Below are positions 1 to 61,447 of a DNA stretch of 61,447 nt, piece after piece. This stretch comes from an uncultured bacterium. GTDB lineage: Bacteria; Cyanobacteriota; Vampirovibrionia; Gastranaerophilales; Gastranaerophilaceae. The stretch is from NCBI GenBank assembly GCA_946636615.1, contig CAMPBE010000005.1, forward strand, positions 1 to 61,447. The letters run 5' to 3'. Each line of letters begins with the position of its first letter. Position 1 is the stretch's first letter. The notes under the pieces were generated by a model. The model was not told the origin of the DNA. It ran no database searches and saw only the letters and a list, made by a program, of their open reading frames with translations. Both the position numbers and the translations under genes were made by a program.

Positions 1-56
1 AAGTTTATTTATATAAAATATGTATTTTTTTAAATTAAAATACACCCACCCCCTAA

Positions 57-402
57 CCCCCTCCCCTCAAGGGAGGGGGTGAAGTAGGGGTCCTCCCTCA
101 AGGCAGGGGGATGTAGGAAGATGCCCTCCCATCAAGAGAGGGGAATGTAGAAAGGTGCCTTCACTCAAGGGAGGGGTTCTGACCGGTTTTGGGGCAAACA
201 TGTGCAGCAATGACAATTATTCCTTCCATCTATTAAAACGTCATTCTGAGGCTTTAGCCGAAGAATCTAATAGATTATGCGGGTAAATTAAATATTACAC
301 CCAACCCCTAACCCTACCTCTCACAAAATGATATTTAATCATTTTGTTCGGCAGAGTCCTCAAGGGAGGGGTGCAGAAGGTGCCCTCCCTCAAGGCAGGG
401 GG
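57..402. repeat. Cluster of G/C-rich short hairpin repeats
   Basis: At least six copies of a short imperfect palindrome of the form CCCTCCCTCAAGGGAGGGG lie at about 57-79, 91-110, 124-143, 159-177, 356-372 and 383-402. The arms are G/C-rich in otherwise very AT-rich DNA, and the loop is usually TCAA. A related hairpin lies at 56138-56160. No ORF with coding character is present, so this is an intergenic repeat cluster. A separate small palindrome with arms AAAATGAT and ATCATTTT lies at about 326-346. Confidence 0.7.
240..276. repeat. Partial copy of the GTCATTCTGA dispersed repeat
   Basis: The stretch begins GTCATTCTGAGG and continues into GAAGAATCT. This matches the left half of the complete 51-52 bp elements at 54440-54490 and 35855-35906. 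The right terminal inverted repeat is missing, so this is a decayed or partial copy. Confidence 0.55.
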
Positions 403-435
403 AACTGAGGGAAAGTTGCTTCTACTCATGACAAC

Positions 436-473
436 AAATACAACGGACACCTAACAAGGTGTCCGTTGTATTT
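436..473 (-). terminator. Rho-independent terminator after tRNA-Leu
   Basis: A 16-bp perfect stem (436-451 with 458-473) surrounds a six-base loop. It lies immediately 3' of the tRNA on the minus strand, and a T-rich stretch follows on that strand. The stem abuts the last base of the tRNA. Confidence 0.75.
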
Positions 474-556
474 GCCGAAGGCCGGACTCGAACCGGCACG
501 TGGTTGCCCACACAAGATTTTGAGTCTAGCACGTCTACCAATTTCATCACTTCGGC
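473..556 (-). tRNA. tRNA-Leu (anticodon CAA)
   Basis: Read on the minus strand, this 84-base sequence has a GCCGAAG/CTTCGGC acceptor stem, a D-loop with GGTAGAC, and the TTCGAGTCC T-loop. The anticodon loop is CTCAAAA, giving CAA, which reads UUG. A long variable arm (TGTGGGCAACCACGT region) marks a class II tRNA, as expected for leucine. The 3' CCA is not encoded. There is one apparent U-U mismatch in the anticodon stem. Confidence 0.93.
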
Positions 557-719
557 TCATATTCAATTTACTTTATTATTCTAACAGAAAAATTTTAAAT
601 TTCAAATATTATTTTTATAAAAATTATACAACTGCTTAAAAATAGCATTTTAGCCAATTATATTTTACAACTTTGCATTTTAAAATTTTTTTATTAATAA
701 AGAATTAAAAGGATTTACC

Positions 720-1496
720 ATGAAAAAAATACTCATTTTACTTTTTATTTATCTAATCGTTTTAGCACCAACAAATGCCCAAGTTATGGAAGTTGGCATA
801 TCTAAAAATGGTTCTTTTAACCAAATTATTGACACTCAAACAAATATGCCGGTATCAAATGCCAAGGTATCACTACCAATGCAAAATTACACGACATATA
901 CCGACCAAAACGGGGCCTTTGATTTGGTTGCAAATATTAATGATTCATCTATTCTTTCTGTTGAAAAATCAGGATATAGACCATTTTCTCTCACTATAAA
1001 TAATAAAATAGCTGCAAGACCTATGGTTATAGGGATTGAAAAAAGTAATATACAAGATATTACAATAGCAACAGATTTATTTCATTTGGGAGATAACAAC
1101 TATTCAGAAGCTTCTGCAAATTCTTCAGAATTTCAGGCGCAACCTGTCGGTCCAAAATTTACACGAAAGTTTAATCTTGCTTCTAATGCTAAAAATAAAA
1201 ACAACTACTTAATTATAGGTTCAATTATAGGCATAGACACACTTATGGCAAGATCAATAAACCAAAACCGGATTACGACATCATTTTCCAGCCCTCCGGA
1301 AGTCTTTTTTAATGGAGAAAAAATTGCAGAAATTCAAATAAACGGAGATAACCAAAAAATAAAATTGCCAAACAGACTTATAAATGCAGGTATGCAAAAC
1401 GAAATTATGATTAAAACAGGAAGAAATCTTCAACAAAAAGCATACATAGATTACGATGATATTGAAATTATGAATCTTTCAATACAAAGTGATTAA
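720..1496 (+). CDS. Exported protein with a carboxypeptidase-regulatory-like domain
   Basis: This is a 258-residue protein with a typical N-terminal signal peptide (MKK then a hydrophobic run, cleavage likely after about residue 20). Residues about 35-95 have the pattern of a CarboxypepD_reg-like beta-sandwich: a predicted modification site, then TDQNGAF, then a Ser/Val-rich strand ending in a GYRPFS-like segment. The rest has no recognised domain. Its role is unknown; proteins of this type are usually envelope or secreted proteins. It stands alone on the plus strand with tRNA-Leu behind it and a convergent gene in front. Confidence 0.7.
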   Translation: MKKILILLFIYLIVLAPTNAQVMEVGISKNGSFNQIIDTQTNMPVSNAKVSLPMQNYTTYTDQNGAFDLVANINDSSILSVEKSGYRPFSLTINNKIAARPMVIGIEKSNIQDITIATDLFHLGDNNYSEASANSSEFQAQPVGPKFTRKFNLASNAKNKNNYLIIGSIIGIDTLMARSINQNRITTSFSSPPEVFFNGEKIAEIQINGDNQKIKLPNRLINAGMQNEIMIKTGRNLQQKAYIDYDDIEIMNLSIQSD

Positions 1497-1749
1497 TTTG
1501 TACTTTACTATTTTGGGGCAAAAATAAAAACGACTTTTTATAAAGTCGTTAGGAAAAAAGGAAACAAAATATATATTCCCGCTCTTATACAGATGCGAGG
1601 GTTAAGTTTTTAGATTGCTTGTAAGATTTTAGGGAAATTCCCCGAGTGCATTAACCGTGCAAAGCGTCTGCACGAGTGATGACAATATTCTAAGCTGTAT
1701 TTTAAAACGCCGTTTAGAATATCGTAAGCTATGTAGATGTAGGCTTCGC
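1497..1749. other. Structured intergenic region, likely 3' UTR of the minus-strand gene
   Basis: About 250 bases without a convincing gene. It contains an inverted repeat with arms ATATTCTAA and TTAGAATAT (about 1688-1726), a short stem GTGCA/TGCAC near 1655-1675, and a terminator at 1519-1550. The order on the minus strand (stop codon at 1750, stems, terminator) fits a long structured 3' UTR or a small RNA released from it. Coding character is not visible on either strand. Confidence 0.45.
1519..1550 (-). terminator. Rho-independent terminator
   Basis: A 9-bp stem (AACGACTTT at 1529-1537 with AAAGTCGTT at 1542-1550) and a four-base loop are followed on the minus strand by a T-rich tract. 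It would end transcription of the gene whose stop codon is at 1750. Confidence 0.7.
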
Positions 1750-2844
1750 CTAACCGAATGTTTTGAATGTAGATTCAGTATTCTTTTCAATTACTTTTTG
1801 TACTGCATCCATTTCGGTTTGAATTGCTTCTTGTTCAGTATCTAACTGTTTCAAACGTAATTCTAAATTTTTATCTTCTGCCTGAACAATTTCAATCTTT
1901 GCGTTAATTTCTTGAATTGATTGATCATATTCATATTTATCATATTCGTATTGATTCATTGCATCGTCGTATTTAGCCTGATCAGTAACCGTGTTTGTTG
2001 TAACTGCATAAGTTACTTCATCTTCTTGACCCGGTTTCAATGTAATATTTATAATACGACCTGTAGCATCTTGTTCTAATCTGGCTGTTACACCTTTAAT
2101 TTCTTCTGTTTCTTTTGCTGAACCGACAGTATATGTTTTAATTGCACTTTGAGATACACCGGTATCTGAATATACTGTATTTGGTGATATTAATATATCT
2201 TTATTTACAAAATATGGTCCCCAAGTACCTGTAGAGCTGTTTTGGACATATCTTACCATCCAACCTGCAGTAGAAACACCATATTTATCATTTAACTGTT
2301 CAACATATTTGTCTTCTTCTTTTTCTAGAGCATCTAATTGATCTTTTGATAAGGTCTTTAGATATTGATCATAGAATTTCGTACCGTCAGAAAGAGTTAT
2401 TCCCGCATAAGTACCATCTTCGTTCCTTGGGATGTCTTCGCCAAGCATTCTTAATCTATATGCACCAACTAAATAATCATAATCACCCGTTGTAGTTGTT
2501 GCTTTTACCGTTGTTCTTGTATAAAGAGTTGGAACTGCACTAATTACGGAAAAATCGTTTGTCCAAGTTGATGTATAACTTACAATATATTCTCCGTTTT
2601 TTGTTGCAATCAATGATGAAATTGAATTGTCCAATGCACCATCAGAAAATGTATAAACTGTTTTTGTATAATCCGCAACTGAAGGAGGAACCGGTACTGT
2701 CATACCAAGAAGCTGGTTATAGTAGTTAGCAGATTGGTTACCCAAAGTTGTCCTTTGTTGGTTAATCTGTTGACCTTCATATTCGGTATTTGTTTTTCTC
2801 GCAGTAAGACCTAAAAATCTTGCCTGAGATGCTGCCATACCCAT
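1750..2844 (-). CDS. Lineage-type protein with the MGMAASQARFLGLTARK N-terminal module
   Basis: The protein is 364 residues from the chosen start. An upstream Met at 2892 would add 16 residues but has no ribosome binding site, whereas the ATG at 2844 follows AAAGGGA at good spacing. Residues 1-30 match, without gaps, the start of the 108-residue protein at 20671 and more weakly the one at 51796: A8, T/S, K-S/T, an aromatic residue and E at fixed spacing. The middle (about 50-300) is Thr/Tyr/Ser-rich and looks beta-structured. The C-terminal 70 residues are a charged coiled coil. There is no signal peptide. The function is unknown; the composition suggests a surface or exported structural protein. 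The gene is monocistronic with its own terminator. Confidence 0.7.
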   Translation of the reverse strand: MGMAASQARFLGLTARKTNTEYEGQQINQQRTTLGNQSANYYNQLLGMTVPVPPSVADYTKTVYTFSDGALDNSISSLIATKNGEYIVSYTSTWTNDFSVISAVPTLYTRTTVKATTTTGDYDYLVGAYRLRMLGEDIPRNEDGTYAGITLSDGTKFYDQYLKTLSKDQLDALEKEEDKYVEQLNDKYGVSTAGWMVRYVQNSSTGTWGPYFVNKDILISPNTVYSDTGVSQSAIKTYTVGSAKETEEIKGVTARLEQDATGRIINITLKPGQEDEVTYAVTTNTVTDQAKYDDAMNQYEYDKYEYDQSIQEINAKIEIVQAEDKNLELRLKQLDTEQEAIQTEMDAVQKVIEKNTESTFKTFG

Positions 2845-3004
2845 AGCTTGTTCCCTTTCATTTGTTTCCTTGTAACATGCATGTCGACACATGTTCTGGA
2901 AATCTTTAATAATTGTACCAAAAATCTTAACATTTTGTTACAAATATCATTCAGATATAGGATACAAACGGGTAAAAATCAATAATGCAAACGACTTGCG
3001 GAAT

Positions 3005-4243
3005 TTATAAAATTTCTTTTAATTTATTAATTACAAAATCTAATGCACCTTGTTGATCTTCAAAAACTGATTTGCAATCATTACATGCCTGAGCATAAAA
3101 ATCATAATCTGAAAGCAATTTATGCATATATTCTTTTAATTCTTCTTTGGTTTTTACGACTTTACCGGCATTAGAACGCCCAAGTATCCAATAAATATCT
3201 CTAAAATTGTGTATTGACGGACCAGAAATCGCAGGTTTGTTATAAACAACAGCTTCCAAAGGGTTGTGTCCGCCGGTCTTGCTGAAACTACCACCAATAA
3301 ATGCAAAATCACATATTTGATACATTTTGCTCAATTCACCCATAGTATCAAGTATAATTATGTCCTTATCATAAAACATATCGTTTAACGAGCGTTGTCC
3401 AAAAGCTATACCTGTTTTTCTTACAAGTTCTTTTACTGAATCTAATCTTGTCAAATGCCTTGGAGCCAACAGTAATTTTATATCAGAAAATTCTTTCTTT
3501 AGTTGAGAAAAAACATCTAATATTATTTCATCTTCACCTTTATGAGTACTTCCTGCAATTATTATTCTGCCGCAGTCTTGTCCTATTTGAATATCTGAAT
3601 CAACCTTCTTTACATCAAATTTTAAATTTTTCATAACAATAGTACGTTCGATAGGAGAACCTATTGCAACAAATTTTTCTTTATCTTCATTGCTTTGTGT
3701 AAGAACTTCTGTATAATTTTTAAATATTTGTTTAAAGAAGAATTTTAAGTATTTATATGTTTTAAATGTAGCATCTGAAATTCTACCATTTATGACGAAA
3801 AGCGGAATATTTCTTTTTTTACAGTATTCGGAAAATGTAGGCCATAATTCGGTTTCCGCTATCAAAACAACACTCGGATTTATTTTATCCAAAAAGCTCT
3901 TTACACATATAGTTATATCAAAAGGGAAATATGAAATATAATCAGCAATTTCTGAATATTTTTTTTGTGCTATTTCTTGCCCTGTTTTAGTACCCGTAGT
4001 AACGACTATTTTATAATCAGGGAAAGTTTCTCTGGTTTTTTTTATCAGATTTTCTAATGCTATTACTTCACCCACAGAAACCCCGTGATACATTATCACT
4101 CTTTCACCTAAATTAGGGTCCTCAAATTTCCCGAGCTTTTCTTTCCAACCATAAATATACTTACCTTCAAATGCCCTAAAAATAGCATAGAATGGCAATG
4201 CGCACAGAAATAATACCGTTGATAAAATTTTGTATAAATACAT
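3005..4243 (-). CDS. waaA: 3-deoxy-D-manno-octulosonic acid (Kdo) transferase
   Basis: This 412-residue glycosyltransferase would attach Kdo to lipid A precursor at the inner membrane. It has an N-terminal membrane anchor, the GVSVGE motif near residues 54-59, the AETELWP motif typical of WaaA/KdtA, and an NPLEAV motif near the C-terminus in the nucleotide-sugar domain. Length is normal for the family. It is the last gene downstream of ftsH-acsD-acsC, 36 bases after acsC. That short gap carries a TATAAT and no clear Shine-Dalgarno, so it may have its own promoter. Its presence implies an LPS-bearing outer membrane. Confidence 0.93.
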   Translation of the reverse strand: MYLYKILSTVLFLCALPFYAIFRAFEGKYIYGWKEKLGKFEDPNLGERVIMYHGVSVGEVIALENLIKKTRETFPDYKIVVTTGTKTGQEIAQKKYSEIADYISYFPFDITICVKSFLDKINPSVVLIAETELWPTFSEYCKKRNIPLFVINGRISDATFKTYKYLKFFFKQIFKNYTEVLTQSNEDKEKFVAIGSPIERTIVMKNLKFDVKKVDSDIQIGQDCGRIIIAGSTHKGEDEIILDVFSQLKKEFSDIKLLLAPRHLTRLDSVKELVRKTGIAFGQRSLNDMFYDKDIIILDTMGELSKMYQICDFAFIGGSFSKTGGHNPLEAVVYNKPAISGPSIHNFRDIYWILGRSNAGKVVKTKEELKEYMHKLLSDYDFYAQACNDCKSVFEDQQGALDFVINKLKEIL

Positions 4244-4279
4244 AATTTAATTATATTATAAAAATATATTACTGCTAAT

Positions 4280-5398
4280 TTAATTTAAATTTTTAACAAA
4301 ATCAGAAATTTCATAGGCATTAATAGTACCAACAATGATTTTATAATCTTTTATTTCTTCTTCCATTTCTTCTTTCATATGTGCCAACAATCCGGGGATT
4401 ATTATTTTTCTTGTCTTTACTTTGTCCCTTAATCCAAATTTTTCAATAGTTTTTGCAACAATTTTTGTCGTAAACTTTTCTGCTGACCAAGCCGTTAAAA
4501 CACTCATTCCGTCAGACGGAACAACCAATAAATATGACGGAACGGAAAGGCTTTCAAGCTCATTTGCGACAGCAAAATATGTCAAGGCAAAATTAGTTGT
4601 CATAAATATTATCGAATTTTCATCTGGATTATTAAATTCATACAATTTAGGTTCAACTTGCAGCGGTTTTTGAGGGTCTGTAAAAATATTTTGTCTCAAT
4701 GTCAATAAAACCGATATCAGATTCTCATCAAAATCTTCAAAAACCAACATGTTAGCATATTTACATATATAATAAGATGCCTCGGCACACAAAGTGTCTA
4801 AATCATCTGTATGCTTGAAGTAGACGTAGACAGGGTCGGAATACTTTTCATCTTTTTCTAATATCGCCTTTTCGCGCATTTTAATCAAATTTTGAGATAC
4901 TAATTTAAAATCATTATTTTCAATTTTGATTAAAGGTAATTTTAGGAAATCTTCATAAAGGATTGTGCGATTGGGTAATGTACCTGAGTAGTTTTTTAGT
5001 ATTACAAAATCTATTTTTAAAATTTCGTTTACTCTTTTAATCTCAAAATTTAAGACTTTGTCAAGTTTTTCTTTCCAATCATCTTTGGAAGTATCAATAA
5101 CAACTGAAATTGCAGTGCGGTTAATAAAGGTTTTTTCGTGCCTGAAAAGAACATTTTCACCTCCGACTTTCACTCCGCAAATTTCAACTGTTTTTTGTGG
5201 CTCTATTGAATTTTGATTGTATAAATCAATAAGTTCTTTAGGTGCATAAGGGCATTTTTCAATCTCAACTTGATGTTTAGCTAATTTCAATCCAAATGCC
5301 ATACATGTAGGGCACCCGCATTCTTTACAATTTGTGTGTTCAGCCTTTTTGGCTGCCGGTAAATATTTAAAAATCTGTAATCCTGATAATTCGCTCAT
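4280..5398 (-). CDS. acsC: Corrinoid iron-sulfur protein, large (gamma) subunit, shortened
   Basis: The protein is homologous to AcsC/CdhE, which carries a methyl-cobamide and a [4Fe-4S] cluster in the Wood-Ljungdahl pathway. The N-terminal cluster motif is intact: C24-x2-C27-x4-C32-x16-C49. The C-terminal about 110 residues match the corrinoid-binding domain, with TTNFALTYF, the VLTAWSAEKF helix and the IIIPGLLA segment. At 372 residues it is clearly shorter than the usual about 440-450; the loss is in the middle TIM-barrel region. It overlaps acsD by ATGA, implying translational coupling. No CO dehydrogenase or acetyl-CoA synthase gene is nearby. The likely role is as a methyl carrier for the core methionine synthase at 22586 (inference). 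Confidence 0.85.
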   Translation of the reverse strand: MSELSGLQIFKYLPAAKKAEHTNCKECGCPTCMAFGLKLAKHQVEIEKCPYAPKELIDLYNQNSIEPQKTVEICGVKVGGENVLFRHEKTFINRTAISVVIDTSKDDWKEKLDKVLNFEIKRVNEILKIDFVILKNYSGTLPNRTILYEDFLKLPLIKIENNDFKLVSQNLIKMREKAILEKDEKYSDPVYVYFKHTDDLDTLCAEASYYICKYANMLVFEDFDENLISVLLTLRQNIFTDPQKPLQVEPKLYEFNNPDENSIIFMTTNFALTYFAVANELESLSVPSYLLVVPSDGMSVLTAWSAEKFTTKIVAKTIEKFGLRDKVKTRKIIIPGLLAHMKEEMEEEIKDYKIIVGTINAYEISDFVKNLN

Positions 5399-6051
5399 GC
5401 TATTTTCCTTATTGTTTTAATTATTTCAGGATTGTTAATTACAACATAATCTGCTCCTGCTGCAATTACACCGGATACCGCAGCAATTTCTAAATACTTT
5501 GACATATTTATATCTTTAGCTTCCTTTGTTTTTAAAGTTTCTTCAGATGCAAAAGATATAACAGGTTTGTCTAAAAATCTGTCTTTTGTTTTCTCCAGCT
5601 TAATTTTTTCCATAATGCTGTATCCGTACTCAAAACCATATCCGATTCCGCCAATATCAGGGTCAATTAAAATTTTTTCTAATCCCATATCTCCGGTTAG
5701 TATATTCATTTCTTTCGCTAAATTAATATCAATTGGAGTTCTGATAATAACAGTATGCCCACCATCTACGGCATAAGGTACAATCTCTCTATAATTATTT
5801 TCATTAACAATGCCGACTATGCATTCTCTATCTAATATTGAAATTAATTTCGGTAAAAGGCTTTTATCAATATCATCATCGCCCGAACCTCGAACCATTA
5901 TCGGCTTATTGATAACAGGAAGAAGCCTTTTTAAAATCTTGGCTTCTTCTATATTTGAAAATTTTATTCCTAATATATCACAATCTTGATTAAGAAATTT
6001 TTCAGCATCAGCAGCAGCTACTTCAAGAATTAATTTAACCTTGTCTCTCAC
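5395..6051 (-). CDS. acsD: Corrinoid iron-sulfur protein, small (delta) subunit, shortened
   Basis: This 218-residue protein matches the TIM-barrel of AcsD/CdhD. Recognisable segments are [14 protein letters not shown], the [18 protein letters not shown] turn and IMEKIKLE, all in the family order. The usual subunit is about 310 residues; here the N-terminal extension and some peripheral parts are missing. It partners with AcsC to form the corrinoid iron-sulfur protein. The start overlaps the end of ftsH by 17 bases and its end overlaps acsC by 4, so it is co-transcribed and probably coupled with both. Confidence 0.82.
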
Positions 6052-7933
6052 TTTTTACTCTATTCATAATTTCATCAAACTCAGAAGCATCTAAAGTTTC
6101 TTTATCAAGCAATTCTTTTGATACAGCTTCCAACATATCTCTGTTTTCGCTCAATAATCTTTTTGCTTCTTCGTACTTTTCATCAACTATACGTTTCATT
6201 TCTTCGTCAATTTCAAAAGCAATTTGTTCGGAATAATCTCTCTGATGACCGAAATCTCTGCCCATAAATACGTTTTCTTGATTTTTACCATATGCCATAT
6301 TACCTAATTTTTCTGACATACCCCAAGCTGTAACCATTTTACGGGCAATGTTTGTTACGTTAATCAAGTCCTGAGATGCACCTGTTGATACCCTGTCTTT
6401 TCCATAGACTATTTCTTCAGCTGCACGACCGCCTAATGAAACAGTTATTTGAGCTAAAAGTTTTGCCTTATTTGTGTGTACTTTTTCATCCTTTGGTTTT
6501 GTCCAAGTAACACCTAACGCATAGCCTCTCGGAATAATTGAAACTTTGTGCAATTCATCAGAATCATTCAACAATCTTGCCAAAAGAGCATGACCTACTT
6601 CATGATAAGATGTCAATTCTTTATCTTCATCAGTCATAACCTTACTTTTCTTTTCAATACCAGCAATTACTCTGTCAATTGAACTGTCTATATCCCCCAT
6701 TGATATAAGTTCTTTATTGTTACGAGCAGCTAAAAGTGCCGCTTCATTCAATAAGTTTTGCAAATCTGCTCCGGTAAATCCGGGTGTACGTTTTGCAAGA
6801 GTTTTTAAATCTACTTCTTCATCAAGTTTTTTATTTTTTGCGTGAACTTTTAATATTTGTTCTCTGCCTCTCACGTCAGGAGCATTAATATATATTTGCC
6901 TGTCAAATCTTCCCGGACGTAAAAGGGCATTATCTAAAATATCAGGCCTGTTAGTTGCAGCAATAACAATTATATTTGTGTTTTCATCAAAACCATCCAT
7001 TTCAACAAGTAATTGGTTAAGAGTTTGTTCTCTCTCATCGTGACCGCCACCAAGACCTGCACCACGTTGACGGCCTACCGCATCAATTTCATCAATAAAT
7101 ATAATACATGGCTGATGCTTTTTAGCCTGTTCAAACAAATCTCTTACACGGCTTGCACCAACACCGACAAACATTTCTACAAAATCAGATCCGCTGATAG
7201 AGAAGAAAGGAACTCCTGCTTCGCCAGCAACGGCTTTTGCCATTAAAGTTTTACCTGTTCCCGGAGGCCCTACAAGCAGAACACCTTTTGGAATACGTGC
7301 ACCAAGCTTAATATATTTATCACCATTTTTTAAGAAATCAACTATTTCTTCAAGTTCTTTCTTTTCTTCATCAATACCTGCGACATCTTTAAATGTTGTT
7401 TTAACTTTGCTGTCCAAAAGCATTTTAGCTTTACTTTTCCCAAAAGACATTGCTTGAGAACCGCTTGCCTGAACACTTTTTGCCAAAACTGCAAAGAATA
7501 CAAAAATTATAACGAGCATTAACAAATATCCCATTGCTGAGCCTAATATTTTAGAAGAATCTGTTGCTCTTGTAACCTGTATATCTGCATCTGATTTCGC
7601 CATTTTAGACATTAAATCAGGATCAAATGCAGGAACCAAAACTTTATATTTCAAAGCCGGTGCCTTTGTCTGAGGAATACCAAATGGGTTATCCATTGTG
7701 GGGGCAGTAACAGTTTTTGAAGCTGTTTCCGGTTGATTTTTTGGAATTGCAATTAAAAAATCATCAGCTTTTTCTATTTTTGAAAACTCATTGTTTTCCA
7801 ATTTTTCCAAAAAGTTTGAATAAGATATTTCTTCTTGTTTTGTTGTCGGGTTAGACATAAAAACAGATGAAATAAAAAGAACCAAAACGATTCCTAAAAC
7901 TATATACATTCCTGCAGACTGACTTTTATTCAT
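6035..7933 (-). CDS. ftsH: ATP-dependent zinc metalloprotease FtsH
   Basis: A 632-residue membrane AAA+ protease that degrades membrane and short-lived cytosolic proteins. Visible elements are: TM1 at about 10-26, an extracytoplasmic domain, TM2 at about 130-152, Walker A GPPGTGKT (222-229), Walker B IIFIDEID (277-284), the SRH region, and the zinc site HEVGH (444-448). Length is normal. It leads the operon with acsD and acsC, an unusual pairing. SD AAGGAGAG precedes the ATG. Confidence 0.97.
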
Positions 7934-8014
7934 TATACTCTCCTTATAATAAACGTATTATATCCTAAAAAAGAGAAAAATAAAAGAGCATAATTCAAAT
8001 AAGAAAAATTTAAT

Positions 8015-8401
8015 TTAATTCATTATCATAAACCCATAATTCAAATATGCAGCAAAACAAACCCATAAAAAATACGGAATTAAGAGTAATGCAGCTATTT
8101 TTGAAATTTTAAAAAATGAAATTATTGTAGCCAATAAGAATGATAAAAGTAATACTATTATAACCAAACTCAAAGACATATTTTTCCAATAGAAGAATAC
8201 AGGACTCCACAACATGTTAAATATCAATTGGGCTAAAAATAGCGCAATTCCCTGAGTTTTATCTTCATTTGTTTTTGTTACAAGGAATATGACAAATGAT
8301 ATAAATATAAAGATATAAAGTATAGCCCATGCCGGAGCAAAAACAGATGCCGGAGGAGTAAACGCTGGCTTATTTAATGTTTCGTACCAAGTCAAATTCA
8401 T
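8015..8401 (-). CDS. TspO/MBR family protein lacking the usual first helix
   Basis: The 128-residue protein has the family hallmarks WYETLNKPAFTPP, VFAPAWAILY, NMLWSPVFFY and PYFLWVCFAAYLN. TspO proteins bind tetrapyrroles and related ligands in membranes and usually have five helices in about 155-160 residues. Here the protein begins right at the WY..L.KP segment, so TM1 is absent. Upstream in-frame codons are polar with no other ATG, so this is not a misplaced start. There is no clear Shine-Dalgarno; a weak -10 (CATAAT) ends 6 bases before the ATG, possibly a leaderless message. It may be functional in reduced form or partly decayed. Confidence 0.85.
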   Translation of the reverse strand: MNLTWYETLNKPAFTPPASVFAPAWAILYIFIFISFVIFLVTKTNEDKTQGIALFLAQLIFNMLWSPVFFYWKNMSLSLVIIVLLLSFLLATIISFFKISKIAALLLIPYFLWVCFAAYLNYGFMIMN

Positions 8402-8503
8402 AATAATATTATGTAATTTTCTATTTTTTTTGTAATTACCTGATATGATTATCTTTTTAGCATAATATTTTTATATTATAATGTTTTATAAAAGGAGAGA
8501 TAT

Positions 8504-10267
8504 ATGATTACAGAAACAGTTTTAAGCACGATTAAAAATCCTGATGATTTAAAGAAGTTGTCAATTTCTCAAATGAATACTCTTGCAGATGAAATGCGAG
8601 AACTAATTATAAAAAAAGTAAACACAACCGGCGGACATATGGGACCAAATTTAGGAATATTGGAAACTACAATAGCCTTTCATTATGTCTTTAATTCACC
8701 TGTAGACCAGATAGTTTTTGATGTTTCTCACCAATGCTATCCTCATAAAATTTTGACCGGCAGAAAAGAGGGATTTACCGATCCTGACAAATACCTCAAA
8801 TACACAGGTTACACAGCACCTCAAGAAAGTGTTCACGATCTATTTACCGTAGGACACACATCTACTGCGGCAAGTTTGGCTTGCGGTCTTGCAAAAGCTA
8901 GAGATTTGAAAGGCAAAAAATATAACGTAGTTGCACTCGTTGGTGACGGTTCTTTGAGCGGCGGTGAAGCTCTTGAAGGTATTGATAATGCTGCGACATT
9001 AGGCTCAAATATTATTATAATAATCAACGACAACGATATGTCGATTGCAGAAAATCATGGCGGCGTTTACTCTAACTTAAAAGAACTTAGAGATACTAAA
9101 GGACAATCTTCAAACAATTTCTTTAAAACTCTCGGTTTTGAATATTTGTACGTTGAAGAAGGTAATAATATAGAAAAACTTATTGATGCATTCAAACAGG
9201 TAAAAGACACAACAAAACCGACTATTGTTCACATCCACACACAAAAGGGACACGGTTTGGCTGTTGCGGAAGAAAACAGAGAAGCATTCCATTGGATTCT
9301 ACCTCACACACTTGATGCAAAGCCAACTGAGCCTGCAGAATTTCAAGAAGATTACAATTCAATTACAAAAGATTTTATACTAAATAAAATTCAAGAAAAC
9401 AAAACAACAATTGCTGTTTGCGCGGGCACTCCCGGGGTATTTGGATTCACTCCCGAATACAGAACAAAGCTCGGCAAAAACTATACAGATGTTGGCATTG
9501 CAGAAGAACATGCGGTAGCTTATTCATCAGCGTTAGCAAAAGCAGGAGCAAAGCCGATATTGAATTTGATGAGCTCATTTGTTCAAAGAACTTATGACCA
9601 AATGTCGCAGGATTTATGTTTAAACAATTCTCCAATTACAATGCTCATTCATTGGGGTGGAATATCACCTGCAGACTGTACACATCTTTGTACTTTTGAT
9701 ATTCCTTTAATAAGTAATATTCCAAATATGGTATATCTTGCACCTACCTGCAAAGAAGAATATCTTGCAATGCTTGAATATTCATATAACCAAAATGAAC
9801 ACCCCGTAGCGATAAGAGTTCCGTCAGCTCCCCTTTATTCAACAGGAATGAAAGATGAAACAGATTATTCTGTTTTAAATAAATTCAAAGTTACTGAAAA
9901 AGGTGAAAAGGTCGCAATTATCGGATTGGGTGATTTCTTTGAACTCGGTAAATCTGTAAAAACAGAACTGAAAAATCGTTTTGGATTTGATGCTACATTG
10001 ATTAATCCGAAATTTATTACAGGTATAGATAAAGAACTTTTAGAATCTCTGAAACAAAATCATTCCGTTGTAATTACTCTTGAAAACGGAGAACTCGACG
10101 GAGGCTTTGGCGAAAAGATTACAAGATTCTATGGCAATTCTGATATCAAAGTTCTGAATTATGGTTCATTTAAAGAATTTTCAGACAGAACACCTTATGA
10201 TGAGCTAATGACACGTTATCGTTTGAAACCCGAATTGATTGCAGATGATTTAAAAAATATCATATAA
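8504..10267 (+). CDS. dxs: 1-deoxy-D-xylulose-5-phosphate synthase-like transketolase
   Basis: This thiamine-diphosphate enzyme would condense pyruvate and glyceraldehyde-3-phosphate for the MEP isoprenoid pathway. At 587 residues it is somewhat short (usual about 620). It keeps GGHMGPNLG, the HQCYPHKILTGR segment, the ThDP/Mg site GDGSLSGGEA...NDND, and the DVGIAEEHAV segment with the catalytic Glu. The canonical GLSGF region after the first barrel is replaced by a different sequence (GYTAPQES), so this is a divergent Dxs-like branch. SD AAGGAGAG precedes the ATG; TATAAT lies at 8477-8482. A terminator follows immediately. Confidence 0.85.
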   Translation: MITETVLSTIKNPDDLKKLSISQMNTLADEMRELIIKKVNTTGGHMGPNLGILETTIAFHYVFNSPVDQIVFDVSHQCYPHKILTGRKEGFTDPDKYLKYTGYTAPQESVHDLFTVGHTSTAASLACGLAKARDLKGKKYNVVALVGDGSLSGGEALEGIDNAATLGSNIIIIINDNDMSIAENHGGVYSNLKELRDTKGQSSNNFFKTLGFEYLYVEEGNNIEKLIDAFKQVKDTTKPTIVHIHTQKGHGLAVAEENREAFHWILPHTLDAKPTEPAEFQEDYNSITKDFILNKIQENKTTIAVCAGTPGVFGFTPEYRTKLGKNYTDVGIAEEHAVAYSSALAKAGAKPILNLMSSFVQRTYDQMSQDLCLNNSPITMLIHWGGISPADCTHLCTFDIPLISNIPNMVYLAPTCKEEYLAMLEYSYNQNEHPVAIRVPSAPLYSTGMKDETDYSVLNKFKVTEKGEKVAIIGLGDFFELGKSVKTELKNRFGFDATLINPKFITGIDKELLESLKQNHSVVITLENGELDGGFGEKITRFYGNSDIKVLNYGSFKEFSDRTPYDELMTRYRLKPELIADDLKNII

Positions 10268-10268
10268 T

Positions 10269-10298
10269 AAAAAGGCGGGTTAAATCCCGTCTTTTTTA
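10269..10298 (+). terminator. Rho-independent terminator of dxs
   Basis: The stem GGCGGG/CCCGTC with loop TTAAAT is followed by CTTTTTTATT on the plus strand, directly after the dxs stop. It overlaps the last codons of the convergent gene that ends at 10280. Confidence 0.8.
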
Positions 10299-11077
10299 TT
10301 TTCCAAAAAATTATTTATTTTATTCAATACTTCAAGACACTCTTTTTTGTTCGTAAAATCCGTAACAGCTTCTTGCAACCCCCAATTTCTTGTTAAATAT
10401 GTCAGAGTGTATGTAATATTCATTTTATTGAAATAAGAAAACTCTTTTATGTTTGAGTAGTCTACTTTTTTAACGGACTTTCTGAATAAATATGTATAAA
10501 TAATATTCATTGACTTGTCATCAAAAATCAAATCAACTTCTATAGGTATTGTAAAAATTAAAACTACCGACGCAATTAATAAAATAAAAGGTATAATTTG
10601 TAAAATACCAATCTTTTTGGGCAAATCTCCGGTGTCTATAGAGAACCCGTTTATTTTATCATTTTTTAAAAATTTCTCGTTGTTTTTAAGCTCGTTAAAC
10701 CTGTTCACAATCCACTGTAACAAGTCACCTCTGTATGTATATGTATAAATTTGAATGTTCTTATATTGATTTTCAATTTTACAAGGAATTCTTATATTAT
10801 AAGTGCAACTTCCATAGTGGCAACCGACAGTATTTCTGTATGCGTCACCGATAATTGAAGAAAGCGGAAATTCTTGTACTTTTTTGCCAAAAAATAATCT
10901 TGATTCCTCAATTCTGCATAAATCTTTTGCTTTTTCACAGGATATTTTTACACTTTGGTTGTTACTGATATATGTGCTGAGTGAAAACAACCCGATAAGC
11001 AGACATGTTATGAATACAACTGCAATTGCTCTGAAATAGAAATTTTTGTGATTTGTATTTATCCGCAGATTTTCCAT
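10280..11077 (-). CDS. Hypothetical two-TM membrane protein
   Basis: A 265-residue protein with a cytosolic N-terminus, TM1 at about 14-35, an extracytoplasmic region of about 120 residues with several Cys (including the pair in GCHYGSC), TM2 at about 157-177 and a C-terminal domain with alternating strands. The C-terminal part has the hydrophobicity pattern of small membrane-bound PH-like domains, but I cannot name a family. It converges on dxs and diverges from atpD. Confidence 0.65.
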   Translation of the reverse strand: MENLRINTNHKNFYFRAIAVVFITCLLIGLFSLSTYISNNQSVKISCEKAKDLCRIEESRLFFGKKVQEFPLSSIIGDAYRNTVGCHYGSCTYNIRIPCKIENQYKNIQIYTYTYRGDLLQWIVNRFNELKNNEKFLKNDKINGFSIDTGDLPKKIGILQIIPFILLIASVVLIFTIPIEVDLIFDDKSMNIIYTYLFRKSVKKVDYSNIKEFSYFNKMNITYTLTYLTRNWGLQEAVTDFTNKKECLEVLNKINNFLENKKDGI

Positions 11078-11106
11078 ACGGTAATAATAGCATATTTCCT
11101 ATATAT

Positions 11107-11135
11107 TTGCCAATTTTTTTTTGTTATTATATAAT
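11107..11135 (+). promoter_or_regulatory. Sigma-70-type promoter of atpD
   Basis: TTGCCA (11107-11112), a 17-base spacer and TATAAT (11130-11135) place the transcription start near 11142, with AAGGAGATA as ribosome binding site before the ATG at 11159. Confidence 0.75.
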
Positions 11136-11155
11136 AAGCTTAACCAAGGAGATAG

Positions 11156-12562
<1,407 letters not shown>

Positions 12563-12573
12563 GGCGGATAAAA

Positions 12574-12966
12574 ATGCATTTGAAAATAATTACACATGAA
12601 AAAGTTGTATTTGATGAAGAAGTCGATGAAATTTATACAAAAACCATTGACGGTGAAATTGGTATATTAAAAAACCATGTTCCAATAATGTCAGCTCTTG
12701 ATATAGGTGTTACAAGAGCTATGCAAAAAGGCGAAACAAAATCTTTTACAACAATGGGTGGTGTAATACAATTTAAAGACGACGAGGCATTGATTTTGAC
12801 TCCGACCGCAGAAAGCGGTAGTGAAATTGATGTTACAAGAGCAAAAGAAGCTTTAAAACGTGCGAAGGCAAGACTAGCCGAATCGCAAGCGAGAATTGAC
12901 GCCAAAAGAGCAGAAGCAGCTGTTGCAAGAGCCATGGCAAGACTAAAAGCCACTTTGAATGAATAG
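12574..12966 (+). CDS. atpC: F0F1 ATP synthase subunit epsilon
   Basis: The 130-residue central-stalk subunit has an N-terminal beta-sandwich (HLKIITHEKVVFDEEVD, GEIGILKNHVPIMSAL) and a C-terminal Ala/Arg-rich helical hairpin (about 88-130) of the regulatory type. SD AAGGCGG lies before the ATG. It is co-transcribed with atpD and lies two bases before the chromate-transporter pair. Confidence 0.95.
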   Translation: MHLKIITHEKVVFDEEVDEIYTKTIDGEIGILKNHVPIMSALDIGVTRAMQKGETKSFTTMGGVIQFKDDEALILTPTAESGSEIDVTRAKEALKRAKARLAESQARIDAKRAEAAVARAMARLKATLNE

Positions 12967-12968
12967 CT

Positions 12969-13529
12969 ATGAACAAATCTGTATACCAAATTTTTAAAAC
13001 ATTTTTTAAAGTCGGAACACTATTACTAGGCGGTGGATATGTAATATTACCGCTTTTGCAGTCTGAACTTGTAGATAAGTTAAATTGGATTGAAGATGAT
13101 GAATTATGCGAATACTACGCACTAGGCCAAAGTATCCCCGGTATTATAGCCGCTAATGTTTCTATTTTTGTCGGATACAAACTAAGAGGAATTAGTGGGG
13201 CTTTAGCTGCAATTATCGGAATCACGTTACCTGCATTTATTGCTATTGTAATTTTAGCAAGAATTATGGTAGAAATAGTTCATTTAAAATTTATTCAGAG
13301 CATATTTTGGGGTGTCGGAATTGGTGTTTTGATGCTGATATTCCTTGCAGTAAAAGAAATATGGAAAAAAAGTGTAATTGATAAATTTTCTTGCTGGATA
13401 TTTTTCGTCACTTTTATTTTGTCAACTTGTTTTAAAGCACCACCTGCGGTATTAATAATTTTCGCAATATTTATTGGACTGTGGCTTGAATTTACAAACA
13501 GGATAGAGCACGGAGACAAGACCGAATGA
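12969..13529 (+). CDS. chrA: Chromate transporter, first half-protein (ChrA N-type)
   Basis: The 186-residue protein has the CHR domain signature LLLGGGYVILPLLQ near the start and YYALGQSIPGIIAANVSIFVGY, then several membrane helices. Short-chain CHR proteins work as heteromeric pairs; this one overlaps the next by ATGA (13526-13529). It starts two bases after the atpC stop without a clear Shine-Dalgarno, so translation is probably coupled to atpC. The natural substrate may be another oxyanion; chromate is only the family name. Confidence 0.88.
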   Translation: MNKSVYQIFKTFFKVGTLLLGGGYVILPLLQSELVDKLNWIEDDELCEYYALGQSIPGIIAANVSIFVGYKLRGISGALAAIIGITLPAFIAIVILARIMVEIVHLKFIQSIFWGVGIGVLMLIFLAVKEIWKKSVIDKFSCWIFFVTFILSTCFKAPPAVLIIFAIFIGLWLEFTNRIEHGDKTE

Positions 13530-14059
13530 TTACATATTTAAAATTATTTTTAGAATTTTTTCATATAGGTCTGTTTTCATTCGGAGGCGGATATGCAACT
13601 TTGCCTTTTTTATACCATATTGCAGAAATTCACAAATGGTACACGACAAAACAACTTTCAGATATGATTGCACTTTCATCAATTACCCCCGGACCGGTTG
13701 GGGTGAATGTTGCGACATTTGCAGGCTTTAGTACGGCAGGCATTGATGGTGCTGCAATTGCAACAATTTCCGTTATTTTACCGTCATTTATAATTGTTTT
13801 GATTGTTTCAAAAATATTAGATAAATTCAAGCAAAACAGATACGTAAAATCTGTTATTTACACACTAAAACCTACAGGATGCGGATTACTTGCTGCTGTG
13901 GGAGTTGATATGTTTGTACATAACATAAATTTATTTGGAATGATATTGTTAGCCTGCTTATTTATTGCAAGTCTTACAGAAAAACGAGACCCTATATTTT
14001 ATCTTGCAATATCTGCAATAGCAGGGTTATTCGCAGGATATTTTAATTTGACATATTAA
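13526..14059 (+). CDS. chrA: Chromate transporter, second half-protein (ChrA C-type)
   Basis: The 177-residue partner repeats the CHR signature FSFGGGYATLPFLYH and ALSSITPGPVGVNVATFAG, followed by membrane helices. Because each half carries its own full motif set and start, this is the normal two-gene form, not a frameshifted single gene. Its last 17 bases overlap the convergent comM gene. Confidence 0.88.
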   Translation: MITYLKLFLEFFHIGLFSFGGGYATLPFLYHIAEIHKWYTTKQLSDMIALSSITPGPVGVNVATFAGFSTAGIDGAAIATISVILPSFIIVLIVSKILDKFKQNRYVKSVIYTLKPTGCGLLAAVGVDMFVHNINLFGMILLACLFIASLTEKRDPIFYLAISAIAGLFAGYFNLTY

Positions 14060-15575
14060 ACATTCTATATTGCAAAGCCTGCATAACGTGATTATGCTTA
14101 ATTTCTTTTGAGTTTTCTAAATCTGCAATTGTTCTTGCTAGTTTCAAAATTCTGTCGTATCGTCTACCGGATAATTGGTATTTTACAGATGCAATTTTCA
14201 TCATTTCATAACCTTGTTTATCAAGCTGACAATACTTCTTTAACAATTTTGTAGTTAATTCAGAATTTGTAAGTATTCCGTCATCTTTATATCTTTCAGC
14301 TTGAATTTTTCTGGCATTTACAACTCTTTTTCTTATAGCAGCAGATGATTCAGAATCTGCTTTTGTATTCATAAGTTCTTCGGCAGTTAATCTTGGAACT
14401 TCAACCTGCAAATCTATTCGATCCAACAAAGGGCCTGAGAGTCTTGATTGATAACGTGTTATTTGAAATTCAGAACACGTACATTGTTTTTCCTTATCAC
14501 CCAAATATCCGCAAGGACAAGGATTCATAGCTCCCAAAAGCATAAATTTTGCAGGATACTTTATAGAGTGTTTCGCTCTTGAGATAACTATCTCACCATC
14601 TTCAAGCGGTTGACGCAATACCTCTAATACATTACGGGGAAATTCAACCATTTCATCCAAAAACAAAACACCTCTGTGAGCTAATGTAATCTCACCAGGC
14701 TTAGGATTTGTACCACCACCTATTATACCGTTTGCAGATGCTGTATGATGAACCGCTCTGTATGGACGTTTTGTCATCAAAGGATTGTCAGGTGATAGCA
14801 AACCTGATATACTATAAATTTTTGTCAAATCCAAAGCTTCTTGCAATTCCAATGGAGGTAAAATAGATGCAAAACATTTAGCCATAAGCGTTTTACCCGA
14901 TCCCGGAGAACCTATCATTAGCATATTATGTCCGCCTGCAGCAGCTATTTCAAGAGCTTTCTTAGCTTTTTGCTGACCTTTTACATCTTTAAAATCATAA
15001 ATATATTCCTGTTCAGAAGCTTCAGACAAATATTTATTAATATCAATTTCTGTTTTTGAAATTTTATTATCAGTAAAATGACCAACAACTTCTCCTAAAG
15101 AATTTGCGCCATAAACATTTATTTCACTAGCCAATGCAGCCTCAAATGCATTAGATTTTGGAACTATTACATTTTTTATACCTAACTCTTTTAATCCTAA
15201 TATTATTGGCAAAACTCCATTTACACTGCGCAAAGTTCCATCTAACGACAATTCACCAACAAAAGCATAATCCTTTATATCATTTTCTAACAAAACTTCT
15301 TCTTCAGTCAAAAGACCTATCGCTATAGGTAAATCAAAATTTGAGCCTTCTTTTTTTAAATCTGCGGGTGCTAGATTTATCACAACTTTTTTTACCGGAA
15401 AAGTATATCCCGAATTTTTAATTGCAGACCTTACCCTATCTCTTGCTTCCGTTATAGCTGCATCAGGCAAACCTACAATAGAAAAAGATGGAAGACCATT
15501 TAAAACATCTGTCTCAACAGATACTTTATAGGCATTCAAACCAATAACCGTAGCAGTAGTAACCTTATTTACCAT
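14043..15575 (-). CDS. comM: ComM/YifB family Mg-chelatase-like AAA+ ATPase
   Basis: A 510-residue helicase-like protein involved in branch migration during natural transformation in species where it was studied. N-terminal domain: TATVIGLNAYKVSVETDV and the NLAPADLKKEG segment (Lon-type fold). The AAA+ domain has Walker A GSPGSGKT, the LFLDEMVEF Walker B, and a four-Cys insertion (CPCGYLGDKEKQCTC). Start chosen at the ATG at 15575: the longer ORF would need a TTG lying inside a -10 box. TATAAT ends six bases before this ATG and no Shine-Dalgarno is seen, suggesting a leaderless message. Confidence 0.93.
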   Translation of the reverse strand: MVNKVTTATVIGLNAYKVSVETDVLNGLPSFSIVGLPDAAITEARDRVRSAIKNSGYTFPVKKVVINLAPADLKKEGSNFDLPIAIGLLTEEEVLLENDIKDYAFVGELSLDGTLRSVNGVLPIILGLKELGIKNVIVPKSNAFEAALASEINVYGANSLGEVVGHFTDNKISKTEIDINKYLSEASEQEYIYDFKDVKGQQKAKKALEIAAAGGHNMLMIGSPGSGKTLMAKCFASILPPLELQEALDLTKIYSISGLLSPDNPLMTKRPYRAVHHTASANGIIGGGTNPKPGEITLAHRGVLFLDEMVEFPRNVLEVLRQPLEDGEIVISRAKHSIKYPAKFMLLGAMNPCPCGYLGDKEKQCTCSEFQITRYQSRLSGPLLDRIDLQVEVPRLTAEELMNTKADSESSAAIRKRVVNARKIQAERYKDDGILTNSELTTKLLKKYCQLDKQGYEMMKIASVKYQLSGRRYDRILKLARTIADLENSKEIKHNHVMQALQYRMFNMSN

Positions 15576-15581
15576 ATAATA

Positions 15582-15587
15582 ATTATA
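15582..15587 (-). promoter_or_regulatory. -10 box of comM, leaderless-type
   Basis: TATAAT on the minus strand ends six bases before the ATG at 15575, so the start of transcription is predicted at or next to the A of the ATG. A good -35 is not visible. Confidence 0.55.
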
Positions 15588-15628
15588 CAACAAATTTAAA
15601 AGATTATTGTATATTCAAAAAGAAAAAA

Positions 15629-17203
15629 CTATTTCTTACCTTTTGAATAATCTGCAACACCGGGGAATTCATTTGAACCGGTTGACATTTTTGTTATCCA
15701 ATATTGGATTTTGGGAATAAACGTAGACAAGAATGCTGCGGAAATAACAAAACCCAATCCCCAATTAAATGCGTTTTTAGCATAATTTTCACGGCAAGCC
15801 TTATTTATCAAATCTTTTGTTATTTCACCATTTTTGGCTTTTTTAATTACTGATTCAACATATTTTTCAATTTCTTTCTGTTTCTTTACAAATGTTTCTT
15901 TTGATATAAATGAAAATTCATTATCAAATATTGGTTCACTAATTTTTCCGGTAAATAAATTTTGATCTGATGTTGAGCACCTAAACACATTTTTCAAAAA
16001 TTCAGGCATATTTATTGCACCATCGGTAAATACATCAAGAACCTGTTTTTCTGACAATACAGCTTTGCCATCCAATTTTGGTTGCAATTCTGACATACCT
16101 TTTGCGGTCTTTTTAAATTTTTCTATATCTACATTACTATATTTATCTTTTACTTCAGATAAAAGCTCATTAAATTTATCAAGCTCAATAACTCCGTTAC
16201 CGGTTCTAAGTTCTTTAGAAATAGATGGTGTTATAAATGCTTTATTATCAGGATTACCTAAAACAAATTCTTTAAAAGCTTCCGTTTTCATTGGGCCGCC
16301 GTTTGCGTCTATAACAGCATTCATATGATCTGATATTTGTTTTGCAGCTACAGGATCCAATCTTGACGAAGAACCATCCTGCAATTTATTTAATATCATC
16401 GCAATTACAGGCATATTAAACATATAGAAATAACTAGAAGATATATCACGGAAAAGAACTTCATTTCTTTCATATTTATTTCTTGCGCTAACCCCTCGTC
16501 CTACCCAAACTCCAAAATCAGTGGACAATAACCCATATTTAGGATTATTTTCAAAACTGTACGCCAAAGACATCAAAGTTTGCGGATTTACTGCCCCGAA
16601 AGAAACTTTATCTTTGTCCTTATTTAAAAATTTGTCCATTGAATATTGTTGCGATGTTGATTTTTGTTTATTTTCTGCAGGTTGAGATGGTTCCTGAGCT
16701 TTTTTCTTTAGCAAATATTTTGTAATACCCTGATTTACTTTTGGCAAAACAAGTCCAACCAAGCAGTTTGCAAGTATTATACTTGTCATCACTTTGCCAA
16801 ACTTGTAACGGGCTATCATTTTTTCAGCTTTATCAGGATTAGTTTTTAATTCTTTTTGGAATTTATTAATATAATTTTTAACAGGATTTCTTAAACTATC
16901 ACGACCGGTATCAAAATCTGTTTTTGGCAATTTAAATACTTTTTTACCAATATATTTATCAATTAGTGAATTAAATACAGGAACTCCACTAAACCAGAAC
17001 ATTGCACCAATAAATTCTTCAGTTAATCGCTCTCTTGCTTCGGTAAACCCACCTCTTTTATAAGCTTGGTATGTTCTTCCACCCTCTACAAAAGCTTCCA
17101 AGAGCATGACAGGTACAATCGAACGGCTAGCAAATCCTTTTACGAACTTACGTCCATAACTAAAATCTTTTAATGTTTGATTTGGGGTTACTCTTATTTC
17201 CAT
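15629..17203 (-). CDS. Large lineage-specific membrane-associated protein
   Basis: A 524-residue protein I do not recognise. A hydrophobic segment lies at about residues 132-153, followed by a Lys/Gln/Ser-rich linker (165-195), and another close to the C-terminus (about 485-505); the middle is soluble and Lys-rich. It contains an internal KVSFGAV segment near residue 200 resembling the N-terminal Ser-Phe tags noted in other proteins of this window. The closest neighbour in style is the divergently transcribed 250-residue protein at 17393, also with glycine-rich hydrophobic segments. Function unknown. Confidence 0.6.
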   Translation of the reverse strand: MEIRVTPNQTLKDFSYGRKFVKGFASRSIVPVMLLEAFVEGGRTYQAYKRGGFTEARERLTEEFIGAMFWFSGVPVFNSLIDKYIGKKVFKLPKTDFDTGRDSLRNPVKNYINKFQKELKTNPDKAEKMIARYKFGKVMTSIILANCLVGLVLPKVNQGITKYLLKKKAQEPSQPAENKQKSTSQQYSMDKFLNKDKDKVSFGAVNPQTLMSLAYSFENNPKYGLLSTDFGVWVGRGVSARNKYERNEVLFRDISSSYFYMFNMPVIAMILNKLQDGSSSRLDPVAAKQISDHMNAVIDANGGPMKTEAFKEFVLGNPDNKAFITPSISKELRTGNGVIELDKFNELLSEVKDKYSNVDIEKFKKTAKGMSELQPKLDGKAVLSEKQVLDVFTDGAINMPEFLKNVFRCSTSDQNLFTGKISEPIFDNEFSFISKETFVKKQKEIEKYVESVIKKAKNGEITKDLINKACRENYAKNAFNWGLGFVISAAFLSTFIPKIQYWITKMSTGSNEFPGVADYSKGKK

Positions 17204-17360
17204 ATATTTTCCGCAAATATATAATTATGGTGAAAACTAAATTTTGCCATGTTAGACTATTTTATTAAAAAAATGTTACATTAAAATAGTAATATTTACA
17301 CTAATTAAGAATTGTTACATTTTATCTCCAAAGTAACAATGTTTTTTATTCAGTGTTTTT

Positions 17361-17368
17361 GCTATAAT
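17361..17368 (+). promoter_or_regulatory. Extended -10 promoter of the 17393 gene
   Basis: TG, one base, then TATAAT (TGCTATAAT at 17360-17368) gives an extended -10. Transcription would start near 17375, leaving an 18-base leader that contains GGAG before the ATG at 17393. Confidence 0.6.
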
Positions 17369-17392
17369 TGCAAGCAAGAATGGAGTGTGTAA

Positions 17393-18145
17393 ATGGTAGT
17401 CGGTGCAATATCCACAACAGACCCAAAGCGAGATCAAAAAATAAAGCTTAAAGTAGCTGCAACAACAGCATTGGCTGTAAGCGGGGCTTTTGCACATATT
17501 GCACATCGTCAAGGATTTTCATTAAAACCATCTTCAATAAAGAACACTCCCGTTAAAGATTGGGCTATCTTTAGGCTATATGATAAAAATAACCCGATGA
17601 AAAAAGATATAACCCTTGAGGGTAAAGAAATATTAGAGCTTGCATCTACATCTGTTGCAGGCGGATTAGCAGGTGGGCTTTTGTTTGATGATAAAAAATA
17701 CAGAAAATCTAAGCTAAGGGAAGCAGTAAATCAGCTTTTGGGCAATGTTATGGTTCCTGTAGCATGTGTTTGGGGAATTTCTGAATTATATAAAAAAAAT
17801 AAATCCTCAATTATGAATTTAGTTCCACAGATTAAAGAAACAGGAAAAGCCTCAAAAATTTTCAACAAGACATTAAAAGCTATTCCATTCTCGGTAGCAA
17901 CACTTGGGGCATTGACTGCAGGAATATTTGCAGGCAACAGAGTTTCTAATTTTTTAAATGAAAAAGTTTTTAAGAAAAAGGTTGAACGAGGTGTCCAAGT
18001 TTCTGATTTTGCTCCGCATGTAGATGATATAGGTATGGCTGTTTCTCTAATGGCAGACAAATCAAAAACAGCATCATTAATCCAAAGAACTGTTCCGTTG
18101 TTCTTGTGCGTTCCAGGATATGAAACCGGTACACATAGAGATTAA
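17393..18145 (+). CDS. Hypothetical protein with glycine-rich hydrophobic segments
   Basis: A 250-residue protein without a known domain. Hydrophobic, Ala/Gly-rich segments lie at about 20-36, 83-98, 118-135 and 175-192, separated by Lys-rich stretches. This is compatible with a polytopic or peripheral membrane protein. It ends with a conserved-looking VPLFLCVPGYETGTHRD-type tail. SD GGAG is present. Its last 4 bases overlap the convergent gene at 18142. The pattern resembles the 15629 protein, and the two may act together (inference from position only). Confidence 0.6.
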   Translation: MVVGAISTTDPKRDQKIKLKVAATTALAVSGAFAHIAHRQGFSLKPSSIKNTPVKDWAIFRLYDKNNPMKKDITLEGKEILELASTSVAGGLAGGLLFDDKKYRKSKLREAVNQLLGNVMVPVACVWGISELYKKNKSSIMNLVPQIKETGKASKIFNKTLKAIPFSVATLGALTAGIFAGNRVSNFLNEKVFKKKVERGVQVSDFAPHVDDIGMAVSLMADKSKTASLIQRTVPLFLCVPGYETGTHRD

Positions 18146-20151
18146 TTTTCCGGTTCTTTCAAAATATCTGCATATTTTTGTAATTCGTCTAATAACGGTT
18201 TGTATTTTTTGCTAAGTTCAGCACGAGTCCTATCGGGATTTTCACTATTCACAATCTTCATATCAATCTTAGCCTGAAGCGCAATTTTTAAAATTTCAGG
18301 AATATTTAGAGCTGTCGGATTGTTACTTGCCAAGTTTTCATAATATTTATCCAAATAATCAGAAGAAATTCTTTCTTTCCAATTTGTATCGTTTCTTGTA
18401 CCTGCTTCATTGTATAAAGTATCTGTTATACCTAATATATCAGCAAATGATATCTGAAATTTTGGTGCTGTCAAAAGTTCAGCAAATTTTGCATTAACAC
18501 GTTCTCTGTCAATTTCACTTATTTTGTCGCAAAATCTATTTCTTTCGGATGCCCTTGTGCCGTCCATATTCAAATAACCTGCCAAATATAAAGGGTTCCA
18601 GGCATCACTATTTTTTGTCCATTCTCTTTCAATCATTTTTTGCGCCGGAATTGAATCATGCGAACCCAGAATAAACCAATTTCGCTTTGGGTTATCTTGC
18701 ACTTTAGACCATTCTGTTTGCGTTATAGAAGGTAAATTCAAGTCTTCATAAAATACTTTTCTAAATGCTTCCGGTTGTGAACATACATCCTCCCATACTG
18801 CTTCATCAGAGTCTATGCCATGTTCTCTCAATGTTGGTAACACAATCTTATTCATAATATTTGAATGGTAGGTTTTATATCCGTTTTCGTGGACATAATC
18901 GCATGAAAAGTTTTTATAATCATCCAACTTTTGCCCGTCAGAAGAGTACATTTCTGACATGTAACTGCCGTTTACAGGATTCACATAAGGATTATTTTTA
19001 GGATTTTTTTGTTCATCCAATACCAAACTTGCATTCTCGATTACATAAGGTTCAATCAAGCCCATAGCATGGTCAATTCTTATATTTTCAGAAAATTCAA
19101 GCGCATAATCAAGTTTATCTTTCAAAAATTGACCTGCAGGCCCAAGCCCGTCAGCAGTAAATAATTTTCTCGGATTTAATACAGGCAAATGCCATATTTG
19201 AGGGTTGTTAAAATCCCCTTGAGGTGCACCAAGCTGGTACCCATCAATAAATGCATCCCTGCAACGCCAATAATCCATCTGTGAACAACCTACAAGCAAA
19301 TCACTATAATATTGGAATCCATATCCATCACGCCATTCTTTATTTTCTTTTATCTGCTTTGTTGCAATAAACTGTTCAAATTTATACTGCTCAATTTCAT
19401 TTTTATGGAATTTTAATATCTCATCATATCTGTTCTCGGCTTCTTTGTTACCACTATCTAATTCTCTGATTAGGTCTTTGTCTAATGAATTTTCCCATTC
19501 CTCAAAATTATCTGTTCCATAATATTTTGAAATTACTTTGAATATACCTTCGTCAGTCAGTCTTTCATTATGTTTATCAAGAAATTTTTCGTATTCTTTG
19601 CTTAACTTGATAGCTTCCGGCTGCCCTTTTTGAACATTTTTTCGAAAATTTTTATAACTTTCAGAAAGCGCTATATCATAAACTTTTACTGCTTCATTAA
19701 AATCACATTCATCGTAATTTTTATAATCAACAACAGGTCTGTCAGTAACTTTATAAAAAGTTTCTTTTGATAAAATATTGCCATATTTTGGAGTAGTTAA
19801 AGGTTCCAAATCAATAAACAATCTATTTTTTGCAAAAGCTGAAGAACTGTACGGGGCAGGGTAAACGCCATTTCTATCAATTTCTAATTCACCACCCGGT
19901 CCCAATTGGTTTCCGTTAAATCCATATAACATAAGAAATTTTGAATACTCCTGAGCAGCCTTACTGTATGGAGAGCCAATAAAAGTATCTCTATTCATTG
20001 CAGGAAAGCAGGAACCATGAGTTATTGCAATTCTTTCCTGAGTACCCATAACATCGTAAGCATGGTTAATTGCAGTTTGCAAGCCCTGTTCTTCCTCAGG
20101 TTTAGGACGTCTTTGAAATGAAATTGTATTATCTACCCCTAATATGCGCAT
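18142..20151 (-). CDS. malQ: Divergent GH77 4-alpha-glucanotransferase (amylomaltase-like)
   Basis: A 669-residue protein related to MalQ, which rearranges alpha-1,4-glucans. The N-terminal PYSSSAFAKNRLFIDLE segment matches the family's PYSP.SAFAGNPL.IDLE. Catalytic residues appear as the nucleophile D360 in RIDHAMG, acid/base E454 in VWED, and D498 in GSHDS. The usual VPPDYFS segment is altered to GAPQGDFNNPQ. The protein is longer than bacterial MalQ (about 500-520) because of a charged helical insertion at about 145-275. The N-terminus (MRILGVDNTISFQRR) carries the short Ser-Phe tag seen in other proteins here. No Shine-Dalgarno is visible. It could have an altered specificity. Confidence 0.8.
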   Translation of the reverse strand: MRILGVDNTISFQRRPKPEEEQGLQTAINHAYDVMGTQERIAITHGSCFPAMNRDTFIGSPYSKAAQEYSKFLMLYGFNGNQLGPGGELEIDRNGVYPAPYSSSAFAKNRLFIDLEPLTTPKYGNILSKETFYKVTDRPVVDYKNYDECDFNEAVKVYDIALSESYKNFRKNVQKGQPEAIKLSKEYEKFLDKHNERLTDEGIFKVISKYYGTDNFEEWENSLDKDLIRELDSGNKEAENRYDEILKFHKNEIEQYKFEQFIATKQIKENKEWRDGYGFQYYSDLLVGCSQMDYWRCRDAFIDGYQLGAPQGDFNNPQIWHLPVLNPRKLFTADGLGPAGQFLKDKLDYALEFSENIRIDHAMGLIEPYVIENASLVLDEQKNPKNNPYVNPVNGSYMSEMYSSDGQKLDDYKNFSCDYVHENGYKTYHSNIMNKIVLPTLREHGIDSDEAVWEDVCSQPEAFRKVFYEDLNLPSITQTEWSKVQDNPKRNWFILGSHDSIPAQKMIEREWTKNSDAWNPLYLAGYLNMDGTRASERNRFCDKISEIDRERVNAKFAELLTAPKFQISFADILGITDTLYNEAGTRNDTNWKERISSDYLDKYYENLASNNPTALNIPEILKIALQAKIDMKIVNSENPDRTRAELSKKYKPLLDELQKYADILKEPEN

Positions 20152-20670
20152 AATATTTTAAAAATTAAACATAAAAATTTTTGCTAAAATTTTAACATAA
20201 AATAATTACATAATAAATATTATTTGAAGTTATAAAGTCGATAAGTCGTTAAGACGATAAGTTCTTTACTGTGAGCGAAGCTCACGAAAAAGCTGACCTT
20301 TGACCGAGCGAACAATCAATGTTTGTAAGAGGATAACGAAGCGAGCACTGTCTGAACGGCAAAGATATTGCGGAACAAGTCCGTAGTGACAGATGTATAG
20401 TGAGTTTGCTCGCTATGGCTCGAACAAATACAATTGATGTAAGCGAAGGAACAGGTCAAATGTTCTTTGGGTACTTTCTTACAAATAAGAAAGTACCTGC
20501 AGGGGTGCAGGGGCGGCATAAGCCCCGCATATAAAGTACGATTAGTTTGTCTTTAGTTTCCGATAATATTTATTATGTAAAGTTATGTAACAAAAAAGTC
20601 AACTTGTGAAATTAGGAAAAATCAAAATACTTTACATAAGTAAGAGAGTAATAAAATAAGGAGAGATGAG
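20152..20670. other. Noncoding, hairpin-rich island
   Basis: About 520 bases without a credible gene. Visible structure: short direct repeats built on AAGTCGATAAGTCGTTAAG (about 20232-20262); hairpin GTGAGC-GAA-GCTCAC (about 20270-20284); a 10-bp hairpin with arms GTACTTTCTT and AAGAAAGTAC (about 20470-20496); and a G/C-rich stem around GGGGCGGCATAAGCCCC (about 20508-20525). Base composition is richer in G+C than the flanks. It resembles a dispersed intergenic repeat or an unannotated structured RNA. The 20641-20668 end carries the GGAGAGATGAG ribosome binding site of the next gene. Confidence 0.5.
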
Positions 20671-20997
20671 ATGACTTTTTTAGCTATTGATGCACAAAAG
20701 AATTTATTCACATTGCAAAAAAGCCAATTGCAATTCGAACAAACACTTGTAATGAGCAGAGCAAATTACATTACAAAACAAATGGGCTACAGAGCTCAAG
20801 AATTAGAGGATGCTGAAATCGATACAGATGACGATCCAACATATATCGCATTACAGCAACAAGAATCATATCTTGAGACAAGACAGGATTCATTAGACTC
20901 ACAGATAAGCTTGATGGAAAACGAGATTTCATCATTAAAGAACCTTGTTAACAGTAACATCAAGACTTCATGCAGCTTGAACCTAATCGGCGGATAA
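20671..20997 (+). CDS. Small coiled-coil protein of the QKS N-terminal family
   Basis: A 108-residue protein with no signal peptide. Residues 7-30 (DAQKNLFTLQKSQLQFEQTL) align without gaps to the start of the 1750-2844 protein and, shifted by one, to the 51796 protein (QKS-x-L-x-F). Residues 60-95 are a predicted coiled coil rich in Gln, Glu and Ser. The C-terminus holds a lone Cys. A strong Shine-Dalgarno (AAGGAGAG) is present. Function unknown; the size and coiled coil are reminiscent of small export substrates or chaperones, which is a guess. Confidence 0.7.
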   Translation: MTFLAIDAQKNLFTLQKSQLQFEQTLVMSRANYITKQMGYRAQELEDAEIDTDDDPTYIALQQQESYLETRQDSLDSQISLMENEISSLKNLVNSNIKTSCSLNLIGG

Positions 20998-21004
20998 TGT
21001 AATC

Positions 21005-21853
21005 TTATTGCCTTAATGCTTTAGTGCCTTCAGCTAATTCAACTGTATTAAGCATCAAAGATGCTATCGTCATGGGACCAACACCCCCGGGAACAGGTGA
21101 AATATACGATGCTAATTTTGAGACATTTTCAAATTCCACATCGCCGCGAATTTTCCCCTCATTATCTCTAAAAATTCCAACATCAACTACTACACAATTA
21201 TTTTTAATATATTTTTCCCCTACAACATTTTTTCCCACTGCTGAAATTAATATATCAGCAGTTTTTGTTATGTCTGCAAGATTTTTTGTTTTGCTGTGAC
21301 AAACAGTAACCGTTGCATTTCTGTTTAATAACATTTGGGCAACAGGTTTGCCAACTAAATTTGACCTACCAATTACAACAACATGTTTGCCTTCTACCTC
21401 AATACCATATTCATCCAACAGCAAAAGTATTCCTTTGGGTGTACAAGGATATACATACGGTTTTTCTCCTGTAAAGAGTTTTCCACTATTATATGGGGTT
21501 AAACCGTCAACATCTTTCTCCGGAGAAATTGCATCTATTATTTTAAACTTGTCAATATGTTCAGGTAAAGGCAACTGAACCAAAATGGCAGTAATATTTT
21601 TATCAGAATTTAATTCTTTAACCTTACTCAATAATTCATTTTCACTGATATTAGATGGATATTTAATAACAACAGAATTTATACCCAAACTTTCAGCTGT
21701 CTTCTTTTTATTATTTACATAAATTTGACTTGCAGGATCATCTCCAACAAGAACAACTGCAAGAGTAGGTTTTACCGGCATTTTATCAAGTTTTGATTTT
21801 AAGTCAGCAAATATTTTGTCTCTAAGCTTTTTCCCGTCTAAAATAACTGTCAT
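21005..21853 (-). CDS. folD: Methylene-THF dehydrogenase / methenyl-THF cyclohydrolase
   Basis: A 282-residue bifunctional enzyme that interconverts 5,10-methylene-THF and 10-formyl-THF. Signatures: YVNNKKKTAE with the catalytic Lys, VQLPLPEHID, PCTPKGILLLL, the Rossmann VVIGRSNLVGKPVAQML and the PVPGGVGPMTIA motif. Length is normal. It is the last gene of rplI-core metE-cooC-folD and overlaps cooC by ATGA, tying folate one-carbon flow to the methionine synthase upstream. Confidence 0.97.
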   Translation of the reverse strand: MTVILDGKKLRDKIFADLKSKLDKMPVKPTLAVVLVGDDPASQIYVNNKKKTAESLGINSVVIKYPSNISENELLSKVKELNSDKNITAILVQLPLPEHIDKFKIIDAISPEKDVDGLTPYNSGKLFTGEKPYVYPCTPKGILLLLDEYGIEVEGKHVVVIGRSNLVGKPVAQMLLNRNATVTVCHSKTKNLADITKTADILISAVGKNVVGEKYIKNNCVVVDVGIFRDNEGKIRGDVEFENVSKLASYISPVPGGVGPMTIASLMLNTVELAEGTKALRQ

Positions 21854-22596
21854 TCCCTCACCTGTGGCAAATTCAATCTGAAATAAAATTGCTTTATAGA
21901 ATTTTGTATTAATTTAGAATCTTTGACTACAGAATCAATATTTTCATCTGTAGGAATCACACCCAACACGTCAATATCGAACCTTTTTAAAAACTCATAT
22001 AAAGAAGACAATTTACTATTATCAACTTTATTTATTACGACTCCGAGCTGGTTACCTGCTGCATATTTTGCGCTAAATTCTTCAATACGTTTTGCAAGAT
22101 GAGCACTCTCATCAGACGGATTTGCAACTATCAATGTTGTATCAATATCAGTATCAACAAGTTGATTTAAATATTTTAAATCAAATTCACAATCGAATAT
22201 CACAATGTCATATCTATCAATAATTTTCAGCACTGCATCATTTATCTGACCTGTAATTGGGCATCTGCAATCCTTTGAACCAACAAACCAAGATACTATA
22301 ATATCTACATTTTCGTCAAGTGATACAAGAATATCTTCCATTGCCCATTCTACGTACTCTTGTTTTGACATACCTTCAGGAATACCGGTCTTATATTCAT
22401 GTTTTCCACTTCTTATACCATAAATAGTATTCCTTATATCAAGCCCAAAACTATGCCCGAGCTCCCCTGTCAAATCATTATCAAACAGTAAAATTGATTT
22501 TTCGGGAAAATATTCCTGAAAAATTCTCAAAAAAGCTTTTACTATTGTTGTTTTTCCACTCCCGCTTTTACCTGTAACTGCTAATTTAAATGTCAT
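21850..22596 (-). CDS. cooC: CooC-like ATPase (CODH/corrinoid-protein maturation type)
   Basis: A 248-residue SIMIBI-class P-loop ATPase. CooC and AcsF relatives insert nickel into CO dehydrogenase/acetyl-CoA synthase. Visible: deviant Walker A GKSGSGKTT (residues 9-17), LLFDND (switch I), and the C110-x-C112-P motif matching the metal-binding CxC of CooC dimers, then IVIFDCEFD (Walker B) and VINKVD for nucleotide base binding. No Ni-enzyme gene is in the window; the gene is wedged between core methionine synthase (11-base overlap) and folD (4-base overlap). It may therefore serve the corrinoid iron-sulfur protein or methionine synthase (inference). Confidence 0.82.
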   Translation of the reverse strand: MTFKLAVTGKSGSGKTTIVKAFLRIFQEYFPEKSILLFDNDLTGELGHSFGLDIRNTIYGIRSGKHEYKTGIPEGMSKQEYVEWAMEDILVSLDENVDIIVSWFVGSKDCRCPITGQINDAVLKIIDRYDIVIFDCEFDLKYLNQLVDTDIDTTLIVANPSDESAHLAKRIEEFSAKYAAGNQLGVVINKVDNSKLSSLYEFLKRFDIDVLGVIPTDENIDSVVKDSKLIQNSIKQFYFRLNLPQVRE

Positions 22597-23665
22597 AATA
22601 CCTTTCTTTTAAACAGTCTGATAGCTCTCTTGTCAGTCTCATCGCCTTGTTTGCTAATTCTTCATTTAATGAACCAGCTCCACAAGACGGAGTGATTATA
22701 GAATTTCCTATGATAATTTTCTCATCAATTCCTTTTTTGGTCAAATAGTTAAGCGCTTTTTCAAAAACAATTACTAAATTTTCTAAATTTATTTTTGTCA
22801 AAGCTTCAGCATCAAGCGTAGGAATTAACCCCCACGCAATTTTTCCTCCATTTTCTAAAAATGGCTTTAGTTCTTCACTATACAAACTCAAATTTTCACT
22901 ATATGAATAAGCATCAAAATTTATAATATCAACTCCGGCTTTTATTGGCAAGCTCCAATTACATTTTCCACAACAATGTATAGCACTGAGAGCTCCATTT
23001 TGTTTTATAGCATCAGATAATGTACGCAAAATTTCAATAATATTTTCTTCAGAAACAGAAATAAAAGCAGAAGTCCCAAGTTGTGACAAAGTCGGCTCAT
23101 CAATAAATATAATCGGTACCGTTTCACTATTTGCCAATTTTATTTGTTTAATTTGCCACAAAGCTTTTATTGTAAGAGTTTTCAATATAATATCTGACAA
23201 AGTATCATCATAAAAAGCACACTTTCCGCTTTTGTCAACCAAAGTTGTAGCAAGTGTAAACGGACCAACAACTTGACCCTTTGCGAATTTGGGTTTTGTG
23301 TCTTTTATTATTTCTAATAGTTTTGGAAATGCCAAAGAACTTTTTATTGCATATTTTTCAATCTCATCACAATTTATATCAGAAATTATTTCTTCGTAAT
23401 CCGCAAAAAATTCTTCAATATCTTCAAAAAACTTGTCGCTTTCAGTTTCAAGATAAGTTTTTTCACCATCTACAAAAAACGAAGGCATATTGTCAAGAAA
23501 TTGAACAATCATGTCTTCGTTTTTATTAATTTTAGCTAATTGTGGCCAAAATGGAATAGTTTTAAAATTTTCGTTTACTAATTCCATAGCTTTTTCTAAA
23601 TTATTGTGAGGTAATGAACCTATTGCCAAACATTCTAACGATAATTCAGAAAAAGTTTTTTTCAT
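22586..23665 (-). CDS. Core (folate-independent) methionine synthase, MesB/core-MetE type
   Basis: The 359-residue protein corresponds only to the C-terminal catalytic barrel of MetE, with no N-terminal folate-binding half. Zinc ligands appear as H230-x-C232 (HCC) and C328 in TPSCG; the family IDEP motif is at about 189-192. Such core-MetE/MesB enzymes, known from Dehalococcoides and other anaerobes, take the methyl group from a methyl-corrinoid protein and give it to homocysteine. Shortened AcsC and AcsD in this window are the natural donors. Start is the ATG at 23665 after AAGGTGAT; an in-frame TTG lies one codon earlier. It is 8 bases after rplI. Alternative: a uroporphyrinogen-decarboxylase-like methyltransferase, less likely given the MetE-type zinc site. 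Confidence 0.8.
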   Translation of the reverse strand: MKKTFSELSLECLAIGSLPHNNLEKAMELVNENFKTIPFWPQLAKINKNEDMIVQFLDNMPSFFVDGEKTYLETESDKFFEDIEEFFADYEEIISDINCDEIEKYAIKSSLAFPKLLEIIKDTKPKFAKGQVVGPFTLATTLVDKSGKCAFYDDTLSDIILKTLTIKALWQIKQIKLANSETVPIIFIDEPTLSQLGTSAFISVSEENIIEILRTLSDAIKQNGALSAIHCCGKCNWSLPIKAGVDIINFDAYSYSENLSLYSEELKPFLENGGKIAWGLIPTLDAEALTKINLENLVIVFEKALNYLTKKGIDEKIIIGNSIITPSCGAGSLNEELANKAMRLTRELSDCLKERYYDI

Positions 23666-23673
23666 CAATCACC

Positions 23674-24174
23674 TTATTCTTCAGTTGTTTCTTCCACTTC
23701 TTCTTCAACAGATTCTTTCAATACTTCAGAAGCTGTAACAACAACTGACAATTCACATTTAACTTTGGAAGTTAACTTGATTAGCATTGTATATTCACCA
23801 ATCTTGTTAATAGGTGCATTTAAAGATACATTCTTTCTGTCAACTTCAATGCCAGATTTAGCTTGCAATTCTTCGGTTAATTTCTTAGTAGTAATAGTAC
23901 CGAACAATTTACCTGATTCGCCAGCTTTTGCAGAAAGTTCAAGTTTACCAAATTCTTCAATTTTCTTAGCTTTTTCTAAAGCTTCAGCATGCAATTTTTC
24001 TTGTTTTGCTTTGATTCTGGCTAAATTCTTTTCTCTGTTTTCCAAAGCGCCTTTTGTTGCTAATTCAGCAGCAGCTTGTGGAATAAGAAAGTTTCTTGCA
24101 TAACCGTCCTTTACATTAACGATATCGCCTGCTTCACCAAGGTTTTGTACGTCTTTTTTCAATATAACTTGCAT
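23674..24174 (-). CDS. rplI: 50S ribosomal protein L9
   Basis: The 166-residue protein starts with the canonical L9 N-terminal domain (MQVILKKDVQNLGEAGDIV, then GYARNFLIP), followed by the long connecting helix and C-terminal domain (FGTITTKKL). An extra acidic tail of about 15 residues (Glu/Val/Thr) extends beyond the usual about 150. SD AAAGGAGAA. It leads the operon with core metE, cooC and folD, so one-carbon genes may follow ribosomal gene expression. Confidence 0.97.
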   Translation of the reverse strand: MQVILKKDVQNLGEAGDIVNVKDGYARNFLIPQAAAELATKGALENREKNLARIKAKQEKLHAEALEKAKKIEEFGKLELSAKAGESGKLFGTITTKKLTEELQAKSGIEVDRKNVSLNAPINKIGEYTMLIKLTSKVKCELSVVVTASEVLKESVEEEVEETTEE

Positions 24175-24307
24175 TTTAAAATTCTCCTTTGCTATTTATA
24201 TCTGCATGTAGTTTAAACCTACTACAAACAAAATCAATTGTCGAGCATTTTTTGAGAAAATGTTACGAAAAAACTTAGTGCCTTAGTATGCTAGAACCAA
24301 AGAGACT

Positions 24308-24955
24308 CTATTTTATATCAGGGAAATAGTACTTAATACCCTTATCAGAACGCCATTTTACATAACCTGTTTTTGGAGTTCTGTCAACGTCTAAAACACT
24401 AACTAATGCCCAATTTCCTTTAATTGCTGTAAGGTTTATCTTTTGAGGCATATTAATTGTACTTAGAATTTTTGAATTATCTTCAGTTGAAGTATGTATA
24501 TCTTTAGCCTCTGACGGAGCTTCTTTTAAAAGTTTAAGACCGTATTTTCTGCCATACATATTATAAAACATAACCCAAGTCATAAATCTGTACGGATCAT
24601 CTTTTTTTATCCACCCTTTTGCACCAGTTTTATTGTTATATATTATCTCTACCCATTCTTCTGTTTCATCAGTAACAGCAAGCAAACCAAGATTTTTTTC
24701 AGGTAAATACACAATAAATAAATCCTTTTTCTTTATTGAATCTGGTTGAATTTGAGAACCTATCCAACTAATATTTTGAACCAGATTAGAACCCTCTGAA
24801 GGTTCTTGAAATATTAAGATTTCGTTTGGTGCCTGATACAGACCAAACGTATTATTATACTCAATACTTACATACTCCGGAACAATATTTTCCGCGCTAT
24901 AAACATATATCGGAGCCAAAAATAACATCGCAAATATTAATAATATCTTTTTCAT
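24308..24955 (-). CDS. Exported protein, probably SH3-like
   Basis: The 215-residue protein has a signal peptide (about 20 residues, ending YVYSA). Two beta-rich regions (about 50-120 and 155-215) have patterns such as WVEIIYNNKTGAKGWIKK and NWALVSVLDVDRT..GYVKW, which are typical of bacterial SH3-like folds. The family role is often cell-wall or peptide binding in the periplasm. It stands alone on the minus strand between rplI and pheT. Specific function unknown. Confidence 0.7.
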   Translation of the reverse strand: MKKILLIFAMLFLAPIYVYSAENIVPEYVSIEYNNTFGLYQAPNEILIFQEPSEGSNLVQNISWIGSQIQPDSIKKKDLFIVYLPEKNLGLLAVTDETEEWVEIIYNNKTGAKGWIKKDDPYRFMTWVMFYNMYGRKYGLKLLKEAPSEAKDIHTSTEDNSKILSTINMPQKINLTAIKGNWALVSVLDVDRTPKTGYVKWRSDKGIKYYFPDIK

Positions 24956-25013
24956 AATTTCTCCCTATATATTTGAAACGAAAAATACAATTTAATTGTT
25001 CAATTTTCGTTTT

Positions 25014-25052
25014 GTCATCCTGAACTTAATTCATGATCTATTGATAGATTCC
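25014..25052. repeat. Partial copy of the GTCATCCTGA dispersed repeat
   Basis: Starts GTCATCCTGAAC and continues through ATGATCTATTGATAGATTCC. It matches the left arm of the family but lacks a clear right terminal repeat. It lies in the gap between pheT and the SH3-like gene. Confidence 0.45.
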
Positions 25053-25078
25053 AATCAATTTCTAAATATCAGCTTTTA

Positions 25079-27544
25079 TTATTCTCGGAAAGATATTTCT
25101 TCATAGGTTTTTTGAAGCTTTGCTCGAACATTATTCATCTGACGTTCAATAACCTCATCCGTTAATGTCGCATTTTCATCCTGCATTTTGATACGAAAAG
25201 CTAGACTCTTATATCCCTGCTCAATATTTTCGCCTTGATATACATCAAAAACTTCACTGCCTTTGAATATGTTCTGCTGAACTGCGCTTTTTATGACTTT
25301 TTGAATATCATCAAATGATACTTCGTCATTTATTACAAAAGCCAAGTCTCTTTTTACTTCAGGGAATTGTGGAAGCTTTTTAAATCTAGGAGTTTTTTCT
25401 TTGATTATTTCAATTAATGCTTCTAAATCAATTTCAAATATAAAAACTTCTTGACCCTTTATCTTCATCTTATCTTTTAAAATAGGATGAATTTGTCCGA
25501 AATATCCGATACAAGTCAGACTTTTCCCTAATACATTAACTTTCGCTGAACGATAAGGGTGCATATAATCAATATCTTCACAAGGTGAAAGTTTTATTCT
25601 CTTTGTTACATCAAGTTCTTCAAAAAGTTTTTCAACAATTCCTTTTAATGTAAAGAAATCTGTCTGAGCTTTTACCTGCCATTTTGAATTTTCAACTTCT
25701 CCTGTCAAAACACCAGCCAAAACTCTTGACTCTTTTACACCTGTATGTTTTTCATCAATTTCACCTTCCAAAACATATTTTTTACCTATTTCATATGCCC
25801 AGAAAGTTTTTTGACCGTTATCCCAATTATTCTTCATACAATTGAGAACACTTGCTGCCATACCTTGTCTTAGCATTGTGCATTCTTCACTTGCAGAATT
25901 TAAAACTTTTACGGATTTAGAATCATCATAAGATATCATAAATCTGTCAAGCAAAGGTTTTCCAATCAAAGAACTTGTAATAATTTCATCTAATCCTGAT
26001 GAAAGCATTAATTCATTTACTTTTTTAATTACTCTTTCTTCCAACGAAATTTCAGGTGTTTGATTTTTATTTGGAAGTGTCGGAGTAATCTTGTCAAAGC
26101 CGTTAATTCTTGATATTTCTTCAATCAAATCAATTTCTCTTGTAACATCACCTGCCCTGAATGACGGCACTCTGAATTTTACAGCAGCATCGTTGCCACC
26201 AAGTTTTTCAAAACCAAGATTTTCCAAAATGGTTATACATTTTTCAGGAGCAATATCGCAACCTAAAATTCTTTTAATTTGTGCATATCTTAAAGTTATA
26301 TCAATAGGTTCAAGTTTGTTATTTCCGTCTTCAACAACACCTTCAATTTTAGCATCCGCAAGTTCAACCATAAGTTGCATTGCGCGCATTAAAGCAGGTT
26401 TTATAGCCTCAATATCAACTCCTCTTTCAAATCTTGAACAAGCTTCACTTTTATAACCGACACTGCGAGAACTTTTTCGGTTACTTTGAGGTGTAAAATA
26501 TGCAGCTTCAAGAGCTATATTTTTTGTATTTTCATCAATTTCGGAATTTTGACCGCCAAATACACCGGCCAAACAAACCCCTTTTGTTTTATCAGCAATT
26601 AAAACACTGTCATGAGTAAGATTTCTTTCAACACCATCAAGTGTAACTATTGTTTCATCTTCTTTTGCGCGTCTTACACACAAATAACCGTCTAACTTGT
26701 CAGAGTCAAACGCATGGAATGGTGTCCCGTATTCTAGCATTACATAATTTGTAATATCTACAACATTATTGATAGCTCGTACGCCTGATGCAATAAGACG
26801 TTTCTGCATCCAATCCGGAGACGGCTTAATTTTTATATCTTTTAGAATTCCCAAAGAATAGTATTTACAAACATCATTATCAATAATTTCAACCTTGAAT
26901 GTATCTGTTGTTAAATCCTTTGTACAAACAAGAGGAGAAAATTTTAATGGTTTATTAAAAATAGCACTAAGTTCTCTTGCAACTCCAATAACAGACATCT
27001 GATCGCCTCTGTTTGCAGTAGGTGCAACATTCAAAACATAATCTTTATCAAAGCCTAAAACATCTGCAACATTTTCACCAACCTGAACATCAGGAAAAAT
27101 TCTATTAAGAATCAAAATACCATCTTCTTCCTGATAATTTCTTTCAGAAACACCGAGTTCATCTGCTGAACATAACATTCCCTGAGATTCAACCCCTCTT
27201 ATAACTGCAGGAGTAAGCGTAAACATTTCACCTGTTTTTCTGTCCAAAACTTGAGAACCTACTTGAGCATATGGAACAACTTGTCCTTCTTTAATATTTT
27301 GAGCTCCGCAAACTACAGTTTTGTTTCCATCTTTTGTATTTACTGTAACTAAATGTAATCTATCCGAATTTGGATGCGCATCTATTTTTTCAATTTTTAC
27401 CGTTTGAATATTGGTAAATTTCGGTTTTACCTCTTCAACACCTTCAACTTCCAAACCACTCATAGTAAGTTCATGAGCTATTTGTGCTACTTCTATATCT
27501 GATAAATCTACGAATTCATTTAACCAATTTAATGATACTTGCAT
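25079..27544 (-). CDS. pheT: Phenylalanine--tRNA ligase beta subunit
   Basis: An 821-residue subunit of the heterotetrameric synthetase. Domains in order: the EMAP/tRNA-binding OB-fold at about 40-150, B3/B4 editing region at about 210-400 (YFTPQSNRKSSRSVGYKSEACSRFERGVD), B5 domain, the catalytic-like core, and the C-terminal ferredoxin-fold anticodon-binding domain (from about 720, FPEVKRDLAFVI). Length is normal. pheS is not adjacent, as in cyanobacteria. Confidence 0.97.
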   Translation of the reverse strand: MQVSLNWLNEFVDLSDIEVAQIAHELTMSGLEVEGVEEVKPKFTNIQTVKIEKIDAHPNSDRLHLVTVNTKDGNKTVVCGAQNIKEGQVVPYAQVGSQVLDRKTGEMFTLTPAVIRGVESQGMLCSADELGVSERNYQEEDGILILNRIFPDVQVGENVADVLGFDKDYVLNVAPTANRGDQMSVIGVARELSAIFNKPLKFSPLVCTKDLTTDTFKVEIIDNDVCKYYSLGILKDIKIKPSPDWMQKRLIASGVRAINNVVDITNYVMLEYGTPFHAFDSDKLDGYLCVRRAKEDETIVTLDGVERNLTHDSVLIADKTKGVCLAGVFGGQNSEIDENTKNIALEAAYFTPQSNRKSSRSVGYKSEACSRFERGVDIEAIKPALMRAMQLMVELADAKIEGVVEDGNNKLEPIDITLRYAQIKRILGCDIAPEKCITILENLGFEKLGGNDAAVKFRVPSFRAGDVTREIDLIEEISRINGFDKITPTLPNKNQTPEISLEERVIKKVNELMLSSGLDEIITSSLIGKPLLDRFMISYDDSKSVKVLNSASEECTMLRQGMAASVLNCMKNNWDNGQKTFWAYEIGKKYVLEGEIDEKHTGVKESRVLAGVLTGEVENSKWQVKAQTDFFTLKGIVEKLFEELDVTKRIKLSPCEDIDYMHPYRSAKVNVLGKSLTCIGYFGQIHPILKDKMKIKGQEVFIFEIDLEALIEIIKEKTPRFKKLPQFPEVKRDLAFVINDEVSFDDIQKVIKSAVQQNIFKGSEVFDVYQGENIEQGYKSLAFRIKMQDENATLTDEVIERQMNNVRAKLQKTYEEISFRE

Positions 27545-27625
27545 GTCTTATACCTCTCTGTTGTTACATTGTATTACAAAAGAAATGTATTGTAAAATAG
27601 CCTTAACAAAATAGCAAAAAAAATC

Positions 27626-27654
27626 TTGATGTTTTTTTATAAATAGTGTATTAT
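27626..27654 (+). promoter_or_regulatory. Promoter of the four-winged-helix regulator
   Basis: TTGATG (27626-27631), a 17-base spacer and TATTAT (27649-27654). The start would be near 27661, giving a short leader with AGAGGTATG before the ATG at 27676. Confidence 0.65.
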
Positions 27655-27675
27655 TAGCAAGAGGTATGTGTGTAA

Positions 27676-28803
27676 ATGAAATATGTAACCAAATCTAGTC
27701 TTAGTCAAATAGAAATTGAAGATATAAACAACAATTTGCCTGATTTAAAAAACATTAAAGAATCTAAAGCAGTAGCTATTGGCAAATGGTTGACTAATGT
27801 AATAGACAACAACAAGAGAATAAAACCTAATTCATTGCTTCCATCAAAACCCGATTTGGCATACATGTTTGGAGTCAGTATTGGCACTATTCAAAATGCT
27901 CTCAGATACATTGAAGATTTGGGCTATGTAGAATCAAAACAATGCATAGGCACAGTTGTAAGAGACAAAAACAACTCGGAACAAATGCGCAAATTGACCT
28001 CTAAAAGAGAATTAGCAGTAAACTCCATCAAAAAATATATAAAAGACAAAGCATATATGGTTGGAGATGTGCTTCCGTCTACAAGAAATATATCAGCTTC
28101 AATTCAATGTTCAACAAATACAACCAGATTAGCAATGGAGACTCTCTCATCATACGGAATATTGGAACATAAATTTAAAAATTCAGATGAAGTAGGATGG
28201 GTCGTAAAGTCATTGGATTTTAAAATTGAAGAATTTGAAAATGAGAATAATACTCTTGTAAAAAAAGTTGAAAGCGATTTAAAATCTTATATTACAAGTA
28301 ATTTAAAAACAGGTGACAGAATACCTGCACATGCAACATTATCCGAAAAATTATCAGTAAGTATAAAAACTATTCACGATGCTTTGAAAACTCTTATTGA
28401 TGATGGTATCTTACTTGCTCGCAGAGGAAGATACGGCACTACTGTTTTAAAAATGCCAAACGATAACAGCATTGCGCAAAAAAAAGAAACATCAATATTT
28501 GCATCAGCACCTGAAACAGCTTTCTATTACTATGAAAGAACTCAAAACAACATAAAGAAAATGATTGCTGAAAACTATCAAATAGGTGAAAAATTACCAT
28601 CTATTATGGAACTCTCAAAACAAATGGATTTGAGCCCGAATACAATCAGAAAAGCTTTTCATAACCTTGCAAAAGAAGGTTATTTGGCTTTTTCAAGAGG
28701 TCGTTACGGCGGAACTTTTGTAATAGATATTCCGGAAACCGAAGAAGAAACCTATAAATGGCTTGCAGTAAATCCAAAATATGCAGAAGTTTATAAAAAC
28801 TAA
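27676..28803 (+). CDS. Regulator with four tandem GntR-type winged helices
   Basis: A 375-residue protein made almost entirely of repeated GntR-like winged-helix DNA-binding units, at about residues 33-97, 112-178, 195-260 and 286-352. Each has the GntR hallmark: LPS/P.. before the helix-turn-helix, then a pattern such as LS.S..TI..AL..L...G, then a wing. Wings of units 3 and 4 share RGRYG. There is no effector-binding or aminotransferase-like domain. GntR proteins normally carry one winged helix. It may bind long or multiple operator sites, or bridge DNA. It lies directly upstream of rbfA-truB with its own promoter. Target genes are not evident. Confidence 0.8.
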   Translation: MKYVTKSSLSQIEIEDINNNLPDLKNIKESKAVAIGKWLTNVIDNNKRIKPNSLLPSKPDLAYMFGVSIGTIQNALRYIEDLGYVESKQCIGTVVRDKNNSEQMRKLTSKRELAVNSIKKYIKDKAYMVGDVLPSTRNISASIQCSTNTTRLAMETLSSYGILEHKFKNSDEVGWVVKSLDFKIEEFENENNTLVKKVESDLKSYITSNLKTGDRIPAHATLSEKLSVSIKTIHDALKTLIDDGILLARRGRYGTTVLKMPNDNSIAQKKETSIFASAPETAFYYYERTQNNIKKMIAENYQIGEKLPSIMELSKQMDLSPNTIRKAFHNLAKEGYLAFSRGRYGGTFVIDIPETEEETYKWLAVNPKYAEVYKN

Positions 28804-28811
28804 ATTTTTCA

Positions 28812-28820
28812 TGTTATAAT
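28812..28820 (+). promoter_or_regulatory. Extended -10 promoter of rbfA-truB
   Basis: TG, one base, then TATAAT (28812-28820) just after the regulator's stop, giving a start near 28827 and a leader with AAGGAGAAAA before the rbfA ATG. No good -35 is seen, consistent with an extended -10. Confidence 0.5.
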
Positions 28821-28841
28821 TTAATTATCAAGGAGAAAATT

Positions 28842-29186
28842 ATGACATTAAGAAATGAGCGTGTTAGAAAAGAACTTATGAGAGATATCTCTGAAATTTT
28901 GCGAAAAGAAATCAGAGGTCTTGCAGGTGTTGTCTCTATTTTGGATGTAGAAGTCTCACACGACAATTCTTTTGCAAAAGTAATTTATAGTGTATTAGGT
29001 TCTCCAGAACAAATAGAAAAAACCAAAGAAATTATTGAAAAAAGCACCCCAAAAATTCGTTTTGAAGTCGGAAAACAAATTCGTTTAAGACTCACTCCGG
29101 AATTAAAATTTGTTTATACCGATTCTCTTGAAAAAGGTTCCAGAGTAAGTGAATTAATAGACAAAATCTCACGTGGAGAAATTTAG
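28842..29186 (+). CDS. rbfA: Ribosome-binding factor A
   Basis: The 114-residue KH-like 30S maturation factor has the typical start (RNERVRKELMRDISEIL), VSILDVEVSHDNSFAKV and the C-terminal RLTPELKFVYTDSLEKGSRVSELI. SD AAGGAGAAAA. It overlaps truB by one base (TAGTG), the usual rbfA-truB coupling. infB and nusA are not upstream here. Confidence 0.95.
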   Translation: MTLRNERVRKELMRDISEILRKEIRGLAGVVSILDVEVSHDNSFAKVIYSVLGSPEQIEKTKEIIEKSTPKIRFEVGKQIRLRLTPELKFVYTDSLEKGSRVSELIDKISRGEI

Positions 29187-30037
29187 TGCTTTTTGGTGTT
29201 TTAAACATATACAAACCGATTGGAATGACATCTCACGATGTTGTTGCAGCTTTGCGTAAAAAAACAGGCATAAAGCAAATTGGACATACAGGTACACTTG
29301 ACCCTTTTGCAGAAGGGGTTTTGCCTGTTTGTGTAGGAAAAGCTACAAGGCTTATTGAATATTTTGCAGATGACAAAGAATATTTGGCAACAGTTCAATT
29401 CGGAAATGCAACAACAACATATGATATTGAGGGCGAAATTACATTTGCATCAAAAAATAAAGTAAATGAACAAGATATTTTACAAGCCTTAAAAAACTTC
29501 GAAGGCGAAATAGAACAATTGCCGCCGATATATTCAGCAATAAAAGTTAAAGGCAAAAAATTGTACGAATACGCACGAAAAGGCGAAGACGTAAAAATTG
29601 AACCGAGAAAAATTTTTATTGAAAAAATAGAGCTGAAAAATTTTAATTATGAAACGCAACAGGCAGAAATATTAATAAAATGTTCAAAAGGCACATACAT
29701 TCGCTCTATCGCTAACGATTTAGGGAAAAACTTGAATGTTGGCGGACATCTAACCAAACTTATTCGAACGCAAGCAGGAAAATGTCGTATAGAAGATGCA
29801 ATTAGCCTCGATAATATTATTTTAGAAAAAGATATACTAAACCCACTTGAAATGATTAATTTACCAATAATTAACGTACTTGAAGAAGATTTAATAAACA
29901 TAAAAAACGGTGTTGAAATAAAAACTTCGAAAAAAGATATGTCATCTCTTGTGATTTTGGTATATAATAATGTAGAAATCTGTGCGGTTGGTTATGCAGA
30001 TTCAGGTATAGTTAAGTTAAAGAAAGTGTTTTTATAG
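29186..30037 (+). CDS. truB: tRNA pseudouridine(55) synthase
   Basis: The 283-residue enzyme forms pseudouridine 55 in the T-loop of tRNAs. It starts with GTG at 29186 inside the rbfA stop (TAGTG). Motifs: NIYKPIGMTSHDVV, the catalytic HTGTLDPFAEGVLPV segment with Asp, LPPIYSAIKVKGKKLYEYAR and CSKGTYIRSIANDLG. Length is normal. It is followed immediately by the DUF2993 gene. Confidence 0.96.
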   Translation: MLFGVLNIYKPIGMTSHDVVAALRKKTGIKQIGHTGTLDPFAEGVLPVCVGKATRLIEYFADDKEYLATVQFGNATTTYDIEGEITFASKNKVNEQDILQALKNFEGEIEQLPPIYSAIKVKGKKLYEYARKGEDVKIEPRKIFIEKIELKNFNYETQQAEILIKCSKGTYIRSIANDLGKNLNVGGHLTKLIRTQAGKCRIEDAISLDNIILEKDILNPLEMINLPIINVLEEDLINIKNGVEIKTSKKDMSSLVILVYNNVEICAVGYADSGIVKLKKVFL

Positions 30038-30892
30038 ATGAAAAAGATTATTTTAGTACTTGGATTAATATTTTTTGGAACAACAGCTTTTGGCGCATGT
30101 GATGATTTACAGTGCGCTGAGCCTTACGATTTGACATCTTCAACATCACAATTTTTTAGCAGAATAACAGGACAGAGATTGTTATCCGAAAAAATTGGAG
30201 AAAGAATACTAAAAAAAACAATTCAAAAAAATATTACAAAAGGTCAAGTAAAAGCTGATATTTCTTCATATAGCACAAAGGATTTAAAAGCAGGAAGATT
30301 TAAATCGGCAACAATTACAGGTAAAAATATAAGTATTCAAGGAATTGATATTTCTTATTTTCAGGCAAGAACTCTTTGTAATTTTAATTACATTACGGAA
30401 GGTAAAAACGGCGAAGTTGTAATAAAAGAGAATATGCCGCTTGAAATAAAAATTGTAATGACAGAAGACGATATAAACAATACAATGGATTCTTCCGATT
30501 ATAAAAGACTTATAAACAGTATAAACAGTATAGGCGGCAATTTTAACATTTTCAACATAGAATCCGCAGATGTAAAAATTAAAGACAATAAATTACATTA
30601 TATCGTAAAATATTCCATTCCGTTTGTAAGAAAAACAAAAGAAGTTTCATTGAGCGCAGATTTACGAGTTCAAAACGGTCAAATAAAACTTGCTAACACA
30701 ACATTGGATAACAAATCATTTTCTTTGGATGTAGATAGATTTTCAAAAATCCTAAACTATATCAACCCTCTTGAGTTTACGACAAAAATACTTGAAAATA
30801 GAGATGCTAAATTTAATATTCAACATATAGATATTGTCGATAATCAGGTAATAGTTGAAGGCAGAGTTACTATACTTAAAGATAAGGAATAA
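30038..30892 (+). CDS. DUF2993 (LmeA-like) exported protein
   Basis: The 284-residue protein has a signal peptide (about 20 residues). After it comes a DUF2993-like region: RLLSEKIGERILKKTIQKNITKGQVKADISSYS then GRFKSATITGKNISIQGIDISYFQARTLCNF and a C-terminal IVEGRVTI-like strand. DUF2993 proteins are common in cyanobacteria and some actinobacteria (LmeA), and bind lipids in the cell envelope. It follows truB without a gap and is spaced 3 bases from the GerMN gene, so it is part of the same operon. Confidence 0.8.
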   Translation: MKKIILVLGLIFFGTTAFGACDDLQCAEPYDLTSSTSQFFSRITGQRLLSEKIGERILKKTIQKNITKGQVKADISSYSTKDLKAGRFKSATITGKNISIQGIDISYFQARTLCNFNYITEGKNGEVVIKENMPLEIKIVMTEDDINNTMDSSDYKRLINSINSIGGNFNIFNIESADVKIKDNKLHYIVKYSIPFVRKTKEVSLSADLRVQNGQIKLANTTLDNKSFSLDVDRFSKILNYINPLEFTTKILENRDAKFNIQHIDIVDNQVIVEGRVTILKDKE

Positions 30893-30895
30893 TTT

Positions 30896-31504
30896 ATGCG
30901 TAAACAAAATGAACGTAGATTTTTCGGTATAACAATAATTTTAATAGTCATTGGATTTTGTTTTATGGGGTTGTCAAAATACTATAATAAAACAACCACT
31001 ATATCAGGTGATTTGTTGGATAATCCGACAGTAAGCGTTCCTCAGGAAGAAGAACAAAAAGCCGAACCTAAAAAAGAAAAAGTATATGTAAATGTATTCT
31101 TTATTGGTCAAAATGCAAACAAAGAAGAAGTATACAAAGCGGTAAACAGAGAATATGACGAAACAATAGACGGCACAAAAATCAAATTTGCAATAAATTC
31201 ATTAATCCAAGGTCCAAAATCTGAAGAAAAAGCAAAAGGGGTTTACACAGAGATTCCAACAACGACAAGAGTCATATCTATTAATGAAACATCGGCTGAA
31301 GTTATAATTAACCTCAATTCCGCATTTGAACAAGGCGGAGGAACTGAAAGTTTATACAAAAGATTATATCAATTAATAAAAACTGCAAAACGTAACACCA
31401 ACAAACCTGTTTATCTTTATATTGACGGTGCGAAAGCAGAAGTTATCGGTGGCGAAGGTATTATGATTACACAGCCCTTAAATGACAATTCTCTGGACGG
31501 CTAG
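30896..31504 (+). CDS. GerMN-domain membrane-anchored protein
   Basis: A 202-residue protein with an N-terminal TM anchor (about 10-28), an acidic/Pro linker, and a GerMN domain at about 60-195: VNVFFIGQN, then INSLIQGPKSEEKAKGVYTEIP, then the DLNSAFEQGGG-like turn (INLNSAFEQGGGTE) and the NKPVYLYIDG strand. GerMN domains are found in spore germination proteins and in many envelope proteins of non-spore-formers; their ligand is unclear. Confidence 0.85.
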   Translation: MRKQNERRFFGITIILIVIGFCFMGLSKYYNKTTTISGDLLDNPTVSVPQEEEQKAEPKKEKVYVNVFFIGQNANKEEVYKAVNREYDETIDGTKIKFAINSLIQGPKSEEKAKGVYTEIPTTTRVISINETSAEVIINLNSAFEQGGGTESLYKRLYQLIKTAKRNTNKPVYLYIDGAKAEVIGGEGIMITQPLNDNSLDG

Positions 31505-31771
31505 ATGGAAAAAGATATTAATTATTACTTAAACTTGGAATGGACATTAATTGAGGGAGAAGATTTGGATTTTGAGGGAAATCCTTACCATTATGTCGAA
31601 ATAAAAGAAATTCCGAGTTTTGTTTTTTGCGCAAAAACCAAAGAGAAAGCATTATCAGGCTACAAAGAGCAATTAAAATGGACATTACAAATAATGCTGG
31701 AATCCGGCGACAAAATAATTGAACCCGGTGAAGAAGATAATGAACCCGATTGGGAAAGTTTATGCCCATAG
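31505..31771 (+). CDS. HicB-like protein without an adjacent HicA
   Basis: An 88-residue protein with a HicB-like fold: YYLNLEWTLIEG, then YHYVEIKEIPSFVFCAKTKEKALSGYKEQLKWTLQIML, then an acidic tail. HicB antitoxins neutralise HicA RNase toxins. No HicA-like ORF is adjacent, so this may be a solitary domain used for another purpose. The start abuts the GerMN stop. Confidence 0.6.
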   Translation: MEKDINYYLNLEWTLIEGEDLDFEGNPYHYVEIKEIPSFVFCAKTKEKALSGYKEQLKWTLQIMLESGDKIIEPGEEDNEPDWESLCP

Positions 31772-31824
31772 ATTCAAAAGATAAAATAAAATATCGAAAC
31801 TTAATATTAAAGCTCGAAAAATAA
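31762..31824 (+). CDS. Possible 20-residue peptide overlapping the hicB-like end
   Basis: An ATG inside the last codons of the HicB-like gene opens a 20-codon frame ending TAA at 31824, with the highly charged product MPIDSKDKIKYRNLILKLEK. There is GGGAAAG upstream at reasonable spacing. The short length makes chance likely; it could also be a remnant of a partner protein. Confidence 0.2.
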   Translation: MPIDSKDKIKYRNLILKLEK

Positions 31825-31827
31825 CGC

Positions 31828-32573
31828 TTATTTTACATAATAACTTGCATTAACGTTTGCATAAATTTTAACAACACCCTGCTCTATTGTTGTCTGAGGA
31901 GCTGCTTCAGCTGCGGCCGCACCATCTGCCATCATAAGATTTGATTTCAACATACGGTACTGCGGACGATATACATTATTCTCACTGCAGCTTACATCCA
32001 AAGTCTTTACACCCGAAATTGTTGTAGGAACAGTTTTTAGTGCAGCATTTGCTCTTTCTTTAGCTCTGTTTGCAGCTATTGTAATTAATTCATTGCATTT
32101 CGACTCATAACTTGAAACAGAAAAATTCAAACTATTAACATTTGTAGCACCCAACTCTATAGATTTATCAATCATTGAACCAACTTTATCTACATTTTTT
32201 GTGTGGACTATAACTGAATTTGAAACCTGATATTTATCTAGCGTTTTTTTATTTCCATTATAAGTATAAATAGGAGATGCACTAAAATTAGATGTTTTTA
32301 TGTAATCACCGTTAGAAGAATTTATCATAGATTTTAAAGTTGAAATTACTTTATCAGAAATTTCTTTATTTTGTAATGTCGCTTTTTGCATTGATTTATG
32401 ATCGCTCGTAATTACTGCGATAGAAACTTCGGCAATATCAGGAACAAGTTCTGCATTTGCAGATGTACTTATTGATATAAAACCTTTTTCTATACCATTA
32501 ACAGGAACATTTGCTTGAGTTGTCATACATCCTGCAACAGCAACTAATATTGCAGCAACAAAAAAACACTTCT

Positions 32574-32577
<4 letters not shown>
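31828..32577 (-). CDS. SIMPL-domain (DUF541) lipoprotein
   Basis: The 249-residue protein has a lipoprotein signal (LVAVAGC, Cys at about 17) and a SIMPL domain: ISTSANAELVPDIAEVSIAV, then YQVSNSVIVHTKNVDKVGSMIDKSIELGATNVNSLNFSVSS and KERANAALK. The family is periplasmic or outer-membrane, linked to oxidative stress in some species. A Pro/Ala/Met-rich segment near 215-235 precedes the last strand. It overlaps the preceding gene by ATGA. Confidence 0.85.
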
Positions 32578-35822
<3,245 letters not shown>

Positions 35823-35854
35823 TTTCACCTTAATTTTGAGATTCTTCGGCTTAT

Positions 35855-35906
35855 GTCATCCTGAGTAAAGCGAAGTATCTCAATTAATTACAAGCCTCAG
35901 AATGAC
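35855..35906. repeat. Complete copy of the 51-52 bp palindromic repeat
   Basis: Starts GTCATCCTGAG and ends CTCAGAATGAC, which are inverted repeats of each other with one mismatch. The interior contains GCGAAGTATCT. A further related bit, AGATTCTTCGGC, lies just to the left (35839-35850). The element sits in the gap between divergent speB and the 35976 gene and could affect their promoters. Confidence 0.65.
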
Positions 35907-35941
35907 AAATACTTCATAATATTTAATTCTATCAAAAATAC

Positions 35942-35969
35942 TTGCTTTTTTCAACATAAACATTAAAAT
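35942..35969 (+). promoter_or_regulatory. Leaderless-type promoter of the 35976 gene
   Basis: TTGCTT (35942-35947), a 16-base spacer and TAAAAT (35964-35969) end six bases before the ATG at 35976. No Shine-Dalgarno precedes the ATG, so transcription is predicted to start at the A of the start codon. Confidence 0.5.
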
Positions 35970-35975
35970 AGTTAT

Positions 35976-36539
35976 ATGAAAAAGTTTTTATTAATTTTGT
36001 CAATTTTATTTATCGGTTCTGCAGTTTTTGCTGAAGAAACTAATTATGAGCAAGTATACAGAGAACTTGAACCCGCAAATTTTTCATACGTTCATAACAT
36101 AGACCCCGGCGAAATTTACGACACAAAAGATACATCATGGTCGCCGTATCCTCTGTTCAGGCTCACTGCTCCGCTATACTTTAAGAAAACTACAATTGAA
36201 CCGGGTTATTATCTTTTAACACCAAGAGAACACAAAGGGAATTGGTATATTTTGTTCAAAGAAGCAGGCAGAGTAAAATATATTATTCCTGCATACAATA
36301 GAGAAATGGTGCCTATGGGTTTTTACGAAGATAATTTGCCTAAAGTAAAAATGACCCCGTCTCAAAAATTCCATGTAAAATTCTATGATTTTGTCGGGAA
36401 ACACGTAAAATCATCACAACGCAAACCTGCTCCAAACACATATCTTGAAGCTACTGATTTAGAGAACAACTTTATTTCAATAGTAATATATTGGGGTAAT
36501 TACAGATATTATATGATATTGCGAACAATACAATTATAA
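35976..36539 (+). CDS. Exported hypothetical protein
   Basis: A 187-residue protein with a signal peptide (about 19 residues ending AVFA). The mature part is rich in Tyr, Pro and aromatic residues with motifs such as PLFRLTAPLYFKK and GYYLLTPREHKGNWYILFKEAGRV, suggesting a beta-rich envelope protein. No family recognised. It overlaps the convergent glycosyltransferase by six bases. Confidence 0.65.
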   Translation: MKKFLLILSILFIGSAVFAEETNYEQVYRELEPANFSYVHNIDPGEIYDTKDTSWSPYPLFRLTAPLYFKKTTIEPGYYLLTPREHKGNWYILFKEAGRVKYIIPAYNREMVPMGFYEDNLPKVKMTPSQKFHVKFYDFVGKHVKSSQRKPAPNTYLEATDLENNFISIVIYWGNYRYYMILRTIQL

Positions 36540-37397
36540 TTTTTTCTTAATTTTGAAAAGTTTACCAAATATATTTATCACATAGATTTTTTCACAATCT
36601 GTTATAAATGAGTTTTTATATAAGATTTTGCGAATTTTATTAATGGGATTTTTGTGTGATTTAACCCATTTTTTATGAAAATTTCCCCATCTTTCTTTAA
36701 ATACACTCGTGTTTATAGCAATACATTCTTTTCTTTGTTCTGCACCAAAAGAGCAATTTCGTCTATGATATACATACAGATTGTCAATTAGTGCACACCT
36801 AAATCCTGCTTTTATTGCACGATAAGAAAAATCAACTTCTTCACAATAACCCTTGCCGTATACTACATCTAGCATACCTATTTTATCAATAACTTCTTTC
36901 CTTATACAAAAACAAAACCCCTCAGCTGAAGGAATTGTAGGGTATTGTGGTTTATTATTTTCAAAAATCTTATTATCTACTTCATTAAAAGACATATCTA
37001 ATGGTTTTGCAATATAATATCTGCAGCTATGTGATGCTATAGGACTTGCAACACCAATATTAGAATCACTTTCAAAACATTTAATAATTCTTTCACAAAA
37101 ATTTCGAGGAATCTCCGTGTCGCTGTTTAAAAGTACATAAATATCTGCATCAACACAACTCAACCCCTTATTACAAGATTGTACAAATCCTAAATTTTCT
37201 TCATTTCGAATTAATTTTAACCTGCCATTTGAAGCCCCTGCAACATCTCTTAAATATTTTGCGGTATCTTCTTTTGAACAATCATCCACTGCAACAACAG
37301 TGGTAATTTCAAAATCTGCATTTTGAAACACACTATCTATACATCGTCTTACGTCATCCAGAGCGTTATAAACCGGAATTATTATTGCAAATTTCAT
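36534..37397 (-). CDS. Family 2 glycosyltransferase
   Basis: A 287-residue GT-A fold enzyme. It starts FAIIIPVYNALDDVRRCIDSV, has VVAVDDCSKEDT, the NSDTEIP motif (DxD equivalent) near residue 95, and CEEVDFSYRAIKAG further on. The similarity is to rhamnosyl- or galactosyl-type transferases for polysaccharide. The acceptor is unknown. It overlaps the upstream 126-residue gene by one base, so the two form a unit. Confidence 0.88.
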   Translation of the reverse strand: MKFAIIIPVYNALDDVRRCIDSVFQNADFEITTVVAVDDCSKEDTAKYLRDVAGASNGRLKLIRNEENLGFVQSCNKGLSCVDADIYVLLNSDTEIPRNFCERIIKCFESDSNIGVASPIASHSCRYYIAKPLDMSFNEVDNKIFENNKPQYPTIPSAEGFCFCIRKEVIDKIGMLDVVYGKGYCEEVDFSYRAIKAGFRCALIDNLYVYHRRNCSFGAEQRKECIAINTSVFKERWGNFHKKWVKSHKNPINKIRKILYKNSFITDCEKIYVINIFGKLFKIKKKL

Positions 37398-37777
37398 TAT
37401 TCAGGATCTTCTTCTTCCAAATCTTCTTCTTTTTTAATACAATCCACAACCATCTTTGCCATTTCTTTAGCTATGATATGCTGAGTTGTAGCCGGACAAT
37501 TTTGAAGCATATTCATTGCAGTTCTTAATGTTGTATCAATATCATACCAACGACCTTTTCTATTGTCGTCTAAACCCAAGCCCACTGCATCAATAATATC
37601 TTCAACAGCTTCAAATTTTTCATCTTCAATATTGTGTTCGATGATAATTTTAATAAGATTAAGCGCTATCCTTATTTGAGTTTCATCATCAGTATGTTCA
37701 AGAGTGTGAACTGCTTGAGATAAAACGGGATCTTTGTCATACCAACGTCTTTGATGGTTAGTGTATTCTTCTTTCAT
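37397..37777 (-). CDS. Acidic protein with an internal duplication
   Basis: A 126-residue protein with two tandem copies of a roughly 45-residue helical unit, at about residues 10-55 and 75-118. Each starts with R-x-W-Y-D-x-D-x-x-L and then a helix ending in a Lys/Ile-rich stretch. The ends are strongly acidic. The family is unknown to me; paired helical units of this type often mediate protein binding. The start has AAGGAG upstream. It overlaps the glycosyltransferase start by one base. Confidence 0.65.
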   Translation of the reverse strand: MKEEYTNHQRRWYDKDPVLSQAVHTLEHTDDETQIRIALNLIKIIIEHNIEDEKFEAVEDIIDAVGLGLDDNRKGRWYDIDTTLRTAMNMLQNCPATTQHIIAKEMAKMVVDCIKKEEDLEEEDPE

Positions 37778-37845
37778 AATTAAACTCCTTATAAGTTTAT
37801 TATGATGATTTTATTTGAATCTGTCAACATGTAAATGTTTTCCGT

Positions 37846-38124
37846 CTAACCCTGTTTAAACATTACGCCTTTTGTACCCTTCGGATAACACCATCCCAAA
37901 GAAGAATCTTCACAAGCTATTCGGCATGCACCACATTCCAAACAATTTTCAAACTTAACAATTAATTTTTGTTTGTCATAATCCCATTCATATACATTTG
38001 CAGGACAAATAACTGTACAAATTTTAGATTGACATATTCTGCAGCATTCCTGAACCGGCAATAAGTGAGATTCACTATCCGGTGTATATTTAACTGTATA
38101 TAGTTTATTTTCTAAATCACTCAT
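37846..38124 (-). CDS. fixX: FixX-like ferredoxin
   Basis: A 92-residue ferredoxin-like protein: CCRICQSKICTVICPANVY, then CLECGACRIAC and GWCYPKG. It carries a 4Fe-4S site as in FixX, the small partner of FixC in electron transfer from EtfAB to quinone. It overlaps fixC by ATGA. Confidence 0.88.
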   Translation of the reverse strand: MSDLENKLYTVKYTPDSESHLLPVQECCRICQSKICTVICPANVYEWDYDKQKLIVKFENCLECGACRIACEDSSLGWCYPKGTKGVMFKQG

Positions 38125-39425
38125 TTAACAAGAATACTCCATAATAATTTAATTACAGCCCAAAAATCTTTAAACAAATCGGACAATTTTCTATCGGTAA
38201 AAATACTTTTAATAAACTTGTGGTATTTTTCTCGTTTTGGAATACTTTCTGTAGTTGAAAACATCTTAAAAAATTCGTTTATTTTCTTCGGATAATAACC
38301 TAAAAATTCTTTTTTCCTTTCGGATATACCACTCATTAAATCCTTATATGTCTTCAAATCATTTATAATAAATGTGTTTTCTAATTTTTCTGTATAATGC
38401 GAAAGTTCTGTTTCTGAAAAATCTTGCTTACCCAATGCAACTACAGCAGTTTCACCTGCCAACTTGCCTGAAATCATAGCCAGATTTGTACCTTCCCAAT
38501 GCATATTGTTTACAAACATTGCAGCATCACCGCATATCATTACACCATTATTAACAAGTTTTGGTATTTTTTTATATCCGCCTTCAGGGATAAGATGAGC
38601 AGAATATTCCAAAAGCTCACCATCTTTTAGCAATGGCGCAATTTGAGGGTGAGCTTTTAATTTATCTAAAAGTTCATATGGCCTTAGCCCTTTTTCAATT
38701 AAATCGCTCAATGCTACCCCAAGCCCTATACTTACTGAATTTTTGTTAGTATACATAAATCCAAGTCCCAAAATTCCAAGCATCGGACCACCAAAAATTT
38801 CATATATGCTACCATCAGAACTTTCTACGTTAAATCTTGAATTTATAACATCTTCAGGAAGTTTAATTACCTCTTTTACACTAAGTGCAACATCTTCAGG
38901 ATTAAGCTTACCACGCATGCCAATTTGTCTGGCTAAAAGAGAATTTACTCCATCAGCAAGAACCACTATATCAGCATAATAATCTTCAATTTCGGTTTTT
39001 ACACCTTTTACATAACCATTTTCAACAATTAAGTCCCTAACAACCATTTCTTCAACAAGCGTAACTCCTGCGTTAACAGCTTCTTGTGCCATCCATCGAT
39101 CAAATTTTCCTCTAATAACAGAATAACTGACATTTTCATCACTATTTTCTCTGTAAGAAATCACTGTTCCATCATTTTCCCCAAGAAGCACATATTTATG
39201 TTCTATAGTTTTTCTTTCAATGGGTGCAGTTTTTTCAAAATCAGGAAAGATTTCTCTTGTTGGTTGAGCATATATAGCACCTCCAAATACATTTTTGCTG
39301 CCGGGAAACTTTCCTCGCTCAATTAATACAACTTGTTTTCCGGCTCTTGCTATTGTAATTGCGCAAGCAATCCCTGCAGGTCCTGCACCAACAACTATTA
39401 CATCTGTTTTATTTTCCTCTGCCAT
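38121..39425 (-). CDS. fixC: FixC-type flavoprotein (ETF-quinone oxidoreductase)
   Basis: A 434-residue FAD protein: N-terminal dinucleotide fold VVVGAGPAGIACAITIARAG, then GGAIYAQPTREIFP, and the family's GDAAMFVNNMHWEGTNLAMISGKLAGE segment. FixC and FixX pass electrons between EtfAB (FixAB) and the quinone pool or a ferredoxin; FixAB is not in this window. Promoter TTTACA-17-TATAGT (39432-39460, minus) ends six bases before the ATG with no Shine-Dalgarno, a leaderless arrangement. Confidence 0.92.
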   Translation of the reverse strand: MAEENKTDVIVVGAGPAGIACAITIARAGKQVVLIERGKFPGSKNVFGGAIYAQPTREIFPDFEKTAPIERKTIEHKYVLLGENDGTVISYRENSDENVSYSVIRGKFDRWMAQEAVNAGVTLVEEMVVRDLIVENGYVKGVKTEIEDYYADIVVLADGVNSLLARQIGMRGKLNPEDVALSVKEVIKLPEDVINSRFNVESSDGSIYEIFGGPMLGILGLGFMYTNKNSVSIGLGVALSDLIEKGLRPYELLDKLKAHPQIAPLLKDGELLEYSAHLIPEGGYKKIPKLVNNGVMICGDAAMFVNNMHWEGTNLAMISGKLAGETAVVALGKQDFSETELSHYTEKLENTFIINDLKTYKDLMSGISERKKEFLGYYPKKINEFFKMFSTTESIPKREKYHKFIKSIFTDRKLSDLFKDFWAVIKLLWSILVK

Positions 39426-39431
39426 AATTTA

Positions 39432-39460
39432 ACTATACATCAAATTTTGTTCATTGTAAA
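39432..39460 (-). promoter_or_regulatory. Leaderless-type promoter of fixC
   Basis: On the minus strand TTTACA (39460-39455), a 17-base spacer and TATAGT (39437-39432), ending six bases before the fixC ATG. It runs right up to the divergent rsmD start codon. Confidence 0.6.
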
Positions 39461-39982
39461 ATGCCGAATATGATAATTACAGCAGGTAAATTTAAAGGAC
39501 GAAACATCAAAGCGCCTGACGAAAATATAACAAGGCCAACACTTTCTAAGGTTAGAATGAGCGTATTTAACACATTACAAGCAATTTTGGAATTTGAAGG
39601 TAAATCTTTCCTTGACATGTATGCAGGTTCAGGCATTATGGGCTTGGAAGCTATATCAAGAGGATTTGACAAAGCCGTTGCAATCGAAAAAAATCCTAAA
39701 GTTGCCACCACTATTAAATCAAATTTTAAGAATTTTGAAAAATCTCCCAAATTGATTATCGGCGATAGCTTAAAAATAGCCTCAAATCTTGACGAAACTT
39801 TTGATGTAATATATATAGACCCACCATATTTTTCAGGAATTTATGAAAAAAGCCTCTCTGCAATAAAAAATATCAAAAAAGAAATAATTATTCTTGAACA
39901 TGTTACAGATGTTGATTTCAGCAATTTAGAAATAATCAAACAAAAAAAATACGGAGATAAATTCATTACTTTTTGTCGATAA
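39461..39982 (+). CDS. rsmD: 16S rRNA (guanine966-N2)-methyltransferase
   Basis: The 173-residue SAM-dependent methyltransferase has IITAGKFKGRNIKAP, RPTLSKVRMSVFNTL, the SAM motif FLDMYAGSGIMGLEAISRGF and the catalytic DPPY motif. A second Met three codons in is an equally possible start; no Shine-Dalgarno supports either. It is divergent from fixC and overlaps the convergent 202-residue gene by 17 bases. Confidence 0.94.
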   Translation: MPNMIITAGKFKGRNIKAPDENITRPTLSKVRMSVFNTLQAILEFEGKSFLDMYAGSGIMGLEAISRGFDKAVAIEKNPKVATTIKSNFKNFEKSPKLIIGDSLKIASNLDETFDVIYIDPPYFSGIYEKSLSAIKNIKKEIIILEHVTDVDFSNLEIIKQKKYGDKFITFCR

Positions 39983-40574
39983 CTTGTGCTATTTTTTCAG
40001 ACAGACTCACGGCAGGATAATATTCAGGAAGAATATGCAAACAGTCTGATAATGATTTTTGAGCCTTTTCATATTCCTTATTGTTAAAAAATATATATGC
40101 AAGCAAAAAATGCAGCTCGGGATCAGAGAAAAAATAATTTTTTGCTCTCTCAAGGAAAAACATACCTTGTTCTTCGTAACCATTGTTATACAACACTCTG
40201 CCTATAAATTTATGAACTTCTGGATTTATAGTAAACATAAAATCCGCATATCTTGCTATATTTTCAATGTAATTACCTTTATAATAAGTTATTAAAATAT
40301 TTAAATCGATTTCCAAAAAATTTCTTATGCAAAAATATGTAGGATACTCAGTTACATTACCTTCAATCAAAGATATCATAAATAACGCCCAAGATGCACG
40401 CACATCAGATTCCTTTATAGATAAAAAAATCTTTTTTGCTAGTTCTAAGTTATCGTTCAACAACATACAATAACCTAATTCAAGAGGATAACCGTTTTCG
40501 GCAAAAAAATGTTGGCAATCTTGAATTCGGTTCGTCAACATTTCTTCTTTTGCTTTTTTATAACATAAATTCAT
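39966..40574 (-). CDS. TPR-like protein
   Basis: A 202-residue all-helical protein with at least two TPR-like repeats in the C-terminal half (GRVLYNNGYEEQGMFFLERAKNYF and LLAYIFFNNKEYEKAQKSLSDCL). No signal peptide. It follows the Asn-rich TPR lipoprotein-type gene by three bases and likely works with it. Partner unknown. Confidence 0.7.
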   Translation of the reverse strand: MNLCYKKAKEEMLTNRIQDCQHFFAENGYPLELGYCMLLNDNLELAKKIFLSIKESDVRASWALFMISLIEGNVTEYPTYFCIRNFLEIDLNILITYYKGNYIENIARYADFMFTINPEVHKFIGRVLYNNGYEEQGMFFLERAKNYFFSDPELHFLLAYIFFNNKEYEKAQKSLSDCLHILPEYYPAVSLSEKIAQVIDKK

Positions 40575-40577
40575 AAA

Positions 40578-41603
40578 TTAATATCTGTTGTTATTGTTGT
40601 TACCAAAACTCATATCAGACATCATCGAGTTCATCAACATTGCTTGCATAAGTCTGGGATCAACATTCTTACCTTGTTGTGATTGAGCCATTAACAATGG
40701 AACCATATTCATCATACTATTGTTGTTATTATTATTTCCACCAAGCATCATACTCAATTCAGCCATCTGAGGATCTTGATATTGAGCAAGTTGAGCATAA
40801 GGATTGTTTTCTTGCCCGATTGTTACATTTACACCGGCATCTTTCAATGTTTTTATAGCACTTAAAATTTCCTCATCACTCACTTGAGCAACCTTATCAC
40901 TTTCTTCAATCGATGATTTGCTATTTTTATGATCAAATTCTCTAATTCGCTGAATATCATTGTTTTCAAGCTGTTCTTTCTTATTTATAGTTTGTCTGAA
41001 GTTGTTTAATTGTTTTTGTTTTACTTCATTGTTTAGACTTGGAGACAAGCCGTTACCATATGGTGATTTGATAAATTGATCCAATTCATCAGACTCTTCA
41101 ACTTGCTGTTCTTCTTCCTTGCAAGCAGGCCCATCAGTTAAGCAATCCCTTCCCTTTATGGCATATTCTGCTAAATATTGATTTGGATGCAATGTGAGAA
41201 CTTTTTCATAAGCCTCTACCGCTTCATCTTTCATATCCAAATGGGTATAAGCCATAGCCATGTAATAGTACGCTACAGAGTTCGACGGATCTTTCTTTGT
41301 TAATGAAAAAAGTTCTTGCAAACAGCCGGAATAATTTCCTGATTTATATTTTGCAATTGCACTTTTTATATTTGCATTCGGATAATAAATAGTATCCTTA
41401 TCAAGTTCAAAGCTTTTTGATGATGCATTTGAACCTACACCATTATTGTTTGATGAATTTATACTTTTTCCAGACGAACTTGCCCCTCCAATACTAATAG
41501 TACCGTCACTGTTTAATTTTGGAAGCTTGCTTATATCAGCACTTTGCACATATAATACTGAAAATAAAAATGTTACTGCTAATAATATTATTTTTTTGTT
41601 CAT
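40578..41603 (-). CDS. Exported TPR protein with Asn-rich tail
   Basis: A 341-residue protein with a signal peptide (about 21 residues). TPR repeats at about 78-150 (AIAKYKSGNYSGCLQELFSL, AYYYMAMAYTHLDMKDEAVEAYEKVL). The C-terminal third is rich in Asn, Met and Gln, with runs of six and four Asn, a low-complexity tail. Likely periplasmic and protein-binding. Operon with the 39966 gene. Confidence 0.7.
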   Translation of the reverse strand: MNKKIILLAVTFLFSVLYVQSADISKLPKLNSDGTISIGGASSSGKSINSSNNNGVGSNASSKSFELDKDTIYYPNANIKSAIAKYKSGNYSGCLQELFSLTKKDPSNSVAYYYMAMAYTHLDMKDEAVEAYEKVLTLHPNQYLAEYAIKGRDCLTDGPACKEEEQQVEESDELDQFIKSPYGNGLSPSLNNEVKQKQLNNFRQTINKKEQLENNDIQRIREFDHKNSKSSIEESDKVAQVSDEEILSAIKTLKDAGVNVTIGQENNPYAQLAQYQDPQMAELSMMLGGNNNNNNSMMNMVPLLMAQSQQGKNVDPRLMQAMLMNSMMSDMSFGNNNNNRY

Positions 41604-41705
41604 AATTCTACCCTCTAAGTTAATATTAATGTTTATTTTTCATAAATCAACTTCTATATTGATTATAGAACATTTTTTTCAAATATCATAATGTAAATAT
41701 ATGAT

Positions 41706-42251
41706 TTATCTCATAGCAAATTCACACCCACAATAATTTTGTCTATATAATCCTAATTCTTTTGATATTTTATTCGTCTTTAAGAAACCGTCTTTCTTTT
41801 TAAAATCTATTGATAAATAATTTATTCCCATATTTTTTGAAATTTTTTCACCAATAACAGACAACTTATTAAAATTTTTATGCGGACTAATAACAATTGA
41901 TGTTGTAAATGCACATGCATCAATAGATTTTGCAAATTCCGCAGTTTTTTTAAGTCTCAATTCAAAACATTTATCGCACCTTAAGCCCTTTTCTGGTTCA
42001 CTTTCAAATCCCTTAACATAGTCATAATATTCCTTAGGATTATACTCTGCTTCAACCAATTCAACATCAAAATGTTTACACAAAGTTCTTTCTGCCTCCA
42101 AACGCTTTAAATACTCTTCTTGAGGATAAATATTTGGATTACAAAAGTACACCACAACCTCATAACCAAAATCCTTGAGATAAGATATTGGATATCCTGA
42201 GCATATAGCACAACAAGCATGCAAAACTATTTTATTTTTCTTCTGCTCCAT
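41706..42251 (-). CDS. queH: Epoxyqueuosine reductase QueH
   Basis: The 181-residue enzyme carries out the last step of queuosine formation. Cys motifs: HACCAICSGYP, LRCDKCFELRL and YCGCEF, which together hold the iron-sulfur cluster and active Cys. Start chosen at ATG 42251 inside the end of the VKOR gene; the ATG at 42272 would add seven residues unlike QueH. The overlap of 20 bases indicates coupling with the VKOR-DsbA gene. Confidence 0.93.
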   Translation of the reverse strand: MEQKKNKIVLHACCAICSGYPISYLKDFGYEVVVYFCNPNIYPQEEYLKRLEAERTLCKHFDVELVEAEYNPKEYYDYVKGFESEPEKGLRCDKCFELRLKKTAEFAKSIDACAFTTSIVISPHKNFNKLSVIGEKISKNMGINYLSIDFKKKDGFLKTNKISKELGLYRQNYCGCEFAMR

Positions 42252-43416
42252 ACATTTTCGCCCACTCAACAAATTCCGGATATGTTTTCACTCCCATTCT
42301 TGTCTCATCATTAATCATTGTTGTAGGAGTTCCAATTATACCTTTGCTATTTGCTTCATCTATTTGTTTTTCAAGCTCTTGATAAGTTTCTATGCTGTTT
42401 GCATCAACTTGTAACTTATTTAAATCAAAAACTTTTTTCTTTTCAGCTAATCTGATTATCTCAGCTTCTGTTTTTGGCCTATTCTCAAACAGTAAATTAT
42501 TCATGTCCCAAAGATACCCTTGCTTCTCGGCGGCAATAGCATATTTTGCAGCAAGACATGCACCTTCATGCATTTGAGCAGAAATATAGACATTGCACTC
42601 CTTATCAAGAGGTAAATTCTTATGAACAATTTGGACACCTTTTAATTTTGCAGCCAATTTATGCATCATGGCATTATGAACATAACATATAGGACATTGA
42701 TAATCTGAATAAACATATACCCTAACTTTTGGATTTGTATCGCCAAGAATATTTCCGCTTACTGCATATTTTACTTTCTTTGCTCTAAACTCTTTGTATT
42801 TTTGCATATTCTTAACTTGAGGTGCAAATTTCAAACTTGTAGCTGTATACGTCAAAAATCCACCAGCAACAACCAAAACTGCAATTAAAGCTATAAGATA
42901 TTTTTTTATTTTAACAGCATCCAAAAAGTCAAAGAAGCTTTGTTTAATTGCACTGACAAATCCGCCATTTTTAAAATCAACAGCAACACAACCTATACAA
43001 AAATTCAAAATATATGTAAAAGCACATAATACACAGAGTTTCTGTATTTCAAAAAGACTTAAACAAAGCAATACCATTGAAATTGCAAATGAAATTAAAC
43101 CTAAAGAAGCAATGTAAGCCAACGGATTTTTAAATACTTCTAAAAATTTTAAAAACTTTATATTTTTCAATTTGTCGACATAAAGCATTAATAAGACAAA
43201 TGCATAGAAGAACATTCCCCAATATGCTAAAGGCACTCCAAAAAATTGAGATTCTGAAGTCCTTGCAATACCATCACAATCGATAAACTCTGACACTGAA
43301 CAAAAACTAGACAGAGCATAAGGATTAAAATTAGCATTGTAATATATATAAGCCAAATCAATAGTTGTAATAAAACCTATAAGTGCCAAAACAGCAATAG
43401 AAATCTTTTTCTTCAT
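42232..43416 (-). CDS. VKOR-DsbA fusion (disulfide-forming system)
   Basis: A 394-residue fusion. The N-terminal VKOR domain has about five membrane helices with Cys pairs C39/C47 and C128-x2-C131. A membrane helix (about 172-190) leads to a periplasmic thioredoxin-like domain with C241-P-I-C244 and the cis-Pro loop IIGTPTT. It makes disulfides in exported proteins, passing electrons to quinone. Cyanobacteria carry a similar VKOR-thioredoxin fusion; here the partner looks DsbA-like (CPxC). The neighbouring queH is unrelated in function. Confidence 0.9.
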   Translation of the reverse strand: MKKKISIAVLALIGFITTIDLAYIYYNANFNPYALSSFCSVSEFIDCDGIARTSESQFFGVPLAYWGMFFYAFVLLMLYVDKLKNIKFLKFLEVFKNPLAYIASLGLISFAISMVLLCLSLFEIQKLCVLCAFTYILNFCIGCVAVDFKNGGFVSAIKQSFFDFLDAVKIKKYLIALIAVLVVAGGFLTYTATSLKFAPQVKNMQKYKEFRAKKVKYAVSGNILGDTNPKVRVYVYSDYQCPICYVHNAMMHKLAAKLKGVQIVHKNLPLDKECNVYISAQMHEGACLAAKYAIAAEKQGYLWDMNNLLFENRPKTEAEIIRLAEKKKVFDLNKLQVDANSIETYQELEKQIDEANSKGIIGTPTTMINDETRMGVKTYPEFVEWAKMYGAEEK

Positions 43417-43557
43417 AGCTTTCTCCTTAGTTTTTATAATACAATTTTATAAATTATAAATCAATAGCAAAAATATGAATAAAGTTATAATACTTTAAGA
43501 CAATAATTATATTGTTTAAATGAGTATTTATTATATAATATTTTTGGAGAGTTAGCT

Positions 43558-44298
43558 TTGAAAAATAATATTTATAATAAATTTATTAATAAAATTCTTG
43601 ATTTCCCATTATGGATAAAACAAATTTTGTATCTCCAATTGGCAAAGGATATGCAGAGTAATTTTTGCGAAAAGATTCTAAAAAACAATAACAATATTTT
43701 TGTAACATATTCTCCAATTTTGACATATAAAGGACAAAAAGAGCTTACAGATAAAAGCTGCGGATTTGACAGTAATTTGTACAATTTTTTGCAAAGTTGT
43801 TTAGACGGATGTAATTTAGTAGAAATTTCTGCAAATACATTTTTATCGTTAGAAGAAGTTACTAAAATTTTTGAATTCTGCTTAGAACAGGAATTTATAG
43901 AAAAACCGAAAGAAAATGATCTATTTGCTATTATAAGATATTTATCAGGAAAATTAAGATTGGGTGAATATTTACAACAAATTGGAATGCTTAACGAGCA
44001 ACAACTTACAGAAACTATCAATCTTGCAAAAAATCAAAATGAACAAAAATTTGGTGAAATATTAATCAAAAACAATTACGTTAAACCTGAAGATTTGAAA
44101 GCAATATTAATATTAAAATCAGAAGCTCAAAAAAGATTTGTACTTGATTGTAACAACCTGCCTGAAGCTGATTTAAAATGCATTGACGAAAATCAAAAAA
44201 TTCAAAACGAAATTTCTAAACTAAAAGATGAAAACAAAAAATTAAAAAATAAGATGGATAATCTTTTGGAGCTTTTAAAACAAAATGATTCATTCTGA
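43558..44298 (+). CDS. GspE/PilB N-terminal-like (MshEN) protein with coiled coil
   Basis: A 246-residue protein starting at TTG 43558, preceded by TTGGAGAG at good spacing. Residues about 133-188 form an MshEN-like unit: LGEYLQQIGMLNEQQLTETI then FGEILIKNNYVKPEDLKAIL. Such domains bind c-di-GMP in PilB-like ATPases, but here no ATPase follows. The C-terminal 40 residues are a Lys/Glu/Asn coiled coil. It overlaps the asparaginase gene by 14 bases. It may be a regulatory adaptor for type IV pilus or secretion; that is inference from the domain. Confidence 0.7.
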   Translation: MKNNIYNKFINKILDFPLWIKQILYLQLAKDMQSNFCEKILKNNNNIFVTYSPILTYKGQKELTDKSCGFDSNLYNFLQSCLDGCNLVEISANTFLSLEEVTKIFEFCLEQEFIEKPKENDLFAIIRYLSGKLRLGEYLQQIGMLNEQQLTETINLAKNQNEQKFGEILIKNNYVKPEDLKAILILKSEAQKRFVLDCNNLPEADLKCIDENQKIQNEISKLKDENKKLKNKMDNLLELLKQNDSF

Positions 44299-45244
44299 TT
44301 TACATCCTGAAATATTAGTAAAATATAACAGAAACGGACTTATTGAACAAGAACACATGGGGTTTGTGGTACTTGCCAATAAAGAAAGGGCTTTTGATTT
44401 TGTTGGCGATTCAAGAAATTACCCGTTTTATTTACGTTCATGTGCAAAGCCTTTGCAAGCAAGCCTTCTTATAGATTATGGAATGGATGAATTCTATAAA
44501 ATGACTGAAGAAGAAATTGCACTATGTTGTGCTTCTCATGCCGGAGAAAAAATTCATACCGATATTGCAGAAAGATTATTAAATAAAATCGGACTTGAAG
44601 AAAAAAACTTGAGATGCGGCTTGCATAAACCTTTATCAAAAACTCGTCAGGCAGAAATGCTTATTAACAAAGAGCCGGTAACACAATTACATAACAATTG
44701 CTCAGGCAAGCACATAATGATGCTTGGGTTATGCAGAATGAAAAATTGGGATCTTGAAACATACTACCAGCAAGAACATCCGTTACAAATTGCCATTAAA
44801 AATAAAATATATGAATTGTGTAATGTTAAACATAATTACCCAATGACAACTGATGGTTGTGGTGTTCCGATAGTTTCCATGCCATTAGAAAATATGCTGA
44901 TGGGATATTTAAATTTATTCTGTAATTCTAAATATAAAAAAATAAAAAATGCATTTTTAAATAATCCGTATATAATAGGCGGAGAGGACAGAACCGATAC
45001 TTTTGTTATACAGAATTCGAAAGGAATAATTGCAAAAGTCGGAGCCGGCGGTTTGTGCATTGTTGTTAATACAGAAACAGAAGAAGCGTTTGTCGTAAAG
45101 ATTTCTGACAGCGATATGCGTGCCAGAGAGTTAGTTGTTTGTCAAATTCTAAATAACTTAAAATGGGCAGACATAAAGATTGACAAAACAATAAAAACAT
45201 TACACGGCGATACTGTTGGGGAAATTGAAATTAAAGCGTATTAA
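44285..45244 (+). CDS. L-asparaginase (Rhizobium etli type, PF06089)
   Basis: A 319-residue enzyme hydrolysing asparagine to aspartate. Signatures: LRSCAKPLQA (active Ser/Lys region), ALCCASHAGE, HNNCSGKHIMML and TTDGCGVPIVSMPL, then KVGAGGL. This is the thermolabile R. etli-like family, not the classical type I/II. It overlaps the MshEN gene by 14 bases and converges with upp with a 14-base overlap. Confidence 0.93.
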   Translation: MIHSDLHPEILVKYNRNGLIEQEHMGFVVLANKERAFDFVGDSRNYPFYLRSCAKPLQASLLIDYGMDEFYKMTEEEIALCCASHAGEKIHTDIAERLLNKIGLEEKNLRCGLHKPLSKTRQAEMLINKEPVTQLHNNCSGKHIMMLGLCRMKNWDLETYYQQEHPLQIAIKNKIYELCNVKHNYPMTTDGCGVPIVSMPLENMLMGYLNLFCNSKYKKIKNAFLNNPYIIGGEDRTDTFVIQNSKGIIAKVGAGGLCIVVNTETEEAFVVKISDSDMRARELVVCQILNNLKWADIKIDKTIKTLHGDTVGEIEIKAY

Positions 45245-45878
45245 AAATTCTGTCTCCTGCATCGCCCATGCCCGGCACAATATAACCTTTTTCATTTAAA
45301 TGGTCATCAATTGCCGCAGCAATTATTTCAACATTAGGATAATTTGTATGAATATTTTCGATACCCTGAGGTGCGCAAATTATACACAAACATTTTATGT
45401 TTTCCTGAGGAATACCTTTGTCTGCATATAGTTTAATCGCTTCTAATAATGAATTACCTGTTGCAAGCATAGGATCTGTAATATAAACATAAAATTTTTC
45501 AGGATTTTTGGCTTCCATTGGAACTTTATTGTAATACCATATTGGCTTTAATGTTTCTTCATCTCTGTACATACCTATATGACGTATTGTAGCTTGAGGC
45601 AAAATATCAATTGCCTCATCCGTAAAAATAAGTCCTGCACGCAATATAGGAGAAATTATTAGATTTATATCCGGATCTACTGTTTTTGCTTTGAATGTGG
45701 CCAAAGGAGTAGTAACGTCTCTTTCTACAAGAGGCAAATTCTTGGCAGCCTCATATAATAGGCATCTTGTAATTTTTCTTGTTGCGATACGTACCCCTTG
45801 ACTATCAGTATTTTTGTCTCGCATTGTGCAAAGATTTAAAAGTACAACAGGATTGTCAATAACCTTCACATTATTCAT
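45231..45878 (-). CDS. upp: Uracil phosphoribosyltransferase
   Basis: The 215-residue salvage enzyme forms UMP from uracil and PRPP. Motifs: VIDNPVVLLNLCTMRDKNT, ILRAGLIFTDE, the PRPP loop YITDPMLATGNSL and the C-terminal GYIVPGMGDAGDRIFNT. SD GAGGAGAAA. It overlaps the end of the MCE-domain gene by eight bases. Confidence 0.96.
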   Translation of the reverse strand: MNNVKVIDNPVVLLNLCTMRDKNTDSQGVRIATRKITRCLLYEAAKNLPLVERDVTTPLATFKAKTVDPDINLIISPILRAGLIFTDEAIDILPQATIRHIGMYRDEETLKPIWYYNKVPMEAKNPEKFYVYITDPMLATGNSLLEAIKLYADKGIPQENIKCLCIICAPQGIENIHTNYPNVEIIAAAIDDHLNEKGYIVPGMGDAGDRIFNTL

Positions 45879-46464
45879 TATCTTTTCTCCTCAATTTTTG
45901 CATTATTGCGTCAGCCTGAATCATGTTTTGTTCAATTGCTTGAGTATCAATTCCCTTTTTAATATCAAACACACCTGTTTCATTAGCAAATGTAGATGTT
46001 TTTACGATTATAGAGTTAATTTTTGAAAACATGTCATTTAAAAGAGATAGCGAATCAGATAACCTTACAGGATCCTCTGCTAAAATAATTTTACCTGTTG
46101 CCAATGATTCTTTTGTTGGAGGATAAATTTCTAATGATTTAGACCCACCCATCCCTGCAAATTCAACAGTAGCAATTGAACCTTTTGGAAGTACTATATC
46201 TTTATCGGTTATAACAAATTTTAAATAAACTCTATCATATAAAATCTTAATTTTATCAATATAACCGATTTCTACTCCCAAAAATTTCACAGGAGAACCT
46301 ACAACCAAACCATCCACATCCGGCAAAAATATTTGATATGTTACGAGTTTTTTTGCTTCATGACGCTGATAAATTTTTATCCCTGCGATACAAAAGCACA
46401 ATATCATAAACCATATAATAAATTCATACCATGCAAATTTTCTTACTTCTTCAAATTTACTCAT
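45871..46464 (-). CDS. MlaD-family (MCE) lipid-transport protein
   Basis: A 197-residue protein with an N-terminal TM (about 12-30) and an MCE domain (about 40-115; QIFLPDVDGLVVGSPVKFLGVEIGYIDKI, GSIATVEFAGMGGSKSLEIYPP). MCE proteins move phospholipids between membranes. Start chosen at ATG 46464: a longer frame reaches 46575 but would overlap the divergent rpoZ start, and TATAAT (46471-46476) ends six bases before this ATG with no Shine-Dalgarno, pointing to a leaderless message. Confidence 0.85.
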   Translation of the reverse strand: MSKFEEVRKFAWYEFIIWFMILCFCIAGIKIYQRHEAKKLVTYQIFLPDVDGLVVGSPVKFLGVEIGYIDKIKILYDRVYLKFVITDKDIVLPKGSIATVEFAGMGGSKSLEIYPPTKESLATGKIILAEDPVRLSDSLSLLNDMFSKINSIIVKTSTFANETGVFDIKKGIDTQAIEQNMIQADAIMQKLRRKDNE

Positions 46465-46470
46465 ATGCAG

Positions 46471-46476
46471 ATTATA
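46471..46476 (-). promoter_or_regulatory. -10 box of the MCE gene, leaderless-type
   Basis: TATAAT on the minus strand, preceded by TG, ends six bases before the ATG at 46464. The -35 is weak. Confidence 0.55.
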
Positions 46477-46563
46477 CAATAATTTATAAATTTTTGCCAC
46501 TTGATAAAATTTTTTGTGTATAATAGAATTAAGAAATAAATGAAATAAAGAGGTAAATTTACT

Positions 46564-46806
46564 ATGATGGATCAAATAATTAGAGTTGCATGGGATTTGA
46601 ATGAAAATACAGAAAACAGATACCAGCTTGTATATGAAATTGCAGAATTAGCAAAAAAATTAGTTGATGAAAACCAAGCTAAGAAAGCTCACGATGATTT
46701 TAATTTTGAAGAAAATTTTGATACAACTTACAAAAAAGAAAATCCTGTTGAGCATGCTATTATGGTTAAGGCAGCAGAAGCTGATGATGACAGATTAGTT
46801 GGTTAG
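46564..46806 (+). CDS. rpoZ: RNA polymerase omega subunit (divergent, cyanobacterial-like)
   Basis: An 80-residue protein with the omega pattern NRYQLVYEIAELAKKLVD, and later NPVEHAIMVKAAE, ending in DRLVG, which aligns with the cyanobacterial RpoZ end KPVIRAIIEMSDEL...IIG. The middle acidic insert (FNFEENFDTTYKKE) is unlike usual omega. SD AGAGGT. It is followed by a strong terminator. Confidence 0.6.
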   Translation: MMDQIIRVAWDLNENTENRYQLVYEIAELAKKLVDENQAKKAHDDFNFEENFDTTYKKENPVEHAIMVKAAEADDDRLVG

Positions 46807-46813
46807 TTACAAT

Positions 46814-46842
46814 TTGATAAAATATAAAATAAATGTTATAAA
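46814..46842 (+). promoter_or_regulatory. Promoter of punA overlapping the rpoZ terminator
   Basis: TTGATA (46814-46819), a 17-base spacer and TATAAA (46837-46842). The predicted start near 46849 lies inside the left arm of the terminator hairpin at 46840-46870, so transcripts from here cannot form it. Confidence 0.55.
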
Positions 46843-46870
46843 AAAGTTAGAGTAAAACTCTAACTTTTTT
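46840..46870 (+). terminator. Rho-independent terminator between rpoZ and punA
   Basis: A 13-bp perfect stem (46840-46852 with 46858-46870), a five-base loop TAAAA and a T run at its 3' arm. It directly precedes the GTAGGAGG ribosome binding site of punA. Confidence 0.8.
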
Positions 46871-46883
46871 AGTAGGAGGTTAT

Positions 46884-47675
46884 ATGGAAAATACTATTAA
46901 ATATATTAATGAAAAAACTAATAATTTTAAACCTGAAATAGCAATAATCCTTGGCTCCGGTTTGGGAGAACTTGCCGATGAATACTCTGATATTGTTATA
47001 CCCTATAGTGATATTCCAAATTTTGCGAAATCTTCAGTAAAAGGACATAAAGGTAATTTAGTTTTTGCGGAAATAAAAGGTAAAAAAATTGTCATGATGC
47101 AAGGCAGAAACCATTTTTATGAAGGTCATAAAATGTCTGAGATTACTTTTCCTATAAAAGTTTTCAAAAAACTTGGCATAAAAACGCTTATTCTGACAAA
47201 TGCAGCCGGAGCTGTTAATACAACCTTCAAACCTGCAGATTTGATGATTATAACAGATCACATAAATAATTTGGGAACAAACCCACTTATCGGACCTAAT
47301 GATGACGATTTTGGAACAAGATTTCCTGATATGAGTGAAGTTTATGATAAATCTTTAATTGAGCTTGCGGAAAAATGTGCTAATAAACTGAATATCGATA
47401 TTCAAAAAGGTATTTATTGGGCAAATTCAGGACCTTCTTACGAGACACCGGCCGAAACAAATTTAATAAGAATTCTTGGCGGAGATGCAGTTGGAATGTC
47501 AACAGTTCCTGAAGCTATTGTTGCTAACTACTGCGGTATGAAAATCTTGGGAATTAGTTGTATAACAAATTCTGCAAGCTCAGAAAAGCTTTCACATGAA
47601 GAAGTTATTGAAGCAGCAAACAAAGCAAAAATAAAATTCAAATCACTTATATTAGAAGTAATTTCTAATATTTAA
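46884..47675 (+). CDS. punA: Purine-nucleoside phosphorylase
   Basis: The 263-residue trimeric-type PNP phosphorolyses inosine and guanosine. Motifs: IILGSGLGELAD, VKGHKGNLVFAE, MQGRNHFYEGH, LTNAAGAVN, TDHINNLGTNPL, GPSYETPAE and AVGMSTVPEAIVA. Length is normal. SD GGAGGT at ideal spacing, lying right after the terminator. Confidence 0.96.
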   Translation: MENTIKYINEKTNNFKPEIAIILGSGLGELADEYSDIVIPYSDIPNFAKSSVKGHKGNLVFAEIKGKKIVMMQGRNHFYEGHKMSEITFPIKVFKKLGIKTLILTNAAGAVNTTFKPADLMIITDHINNLGTNPLIGPNDDDFGTRFPDMSEVYDKSLIELAEKCANKLNIDIQKGIYWANSGPSYETPAETNLIRILGGDAVGMSTVPEAIVANYCGMKILGISCITNSASSEKLSHEEVIEAANKAKIKFKSLILEVISNI

Positions 47676-47678
47676 AAA

Positions 47679-48164
47679 TTATTCACCGTACTTGCTAATT
47701 TCAATAAAATAATTTTCTAATGCTAAATAGCCCCTGTATATTTCATTAGAAATAGTTGCATAGCTTGTTGCAATGATATATTTTAACTCTTTTGTTCTAA
47801 TTTCCAAAATAGCATCAGAATCTTCTCTCAAAGATTCATCCGCAGACAAAGCCCACTGTTGTAATAACGCCAATTCATCATACATTTGTTTAACTGTAGT
47901 ATATTCCAACGTATTAAAATCATATTTTGCAAGTAAAGCTTTTTCAACTTTTGTAATTCTTGGCATAACTGCTTGGAATTTGAACACACGTTTTACAATA
48001 ACATAATTATCAGCTATCTTTTTATGAGAATATGGAATTATATTTTTAGCAAGCAAGGCAGCATACGAACGAGAAGTAAAAACTTCATCTTCTCTTGAAA
48101 AGGCACTTCTTGAAGTTATATCAAAATTTGATTTTTTTTCTATTAAATCTTCAGGCATCGACAC
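47679..48164 (-). CDS. Hypothetical soluble helical protein
   Basis: A 161-residue protein with mostly helical character; N-terminal Ser/Arg-rich stretch (SRSAFSREDEVFTSRSY), then long helices to the C-terminus. No signal peptide or known domain. It converges with punA three bases apart. Function unknown. Confidence 0.6.
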   Translation of the reverse strand: MSMPEDLIEKKSNFDITSRSAFSREDEVFTSRSYAALLAKNIIPYSHKKIADNYVIVKRVFKFQAVMPRITKVEKALLAKYDFNTLEYTTVKQMYDELALLQQWALSADESLREDSDAILEIRTKELKYIIATSYATISNEIYRGYLALENYFIEISKYGE

Positions 48165-48252
48165 CCCTACTCCTCATTATTCTTTTCTAAATAATAAAAT
48201 AATCAAACATTATTGTCATGTTATATTGTCAAGATTTTTACATGATTTAACA

Positions 48253-48283
48253 ATAAAAAAGCCGCTATATAAATAGCGGCTTT
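48253..48283 (-). terminator. Rho-independent terminator of speD
   Basis: A 10-bp stem (AAAGCCGCTA at 48258-48267 with TAGCGGCTTT at 48274-48283) followed on the minus strand by a T run, just after the speD stop. Confidence 0.8.
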
Positions 48284-48299
48284 CATATTGTTTAATAAA

Positions 48300-48755
48300 T
48301 TAGTCAACAAATTGTTGCATTAATTCAAAAGGTTTTTCGGCAACTTTAAGAGTTTCCTCATCAATTATACCTCTTTTTAACTCAGAAAAAGTTGCTTTTT
48401 TTGAATTAAACTTATCTTTCAAAAACTCATAAGAAATTTTCGGATCGCATTTATCTCCGCATGTAAATAAATCCACCGCAGCATAACCTAATTCCGGCCA
48501 CGTATGAATTGCTAAATGACTTTCTGAAATAATAACAACACCAGAAACACCATATGGATTAAATTTATGGAAACATTTTTGGACAATAGTCGCACCACAC
48601 TCAAGGGCGGCATCCACCATATATTTTTCAACTTTATCAATACTATTCAAAGTATTTGGATCACATTCAAAAAATTCTGCTAATACGTGTTGACCCAAGT
48701 GGATTTCTTTCTTTCCGCTTTCCCTAAGGGTTGTAAATGGTGATGTTATTGCCAA
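48300..48755 (-). CDS. speD: S-adenosylmethionine decarboxylase proenzyme
   Basis: The 151-residue prokaryotic AdoMetDC self-cleaves between E78 and S79 in ISESHLAIHTWPE, forming the pyruvoyl group, and makes decarboxylated SAM for spermidine. His and Cys of the active site are present (H80, C99 region TCGDKCDP). The start is TTG at 48755: the GGAGG site lies eight bases upstream, whereas the nearer ATG is out of frame and hits a stop after four codons. An N-terminal extension of about 15 residues precedes the family's usual GQHVLAEF start. Confidence 0.95.
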   Translation of the reverse strand: MAITSPFTTLRESGKKEIHLGQHVLAEFFECDPNTLNSIDKVEKYMVDAALECGATIVQKCFHKFNPYGVSGVVIISESHLAIHTWPELGYAAVDLFTCGDKCDPKISYEFLKDKFNSKKATFSELKRGIIDEETLKVAEKPFELMQQFVD

Positions 48756-49056
48756 TTCATGTGCCTCCTTATAAATGCATATCTATACTACCGAATTACA
48801 TATTACTACAAAAATCGCAAAATTTGTAAAATTTCCCATATTAATTTAAAAATTTACAAATCTTATAACTATAATATGCCTAAAATCGGGTAATAATGTA
48901 TCATTCAAACAGGCTATTTTTATTAATATTTTTTAACATATCAGCTATAGTTATTTATAATAAGAAATTGTTAAAACACACTAAAGGCCTGCTATTTGCA
49001 GACCTTTATCATTTTTTTTGCTTTTACCATTTTCCCCAAAAATTTTTCAACCTGAC
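48756..49056. other. AT-rich gap with a terminator-like hairpin
   Basis: Holds the speD upstream region (no clear promoter chosen) and a hairpin with arms AAAGGCCTGC/GCAGACCTTT (48983-49007, one mismatch). On the plus strand a T run follows, on the minus strand a weaker one. The hairpin would end the small two-gene unit at 49057-49444. No further gene seen. Confidence 0.45.
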
Positions 49057-49218
49057 CTATTTTGCGATTTGAATTGCTTCAAATTTGTTATCTTCCTTTG
49101 ATTTCTGTAAATATTTTACTAATGATTTTGCAACTAATTCAGAACGTTTTTTATTTTCGTTATCCAAGATTTCAAAGTATTCGTCTAATGATGACATTAT
49201 ATATTCTTTATTTTCCAT
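49057..49218 (-). CDS. 53-residue small protein downstream of a ribbon-helix-helix gene
   Basis: This short frame begins with ATG at 49218 behind a strong AAGGGGAAAG site and ends TAG at 49057. The product is acidic/Lys-rich and helical (MENKEYIMSSLDEYFEILDN, then KKRSELVAKSLVKYLQKS). It lies 37 bases after the ribbon-helix-helix gene on the same strand and before a terminator-like hairpin, so the two form a compact unit. No family recognised. Confidence 0.6.
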   Translation of the reverse strand: MENKEYIMSSLDEYFEILDNENKKRSELVAKSLVKYLQKSKEDNKFEAIQIAK

Positions 49219-49255
49219 ATCTTTCCCCTTATAATTTTTGCTTTACTTTTCTTTC

Positions 49256-49444
49256 TTAACTTAATAGAGCTTCCAAAATTTCTGCATTTCTTGTTGATCT
49301 TTGTGTGTTTCTCACTTGATTTCTGTACATATAAGTCCTAAGTGCTTCTCTAATAAGTTCTGATCTTGTACGATTTTCGTTTCCTGCTAATTGATCAATT
49401 TCATCTAAAAATCTTTCCGGCATTGAAATTAAAACTCTGGCCAT
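49256..49444 (-). CDS. Ribbon-helix-helix (CopG-like) DNA-binding protein
   Basis: A 62-residue protein with the RHH pattern: RVLISMPERFLDEIDQLAG (strand then helix 1), NRTRSELIREALRTYM (helix 2), then a basic/Gln tail. RHH proteins are dimeric repressors, and many are antitoxins. SD AAGGAGAAG. It is followed by the 53-residue gene at 49057, which could be its partner. Confidence 0.85.
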   Translation of the reverse strand: MARVLISMPERFLDEIDQLAGNENRTRSELIREALRTYMYRNQVRNTQRSTRNAEILEALLS

Positions 49445-49570
49445 TGACTTCTCCTTTATGTTCCCTTTTGTAATTCCCCTTGTATTTATATAAAGTAAAT
49501 TATTAATTAAAAATTGCGTATTCAGTATATACTTTTTATAAATAACGTAACAAAAGTTTACATATCATGC

Positions 49571-50278
49571 TTAAATCCGCCGAACATAATAGTTTTCATC
49601 ATTCTTTAATTCTTCTTTCATTGTTGACAAACCATCATTTTTTAATTTTGAAAGAATTTTCGCAGTTTTTTCTCGTATAGTATAATCTTCAACATCCTTG
49701 CTTTGTTCAACTATAGCAGCAATTTTATCTGCTTCTATACACTCTGTAAATTCAGATATAGTTTCAAGGTACCAATATAACTTGAAAATTTCTTTGTTAA
49801 TCTTATATTTTCCATCTTGTATATCAAAAGTCTTTGCCTTTTTAGCCAATTCTAATGTTCTTTTTATTAAACTATTACAAAAATTTTGATTAAACTCAGA
49901 AATATTTCTCATATATTTTAATGCGTTAATCGTATTTCTGCAAATATTTCCATTTATATCAATTATCGCCTCTAAAAATATATTTGAATAATTTACAAAT
50001 AAATCAGGATTTTCTTTTACAAATTCCATCAATCTAAATGATACAGCTTCTCTTATTTTCCCATCACAACCTGTTAAATTATTTATTAATATATCTGCAT
50101 CGCTCTTATTGGATATTTTATCCAATTTTATAACAGCAGCTTGTTTTTCTGCAACAGAACCACTATTCAAATATTGAACTAAATCTTCATGCGAATATTC
50201 ATTCTCATATATATTTAAAGCTTGCTCAAAATCTTTTTTGTGTTTATTATATAAAATTTCTGAATTATTACTTTTCAA
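49571..50278 (-). CDS. HEAT-repeat-like protein
   Basis: A 235-residue all-helical protein with HEAT/PBS-lyase-like repeats: SVAEKQAAVIKLDKISNKSDADILINNL, then KIREAVSFRLMEFV, then NICRNTINALKYM, and a last one with REKTAKILSKL. It starts with TTG at 50278 with GAGG upstream. Such repeats bind proteins. Function unknown; divergent from the 58-residue gene. Confidence 0.7.
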   Translation of the reverse strand: MKSNNSEILYNKHKKDFEQALNIYENEYSHEDLVQYLNSGSVAEKQAAVIKLDKISNKSDADILINNLTGCDGKIREAVSFRLMEFVKENPDLFVNYSNIFLEAIIDINGNICRNTINALKYMRNISEFNQNFCNSLIKRTLELAKKAKTFDIQDGKYKINKEIFKLYWYLETISEFTECIEADKIAAIVEQSKDVEDYTIREKTAKILSKLKNDGLSTMKEELKNDENYYVRRI

Positions 50279-50331
50279 ATTTTAAAGCCTCAACTGTTAT
50301 ATATTTAATATAGCATGAACTACAATGATTT

Positions 50332-50360
50332 TTGATTATTAAATAGTTTTAATGTATGAT
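50332..50360 (+). promoter_or_regulatory. Promoter of the 58-residue gene
   Basis: TTGATT (50332-50337), a 17-base spacer and TATGAT (50355-50360), giving a leader of about 35-40 bases that ends in CAGGAGAAATTT before the ATG at 50405. Confidence 0.6.
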
Positions 50361-50404
50361 ATCAAATAACAGTTAATAAATATAATAATATTCAGGAGAA
50401 ATTT

Positions 50405-50581
50405 ATGAACGAAATTATCACATTTTTCAAAGATATATTTATGATAAGCGATACTGATAAAAAAGTGAGAGTAGGACTTTCTCAATTTAAATCAATTCCG
50501 CAAGCAAAAGTACCTGTAAAAAAAGTAAATAAAATATCAAAAGAAGTTAAGCTTTCCGATTTAATGCGCAGAAGCGCTTAA
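50405..50581 (+). CDS. 58-residue small basic protein
   Basis: A short gene with a good promoter, an AGGAGAAA ribosome binding site and a stop at 50581, four bases before the convergent btuR stop. The N-terminus is hydrophobic-amphipathic (MNEIITFFKDIFMI), and the rest is Lys-rich with VPVKKVNKISKEVKLSDLM and a basic RRSA end. No family recognised. Regulatory elements on both sides make it likely to be real. Confidence 0.6.
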   Translation: MNEIITFFKDIFMISDTDKKVRVGLSQFKSIPQAKVPVKKVNKISKEVKLSDLMRRSA

Positions 50582-50585
50582 TTAT

Positions 50586-51161
50586 TTAATATTCTATACC
50601 TTTTCTTGCCTGAACACCCTTATCCCAATAATGTTTTACGGGTTCTATTCTTGATACCAGATGAGCAATCTCAACTATCTTTTCATGCGCATTTCTGCCT
50701 GTCAAAACAATTTCCATATCTTCAGGCTTATTTTTCAAAATTTCTACAATTTCGTCTTCATCAATAAAACCTAAGTCTATAGCAATATTAGCTTCATCAA
50801 GAATTATCAAATTATATTCATCATTTTTTATTGCTTTTTTTGCTAATTCCCAACCTTTTTTTATTTCAGCTGCATCTGCATCCGACTTATTACTTTGGTA
50901 AACAATTCTATCTAACCCTGCCTGAACAATAGTCAAATTTTTGGCAATTTCAGGAGACAAATTACGAAAAGAATTTAATTCACCATAATCATCTCCGCCT
51001 TTAGTAAACATTATTATTAAAACTTTCCACGAACGTCCCAAAGCACGCATTGCAAGCCCCAGAGAAGCGGTAGTTTTTCCTTTACCATCACCTGTATATA
51101 CTTGAATATACCCATGTTTTGCCCAATTTGGATTTATTAATTGTTTTTCATTGTCTGACAT
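50586..51161 (-). CDS. btuR: Cob(I)yrinic acid a,c-diamide adenosyltransferase
   Basis: The 191-residue CobA/CobO/BtuR-type enzyme adenosylates corrinoids. P-loop YTGDGKGKTTAS (about 22-33), then LIIMFTKGG, LIILDEANIAIDLGF and VLTGRNAHEKIVEIAHLVS. Length is normal. It indicates corrinoid use or salvage, consistent with the corrinoid iron-sulfur protein at 4280-6051. TATAAT lies eight bases before the ATG with no Shine-Dalgarno. Confidence 0.94.
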   Translation of the reverse strand: MSDNEKQLINPNWAKHGYIQVYTGDGKGKTTASLGLAMRALGRSWKVLIIMFTKGGDDYGELNSFRNLSPEIAKNLTIVQAGLDRIVYQSNKSDADAAEIKKGWELAKKAIKNDEYNLIILDEANIAIDLGFIDEDEIVEILKNKPEDMEIVLTGRNAHEKIVEIAHLVSRIEPVKHYWDKGVQARKGIEY

Positions 51162-51179
51162 TTGTATTTATTATATATT
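51151..51179 (+). promoter_or_regulatory. Leaderless-type promoter of the 5-FCL gene
   Basis: TTGTCT (51151-51156), a 17-base spacer and TATATT (51174-51179) end seven bases before the ATG at 51187; no Shine-Dalgarno is present. The promoter overlaps the start of the divergent btuR gene. Confidence 0.45.
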
Positions 51180-51186
51180 AAATCTT

Positions 51187-51693
51187 ATGGATAGTAAATC
51201 AGACTTAAGAATATATGCAAAAAACTTAAGAAAAACACTTGATATAAAAAATATCAGTTCAGAAATTGTTTCAAATATAAGAAGACTTAATGATTACAAA
51301 AAGGCTGAAAATGTCATGATTTTTTATCCTATGAAATATGAGATTAATCTTTTAGAATTATTAAATGATAACAAAAGGTTTTATATTCCTAAAGTTCTAA
51401 ATCAATCCCTGTTAGTTTGTCCTTATGATAACAATTTAACAATATCAGAATTTGGAGTAATGGAGCCAAATACCAAACCTGTTAATCCAAATATTTTGGA
51501 TTTGATATTTGTTCCGGCACTAATGGTTGATAATGAAGGTTATAGGCTCGGCTACGGCGGAGGATTTTATGACAGATTTTTAGAAAAATATCCACATATA
51601 AAAACAATTGTTCCTATTGCAAAAGAATTAATTATTGATAAAATACCTAAAGAAAAATTTGATATTAAAATATCCCATATAATTACTCAATAA
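51187..51693 (+). CDS. 5-formyltetrahydrofolate cyclo-ligase
   Basis: The 168-residue ATP-dependent enzyme returns 5-formyl-THF to 5,10-methenyl-THF. It has the DLRIYAKNLRK start, the MIFYPMKYEINL region, and the DLIFVPALMVDNEGYRLGYGGGFYDRFL signature. Start chosen at ATG 51187; the longer frame begins inside the btuR start region. It connects to FolD in folate one-carbon flow. Confidence 0.92.
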   Translation: MDSKSDLRIYAKNLRKTLDIKNISSEIVSNIRRLNDYKKAENVMIFYPMKYEINLLELLNDNKRFYIPKVLNQSLLVCPYDNNLTISEFGVMEPNTKPVNPNILDLIFVPALMVDNEGYRLGYGGGFYDRFLEKYPHIKTIVPIAKELIIDKIPKEKFDIKISHIITQ

Positions 51694-51716
51694 AAAAAGG
51701 GAAGCAGGATGCTTCC
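51692..51716 (-). terminator. Terminator of the 51796 gene
   Basis: An 8-bp perfect stem GGGAAGCA/TGCTTCCC (51699-51717) with a three-base loop, followed on the minus strand by a run of seven T. It lies just after the 5-FCL stop. Confidence 0.75.
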
Positions 51717-51795
51717 CCCGGTTAGTTTTTAGGATAGGGGTTTTAGGTTAAAATAAAATATAATACTACACACTACATACAGGATTTAGGCACTA

Positions 51796-52317
51796 TTATG
51801 CCGTATACTCAGGCTTCCATTGTTTTACAGCGGCATCTTCACCCTGTTTAACAGATTCTAATTCCTGATCAAGCATCTTTAACTGAGTTTCAATCTTAGC
51901 TTTTTCTGCTTGAATTTGTTTTTCCTGCTCATTCAAGAGCTTTTGTTCTTGCTTTCCTACCATTTGCCTTTGCTGATCGTACAAACTCTTGAAAATCCAA
52001 TTCATGTACATTTGCTGATACTGAGGGTTACCCATCTGACTCGCTTGCATTTGAATCATTGGTCCCATCATTGCCATTTGTTGTTGTGCACCGAAAATTG
52101 CCGCATTATGCGCATAATTCATGTACATTAACTGTCGTCCGAACATCGATCCCGGAGTGTTCATCATATCACTCATAGAAACTGACCCATCCGCTATGTT
52201 CGCCGCATATTGCTGCAGATCACTCAGTTTCTGGGTGATGTTCATCAAGCGAAAATTCAAATCGCTTTTCTGACGCATAATGTCTAATTTTCGATATGCG
52301 AAAATTAATAGAGACAT
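51796..52317 (-). CDS. Met/Gln-rich coiled-coil protein of the QKS N-terminal family
   Basis: A 173-residue protein with no signal peptide. Residues about 13-28 (IMRQKSDLNFRLMNIT) match the N-terminal module of the 20671 protein shifted by one residue (QKS-x-L-x-F). The middle (about 45-110) is unusually rich in Met, Gln, Tyr and Asn; the C-terminal 60 residues are a Lys/Glu/Gln coiled coil. Function unknown. It has its own terminator and SD TAGGAGTT. Confidence 0.7.
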   Translation of the reverse strand: MSLLIFAYRKLDIMRQKSDLNFRLMNITQKLSDLQQYAANIADGSVSMSDMMNTPGSMFGRQLMYMNYAHNAAIFGAQQQMAMMGPMIQMQASQMGNPQYQQMYMNWIFKSLYDQQRQMVGKQEQKLLNEQEKQIQAEKAKIETQLKMLDQELESVKQGEDAAVKQWKPEYTA

Positions 52318-52365
52318 TTTTCAACTCCTACCTAAATTTAATTTAACTAACCTAACCTTACATGT

Positions 52366-52402
52366 ATATAAAAACATGCAACTCTAAGGAATTGCATGTT
52401 TT
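52366..52402 (-). terminator. Terminator of clpP
   Basis: An 11-bp stem (AAAACATGCAA at 52371-52381 with TTGCATGTTTT at 52392-52402) with a T-rich 3' side on the minus strand. T also follows on the plus strand, so it may act both ways. Confidence 0.7.
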
Positions 52403-52430
52403 TGAACGTTGTGTTAAGATTTGTTAACAA

Positions 52431-53045
52431 TTACTTATTTTCTCTTGTAACAACTTTGTCAATAAGCCCATATTCCAAAGCTTCCTGTGCTGTTAAGAAA
52501 TGATCACGTTCACAATCTTCTCTAACCTTATCGTAAGGTTGACCTGAATTTTCTGCAATAATACTAATTAACATATCTTTCATGCGTAAAATTTCTTTTG
52601 CTTCAAGTTCAATATCGGTTGCCTGACCTTGCGCACCGCCTAAAGGTTGATGGATCATAACTCTTGCGTTTGGCAGGGCAAGTCTTTTTCCTTTTGCACC
52701 GGAGCAAAGAAGAAAAGCACCCATTGACGCCGCATCACCCAAACAAATCGTTGATACATCACATTTGATAAGCTGCATTGTATCATAAATCGCCATACCA
52801 GCAGTAATCACACCACCAGGACTATTTATATACAACATAATATCTTTTTCGGGATTTTCACTTTCTAATAAAAGTAATTGAGCAACAACAGAGTTTGCAA
52901 CTTCATCATCAATTTCAGTACCTAAAAATATAATTCTTTCTCGCAATAATCTTGAAAAAATATCAAATGAGCGCTCACCTCTTGAAGATGCTTCAATAAC
53001 TGTCGGTACGTAACCCATTATTTTCATATAAGTTTCCTGATTCAT
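52431..53045 (-). CDS. clpP: ATP-dependent Clp protease proteolytic subunit
   Basis: The 204-residue serine peptidase has the catalytic triad S107 (DAASMGAF), H132 (MIHQPLGG) and D181 (CERDHF), and the [20 protein letters not shown] region. Length is normal. It is one base after the CorC-type gene, an uncommon operon. clpX is not adjacent. Confidence 0.97.
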
Positions 53046-53046
53046 T

Positions 53047-54408
53047 TTACTCTCCTATATTATCTTCGTCTTTAATTTCTTCATTAACCTGTTTTATAAT
53101 TTCAAGTTTGGTGATACGAGCACCATCAACTTCTTTCACAACAAATGTGAAATCTTGAAAATCTACTTTATCGTCAACTTCAGCTAATCGGCCTAACAAT
53201 TTAACAACAAGGCCTCCAATAGTATCTATATCTTCATCATCAATTTCATTTTCATTAAGATTAAAGTATTCAGCAAACTCATCTAATCTTAAAATTGCAT
53301 TTGCCAAATATTTATTAGGTTCAATTTCCTGAATTTCATTTTCTTCTTCTTCTTCAACATCAAATTCATCCTGAACATCGCCAAATATTTCTTCAATAAC
53401 ATCTTCCAAAGTTAAAAGTCCGGATGTGCCACCAAATTCATCAACAACGATGGCAATTTGACCTTTACTTTTTTTAAACTCAAGAACCAACTTATCCATA
53501 GTCATTGTCTCTGGAACAAGCAATATATTTCGTTGGATTTTTGCAACGGGACAAATTTCATCTTTTATTGAAAGAGAGAATAAATCTTTTACATGCACAA
53601 ATCCTGTAATATGGTCTATATCTTCCTCATAAACAGGATATCTTGTATATTGGCTTTCCGTCGCAAGCTTGTTAAGTTCTTCTAACGGCATATCAATAGG
53701 AATACAAATCATATCCGTTCTCGGAACCATAACTTGTTTTGCTGTTAAATCTGAAAATTTGAACACATTATGAATCATATCTTTTTCAGTTTCATTAAGT
53801 TCACCACCGTCAAAACTTGCATTAACTAACATATCAAGTTCCTCAGTTGAATGCACTAAAGAACCCTTATGTGAATGCGGAATATTCAGCATTTTTAAAA
53901 CTAAATTTCCAAATCCATTCAAAAGCCATATAAAAGGGTTAAATATAATTGTCAAAAAGTGCATTGGTCTTGCAACTAAAAGCGCTGTTTTTTCAGTATA
54001 TTCAAGAGCAATTGATTTAGGAATAAGTTCTCCTATTACAACATGGAAGAACGTAATCAAGGCAAATGCAATTGATGCAGAAAGTGTGTGCGTTGCAACA
54101 GTTTTACTTATACCGGGTAAAAATACAAATATAGGCTCAATAATTCTTGCTAAAGTACCTTCGCCAACCCAACCTAAACCGATACTCGAAATTGTAACAC
54201 CTAATTGAACTGCAGCAATAAATTTATCTAAATCCTTTAATGCCTCAAGTGCTAATTTTGCGTTAAAATTACCTTCATTTACAAGTTGCTCTATTCTTGT
54301 TTTTCGGACTTTTACCATTGCAAACTCGGAAGCTACAAAAAATCCGTTTGAAAATAGTAAAAATGCTATTAAAAATAAGTTAAAATATATACTACCCGTG
54401 TCGTCCAT
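53047..54408 (-). CDS. HlyC/CorC-family membrane protein (CNNM-CBS)
   Basis: A 453-residue protein with an N-terminal CNNM domain (about four helices; [37 protein letters not shown]), two CBS domains at about 205-325 and a C-terminal CorC_HlyC domain (from about 350). Members act in Mg/Co efflux or tolerance. A highly acidic stretch ([14 protein letters not shown]) joins the CBS and C-terminal domains. Confidence 0.94.
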
Positions 54409-54439
54409 ATTTTCCTGTAAAGAGATTATTCACCTACTT

Positions 54440-54490
54440 GTCATTCTGAGGGCAAAGCCCGAAGAATCTCTCAAAACGGTTCAGAATGAC
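54440..54490. repeat. Complete copy of the 51-52 bp palindromic repeat
   Basis: Starts GTCATTCTGA and ends TCAGAATGAC, a perfect 10-bp terminal inverted repeat, with GCCCGAAGAATCTC inside. It lies between two minus-strand genes. No ORF in it can encode a transposase, so it would be a non-autonomous (MITE-like) or REP-like element. Confidence 0.75.
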
Positions 54491-54539
54491 TTTATTACTA
54501 TTAGTCCGATTATAATATTAATTAATAAAAAAAGCAATC

Positions 54540-55355
54540 CTATTTTTGAGGCATTTCTACTTCTTTCAGTTCAGTATATACCATTGGCGAAAAACCTCTG
54601 GTAGTTGAAATTGTTATAACTTTGTATGAATGCGGATCATTTAACAACGATGGAGATGTTATATGATAAACACCATTTCTCATTATTTCACCATTAGTAT
54701 GAATATGGCCTGCGATTACTGAAATTACATTTTCATTTTTATCCAACAAACTTAAATATTCATCTTTATTGTATACTCTGTGCGAAGGTTGTTCTTTTAA
54801 AGGTACAAGCGGATAGTGCTGAAATATAACGACCTTACTTCTTCTGTAATGTTTTAATTTCTTTTCTAGCCATTTCATAGTATTAGCCTTGAAATATCCA
54901 ACAGCTCCGGGAATAACCTCTTTTGCCCCGTCAGCGACAATAAACACATACCCGTTCTTTTTAAAAACATAATTTGGTTTTCTTATATGATAAAAAGCAT
55001 TGTTTTCTCTAATAACTTCCAAATAACGCTGTTTAGATAACCCCCCATTTTTATATACATCATGGTTTCCTATTACAATATAATAAGGCTTTTTTAATTT
55101 ATTAACAGTTTTTACGAAAACGGCAAGATCGCTTTCATTAGGTTTATCAATATTATCTCCGGTAAACATAACAAATGATATATCTTTTTCGTTCTTATTA
55201 ATTGTATCTACCATAGCTTTTAAAACTTCTAATCTGTATGGTTCTTCAGATTTAAAATGAGTATCCGTGACTTGAACAAATTTTACGACACTTGCCATCA
55301 CTGCATTTTGTATAAATAATAACGAAAACAATGCTAATAACAGATTTCTAAACAT
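54540..55355 (-). CDS. Exported metallophosphoesterase
   Basis: A 271-residue calcineurin-like phosphoesterase. N-terminal signal peptide; then metal motifs VTDTHF, FTGDNIDKP, VIGNHDVYK, FQHYPLVP and IAGHIHTNGE in the family order. Substrate unknown. SD GAGGAA before the ATG. Confidence 0.92.
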   Translation of the reverse strand: MFRNLLLALFSLLFIQNAVMASVVKFVQVTDTHFKSEEPYRLEVLKAMVDTINKNEKDISFVMFTGDNIDKPNESDLAVFVKTVNKLKKPYYIVIGNHDVYKNGGLSKQRYLEVIRENNAFYHIRKPNYVFKKNGYVFIVADGAKEVIPGAVGYFKANTMKWLEKKLKHYRRSKVVIFQHYPLVPLKEQPSHRVYNKDEYLSLLDKNENVISVIAGHIHTNGEIMRNGVYHITSPSLLNDPHSYKVITISTTRGFSPMVYTELKEVEMPQK

Positions 55356-55416
55356 TAATTCCTCACTTTTATAATGATTATAGCATAAAACTCATTAATA
55401 TGTTAATATTATACAT

Positions 55417-55662
55417 ATGAGATTAGACAAATTTTTAAAAGTTTCAAGATTAATAAAACGCAGAACAGTTGCAAATGAAGTCTCAGATACCGGCAGGGTT
55501 TATGTAAACGGCAATTCTGCAAAACCTTCCAAACAATTAAAAACAGGAGATGAAATCAGAATAGAATATGCCAACAGAACTGTAAAAGTAAAAATATTAA
55601 AAGTTCCTGAAAACAATGTTAGTGTTCAGGAAGCTCCTACTTTATACGAAATTATTGAATAA
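55417..55662 (+). CDS. rqcP: S4-domain protein RqcP (YabO-like)
   Basis: An 81-residue S4-domain RNA-binding protein that starts MRLDKFLKVSRLIKRRT as in Bacillus RqcP (YabO), and has GRVYVNGNSAKPSKQLKTGDEIRI. RqcP works with RqcH in alanine tailing of stalled nascent chains. An extended -10 (TG, T, TAATAT at 55401-55409) ends seven bases before the ATG and no Shine-Dalgarno is visible. It converges with flgC three bases apart. Confidence 0.88.
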   Translation: MRLDKFLKVSRLIKRRTVANEVSDTGRVYVNGNSAKPSKQLKTGDEIRIEYANRTVKVKILKVPENNVSVQEAPTLYEIIE

Positions 55663-55665
55663 AAA

Positions 55666-56109
55666 CTATCTGCCGATTTCTACAGCTTTTGCGGCCATTG
55701 ATTTTGTAATATTGATTAATGCGAGGTTAGCTTCATAAGCTCTTTGTGCCAAAATAGCATCTGCCATATCAACAGCAGGATTTACATTTGATGCCCTTAT
55801 ATATCCGTTTGCATCAGCATCTGGATGACCTGGACGATAAATTTTATCACCTAATGTGGGGTCTTCAATGCATCCGTTAAATACAACACCGCCCTGCAAA
55901 TAAGGTAATGTACCAACACCAAATACATCTTCTTTCATTGAATTCATTAATCCGTGAAAAGATATATCTTCTGTAGCATTCAATATCGGAATACGTCTAA
56001 CATAATTAGGTGTATCTACATTTGCAATATTTTTTGCATGAATATCAAGCCTCAAACCATGTGCTCTTAAGGCATTTGATCCGATATTCATTGATTCCAT
56101 TATACTCAT
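55666..56109 (-). CDS. flgC: Flagellar basal-body rod protein FlgC
   Basis: A 147-residue proximal rod protein. N-terminal motif NIANVDTPNYVRR and the C-terminal MADAILAQRAYEANLALINITKSM pair of helices are typical. Start chosen at ATG 56109 (AAAGG upstream); eight codons of extra frame lie upstream. It is the last gene of the rod operon; fliE, which usually follows flgC, is not here. Confidence 0.92.
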   Translation of the reverse strand: MSIMESMNIGSNALRAHGLRLDIHAKNIANVDTPNYVRRIPILNATEDISFHGLMNSMKEDVFGVGTLPYLQGGVVFNGCIEDPTLGDKIYRPGHPDADANGYIRASNVNPAVDMADAILAQRAYEANLALINITKSMAAKAVEIGR

Positions 56110-56137
56110 AGTTAAACCTTTCTTAACCCTCAACCTA

Positions 56138-56160
56138 CCCTCTCCCTAAAAGGGCGAGGG
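56138..56160. repeat. G/C-rich hairpin between flgB and flgC
   Basis: CCCTC-T-CCCT/AGGG-C-GAGGG stem with an AAA loop, similar in style to the cluster at 57-402. Placed in the middle of the rod operon, it may reduce or tune flgC expression. Confidence 0.55.
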
Positions 56161-56171
56161 AAAGCAAAAAG

Positions 56172-56519
56172 TTATTTTCCGACATTAATTACTGTTTTCA
56201 TTTGTGTAATTATATTTGACATTCTTCTTGTTGCCATCGTGTAAAGAAGTGAATTTTGTTGAAGCTCCATCAATTCATTTGCAGGATCAATTTCTTCTCC
56301 GCGCCTTTCATCAATTACTCCTGACGGCCCAAGTTTTTCTGATAATTTTGTTTCCAAAGGACTGTTCATTGAGCTTAGATAATCACCAAAACTCACATCA
56401 CGGCGAACATATCCGGGAGTATCCATGTTGGCAAGGTTTGAGCCCAAAGCTCTTTGTCTTTGAGAAATCAAATCCATCATTAATGAAACTTTACCCATAC
56501 TATCTAGTGATGTATACAT
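56172..56519 (-). CDS. flgB: Flagellar basal-body rod protein FlgB
   Basis: A 115-residue rod protein with NLANMDTPGYVRRDVSFGDYL and the helical C-terminus LMELQQNSLLYTMATRRMSNIITQMKTVI. Length is slightly short for the family. SD AAAGGAT. Confidence 0.92.
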   Translation of the reverse strand: MYTSLDSMGKVSLMMDLISQRQRALGSNLANMDTPGYVRRDVSFGDYLSSMNSPLETKLSEKLGPSGVIDERRGEEIDPANELMELQQNSLLYTMATRRMSNIITQMKTVINVGK

Positions 56520-56541
56520 TTTTTATCCTTTCAAAACTTTA

Positions 56542-57255
56542 TCACTCTCTAATATTAATAGCTTTGTTATACATGTCGTCCACAACCTTCATCATTCTTG
56601 TACTAGCAATTAATGAAGCATTAAGACGAAGCATTTCTGTTGTAGAACCCCAAACATTTGTATTTGAAGTTTCGAGATTATTTTGACAGAAGCAGTCGTG
56701 ATTTTTTACCATTTGAGGTTCACCGGATTCTTCTGTCGGTGCAAGCCTGTTCATACCTATAGATTCAAGATTTTCTTGAGAAGCAAATCTTACAAGAGGT
56801 ATTGTTCCCAATTTTTTAGGCTTTGTATTTGCGGCATCCCATGCATATACCTCACCGTTTCTTTTAATCTCAAACTTATAGCAGTTAGTAGGTATTTTTA
56901 TACCTTCACCGACAATCCAATCATCGTTCGTTACAAGATAACCGTCCTTACCCTGTTTAAATGCGCCATCTCTTGTATATGCGACTTCACCTTCTGGAGA
57001 AACAACAGGAATAAATCCGTTACCATTGATTGCAACATCATAAGGATTACTTGTAATCTGGATTGAACCTTGCTGATAATCAGTTCTCACAGCACCTGTT
57101 AAATATCCGTCTTCTTTCAAAATTTGTTCAAAGCTTACGGATTTATAACCCCTAGTATTCATATTGGCAAAATTATTTGCGACATAACCCAATTTTTCAA
57201 ATTGAGTTGTTACATTATTTACACCTTTTCTAACTATACCTTGCATGCTATACAT
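56542..57255 (-). CDS. flgG: Flagellar rod/hook-basal body protein (FlgG/FlgF family)
   Basis: A 237-residue protein with N-terminal NFANMNTRGYKSVSFEQIL, a central SAF-like core with FIPVVSPEGEVAYTRDGAFKQGKDGYLV, and a C-terminal helix (TEMLRLNASLIASTRMMKVVDDMYNKA). I cannot be sure whether it is FlgG or FlgF; it follows the other family member in the operon. Confidence 0.82.
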   Translation of the reverse strand: MYSMQGIVRKGVNNVTTQFEKLGYVANNFANMNTRGYKSVSFEQILKEDGYLTGAVRTDYQQGSIQITSNPYDVAINGNGFIPVVSPEGEVAYTRDGAFKQGKDGYLVTNDDWIVGEGIKIPTNCYKFEIKRNGEVYAWDAANTKPKKLGTIPLVRFASQENLESIGMNRLAPTEESGEPQMVKNHDCFCQNNLETSNTNVWGSTTEMLRLNASLIASTRMMKVVDDMYNKAINIRE

Positions 57256-57269
57256 AATTTATACCTCTG

Positions 57270-57965
57270 TTATGGTTGTCCAAGTTGGCTTATAACCTTT
57301 TGCAGATTTTGATTTTGAATCATAAAAATCTGCCTGTTAGCTTCAAAATTTCTTATAATTGGCATCATTCCGATAAACTCATTCTGCAATGAAACATTTG
57401 AATATTCGTTATAACCTTGTTTCACCTGCGGATCCATTACAACAACTCCGTTTGCATCAACGACTCCTAACTGTCCACAGAACTCCATCTTGTTAGTTTT
57501 CCTGTTTAATACAGAAATCATACCCTTTGCATTTACCCGTACGTCTTTAATTTGTTCCGGTACAACTGTCAATTTTATAGGAACACCTGCATTAGATAAA
57601 ACTTTATCGTCTTCAAGAGTTAAAAGATTACCTTCTTTATCAAGCTTAAATCTTCCGTCACGAGTCAATTTTATTCCGTCAGCACTCTGAGTTTGGAAAT
57701 ATCCTTTATTAGCAATCGCAAAATCAAGAGGGTTATCTGACATTGCAATACGACCGACTTTATCATCTATTGTTTGAGATAGCCCGTGAACTCCAATAAA
57801 TTCCGTAAATGACGAAACTACAGGATCTTTTCTTTGGTATCCGATTTTATCAAATCCTGTTACGTTATCATTGTACATTCCAAGAATTTCAGATTGAACA
57901 TGCATCGCTCTTAATGATGCCGTCAAACCTCTCTCGCAATATCTGATTCCGCCGTTTATAATCAT
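57270..57965 (-). CDS. flgF: Flagellar rod/hook-basal body protein (FlgF/FlgG family)
   Basis: A 231-residue rod protein. Start chosen at ATG 57965 with GAGGTAG upstream; 18 more codons lie upstream in frame. N-terminal VTGFDKIGYQR is a diverged NNxANxxTxGYKR; core FAIANKGYFQTQSADGIKLTRDGRFKLDKEGNLL; C-terminal EFIGMMPIIRNFEANRQIFMIQNQNLQ. It leads the operon of four rod genes. Confidence 0.82.
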   Translation of the reverse strand: MIINGGIRYCERGLTASLRAMHVQSEILGMYNDNVTGFDKIGYQRKDPVVSSFTEFIGVHGLSQTIDDKVGRIAMSDNPLDFAIANKGYFQTQSADGIKLTRDGRFKLDKEGNLLTLEDDKVLSNAGVPIKLTVVPEQIKDVRVNAKGMISVLNRKTNKMEFCGQLGVVDANGVVVMDPQVKQGYNEYSNVSLQNEFIGMMPIIRNFEANRQIFMIQNQNLQKVISQLGQP

Positions 57966-58096
57966 TTTACTACCTCTTTTTACTAATATTGTCGGATAAT
58001 TATATATTGAGTACAACAAAACACAAAAAAAATCATCCGTTCGTATTAGGTGTCATGAATTTAATGATGATTCTAAAGAAGTCAATATTTTTTGCA

Positions 58097-58105
58097 TGAT
58101 ATAAT
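58097..58105 (+). promoter_or_regulatory. Extended -10, leaderless-type promoter of the 58112 gene
   Basis: TG (58097-58098), one base, then TATAAT (58100-58105), followed by six bases to the ATG at 58112. No Shine-Dalgarno is present, so the message is predicted to start at the ATG. Confidence 0.6.
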
Positions 58106-58111
58106 TAACTT

Positions 58112-59086
58112 ATGAAATTATCTGTTATAATACCTGTTTATAATGTCGCAGAATACTTGCCTAAATGTTTGGAAAGTATCCTAAATCAACCTTTCAAAGA
58201 TTTGGAAATAATATGCGTTAATGACGGTTCAACCGATAATTCTCTTGATGTTTTAAAAGAATATCAAGCAAAAGATAATCGTATCAAAATCATTGACAAG
58301 GGAAATGAAGGTTCCGGAGTCGCTAGAAATACAGGTATCGAAAATGCTCTGGGAGAATATCTATATTTTGTAGACAGCGATGATTGGCTGGAGGACAACT
58401 GTTTAGAAAAAATTATTAATAAAGCTGATGATTTAAAAACAGATATATTAATATTTGGCGGGTGCTCCTGCTACAAGACAGATAACGGATATAAAAAGCA
58501 AAATGGAGGCTATAGCGCCAACAAACTTCCTAAAAAATATTTAAATAAAATATTTTCATCAGAAGATATAAAAAAAGATATTTTCAGATTCCCTTCAACA
58601 GCCTGGGTAAAACTATACCGCAGAGAATTTTTTATAAAAAATAATATAAAATTTCAGAATATAAAAGTCGGTCAAGACCAACTACCGTTTTTTCATTCTA
58701 TGATTTGCGCAAAAAGAATTGCTCTTTATCCTGAAAATTTATACTGCTACAGAAAGAATCGAGCAGGTTCGGCAATGACTGTCAAAAAGAAAAAGAATTT
58801 TTCACCCATATACGTTTTTTATGCTATTGAAGAACTTTTAAAAAACACAAATAAACTAAAAGATTATGATTATCTGTTCGTAAACAACTATTTTTCAAAA
58901 GCTACCTCTTGGCTTGGAAAATTTCAGGACGATATTAAACCGGAATATTTTGTCAAATATTCAAACCTCTTATCACATATCAAGTCCGAATACCCAAAAG
59001 GCTGGTGGCAGAGATTTAATCCTACAATTAAAGACGGATATTGGGCATTAAAACTTAAACAGTTTACTGCAAAAATATTTAATTAA
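58112..59086 (+). CDS. Family 2 glycosyltransferase
   Basis: The 324-residue protein starts MKLSVIIPVYNVAEYLPKCL, then LEIICVNDGSTDNSLDVL, the DxD region FVDSDDWLE, and TAWVKLYRREF. It is of the GT2 family that adds sugars in polysaccharide or LPS side-chain synthesis. The acceptor is unknown. It overlaps the convergent TPR protein by eight bases. Confidence 0.88.
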   Translation: MKLSVIIPVYNVAEYLPKCLESILNQPFKDLEIICVNDGSTDNSLDVLKEYQAKDNRIKIIDKGNEGSGVARNTGIENALGEYLYFVDSDDWLEDNCLEKIINKADDLKTDILIFGGCSCYKTDNGYKKQNGGYSANKLPKKYLNKIFSSEDIKKDIFRFPSTAWVKLYRREFFIKNNIKFQNIKVGQDQLPFFHSMICAKRIALYPENLYCYRKNRAGSAMTVKKKKNFSPIYVFYAIEELLKNTNKLKDYDYLFVNNYFSKATSWLGKFQDDIKPEYFVKYSNLLSHIKSEYPKGWWQRFNPTIKDGYWALKLKQFTAKIFN

Positions 59087-59846
59087 TAAATTTATATTCC
59101 TTTTGCTGCTGTCTTATCCATTTTTTATAAGCATCTACTGATTTATATTTCTCCGCATTAACTTTAATCCATTCTTCACCGTTACTCGTAATTATATGAT
59201 CATAACCTTCTCGGGCTTCTTTTATCGCTTCTTCAGCTTTTTTATTATCTCCGATTTCTCTATACAAAGCTGACTTCAAAAAACAATCTATGGATTTATT
59301 GTTATCAGAAAAAGTTTCAAGAGCTTTTTCATATTCGTTGTTCATTATATATATGCTACGCAAAGATATCCCCGTTGTTTGACCTAAAGCATTGTTTAAC
59401 TCTATTGTTTTCTTGTAATCACCTTTTAAGGAGTACCAATAGGCAAGCATTTCGACTTCTAAGCGATATTCAGGTTTTGTATACTCCCCTTTTAAAGCCT
59501 TTTCCATATGCTCAATAGCCTTGTTTCCATCTTTTATTCCCTGTTTCAATGTGTCACTCGCATAAATTTCTGCCATATATACATGTGCCAAACGTTTTTC
59601 ATAAGGATTTATTGATAACTTTATTGCCTGCTCCAATTTTTCCGGTTGTTGATATGCAAAACCCATATAAACAAGATGCGACGGAACAAACAAATACATT
59701 CCAACCACACACACAACCAATACAATATAACTTCCTAGCTTAAACGGCGCTTTCTTAACAACATGATAAATAACTAAAACAATAAATACAACAAAAGACA
59801 ACAGGCAAGTTATTTGTGTTATCAAAACATACAACAAATTATCCAT
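59079..59846 (-). CDS. Membrane-anchored TPR protein
   Basis: A 255-residue protein. Two N-terminal membrane segments (about 5-27 and 37-57), then TPR-like helices (AHVYMAEIYASDTLKQGIKDG, MLAYWYSLKGDYKKTIELNNAL, SALYREIGDNKKAEEAIKEA). Start chosen at ATG 59846, with GGAGG four bases upstream. Likely a scaffold facing one side of the inner membrane. Confidence 0.72.
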   Translation of the reverse strand: MDNLLYVLITQITCLLSFVVFIVLVIYHVVKKAPFKLGSYIVLVVCVVGMYLFVPSHLVYMGFAYQQPEKLEQAIKLSINPYEKRLAHVYMAEIYASDTLKQGIKDGNKAIEHMEKALKGEYTKPEYRLEVEMLAYWYSLKGDYKKTIELNNALGQTTGISLRSIYIMNNEYEKALETFSDNNKSIDCFLKSALYREIGDNKKAEEAIKEAREGYDHIITSNGEEWIKVNAEKYKSVDAYKKWIRQQQKEYKFIN

Positions 59847-59891
59847 AATACCTCCATTTTTAAGCAATTTTATCATAAATTTAAAATTAAT

Positions 59892-60383
59892 TTATTTATG
59901 TACAGCTCTTTTTACAAACTCCTCAGTCCAGCCCATAAGTTCAGGATAAATTCCCCTGTGTAAACCTCTATCAATCCATTCCGCCTTGTTTTCCAACAGA
60001 CTCCCAATATTATTCAACATCTTGTAGATAAAAGCATACATACCTGTCCTATCTGCACCTGCATAACAATGTATATGAGCTTTCCCTTTATTTGCTTTTA
60101 CTTCAGCAATCTCTTTTAAAAATCTCAATATGTTATCTTCAGATGGCTTAGATGTTCTCGATGGGATTGAATGGTATTTCATACCTAACGCTCTAACTTC
60201 TTTTTCCTCGTCAAAATTAATTTCCGAGTTATACATAGTGCGAAAATTAAATATATCAGTAACCCCTTGTTCTTTTAGCCAACACAAATCATCTAATTCT
60301 GGTTGAGCCGAACGGGAAACGTATTTATCAATTACCGCATAATTACTTGGTTTTCCACAAAAACTTACAGAAAATATTTTCAT
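59892..60383 (-). CDS. Protein tyrosine phosphatase (cysteine-dependent, DSP-like)
   Basis: A 163-residue phosphatase with the P-loop HCYAGADRTG (Cys at 106, Arg at 112 from the chosen start). Start chosen at the second ATG (60383), which has AGGA six bases upstream. The N-terminus MKIFSVSFCGKPS has the Ser-Phe tag found in other proteins here. The upstream TFNFRTM and R..A region fits a dual-specificity or Siw14/DUF442-like fold. Substrate unknown. Confidence 0.82.
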   Translation of the reverse strand: MKIFSVSFCGKPSNYAVIDKYVSRSAQPELDDLCWLKEQGVTDIFNFRTMYNSEINFDEEKEVRALGMKYHSIPSRTSKPSEDNILRFLKEIAEVKANKGKAHIHCYAGADRTGMYAFIYKMLNNIGSLLENKAEWIDRGLHRGIYPELMGWTEEFVKRAVHK

Positions 60384-60558
60384 ACACACATTCCTAGATA
60401 ATAATAAAACATGAAAAAATAATTTTTGCTATAAAGTAAACGAGCTAAAAAAGATTATTATAAATGTCCCAAATTGTTAAGATTTTGCAATACATACTGT
60501 AATATAAAAACATTTTGACTTATCATACAAATACTACAAGTGTAAGAAAGGGGTATGT

Positions 60559-61041
60559 ATGAAAATTCAACCAGTTAATGTGTACAGTTACAATTCAAAA
60601 CTACACAATTACCACAATAGCCAAAATAAACGTAATGAAAATATGTCATTTACTGCAAAAGAATTAAGAGTGTTTGAAGAAGTGCAAAATTCTATTTTAT
60701 CTAAAGAAAGCTTACCCAGATTTAAAAAAGTAATGGAATTATTTGAAAAAAAACTTATTGCAGACAAAAAATGTCCAGAAGAAATTGTTTCTTTGCACAG
60801 TCCTACTTGGGATGCTCCAATAAATACTGCATATGGCAAAAAAAAGGCTGACATTTTGATGATAGCAGGTGATAGAGGTGTAAATTTCTATTATAATGTT
60901 AACAGAACTGTAAATGAAATTTCTGATGATTTATATAATACTTATTTGCATTTGCTAAGTGAAAGAAGAAAACCAAATGCCACAATTGAATCTGACCCAA
61001 TAGGTGATTTTGTTTCATATTATCAAACCCGTATGCCATAA
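60559..61041 (+). CDS. Hypothetical protein with N-terminal Ser-Phe tag
   Basis: A 160-residue protein. N-terminus MKIQPVNVYSYNSKLHNYHN then NENMSFTAKE, a disordered Asn-rich lead followed by MSF-T-A; then a helical body (about 35-75) and a mixed C-terminal part. No recognised domain. It has GGGG at good spacing. Grouped here with the phosphatase and amylomaltase-like protein through the tag. Confidence 0.65.
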   Translation: MKIQPVNVYSYNSKLHNYHNSQNKRNENMSFTAKELRVFEEVQNSILSKESLPRFKKVMELFEKKLIADKKCPEEIVSLHSPTWDAPINTAYGKKKADILMIAGDRGVNFYYNVNRTVNEISDDLYNTYLHLLSERRKPNATIESDPIGDFVSYYQTRMP

Positions 61042-61447
61042 AAATATGTTTTTTTATTTATAAATAACATGAAAAAGCTTGTTTGTTTGACTTTCAACCC
61101 AATAAACAAAATAGTGTCGTAGACGGAACTTGACTTGCTCTCGTTAAACGGCAGTTCCGTGTTTTGCTTCTTGTGCTGTTCGCACAATCGCAAAAGCACT
61201 CCAGCCTCTGCACGCAAGTCGCTGCACCCCCAAAATGAGGTTCCAGCCCAACCCAACTTCATAATAAAAGAGATACTGACATAGGTCAATATCTTTTTTA
61301 TATGTCGACGGGGGGACTTGTCTTGCTCGTTCGCGTTTAATGGGTCTACGGTTTTTCTTTTCAGAAACTTCGTTTCTTCCAAAGAAAAGACCTTCGCCCT
61401 CAGCTCACTCGCGCTGAACCCCAAAAGGTGTTCTCATCCATACCCAT
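61042..61447. repeat. Two diverged copies of a ~140-bp repeat and a hairpin
   Basis: On the minus strand, 61447-61303 and 61263-61112 align as two diverged direct copies. Shared blocks are GAAC-TTTTGGGG-CAGCG, then the TTAACG-GAGCAAG-CAAGT-CCGTC-ACG end. Between them a hairpin AGATACTGAC/GTCAATATCT (61271-61294) is followed by a T run on the plus strand. A 133-codon frame crosses both copies but has low-complexity, repeat-like content and is not accepted as a gene. Confidence 0.5.

Follow-up and report, generated by a model that had tools for sequence, protein, structure and literature searches.

Gastranaerophilales bacteria probably make methionine by a four-protein, B12-dependent relay that replaces MetH, in which a corrinoid iron–sulfur protein (CFeSP) is dedicated to methionine and the CooC-like ATPase encoded beside the synthase has a more general role, a reading that we hold with good confidence. 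It is drawn from gene content, residues, the predicted fold and patterns of co-occurrence, clustering and co-loss in a 61,447-nucleotide stretch of DNA from an uncultured Gastranaerophilaceae bacterium (the window), in its genome and across its order. In this relay FolD and MetF would produce 5-methyl-THF, the methyl group of which an AcsE-type methyltransferase (MeTr) would pass to cob(I)alamin on the two-subunit CFeSP (AcsC–AcsD, window positions 4280-6051), after which zinc-bound homocysteine thiolate in the core synthase would accept the methyl group and leave as methionine. Methyl flow in this direction, contact between CFeSP and synthase and a reducing system for cob(II)alamin are what we infer. 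CO dehydrogenase (CODH) and acetyl-CoA synthase (ACS) would take no part, so that CFeSP would be dedicated to methionine, while the CooC-like ATPase, on the same transcript as the synthase, would be dispensable for the route and have a general function linked at most to FolD.

Genes of the proposed methyl route in the window and its genome

The core synthase (22586..23665, minus strand), recognized by its motifs, predicted fold and alignment with homologues, comprises the catalytic barrel of MetE only. Its open reading frame spans 22586-23668 on the minus strand, with a TTG start followed by an ATG at 23665 that has AAGGTG upstream, and encodes 360 or 359 aa with the motifs AIGSLPH at position 15, IDEP at 189, HCCG at 231 and TPSCG at 326. 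The zinc ligands form an H-C-E/D-C set (H231, C233, D252 and C329) and the homocysteine residues are of MetE type, S18 (in AIGS) and D190 (in IDEP) being assigned by motif against MetE S433 and D599 (PMC7857596); ligands and homocysteine residues alike are invariant in an alignment of 13 diverse catalytic homologues. Counted from the second ligand, Asp252 is 19 residues farther along the chain and the final Cys 96, the corresponding spacings in MesB being 19 and 95 (PMC7857596).

The synthase gene overlaps that of the CooC-like MinD-family ATPase (21850..22596, minus strand) by 11 bp, and the latter overlaps folD (21005..21853, minus strand) by 4 bp, exactly as given in the preliminary description of this DNA; FolD, a methylene-THF dehydrogenase/cyclohydrolase, makes methylene-THF, the substrate of MetF. 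The order synthase–CooC–FolD is seen again in most of the named Gastranaerophilales contigs that have sufficient flanking sequence and is therefore far beyond chance. A cluster coreMetE–CooC–FolD–MeTr occurs in outgroup families as well as in seven named contigs, and MeTr has MetF as its neighbor in genus g13. No riboswitch was found near these genes in Rfam.

Left unremarked in that description, the corrinoid donor itself is encoded in the same window as the synthase. The AcsC/CdhE-like large subunit of CFeSP (4280..5398, minus strand) has an N-terminal [4Fe-4S] motif, a C-terminal corrinoid domain and a shortened TIM barrel, and matches PF04060 (Fe–S, E = 3.5e-10), PF03599 (E = 7e-55) and NF003195 (322.7 bits, above the cut-off of 306). 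The AcsD/CdhD-like small subunit (5395..6051, minus strand; 4-bp overlap with AcsC) is shortened to 218 aa and scores 150.6 bits against a cut-off of 280, the N-terminal part of a full-length barrel being missing. Compared with outgroup families, AcsC lacks about 70 barrel residues and AcsD its N-terminal part plus an internal segment, and the shrinkage is stepwise within the family (window 4280-6051; loci L076-L085), from about 455 to 372 aa for AcsC and from about 310 to 218 aa for AcsD. Perhaps surfaces needed only for acetyl-CoA synthase have been lost; in the genus of the window the shortening could also mean decay. Acetogen AcsCD (PDB 2h9a, 4djd, 9fzy) has the Fe–S domain, the corrinoid domain and the two subunits in common with this CFeSP, whereas its subunits are longer (about 445 versus 372 aa and about 310 versus 218 aa) and the CFeSP of the window has no acetyl-CoA synthase partner. 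The AcsD–AcsC group and the synthase–CooC–FolD group share a strand of the window, with about 13 kb between them, and in a relative (L164) rplI–coreMetE–CooC–FolD–ftsH–AcsD–AcsC form a single same-strand run. At Gastranaerophilaceae loci acsD–acsC follow an ftsH-like gene, and in some outgroup genomes (L076, L077, L082) they follow fliF/fliG/fliI-like flagellar-operon genes, named by inspection of their sequences.

The genome of the window, whose named relatives are Candidatus Gastranaerophilales (Melainabacteria), measures 1.66 Mb over 83 contigs at 98% completeness. It further encodes an AcsE-type MeTr (contig C43) and MetF (contig C10). It contains no MetH/BHMT homocysteine domain (PF02574), no member of the Prismane/CODH family (PF03063) and no acetyl-CoA synthase domain (PF03598), the last being absent from all 146 genomes of the order as well, so that neither the acetyl-CoA synthase nor the CO dehydrogenase of a Wood–Ljungdahl pathway is found in this genome. 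Three B12-binding matches, considered as alternative methyl-corrinoid donors, were set aside as they look like radical-SAM proteins by their motifs. The genome search for MetH, acsA/acsB and acsE proposed with the preliminary description thus returned only an AcsE-type MeTr, and its suggestion that methionine is made from methyl-corrinoid agrees with CFeSP in the window, MeTr and MetF in the genome and no MetH, ACS or CODH found. There is good support for methionine being made from a corrinoid protein.

Distribution across the order

The survey covered 146 genomes of the order, mostly metagenome-assembled. Synthase, CFeSP, AcsE-type MeTr and MetF are nearly all-or-none: all four are intact together in 90 genomes, that of the window included, and 40 genomes with CooC hold none of them intact (27 have no synthase relative, 10 only a divergent homologue and 3 a truncated synthase). 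The synthase goes with CFeSP in 98 of 100 genomes versus 1 of 46, the Fisher tests on these counts ignoring relatedness. Together, clustering and co-occurrence are the signature of one pathway, which would run from methylene-THF via methyl-THF and methyl-CFeSP to methionine. In a tree built on CooC+FolD from 35 genomes, the presence of CFeSP changes at least seven times, and in G117, G035 and G070 the synthase is cleanly absent between rplI and CooC, with CFeSP, MeTr and MetF also missing elsewhere.

Incomplete sets are few. MetF alone is missing in three genomes, a ligand-intact synthase occurs without CFeSP in G058 and G080, and five genomes of genus g5 (G054, G057, G069, G112 and G142; loci L035, L200 and L201) have synthase and CFeSP without MeTr, MetF or acetyl-CoA synthase. 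The divergent core-MetE homologues of CFeSP-less genomes have lost the zinc ligands in all three cases aligned (L048:6576-7622, L049:6464-7525 and L050:6752-7825; 27-32% identity), and Chloroflexales MesB-like proteins are likewise reported without them (PMC7857596). In the close relatives G062, G066 and G083 the synthase is truncated to about 290 aa, with residues ~66-110 missing (L051:5793-6665 in G062), and CFeSP, MeTr and MetF are absent, with CooC and FolD intact.

MetH was found in 3 of the 146 genomes; these carry MetF, and CFeSP, MeTr and an intact synthase are all absent from them. MetH here (L074:3802-8299 in G113; also G106 and G125) consists of two neighboring open reading frames of 891 and 614 aa. 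Each has PF02574 and the second is fused to an MTHFR domain; MetH was seen only where the CFeSP module is missing. Core synthases of Gastranaerophilales type (52-53% identity) also occur in two records titled Fusobacterium sp. CAG:439 (L138, FR900437.1) and uncultured Clostridia (L187, CAMEWS010000031.1), which are probably mislabelled bins.

The CooC-like ATPase

The CooC-like protein has a GKSGSGKTT P-loop and the pair C110-x-C112, within the sequence DCRCP, so that the C-x-C-P metal motif noted earlier is indeed present. Both the deviant Walker A motif and the C-x-C are conserved, K10, C110 and C112 being invariant in 24 homologues; the metal site of CooC is C112/C114 (PMC6006190). CooC1 is the best PDB match by sequence (E = 1.3e-8) and ranks first in Foldseek with the predicted structure, its VIA Z of 19.2 being tied with MinD and FlhG. 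CooC1 of Carboxydothermus hydrogenoformans (PDB 3kje) is likewise a MinD-family ATPase with a C-x-C metal motif, but identity is 22%, its P-loop reads GKGGVGKTT rather than GKSGSGKTT, and the genome of the window holds no CODH/ACS client, PF03063 being absent there and PF03598 from the 146 genomes.

Of the 146 genomes, about 143 carry the CooC–FolD pair, and 45 of these lack CFeSP; most of the 45 have no relative of core-MetE, or a divergent one only, the others being truncated and relict cases. In all CFeSP-less loci read, CooC adjoins folD; the conserved partner of CooC is FolD, not the synthase. In CFeSP-less genomes, purifying selection acts on CooC (dN ~0.1-0.3 versus dS > 1, near saturation), the C-x-C of which is invariant, and its function is therefore independent of the methionine route. 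The proposal in the preliminary description that CooC serves this route is not supported, CooC–FolD having been kept in the 45 genomes at low dN/dS and CooC having stayed through at least seven changes of CFeSP on the tree, and the new role claimed for CooC is unlikely in that exact form. The ATPase is probably not specific to the methionine route.

A dedicated ATPase of this kind, maturing the CFeSP/synthase pair or activating it by ATP-driven reduction, would account for the overlap of the synthase and CooC genes, for the place of CooC inside the coreMetE–CooC–FolD–MeTr cluster of outgroup families and for the invariant C-x-C, and it would supply an activator that is otherwise missing because RACo, the known corrinoid activator, was found in only two genomes of the order (family f2). 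We consider this role improbable given the same retention of CooC–FolD at low dN/dS in 45 CFeSP-less genomes and a tree on which CFeSP came or went at least seven times and CooC stayed. CooC may nevertheless hold a role in the methionine route in addition to another.

CooC here is an orphan, nearly universal though acetyl-CoA synthase is absent and CODH absent or nearly so. A Prismane-family protein of about 526 aa (L070:4448-6028 and relatives) was considered as a CODH-like client and rejected, being a divergent hydroxylamine reductase/hybrid-cluster homologue that occurs in most of the order and is absent from the genome of the window. Among the Prismane matches examined, a single true CO dehydrogenase was seen, a protein of 633 aa in G009 (L071:4857-6758; TIGR01702, 820 bits), and G002 has a Prismane protein of the same size; both genomes have RACo and neither has acetyl-CoA synthase.

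Fold of the synthase, remaining readings and meaning

At the level of sequence families the synthase is weakly placed. Pfam gives no match to the MetE domain PF01717, the URO-D family model scores 17.7 bits, and the methionine synthase model NF002119/PRK00957 matches at E = 5e-7 with 29 bits, below its cut-off of 258 bits; these weak scores are shared with MtaA/MtbA and URO-D. Because a sequence-only PDB search returned spurious matches only (repeat proteins), an AlphaFold2 model was built from 21 relatives (pLDDT 93). Among solved structures, MesD (3rpd) comes closest to this model with Z 25.7, together with the catalytic half of MetE at its C-terminus (Z ~25); uroporphyrinogen decarboxylase (Z ~20) and a Methanosarcina methyltransferase (Z 19.7) score lower. 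The model aligns with MetE residues about 389-733, the N-terminal folate domain being absent. The MetE barrel identity, weak by sequence, is thus settled as to fold by the structure model. The description of a lone catalytic barrel with HxC, TPSCG and IDEP motifs stands, in a protein of 359-360 aa with all these motifs, as does its structure-model check, the predicted fold being that of the MetE catalytic half and MesD. The shared weak family scores would also suit a zinc methyltransferase for another thiol acceptor, like the CoM methyltransferases MtaA/MtbA, which we judge very unlikely since the fold is nearer to MetE/MesD than to the Methanosarcina enzyme or URO-D, the HCDC set, spaced as in MesB, is conserved alongside the IGS and IDEP homocysteine residues (PMC7857596), and the synthase is linked to MeTr and MetF in genomes without MetH.

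The closest known system is MesB, the core-MetE of Dehalococcoides mccartyi, also a single MetE barrel without folate domain, with the same HCDC zinc set, the Asp 19 residues past the second ligand and CFeSP as predicted donor (PMC7005905, PMC7857596). MesB organisms are linked to the Wood–Ljungdahl pathway, and D. mccartyi, without MetF and AcsE, takes the methyl group from acetyl-CoA via acetyl-CoA synthase (PMC7005905, PMC7857596). Unlike D. mccartyi, the genome of the window has MetF and an AcsE-type MeTr and no acetyl-CoA synthase; by motifs and published descriptions, the system appears to be a new variant of the MesB/CFeSP route. That CFeSP receives its methyl group from elsewhere than methyl-THF, as with the acetate-derived methyl group of Dehalococcoides, and that MeTr is incidental, would fit the five g5 genomes with synthase and CFeSP and neither MeTr nor MetF, but is highly improbable against MeTr and MetF in 90 genomes including that of the window; acetyl-CoA synthase was found in no genome, and the Dehalococcoides route is therefore closed. 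We give almost no credence to the genes being a decaying Wood–Ljungdahl remnant without current function, as the missing ACS, the shortened CFeSP subunits and the truncated synthase of three close relatives might suggest, against four parts intact together in 90 genomes, invariant zinc and substrate residues and a set that is lost as a whole, as expected of a working module. The split MetH/MtgCDE of marine Rhodobacterales (PMC12478193) is likewise divided into pterin, corrinoid and homocysteine proteins, but uses other corrinoid and homocysteine modules in place of CFeSP and a MetE-type barrel. In the literature we found no report of such a system in Gastranaerophilales/Melainabacteria.

With the folate-fed relay to methionine as the preferred reading, CFeSP seems to serve methionine synthesis alone across a whole order made up mainly of gut bacteria, with acetyl-CoA synthase gone, and methionine synthesis in Gastranaerophilales is predicted to be B12-dependent. 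The CFeSP of the window could be studied as a natural minimal form of the protein, and the at least seven changes of module state allow a comparative check on which genes are part of the module. Also exposed is the orphan CooC-type ATPase, the role of which is now a concrete question. In our estimate there is somewhat less than an even chance that CooC-type ATPases have a client outside CODH/ACS, perhaps in folate one-carbon metabolism, as the pairing with FolD in nearly every genome of the order would mean, and that the ACS-free CFeSP has become a dedicated, shrinking methyl carrier for the core synthase.
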